Shown one piece after another: positions 1 to 7,369 of a stretch of DNA of 7,369 nt (its first letter is position 1; every line of letters starts with the position of its first letter). The notes beneath the pieces were generated by a model that saw nothing but the letters and a program-made list of their open reading frames with translations, searched no databases and was not told the origin of the DNA. The translations under genes were made by a program, and so were the position numbers. Source of the DNA: Methanotrichaceae archaeon (GTDB lineage Archaea > Halobacteriota > Methanosarcinia > Methanotrichales > Methanotrichaceae); assembly GCA_013329455.1 (NCBI GenBank), contig DUKF01000170.1:1-7369 (forward strand), read 5' to 3'.

Positions 1-96
1 CTCGTCCACGTTCGCTCCGTCTCTAGCACCTTCTGTCGCCGAGTCTTGGCCGCAACCCTGAAGATTCAAACTTTCATCGCCCTGGTTTTTCTTCAC
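1..96 (-). CDS. Possible partial CDS at window edge, GTG start overlapping the propeller gene stop
   Basis: A reading frame opens with GTG at 96-94 and stays open for 32 codons to the window edge. Its first base precedes the TGA stop of the propeller gene (95-93), giving the GTGA overlap typical of translationally coupled genes. An AGAAGGA stretch lies a few bases upstream and could serve as ribosome binding site. The visible peptide begins (M)KKNQGDESLNLQGCGQDS and is polar, with one Cys and no signal peptide. No family is recognised. Only 32 residues are visible, so the frame could be open by chance. It could also be a C-terminal continuation of the propeller gene reached by frameshift. Confidence 0.3.
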   Translation of the reverse strand, partial: MKKNQGDESLNLQGCGQDSATEGARDGANVDE

Positions 97-1271
97 GATT
101 CCTTCTCGGTCTTCACAAGCCACAGGTCCTGACCTCCCGACCCCTGAGATTCCGTCCAGCCCGTCATCGCCCATCCGCCGTCTTTCGTCGAGATGATCGA
201 CCTTCCAAGGTCGAATCCCGACCCTCCGAAGGTCTTCTCCCAGACCTTCTCGCCTTCTGAATCTGTCTTCGCGAGCCAAAGATCCTGGTCGCCGTTGCCC
301 TGGGATTCTGTGTAGCCCACGACGAGAAGACCATCGTTTTTCGCCTCCAGGGCTGACCAGCCGCCGTCGTCGCTGGGACCGCCGGAAGTCTTCTCCCAGA
401 CCTTCTCGCCTTCTGAATCTGTCTTCGCGATCCACATGTCCCTTTCTCCAGAACCCTCTGACTCCGTGACGCCGACGATGACGTAACCGTCTTCGGTCTC
501 GAGGACAAAGTTGCCCCTCTCGTCACCATCTTTGCCGAATGTCTTCTCCCAGACCCTCTTACCCCCTGCGTCCGATTTTACGAGCCAGACGTCTTTTCCG
601 CCCGACCCGTAGGATTCTGTGGTGCCCGCGATGATGTAGCCGTCTTCCGTCTCCAAAATCGAGCTTGCACCGTCGTTTTTGGACCCGCCGATAGTGACGT
701 CCCACTCCTTATTCCCATCGGGGTCGGTCTTCAGGATCCAACCATCGGCGCCGCCTGACCCGCTAGATGTGGTTACTCCGGCCACGGCGTAGCCTCCATC
801 CTTCGTCTCCAGGACGGCGACGCCCCAGTCGTCGCCGGGTCCGCCGAAGGTCTTCATCCACCTGTCGTAGCCGTCGGAGTAGGTCTTCACAAGCCAGAGG
901 TCTTTTCCCCCCGAGCCCGAGGACTCGGTGAAGCCCGTGATGATGTAGCCGCCGTCTTTCGTCTCCAGGACCGCCCATCCTTCATCGTCGCCGGTACCGC
1001 CAAAGGTTCTCTCCCATACCATCTCGCCGTCCTGATCTGTCTTAATCAGCCAGAGGTCTCTATTTCCCGCCCCCTTCGAGGCTGTGTAGCCCGCAACGAT
1101 GAGGCCGGCGTCTCTAGTCTCCTGGAGGGCGAGGCCCCTCTCATCCTTTGCTCCACCGAAGACCTCCTCCCATTCGAGGTCGGGCGCTTGGCCGAGGACG
1201 GGCTGGGTAAGGATCGAAATTAGCAGGGCTGCTCCGATCAAAAATGCGATTGCAGCTGGACTTTTTTGCAT
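93..1271 (-). CDS. Secreted seven-repeat predicted beta-propeller protein
   Basis: The product is a 392-residue exported protein; its ligand is unknown. The N-terminus (MQKSPAAIAFLIGAALLISI, cut probably near VLGQA) is a signal peptide. The rest is seven tandem repeats of 51-52 residues following W-x-K-T-F-G-G-x-x-D-x-G-x-x-x-L-E-T-x-D-G-G-Y-x-x-x-G-x-T-x-S-x-G-S-G-x-x-D-x-W-L-x-K-T. The repeat Trp residues fall at about 34, 86, 138, 190, 241, 292 and 344. Repeats of this kind, seven in number, are typical of surface beta-propellers (compare the SBBP-type repeat families), so a single seven-bladed propeller is inferred. The protein ends four residues after the last LWLVKT and has no C-terminal anchor. 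The start at 1271 is chosen for its ribosome binding site GAGGGG, 5 nt upstream; an in-frame ATG at 1310 would add 13 residues before the signal peptide. It is the last complete gene of the leftward surface-protein operon. Confidence 0.85.
   Translation of the reverse strand: MQKSPAAIAFLIGAALLISILTQPVLGQAPDLEWEEVFGGAKDERGLALQETRDAGLIVAGYTASKGAGNRDLWLIKTDQDGEMVWERTFGGTGDDEGWAVLETKDGGYIITGFTESSGSGGKDLWLVKTYSDGYDRWMKTFGGPGDDWGVAVLETKDGGYAVAGVTTSSGSGGADGWILKTDPDGNKEWDVTIGGSKNDGASSILETEDGYIIAGTTESYGSGGKDVWLVKSDAGGKRVWEKTFGKDGDERGNFVLETEDGYVIVGVTESEGSGERDMWIAKTDSEGEKVWEKTSGGPSDDGGWSALEAKNDGLLVVGYTESQGNGDQDLWLAKTDSEGEKVWEKTFGGSGFDLGRSIISTKDGGWAMTGWTESQGSGGQDLWLVKTEKES
232..274 (-). repeat. 43-bp exact direct repeat, copy 1 (partner 388-430)
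   Basis: This 43-bp stretch is identical to 388-430. The copies are spaced exactly 156 bp, or 52 codons, apart, which is one repeat period. Each encodes A-K-T-D-S-E-G-E-K-V-W-E-K-T across a blade junction. Identity at synonymous positions points to recent duplication or gene conversion rather than selection on the protein alone. Confidence 0.9.
388..430 (-). repeat. 43-bp exact direct repeat, copy 2 (partner 232-274)
   Basis: This is the second copy of the exact 43-bp repeat. It lies at the junction between the fifth and sixth propeller repeats, whereas copy 1 lies between the sixth and seventh. Confidence 0.9.
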
Positions 1272-1276
1272 CCTTG

Positions 1277-1282
1277 CCCCTC
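1277..1282 (-). promoter_or_regulatory. Ribosome binding site GAGGGG of the propeller gene
   Basis: On the minus strand GAGGGG sits 5 nt before the ATG at 1271. The upstream in-frame ATG at 1310 has only a TGATC-like match. This site favours 1271 as the translation start, which also places a clean signal peptide at the N-terminus. Confidence 0.6.
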
Positions 1283-1322
1283 TTCTCTCAAATGCGGCGG
1301 TGGCGTTCATTTTGATCAGTGT

Positions 1323-1559
1323 CTAAAGGTATCGGTCAAAGGCAACGAATATGATCAGGATCAAAGCCGGCAGAGTCCAGAGGAACGATCCCTCGCTGGG
1401 AACTGTCCCTTCTTCGGCATCGCGGTTCTCCCCGGTCCTGCCTCCGTTCCCCTCATCGCTTTCCGGACCGTTCCCGTTTCCCTTCGAGGGTGACGAGGTG
1501 GCTTTTTCTTGGGGACGTCCGGTCTCTTCGATCTCGGTGGTCGAGGTCGAGTCGTCCAT
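1323..1559 (-). CDS. C-terminal linker and membrane-anchor frame of the Ig-like surface protein (+1 frame)
   Basis: This 78-codon frame begins MDDSTSTTEIEETG, runs through a Ser/Thr/Glu/Gly/Asn-rich linker, and ends in one hydrophobic span (FLWTLPALILIIFVAFDRYL). That is the standard C-terminal anchor plan, and the operon's first gene ends the same way. It overlaps the end of the upstream gene in the +1 frame. Removing one A from the AAAA run at 1559-1562 would fuse it directly after ITIENGE, giving a 529-residue anchored protein. The upstream gene's own frame becomes Arg-rich from this point, as expected for reading out of frame. Alternatively it is a separate tail-anchored mini-protein started by coupling: GGAG lies 3 nt before its ATG. 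Its stop is 51 bp (12 bp by the longer start) from the propeller gene. Confidence 0.6.
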   Translation of the reverse strand: MDDSTSTTEIEETGRPQEKATSSPSKGNGNGPESDEGNGGRTGENRDAEEGTVPSEGSFLWTLPALILIIFVAFDRYL

Positions 1560-2913
1560 TTTCTCCGTTCTCGATGGTTATCCTGAGGCGGGAGGATTTC
1601 AGGGTGCAGGCGGTCCCGTCGTCGTCCCGATAACATACGCTGGTGGGCGGAATCTCGAACCTGCCAGCCTCCGGGCATGATATGGTGTACTTCAGGGTGG
1701 CGGCCTCCTCTGGCAGAAGGACCTGGGAGAATTCCGTCTCCCCAGAGGTGAGCCTGGCCCAGGCCGGAACCGTCTCCTTCACCGAGGCCTTCGTCCTCCG
1801 GTTGCCGACGTTCTTCGCCGTCATGGTCACCGTCACCTCTTCGCCCGTCTTGACCATTGCGGAGGAGGCTTCCTTCTCGACCTCCACCAGGGGGCCGATG
1901 ACGTCGATGACAGGGCCCGTTGATGTGACCTTGTAGGTCTTCTCATCGAGGGAGTAGGCCGCCTCTGCCGGTGGGAGGATCTGCCCCTCACCGGGCCTTT
2001 CTGCGCTGATGGTGTAGCTGGCAGTCTCTCTCCCCCCCGGCGGTATCGTCATCTTCCAGTTCAAGGCGGCGTCTGCCTGAAAATCCCGGCCGGCCGAGTC
2101 GGTTAGCTCAACTTCGAGGGTCCTATCGCCGCCGTTGCTTATAGAGAGGTGGACGTAACTCTTCTTTCCGAACTTGATCGCGTCTTCCGTGTACTTGTTA
2201 ACCTTGAGGGGTCCAAAGAGGTCAAAGCTCGTACCGCCCCAAGACTCGTGAAAACCTCCCTCGGAGTCGAGGTAGCGGGCGTGGGCCTTCACAAGAACCT
2301 CTTCAGGGCCCGGCATCGACGGCGTTTTGAACCTCAGACTGATCGGGTCGATCTCCTTTGTGCCCGGATCTTCGTCCCAGACCTCGCCGGGGACAAGATT
2401 AGATCTCGAATATTTCGAGGAGACGATTGCGGGGTCAGAAGTCAGCTCGATCTTTACATCCTCGGCATCTGCCATCCCGACGTTCACGATCTCGATCTCG
2501 AGCTTCGCCCGATCTCCGGCTTCGTAAGAGTCCTCGTCCGAGACGATGTGGACTCGAAGCTCGGGAACTGCGCGGACTAGAAGGACCACTTCGGCGCGGG
2601 GTTCGACCGACTCGTCGAGAAGGTAGTCCTTCATCCTGACTTCCTCGGCCACGACCATGACCTCATCGTCCAAAGAGAAGCTGTCGCCCGATTCGAGGGC
2701 CCTTGTGGCGACCAGCTCATCGCCCTTGTAAAGATTCACCATCACCATTCTGGGAGTTGTGTCCTCAGAAGTGAAGTCCGCCGCCTCGAGGGTGTATTCG
2801 CCCATCTGGAGCGTCTCTCCCCAACGGAGTTCTCCATTGGCCTGGTCACCCCACTCGACCGCTGTCCCGATCATCGATGCCAGAAGCAGATAGGCGAGGA
2901 GCGTTCTCATCAT
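1453..2913 (-). CDS. Secreted multi-domain Ig-like surface protein, apparently frameshifted near its C-terminus
   Basis: As read, this encodes 486 residues. The signal peptide (MMRTLLAYLLLASMIGTAVE) is followed by an all-beta N-terminal domain at about 26-113, beginning GELRWGETLQMGEYTLEAAD and resembling S-layer-associated beta domains of methanogens. Next come a CARDB-like domain at about 119-235 (AGDRAKLEIEIVNVGMADAE), another beta domain at 236-340, and a DUF11-like domain at about 342-448 (KTGEEVTVTMTAKNVG). The last ~35 residues are Arg/Asp-rich and unlike the rest; the true C-terminus is probably the +1 frame at 1559-1323. The start at 2913 is one base after the TGA of the upstream gene, which implies translational coupling; an ATG at 2910 is equally possible. 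A longer frame reaching 3093 is rejected because its first 60 residues are Arg-rich and lie inside the upstream gene. A structural or adhesive envelope role is inferred. Confidence 0.75.
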   Translation of the reverse strand: MMRTLLAYLLLASMIGTAVEWGDQANGELRWGETLQMGEYTLEAADFTSEDTTPRMVMVNLYKGDELVATRALESGDSFSLDDEVMVVAEEVRMKDYLLDESVEPRAEVVLLVRAVPELRVHIVSDEDSYEAGDRAKLEIEIVNVGMADAEDVKIELTSDPAIVSSKYSRSNLVPGEVWDEDPGTKEIDPISLRFKTPSMPGPEEVLVKAHARYLDSEGGFHESWGGTSFDLFGPLKVNKYTEDAIKFGKKSYVHLSISNGGDRTLEVELTDSAGRDFQADAALNWKMTIPPGGRETASYTISAERPGEGQILPPAEAAYSLDEKTYKVTSTGPVIDVIGPLVEVEKEASSAMVKTGEEVTVTMTAKNVGNRRTKASVKETVPAWARLTSGETEFSQVLLPEEAATLKYTISCPEAGRFEIPPTSVCYRDDDGTACTLKSSRLRITIENGENGRLDLDHRDRRDRTSPRKSHLVTLEGKRERSGKR

Positions 2914-2914
2914 G

Positions 2915-4192
2915 TCAACGCCTGAAGAAGATGATGTAGATCGCGAGAATCGCCCCGATCGTCGAGATGTACAGGGTCGCGCTTCCCGCATCGGGACCGT
3001 CTTCCTCATCCTTCTCATCGGGTTTTTGCTCGCGTTCGTCCCCGGTCGGCGTCTTCTCTTCCTGGCTCGTCTTTGCTTTGTCAGCGGGGGCATCGATCTC
3101 GCCGGAGTTTGACGATGCCTGCTTTGAGTCGCTCACTCCGTTTTGGGACGATATGTCCTCCTTCTCGTCATCATCTTTCGTCGATGTGGAAGTGGTCTTG
3201 ATGCTGGTGGTTGTTTTAGACGATCCGGTCTTTGAGGCGGCCTTCTCCTTTTCCTCCTCGCTTTCGAAGGTCATCCCCTTGGGGGCATAGAAGGTAATAA
3301 CGTCCTTTCCGTCGACCCTGACGGTCTTCCTCTTCTCGTACTCGATATTCGTCTCCGAGTCCTGCCACCTCACCGCCAGCTCGTGTGTCCCCTCTTCGAG
3401 GTCGAACTTGCCAAAGTCGGTGGTGCTATCCTTTTTGGCGGTCTTTTGCTTTTCGTACTCGCCGTCTATGTACAGGTAGGCTTCGAGGTCTTCCTGGTTC
3501 TCGTTTCTCATCATTACGTTGACCTCGAACTCCTCGGGCTCCTTGTTCTGGGTCGCGTAGAGGGTGATCGCCGTCTCCTCCTCCACCGTCGCGACCAGAT
3601 CCTCCTGGTGAGTCTTTTTGGTGTCGTCATCCCACCAGCTGATCTTGAACCTAAGAGACCCCGCCTCGAGCTGGTAATTGCCGAACTTCTTCTCCTTGTC
3701 CTTGGATACGTCCTCGGTGTCCTTCAGTTCCGAGTCTATGAAGAGGGACACGCTCAGGGTGTCGTCGTCGTTGTTGAAGACGTAGACAACGGCCTCGGCC
3801 ATCGTCGGCTCTGCCGCTTCCAACTCCTCTTTGATCTCGTCAGCATCAGCGAGGGTACCCGTCTCATTCGTCTCAGAAGGGTCGATCTCGGTCGCCGCAT
3901 CTTCGCTGGAACTCTCTATTGCGCCGGAGGAAGCCGATACATCCTCCGACTCGATCGATTTCGAGGAGGCCGCCTCTTCGGTTCCGATCTCTTCAGAGCC
4001 CCCAGCGAGCCCCGCGACCTCTTCTAGCGCGGCAGGTTCGGTGCCCATCGGCGTTTCATCGATATCGCCGTATTCGTTCGCCTCCAGGTCTCCGGCCCCC
4101 AGGATCGAGACCGATAAAAGTAGGAAAAGCAAAGCTTGGGAGAGGAAGGCCATCGCCGAGGCGATCTCATGACAAGAAGACTTATCGCTCAT
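2915..4192 (-). CDS. Membrane-anchored surface protein with two tandem Ig-like domains
   Basis: This is a 425-residue extracellular protein and the first gene of the leftward operon. A hydrophobic signal segment lies at about 15-34 (MAFLSQALLFLLLSVSILGA). An acidic Ser/Glu-rich stretch spans 35-132. Two homologous beta domains follow at about 133-213 and 222-303, sharing F/Y-I-D-[SG]-E, F-G-x-[YF]-x-L-E-x-G and a W followed by acidic residues. A charged low-complexity linker fills 304-402 and one TM segment (ATLYISTIGAILAIYIIFFR) ends the protein with an Arg pair. No enzyme motif is visible. The plan suggests a stalk that lifts two binding domains off the membrane. The start is uncertain: 4192 adds 13 residues with one Lys before the hydrophobic core, while an ATG at 4153 begins directly at MAFLSQ; neither has a strong ribosome binding site. 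The family was not recognised. Confidence 0.8.
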   Translation of the reverse strand: MSDKSSCHEIASAMAFLSQALLFLLLSVSILGAGDLEANEYGDIDETPMGTEPAALEEVAGLAGGSEEIGTEEAASSKSIESEDVSASSGAIESSSEDAATEIDPSETNETGTLADADEIKEELEAAEPTMAEAVVYVFNNDDDTLSVSLFIDSELKDTEDVSKDKEKKFGNYQLEAGSLRFKISWWDDDTKKTHQEDLVATVEEETAITLYATQNKEPEEFEVNVMMRNENQEDLEAYLYIDGEYEKQKTAKKDSTTDFGKFDLEEGTHELAVRWQDSETNIEYEKRKTVRVDGKDVITFYAPKGMTFESEEEKEKAASKTGSSKTTTSIKTTSTSTKDDDEKEDISSQNGVSDSKQASSNSGEIDAPADKAKTSQEEKTPTGDEREQKPDEKDEEDGPDAGSATLYISTIGAILAIYIIFFRR

Positions 4193-4220
4193 ACAGAACG
4201 GCCGAAATTGAACTTTATCA

Positions 4221-4234
4221 TTTATGAATTATAC
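4221..4234 (-). promoter_or_regulatory. Candidate TATA region for the leftward surface-protein operon
   Basis: The minus strand reads GTATAATTCATAAA here, the only AT-rich block upstream of the leftward operon. A start about 25 nt downstream would fall near 4200. That gives a very short leader for the ATG at 4192, or about 50 nt for the ATG at 4153. The match to the archaeal TATA consensus is only fair. Confidence 0.4.
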
Positions 4235-4264
4235 GTCTCGTCTGGACTTGAAGGGCGCCTGATG

Positions 4265-4277
4265 GACCTCAAAGGTC
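4265..4277. promoter_or_regulatory. Perfect dyad GACCT-CAA-AGGTC, possible operator
   Basis: Two 5-bp half-sites form a perfect inverted repeat with a 3-bp centre, located between the two divergent promoter candidates. Winged-helix regulators of this general kind bind short dyads. A half-site this short can arise by chance, so the role is inferred. Confidence 0.25.
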
Positions 4278-4325
4278 TGTTCTCACGAAGGAGAGTCTGC
4301 TCTTCCGCTTGCAAGACGCCCAAAA

Positions 4326-4336
4326 CTTAAATATAT
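4326..4336 (+). promoter_or_regulatory. Archaeal TATA box of the regulator operon
   Basis: CTTAAATATAT is a close match to the archaeal TATA consensus (TTTAWATA). It is preceded by an A-rich CCAAAAC that could act as the BRE. Transcription would begin around 4355-4360, leaving a leader of about 25 nt before the ATG at 4383. It is the strongest promoter signal in the window. Confidence 0.65.
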
Positions 4337-4382
4337 TCGACCTCCAACTTCTGACCAAAACCGACTTTGCAAAAGGATCTTG

Positions 4383-5471
4383 ATGAAGGATATCGATAGA
4401 TTGATTCGATTGGTGTTAACTCTCTTCATGACCGCGGCCGTCGTCCTCAGCTTTGGCTCTTTGGCTCAGGAGGCTTTCGGGGACGAAAGTTCAGATTCGA
4501 GTGGCCTGGTCCTCGACATCTACGCGGACGATGCCGGCAAGGCTCTGGTGACCGGATACGCGAAGGGGATCGAGGGTCTGCTCTTTTTAAACGTCTCGGA
4601 ATACCAGTACGACAACAATACCTACCAGCTTTACGCGGTAACAAACGCCCTAACCTGGAAAAATGGGGTCGACTGGGAGATCAGGCTGCCTGCAGAGGGG
4701 AGTTACGGCGAGTATCACGTCACTTTTTATCTATCAGAAAACGTCCAGCTCAGCAACATCACCGGCACCGAAGGTCTCGATTATCTCGTCTCCTCCTCCA
4801 GCGACTCCTTTGTGGTGGAGTTTCACGGTTATGACGTGACAAATCCCTCTGCCGCCGTCCGGTACCGCCAGCCTTTGAAAAACGGCGAGGTCGAAGCGGC
4901 GGCGGCAAACGGCCTTCAGCCCCTCCAGCCGACGGAAAGCTCCTCTCTTCCTCTCGTCCTCGTCGGCGCTCTCATTCTCGCTCTGATCGTCTTTGTTGCG
5001 GCGTTCAAGTTCAGAAGACAGGGGGGCTCTCCCTCGCCTGGGGGTGCGGAGACTTCTTACGACCTCGAGACGGTCGCGGCGGTCGAGCCCGTTCGCGAAG
5101 TCCGAGTGGCCGACGATGAGGCGCACCATGAGGCCGAAGCCGAGGCCGATGCGGTGCTTGCAGATTCCTCTCATAACACCACGTCGGTTGACGAGAACGT
5201 CGATGCTCTGATCTCAGGGGAGATGACGGCCGTGATGGAGACCCTGACCGAGAGGGAGAGGTCGGTCCTTGAGGCTTTGATAAAGCACGAGGGGAAGATG
5301 ACCCAGGCAGACATAAGGTACGAGACGGGAATTCCCAAGTCCTCCCTGACCGGGATAATAGTATCTCTGGAGAGGAGAAATATCGTGACCAAGAAAGAAT
5401 GGGGTAGAACGAATGTCATCGAGCTATCCGAGCGGCTCAGGGGAGAAAATGAGAACGATCAAGCGTTCTGA
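4383..5471 (+). CDS. Membrane-bound one-component transcriptional regulator (outer sensor, TM, winged HTH)
   Basis: This 362-residue protein appears to join outside sensing to DNA binding in one chain. A signal/anchor segment spans about 8-30. An extracellular beta domain (about 42-162: LVLDIYADDAGKALVTGY, then EYHVTFYL and GLDYLV) is followed by a TM segment at 189-208 with the stop-transfer FKFRR. A disordered acidic His-containing linker (213-280) leads to a MarR/TrmB-like winged helix (about 286-355: LTERERSVLEALIKHEGKMT, recognition helix IPKSSLTGIIVSLERRN, wing TKKEWGRTNVIELS). The plan matches archaeal membrane HTH proteins of the DUF7345/DUF7343 kind, recalled from general knowledge. 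There is no kinase or receiver domain. Three N-glycosylation sequons (N70, N78, N125) lie in the outer domain. AAGGA lies 5 nt before the ATG; the TTG one codon earlier is rejected. It likely controls the divergent promoters beside it (inference). Confidence 0.85.
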   Translation: MKDIDRLIRLVLTLFMTAAVVLSFGSLAQEAFGDESSDSSGLVLDIYADDAGKALVTGYAKGIEGLLFLNVSEYQYDNNTYQLYAVTNALTWKNGVDWEIRLPAEGSYGEYHVTFYLSENVQLSNITGTEGLDYLVSSSSDSFVVEFHGYDVTNPSAAVRYRQPLKNGEVEAAAANGLQPLQPTESSSLPLVLVGALILALIVFVAAFKFRRQGGSPSPGGAETSYDLETVAAVEPVREVRVADDEAHHEAEAEADAVLADSSHNTTSVDENVDALISGEMTAVMETLTERERSVLEALIKHEGKMTQADIRYETGIPKSSLTGIIVSLERRNIVTKKEWGRTNVIELSERLRGENENDQAF

Positions 5472-5501
5472 AGGTTGTTTGAGTGCGGGCTTGCTGGATT
5501 C

Positions 5502-5517
5502 TCTCCGATTCCGGAGA
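5502..5517. repeat. Perfect hairpin TCTCCG-ATTC-CGGAGA
   Basis: A 6-bp perfect stem with a 4-nt loop starts 30 bp after the regulator stop. No T run follows it, so it is not a typical terminator. It could be an RNA processing or partial termination site, or a dyad operator. Confidence 0.4.
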
Positions 5518-5584
5518 AGCGGCTGGAGCGGTTGGTCAGATATTTCCGCCCAACCATATTCAAGATGGGACTACTTACAGAACC

Positions 5585-5598
5585 GAGAGGATGTGATC
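5585..5598 (+). promoter_or_regulatory. Extended ribosome binding site (GAGAGG plus GTGATC)
   Basis: GAGAGG at 5585-5590 and GTGATC at 5593-5598 together resemble the full archaeal anti-16S motif GGAGGTGATC split by two bases. The block ends 5 nt before the ATG at 5604 and supports that start over upstream in-frame codons. Confidence 0.5.
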
Positions 5599-5603
5599 GT
5601 ATT

Positions 5604-6653
5604 ATGAACCCCTCGATCCGAAGGATCTTAGGCCCAAGTTTGGCGATGCTGCTGTTGATGAGCTTTGTGGGGACGAGCCTCGCGTTTCCTTCAGAGAGCA
5701 GGAGAGGCGCAGAAGATCTGAGTTTGGCAAAAGTTCCCGGGATAGTCTTTTGCCAAATCGCCGACATGGGCCATATCGGAGACGGACCCCAGGTTCTAAT
5801 ATCGATCGTCCGTTCGGAGAGGGGTTTTGTCCTTGGGCCCGACAACGAAACTCTGCCCGTAAGGCTGCAGGTGGAGAAGGTGAGAGGGATCGATCCGTCT
5901 CAGGTCCGACGGCTTCTGAGAGAGAACCGGACCCTCCGGGAGATCAAGGCGGAGATCGAGGGTGACAATCAGGCCTACAATTATCGGGGCAGCATGCGCA
6001 TCGGCCGGGCCCAATACGTTCTCGACAACCTCAACATGACCTCGGAGGATCCCAACTCTACCCTAGAGGCGGACGTGATGGAGCCGGTCTGGGGCGCGAT
6101 CCAGACGGCATCTGAGCCGAGCCTTGAGATGGCCGGGCACATCAGCATCGGGACTCGCCGTCAGGACGGGTCGGGGATCAGAGTCGGGAGCCTCGTGATC
6201 TTCAACGGCCCGTACGCTGGCAGCTATGCGATTCTGCTGGACTCGTCCATCGGCACCGGATGTGGGATGGAATCCTGCCCGATGTGGGGTGGCGATCTGG
6301 CAAGTTTCACGGCCAGATCGGAAGTTCGAGAGATTCGCCAGCAGGGGAATCGGCATTCATTTTCAGCATGGTCTGGGGCAGGTTCTCCGGTCTCATTCTG
6401 GGATATGATCAGCCGCAGCCCCGGTGCTGTCATGATCTCCACCACCTTCGGCCCGGGATGTGGGGGCGGTGGCTGCCCTTTTCAGCCCGATCCGTCTGCT
6501 GGCCCGTCTGAGATGATGCCCTGGAACCTGGCGTGTGGTGAGCTCGGTCTTGAAGGTTTTTGCGGATTCGGAGGGGACGGTGAATGCGATCCGGCAGGGT
6601 TTGCGCCTGGAGATGGGCCTCATCGGCTCTGGCCCATGGCTTCTGAAATCTGA
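5604..6653 (+). CDS. Secreted protein with duplicated GxGCGxxxCP motif, function unknown
   Basis: This 349-residue protein begins with a signal peptide (MNPSIRRILGPSLAMLLLMS, continuing to about residue 28). Residues 44-160 form a mixed alpha/beta region containing the charged segment DPSQVRRLLRENRTLREIKA and then YRGSMRIGRAQYVLDNL. The C-terminal part holds two copies of a beta-like unit: A-I-L-L-D-S-S-I-G-T-G-C-G-x3-C-P (209-226) and A-V-M-I-S-T-T-F-G-P-G-C-G-x3-C-P (275-292). A Cys-rich tail follows (C311, C320, C328). The Cys pairs could form disulfides or bind a metal. Four sequons (N81, N108, N144, N151) fit an exported glycoprotein. There is no C-terminal anchor. The start at 5604 is set by GAGAGG-x2-GTGATC, 5 nt upstream, and the signal peptide. 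The next gene follows after 6 bp. No family is recognised. Confidence 0.8.
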   Translation: MNPSIRRILGPSLAMLLLMSFVGTSLAFPSESRRGAEDLSLAKVPGIVFCQIADMGHIGDGPQVLISIVRSERGFVLGPDNETLPVRLQVEKVRGIDPSQVRRLLRENRTLREIKAEIEGDNQAYNYRGSMRIGRAQYVLDNLNMTSEDPNSTLEADVMEPVWGAIQTASEPSLEMAGHISIGTRRQDGSGIRVGSLVIFNGPYAGSYAILLDSSIGTGCGMESCPMWGGDLASFTARSEVREIRQQGNRHSFSAWSGAGSPVSFWDMISRSPGAVMISTTFGPGCGGGGCPFQPDPSAGPSEMMPWNLACGELGLEGFCGFGGDGECDPAGFAPGDGPHRLWPMASEI

Positions 6654-6659
6654 GAGGTT

Positions 6660-7220
6660 TTGGACTTGATCGAAGTAGAGCATCAACCAAGACTTCTCAG
6701 CCGGGCATCGCCGTCGTCAGCTATGGCTTTTGTTCTCCTCGGCGTCATCGCCCTTTTCGCCCTTGCCGTCTCTCCAGCTCTGGGCGACGATTCCGTCGCC
6801 TCAGTATCTGAGGACCTGGGGGAATCTGCATCCGGAAGCATCGTCCTGGACGTATACCTGGACGAGGTGGGTAGAGCTCTTCTCGTCGGATATCTGGAGA
6901 CCGAAAGTGCTGAAGCCCTCGCCTTTCTCGAGAACTCCGAGTACGTCCACGACGTGGTGACTGGGGAGCTTTACGCCCTGAGCGGCGGTTTGACCTCGAT
7001 CCCGGGAGACGAAACGAGGCTGGAGTTTGAGGCCGAAGCCGAGTGGGATGAGTTCCATTTGACCTTCTATCTGCCAGCGGATGCAAAGCTATTGAGCGTC
7101 AGCTGTTCAGAGGGTCTCGAGTACTCCGTCGCTGAAGTTGAGGATTCCCTAGCGGTGGAGGTTCTCGGCTACGAGGTGGAAGGGGTAGAGGTCGCGATAG
7201 ATTACAATCTCGCGGGATGA
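6660..7220 (+). CDS. Stand-alone secreted paralogue of the regulator's sensor domain
   Basis: This protein of up to 186 residues has a signal segment (MAFVLLGVIALFALAVSPAL) and then one beta domain (about 60-183) homologous to the outer domain of the regulator at 4383-5471. The shared order is [IL]VLD[IV]Y-x-D-x-x-G-[KR]-A-L-[LV]-x-G-Y, SEY, LYA[LV], E-[YF]-H-[LV]-TFYL, [ST]-EGL-[ED]-Y and GY-[DE]-V. It stops where the regulator goes on to its TM segment and winged helix, and the DNA after 7220 holds no remnant of either. No N-glycosylation sequon is present, unlike the regulator copy. The start is uncertain. TTG at 6660 or 6666 follows AGAGG (6653-6657) and gives an Arg-containing n-region, while ATG at 6723 starts directly at the hydrophobic core without a clear ribosome binding site. 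It is probably co-transcribed with the Cys-motif gene. Possible roles are co-sensor, ligand carrier or decoy (inference). Confidence 0.75.
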   Translation: MDLIEVEHQPRLLSRASPSSAMAFVLLGVIALFALAVSPALGDDSVASVSEDLGESASGSIVLDVYLDEVGRALLVGYLETESAEALAFLENSEYVHDVVTGELYALSGGLTSIPGDETRLEFEAEAEWDEFHLTFYLPADAKLLSVSCSEGLEYSVAEVEDSLAVEVLGYEVEGVEVAIDYNLAG

Positions 7221-7228
7221 TCCGTTAC

Positions 7229-7259
7229 GGCCTTGAGACATCCCTCGTCGTCAAAGGCC
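7229..7259 (+). terminator. Stem-loop after the sensor-paralogue gene, possible terminator
   Basis: GGCCTTGA and TCAAAGGCC form a stem with one bulged A and a 14-nt loop, 8 bp after the stop codon. The T runs that archaeal terminators favour occur only further on (CCTTTTTCG near 7310-7318). A termination or 3'-end processing role is plausible for the rightward operon. Confidence 0.4.
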
Positions 7260-7343
7260 CCTAAATCACCATTTCGGGTCTTCTCCGTTTTCAGCTGCTT
7301 TCCCCGTAACCTTTTTCGTAGCTCCACTGGAACTCCTGTACGT

Positions 7344-7354
7344 ATTTTTATAAA
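7344..7354 (+). promoter_or_regulatory. TATA box for a rightward gene beyond the window
   Basis: ATTTTTATAAA is a good archaeal TATA element close to the right edge. The start site, about 25 nt on, lies at or just past the window end, so no gene is visible. The 7260-7343 stretch before it holds no gene that I can support. Confidence 0.45.
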
Positions 7355-7369
7355 CATTGACGATATGTG

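Follow-up and report, generated by a model that had tools for sequence, protein, structure and literature searches.

Co-component systems such as VtrA/VtrC, ToxR/ToxS, TcpP/TcpH and PsaE/PsaF have a hallmark layout, in which the gene for a membrane helix-turn-helix (HTH) regulator is followed by the gene for an exported lipocalin-like barrel, and most of the partner proteins carry a calycin barrel, predicted or solved (Kinch et al. 2022, PMC9214523); the accessible part of that text does not contain the word 'archaea'. Transmembrane transcription regulators, which include archaeal ArnR and are widespread in archaea, combine a transmembrane (TM) region and a DNA-binding domain in one chain (accessible part of Demey et al. 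2023, PMC10269533). The archaeal locus described here has likenesses to both, and the unit worth studying within it is a set of three genes: REG, which encodes a membrane regulator, SOLO, which encodes a free copy of its outer domain, and MID, the gene between them. Secreted free copies of receptor ectodomains are familiar in eukaryotes as soluble or decoy receptors, to which SOLO offers an analogy only, its ligand, binding and effect being proposed ones. No paper that deals with REG, MID and SOLO together, or with a co-component system in archaea, was present among the matches listed from the open-licence PMC literature.

The window, a stretch of 7,369 nt that constitutes one entire contig of a 2.17 Mb assembly, carries REG, MID and SOLO in this order on the + strand, an arrangement that fits a putative operon. 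REG (4383..5471, with an alternative TTG start at 4380) encodes an N-terminal hydrophobic segment, an outer (sensor) beta domain (4500..4868, residues 41-163 of the TTG-start ORF by HMM match), a predicted TM helix (4932..4988, from a hydropathy window at residue 185) and a C-terminal winged HTH (wHTH) DNA-binding domain (5244..5426) that belongs to DUF7343 (PF24034, Pfam E 3.3e-14), with MarR_2 overlapping. MID ends at 6653, and the SOLO ORF (6660..7220), encoding a predicted secreted protein, opens at 6660. Translation of SOLO probably starts at TTG 6660 or 6666 rather than at ATG 6723, since residues upstream of the latter are conserved in relatives.

REG thus has the predicted TM region and predicted DNA-binding domain of a transmembrane transcription regulator; in the accessible table of PMC10269533 no associated protein is given for ArnR, whereas REG is accompanied by a conserved neighbour, joined in one family by a free outer domain. 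The likeness to co-component systems goes further. REG is predicted to be a membrane-tethered transcription factor that holds its HTH in the cytoplasm and its input domain outside; MID, predicted to be exported and modelled with modest confidence as a lipocalin-like barrel, lies directly downstream on the same strand, also in relatives (in genera g2 and g6 a further ORF, X, intervenes); the two genes at times overlap slightly (by 4 nt in G004 and G007, taking the longest ORFs); and the partner evolves fast, with dN/dS medians for MID of 0.37 in g1, the window's genus, and 0.24 in g2, against 0.10 and 0.11 for REG. In other respects the locus differs from these systems: it is archaeal, the topology of REG is inverted, with the outer domain N-terminal and the wHTH C-terminal, the wHTH is DUF7343/MarR-like and not of the OmpR/CadC type, the outer domain is modelled as an all-beta and not an alpha-beta sandwich, and SOLO is added, to which nothing comparable was found in the accessible part of PMC9214523. 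The C-terminal DUF7343/MarR-like wHTH and the N-terminal all-beta outer domain rule out membership of REG in the VtrA/ToxR superfamily. The REG-MID pair may, by analogy, work like a co-component system while standing outside that superfamily, and what would be new is the detached receptor domain added to a co-component-like pair.

The identity of SOLO as a copy of the outer domain of REG is clear from sequence comparison. In a single BLASTP comparison the two share 36% identity and 53% positives over 160 aa (E 3e-27), a match that is far beyond chance. The original prediction had delimited the shared domain in both proteins and named a series of common motifs; an HMM iterated out of the two window domains gives nearly identical bounds (6834..7208 in SOLO, residues 59-183), and the motifs are present in the alignment. 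It had also described SOLO as exported and devoid of membrane and DNA-binding parts, which agrees with hydropathy and Pfam analyses: SOLO has one hydrophobic segment, a signal-peptide-like start at the N-terminus, no second membrane segment and no wHTH, while REG has two such segments (N-terminal and near residue 185). No Pfam family matches SOLO at E up to 1, and besides SOLO and REG no further copy of the outer domain was found in the 273 contigs of the window's own genome (81.5% complete). Of the 48 columns that reach at least 80% conservation in REG, 17 show the same residue at an equal level of conservation in SOLO; none are conserved in both with different residues. Two cysteines, in the motifs ECHLAFYL and VSCSEG, occur in many g1 solos, and the SOLO of the window has only the second.

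Single-chain AF2 models were obtained for SOLO and MID. Ten-residue blocks across the SOLO outer domain, modelled as an all-beta sandwich, have pLDDT values of 76-96; the solved folds that VIA-align puts closest to it belong to a domain of ribophorin I/Ost1 and to the N-terminal domains of M1 aminopeptidases, at an identity of 12% or less, and ranking by Foldseek E-value places GLIC channels first (TM about 0.27) and Ost1 third (TM 0.49). PDB sequence searches with the outer-domain and MID profiles returned no match at E up to 1. MID (5604..6653, + strand) is a predicted secreted protein with a conserved core and a variable Cys/Gly/Pro-rich tail, and matches nothing in Pfam or NCBIfam at E up to 1. 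Its core (5793..6242) is modelled, with modest confidence, as an up-and-down beta barrel of lipocalin-like type that also has two short helices: ten-residue blocks between residues 71 and 210 have pLDDT values of 73-89, except for 56 at 161-170, in a model with a whole-chain mean of 51.8, the other four models reaching 37-39. Structure matches to the core are calycin-like, in a model whose overall confidence is low; Foldseek gave no match to MID at E up to 0.001, and VtrC and ToxS are absent among the best 50 structure matches listed. Protein matches to MID include Methanocrinis sp. and Methanotrichaceae archaeon, and those to REG include Methanothrix sp., which points to a Methanotrichaceae source, probably Methanocrinis. 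The window's genome also encodes further MID-family paralogues (at G000:C146:7751-8832 and G000:C259:3480-3869), two of them in tandem, on contigs that carry no outer domain, so that MID-type proteins may do other work as well.

The outer domain is present in all 50 Methanotrichaceae genomes of the collection. An intact SOLO occurs in 23 of them, distributed over 6 of 11 genera, and in 15 of the 33 genomes with completeness of 90% or more and contamination of 5% or less; in one genome (G032) a contig end truncates a SOLO-like piece, and the remaining 26 have SOLO neither intact nor cut. Since one- or two-contig assemblies that lack SOLO exist (G001, G004, G022, G023), its absence is real in places, and SOLO is optional in the family. 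When the sequence behind MID was searched in six frames in 21 loci without SOLO, a single possible remnant emerged (E 2.3e-4), 49 nt past MID in G028. In G016 (L048, L089), copies of the sensor domain and of MID are broken by stops or frameshifts, through either decay of the module or assembly errors, and in G022, a genome without SOLO, three REG paralogues stand in a row (L069:7329-13039) with no MID found beside them.

Where SOLO is intact, the regulator is usually near, as had been proposed: 18 of the 23 intact SOLOs have REG upstream within 2 kb and on the same strand. That part of the original prediction stood; what it had overlooked is that the tightest neighbour of SOLO is MID, which lies 3-62 nt upstream on the same strand in 22 of the 23, the one exception being a SOLO at a contig edge with about 150 nt of contig on that side. 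The MID-SOLO pair is intact in four genomes in which REG stands away, on another contig in G012, G017 and G020, with other genes upstream of MID-SOLO, and at a distance of 6.6 kb in G018, where REG has a second MID of its own; in G071 the contig ends before REG could appear. Across the family, MID is found within 1.2 kb downstream of 41 of 51 REG genes. The intervening X of g2 and g6 is a secreted-type, repeat-bearing ORF (L037:6139-6846, L063:5005-5691 and others) with repeated N-M-T-L-x-E-I motifs; MID has one similar motif, ENRTLGEIKAEIEG, and these motifs are possible N-glycosylation sequons.

Outside the family, a search of the class (237 genomes) detected the outer domain in 11 genomes of a single genus, Candidatus Methanoperedens (g30), and a sample of the phylum (392 genomes) in 28 genomes of Methanophagales/ANME-1 (family f11) and in one of family f38. 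The loci read comprised all 11 of Methanoperedens, 19 of the 28 of ANME-1 and that of f38, 31 loci with 34 outer-domain ORFs in total; nine ANME-1 genomes, with frames of 311-371 aa, and a 72-aa partial match (G437:C183) were left out of this reading. All 34 ORFs carry the wHTH, and none among them is a free outer domain. In 25 of the 34 a MID homologue follows at no more than 210 nt, two of these calls resting on weak matches (E about 1e-4); in three others it lies within 1.1 kb and in one at 2.1 kb. It is absent in five, in two of which 200 nt or less of contig is left. As MID follows REG in these outgroups, with no SOLO seen, the REG-MID pair probably represents the ancestral unit, with SOLO added behind MID specifically in Methanotrichaceae.

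The age of this addition was addressed by phylogeny. Solos stand apart from regulators in a tree built from 78 outer domains after removal of three fragments, with 2 label changes against a mean of 20 after shuffling. Placement of the g2 solos with the g2 regulators is rejected (p-AU 0.0023; five outlying REG rows, G022_C1b three times, G022_C1c and G071, were left out), and the same placement in g1 is borderline (p-AU 0.055). A recent local duplication, as the original prediction had implied, is therefore not what the tree indicates; SOLO is instead an old paralogue, firmly so for g2 and on borderline statistics for g1. A single clade of all solos is compatible with the data (p-AU 0.44), yet it appears in just 6% of bootstrap trees, and in a tree that includes outgroups (99 rows, after removal of 13 near-duplicate rows from the family) SOLO requires 3 changes and the outgroup does not fall on one side of a branch. 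The number of solo origins is uncertain owing to few columns and long branches.

SOLO is under purifying selection and is less constrained than REG. Median dN/dS values (NG86) are 0.35 in g1 (6/6 pairs), 0.15 in g2 (75 of 91 pairs, 16 being saturated) and 0.26 in g5 (one pair), and the bootstrap upper limit is below 1 in 81 of 82 pairs; the 6/6 pairs of g1 and 74 of 75 of g2 on this side speak against the relaxed or degenerate pattern that would have marked SOLO as a decaying duplicate. A truncated regulator with a decayed tail was likewise considered, and discarded as no strong wHTH remnant lies behind the 23 SOLOs: in a search that recovered 51/51 regulators as a control, nothing better than E 5 was found apart from three weak matches (E 0.003-0.013) about 0.5 kb behind SOLO in the close relatives L037, L039 and L078. 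The window itself is hardly probed by this search, as it offers 149 nt behind SOLO.

Co-divergence was evaluated over 22 genomes, 17 of which, those with McrA found, served for comparison with that marker. Beyond McrA, SOLO co-varies with REG (partial r 0.82) and with MID (0.72); it also does so with the wHTH (0.49, or 0.77 without two long-branch solos), which suggests that much of the signal is shared rate. With REG and wHTH held constant the SOLO-MID correlation falls to 0.18, a value reached in 120 of 2000 permutations, while SOLO-REG, with MID and wHTH held constant, stays at 0.74 (22 genomes in both cases; the latter value has no permutation figure). Co-divergence was consequently dismissed as proof of SOLO-MID binding, and the difference between the two values indicates that a SOLO-REG relation fits at least as well.

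The reading that we tentatively prefer, at somewhat less than an even chance, is that SOLO is a secreted decoy that competes with REG for a shared partner, most likely MID. By analogy with the co-component layout, MID would be the ligand-binding half of the REG receptor: its barrel would bind a small, perhaps hydrophobic, ligand and touch the outer domain of REG, and the wHTH would relay the signal to DNA. SOLO copies the half that would touch MID and stays by MID where REG is elsewhere, and would thus be a competitor; having presumably retained the MID-binding face, it would form extracellular MID-SOLO complexes, lower the amount of MID available to REG and so set a threshold. In favour of the decoy are the linkage of SOLO to MID, more constant than that to REG (22/23 against 18/23), the linkage of REG and MID in ANME-1 and Methanoperedens with no free outer domain seen, purifying selection on SOLO, the 17/48 shared columns, co-variation of SOLO with REG and with MID beyond McrA, and a MID core that is calycin-like, as in most co-component partners according to the accessible part of PMC9214523. 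Against it, SOLO-MID co-divergence is weak once REG and wHTH are held constant, the barrel model of MID is weak, roughly half of the genomes lack SOLO while mostly retaining REG-MID, MID paralogues occur on contigs without an outer domain, and SOLO matches just those 17 of 48 columns at the same level. The fuller version of this proposal, a three-part threshold switch in which an archaeal co-component receptor, independent of ToxRS and VtrAC and common to Methanotrichaceae, Methanoperedens and ANME-1, has gained in Methanotrichaceae a decoy that titrates the barrel, is a more doubtful proposition.

The strongest co-divergence, that of SOLO with REG, both given MID and wHTH and given McrA, would rather suit a co-receptor that pairs with the outer domain of REG in a hetero-oligomer of similar domains and modulates signalling directly, MID being a ligand carrier or unrelated. 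The two proteins share the same domain, beta sandwiches often pair edge to edge, and REG lies within 2 kb in 18/23 cases; however, in 4/23 genomes SOLO stands away from REG yet beside MID, and REG genes lack a SOLO both in the outgroup loci that were read and in roughly half of Methanotrichaceae, and we regard a co-receptor as possible but rather doubtful. That SOLO is optional, that MID has paralogues elsewhere and that many predicted secreted proteins are encoded at the locus (X in g2 and g6, the divergent genes of the window) could also mean that SOLO and MID are parts of the envelope or extracellular matrix under the control of REG, SOLO having taken over the receptor's beta sandwich as a useful fold, with no role in signalling. 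This leaves unexplained why SOLO lies directly behind MID in 22/23 cases rather than being scattered, and is unlikely. The same linkage is unexplained if SOLO, with no part played by MID, binds the small molecule of the REG outer domain and either scavenges it or acts as its messenger from cell to cell, a role that its signal-like segment, the lack of a further anchor and the conserved domain core would allow, and on which the likeness to Ost1 and M1 aminopeptidase folds is neutral as regards a small-molecule pocket; we consider it very unlikely. Finally, SOLO could be a functionless, decaying by-product of duplication, given that it evolves faster than REG (dN/dS in g1 of 0.35 against 0.10), is absent from many genomes and has left a possible remnant in G028, and that the sensor copies of G016 are broken; dN/dS values below 1, open frames kept across 6 genera and the absence of a strong wHTH remnant behind SOLO make this highly improbable.

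The promoter alignments covered the region upstream of REG. A TATA/BRE-like box (4320..4339, + strand), 44-63 nt before the REG ATG and largely conserved in 9/9 genomes of the window's genus, is likely the promoter of the REG-MID-SOLO unit, and a conserved AT-rich block (4217..4239, - strand) is likely the promoter of the divergent gene at 2915-4192. It is plausible that REG controls the 4193-4382 intergenic region; no conserved operator palindrome was obvious by eye in the upstream alignments of g1 (9 rows) and g6 (6 rows). The divergent genes, on the - strand at 93-1310, 1453-3093 and 2915-4192, are of secreted or surface type, a trio comprising a repeat protein (GG..DLWL.KTD units), a BatD/DUF11/CARDB protein and an acidic Ser/Thr-rich protein, and they may be targets of REG. 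In several relatives of the window's genus, ORFs of comparable size diverge from REG. Just upstream of REG, L037 has a NAD synthase with a carbon-nitrogen hydrolase domain (L037:3060-4703, Pfam), the one ORF for which this identity was established; in many g2 genomes, as well as in some other genera but not in the window's, REG is preceded by an ORF of comparable length (mostly 541-562 aa).

Acetoclastic Methanotrichaceae, nitrate-linked Methanoperedens and ANME-1 are key methane organisms, and the routes by which signals from outside reach DNA in methane-cycling archaea are barely mapped. If REG and MID are a true receptor pair, they would provide two defined proteins with which to fish out the signal. 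The presence or absence of SOLO between close species constitutes a natural experiment, and if SOLO is a decoy, the locus would represent a receptor-titration device made of three small genes.
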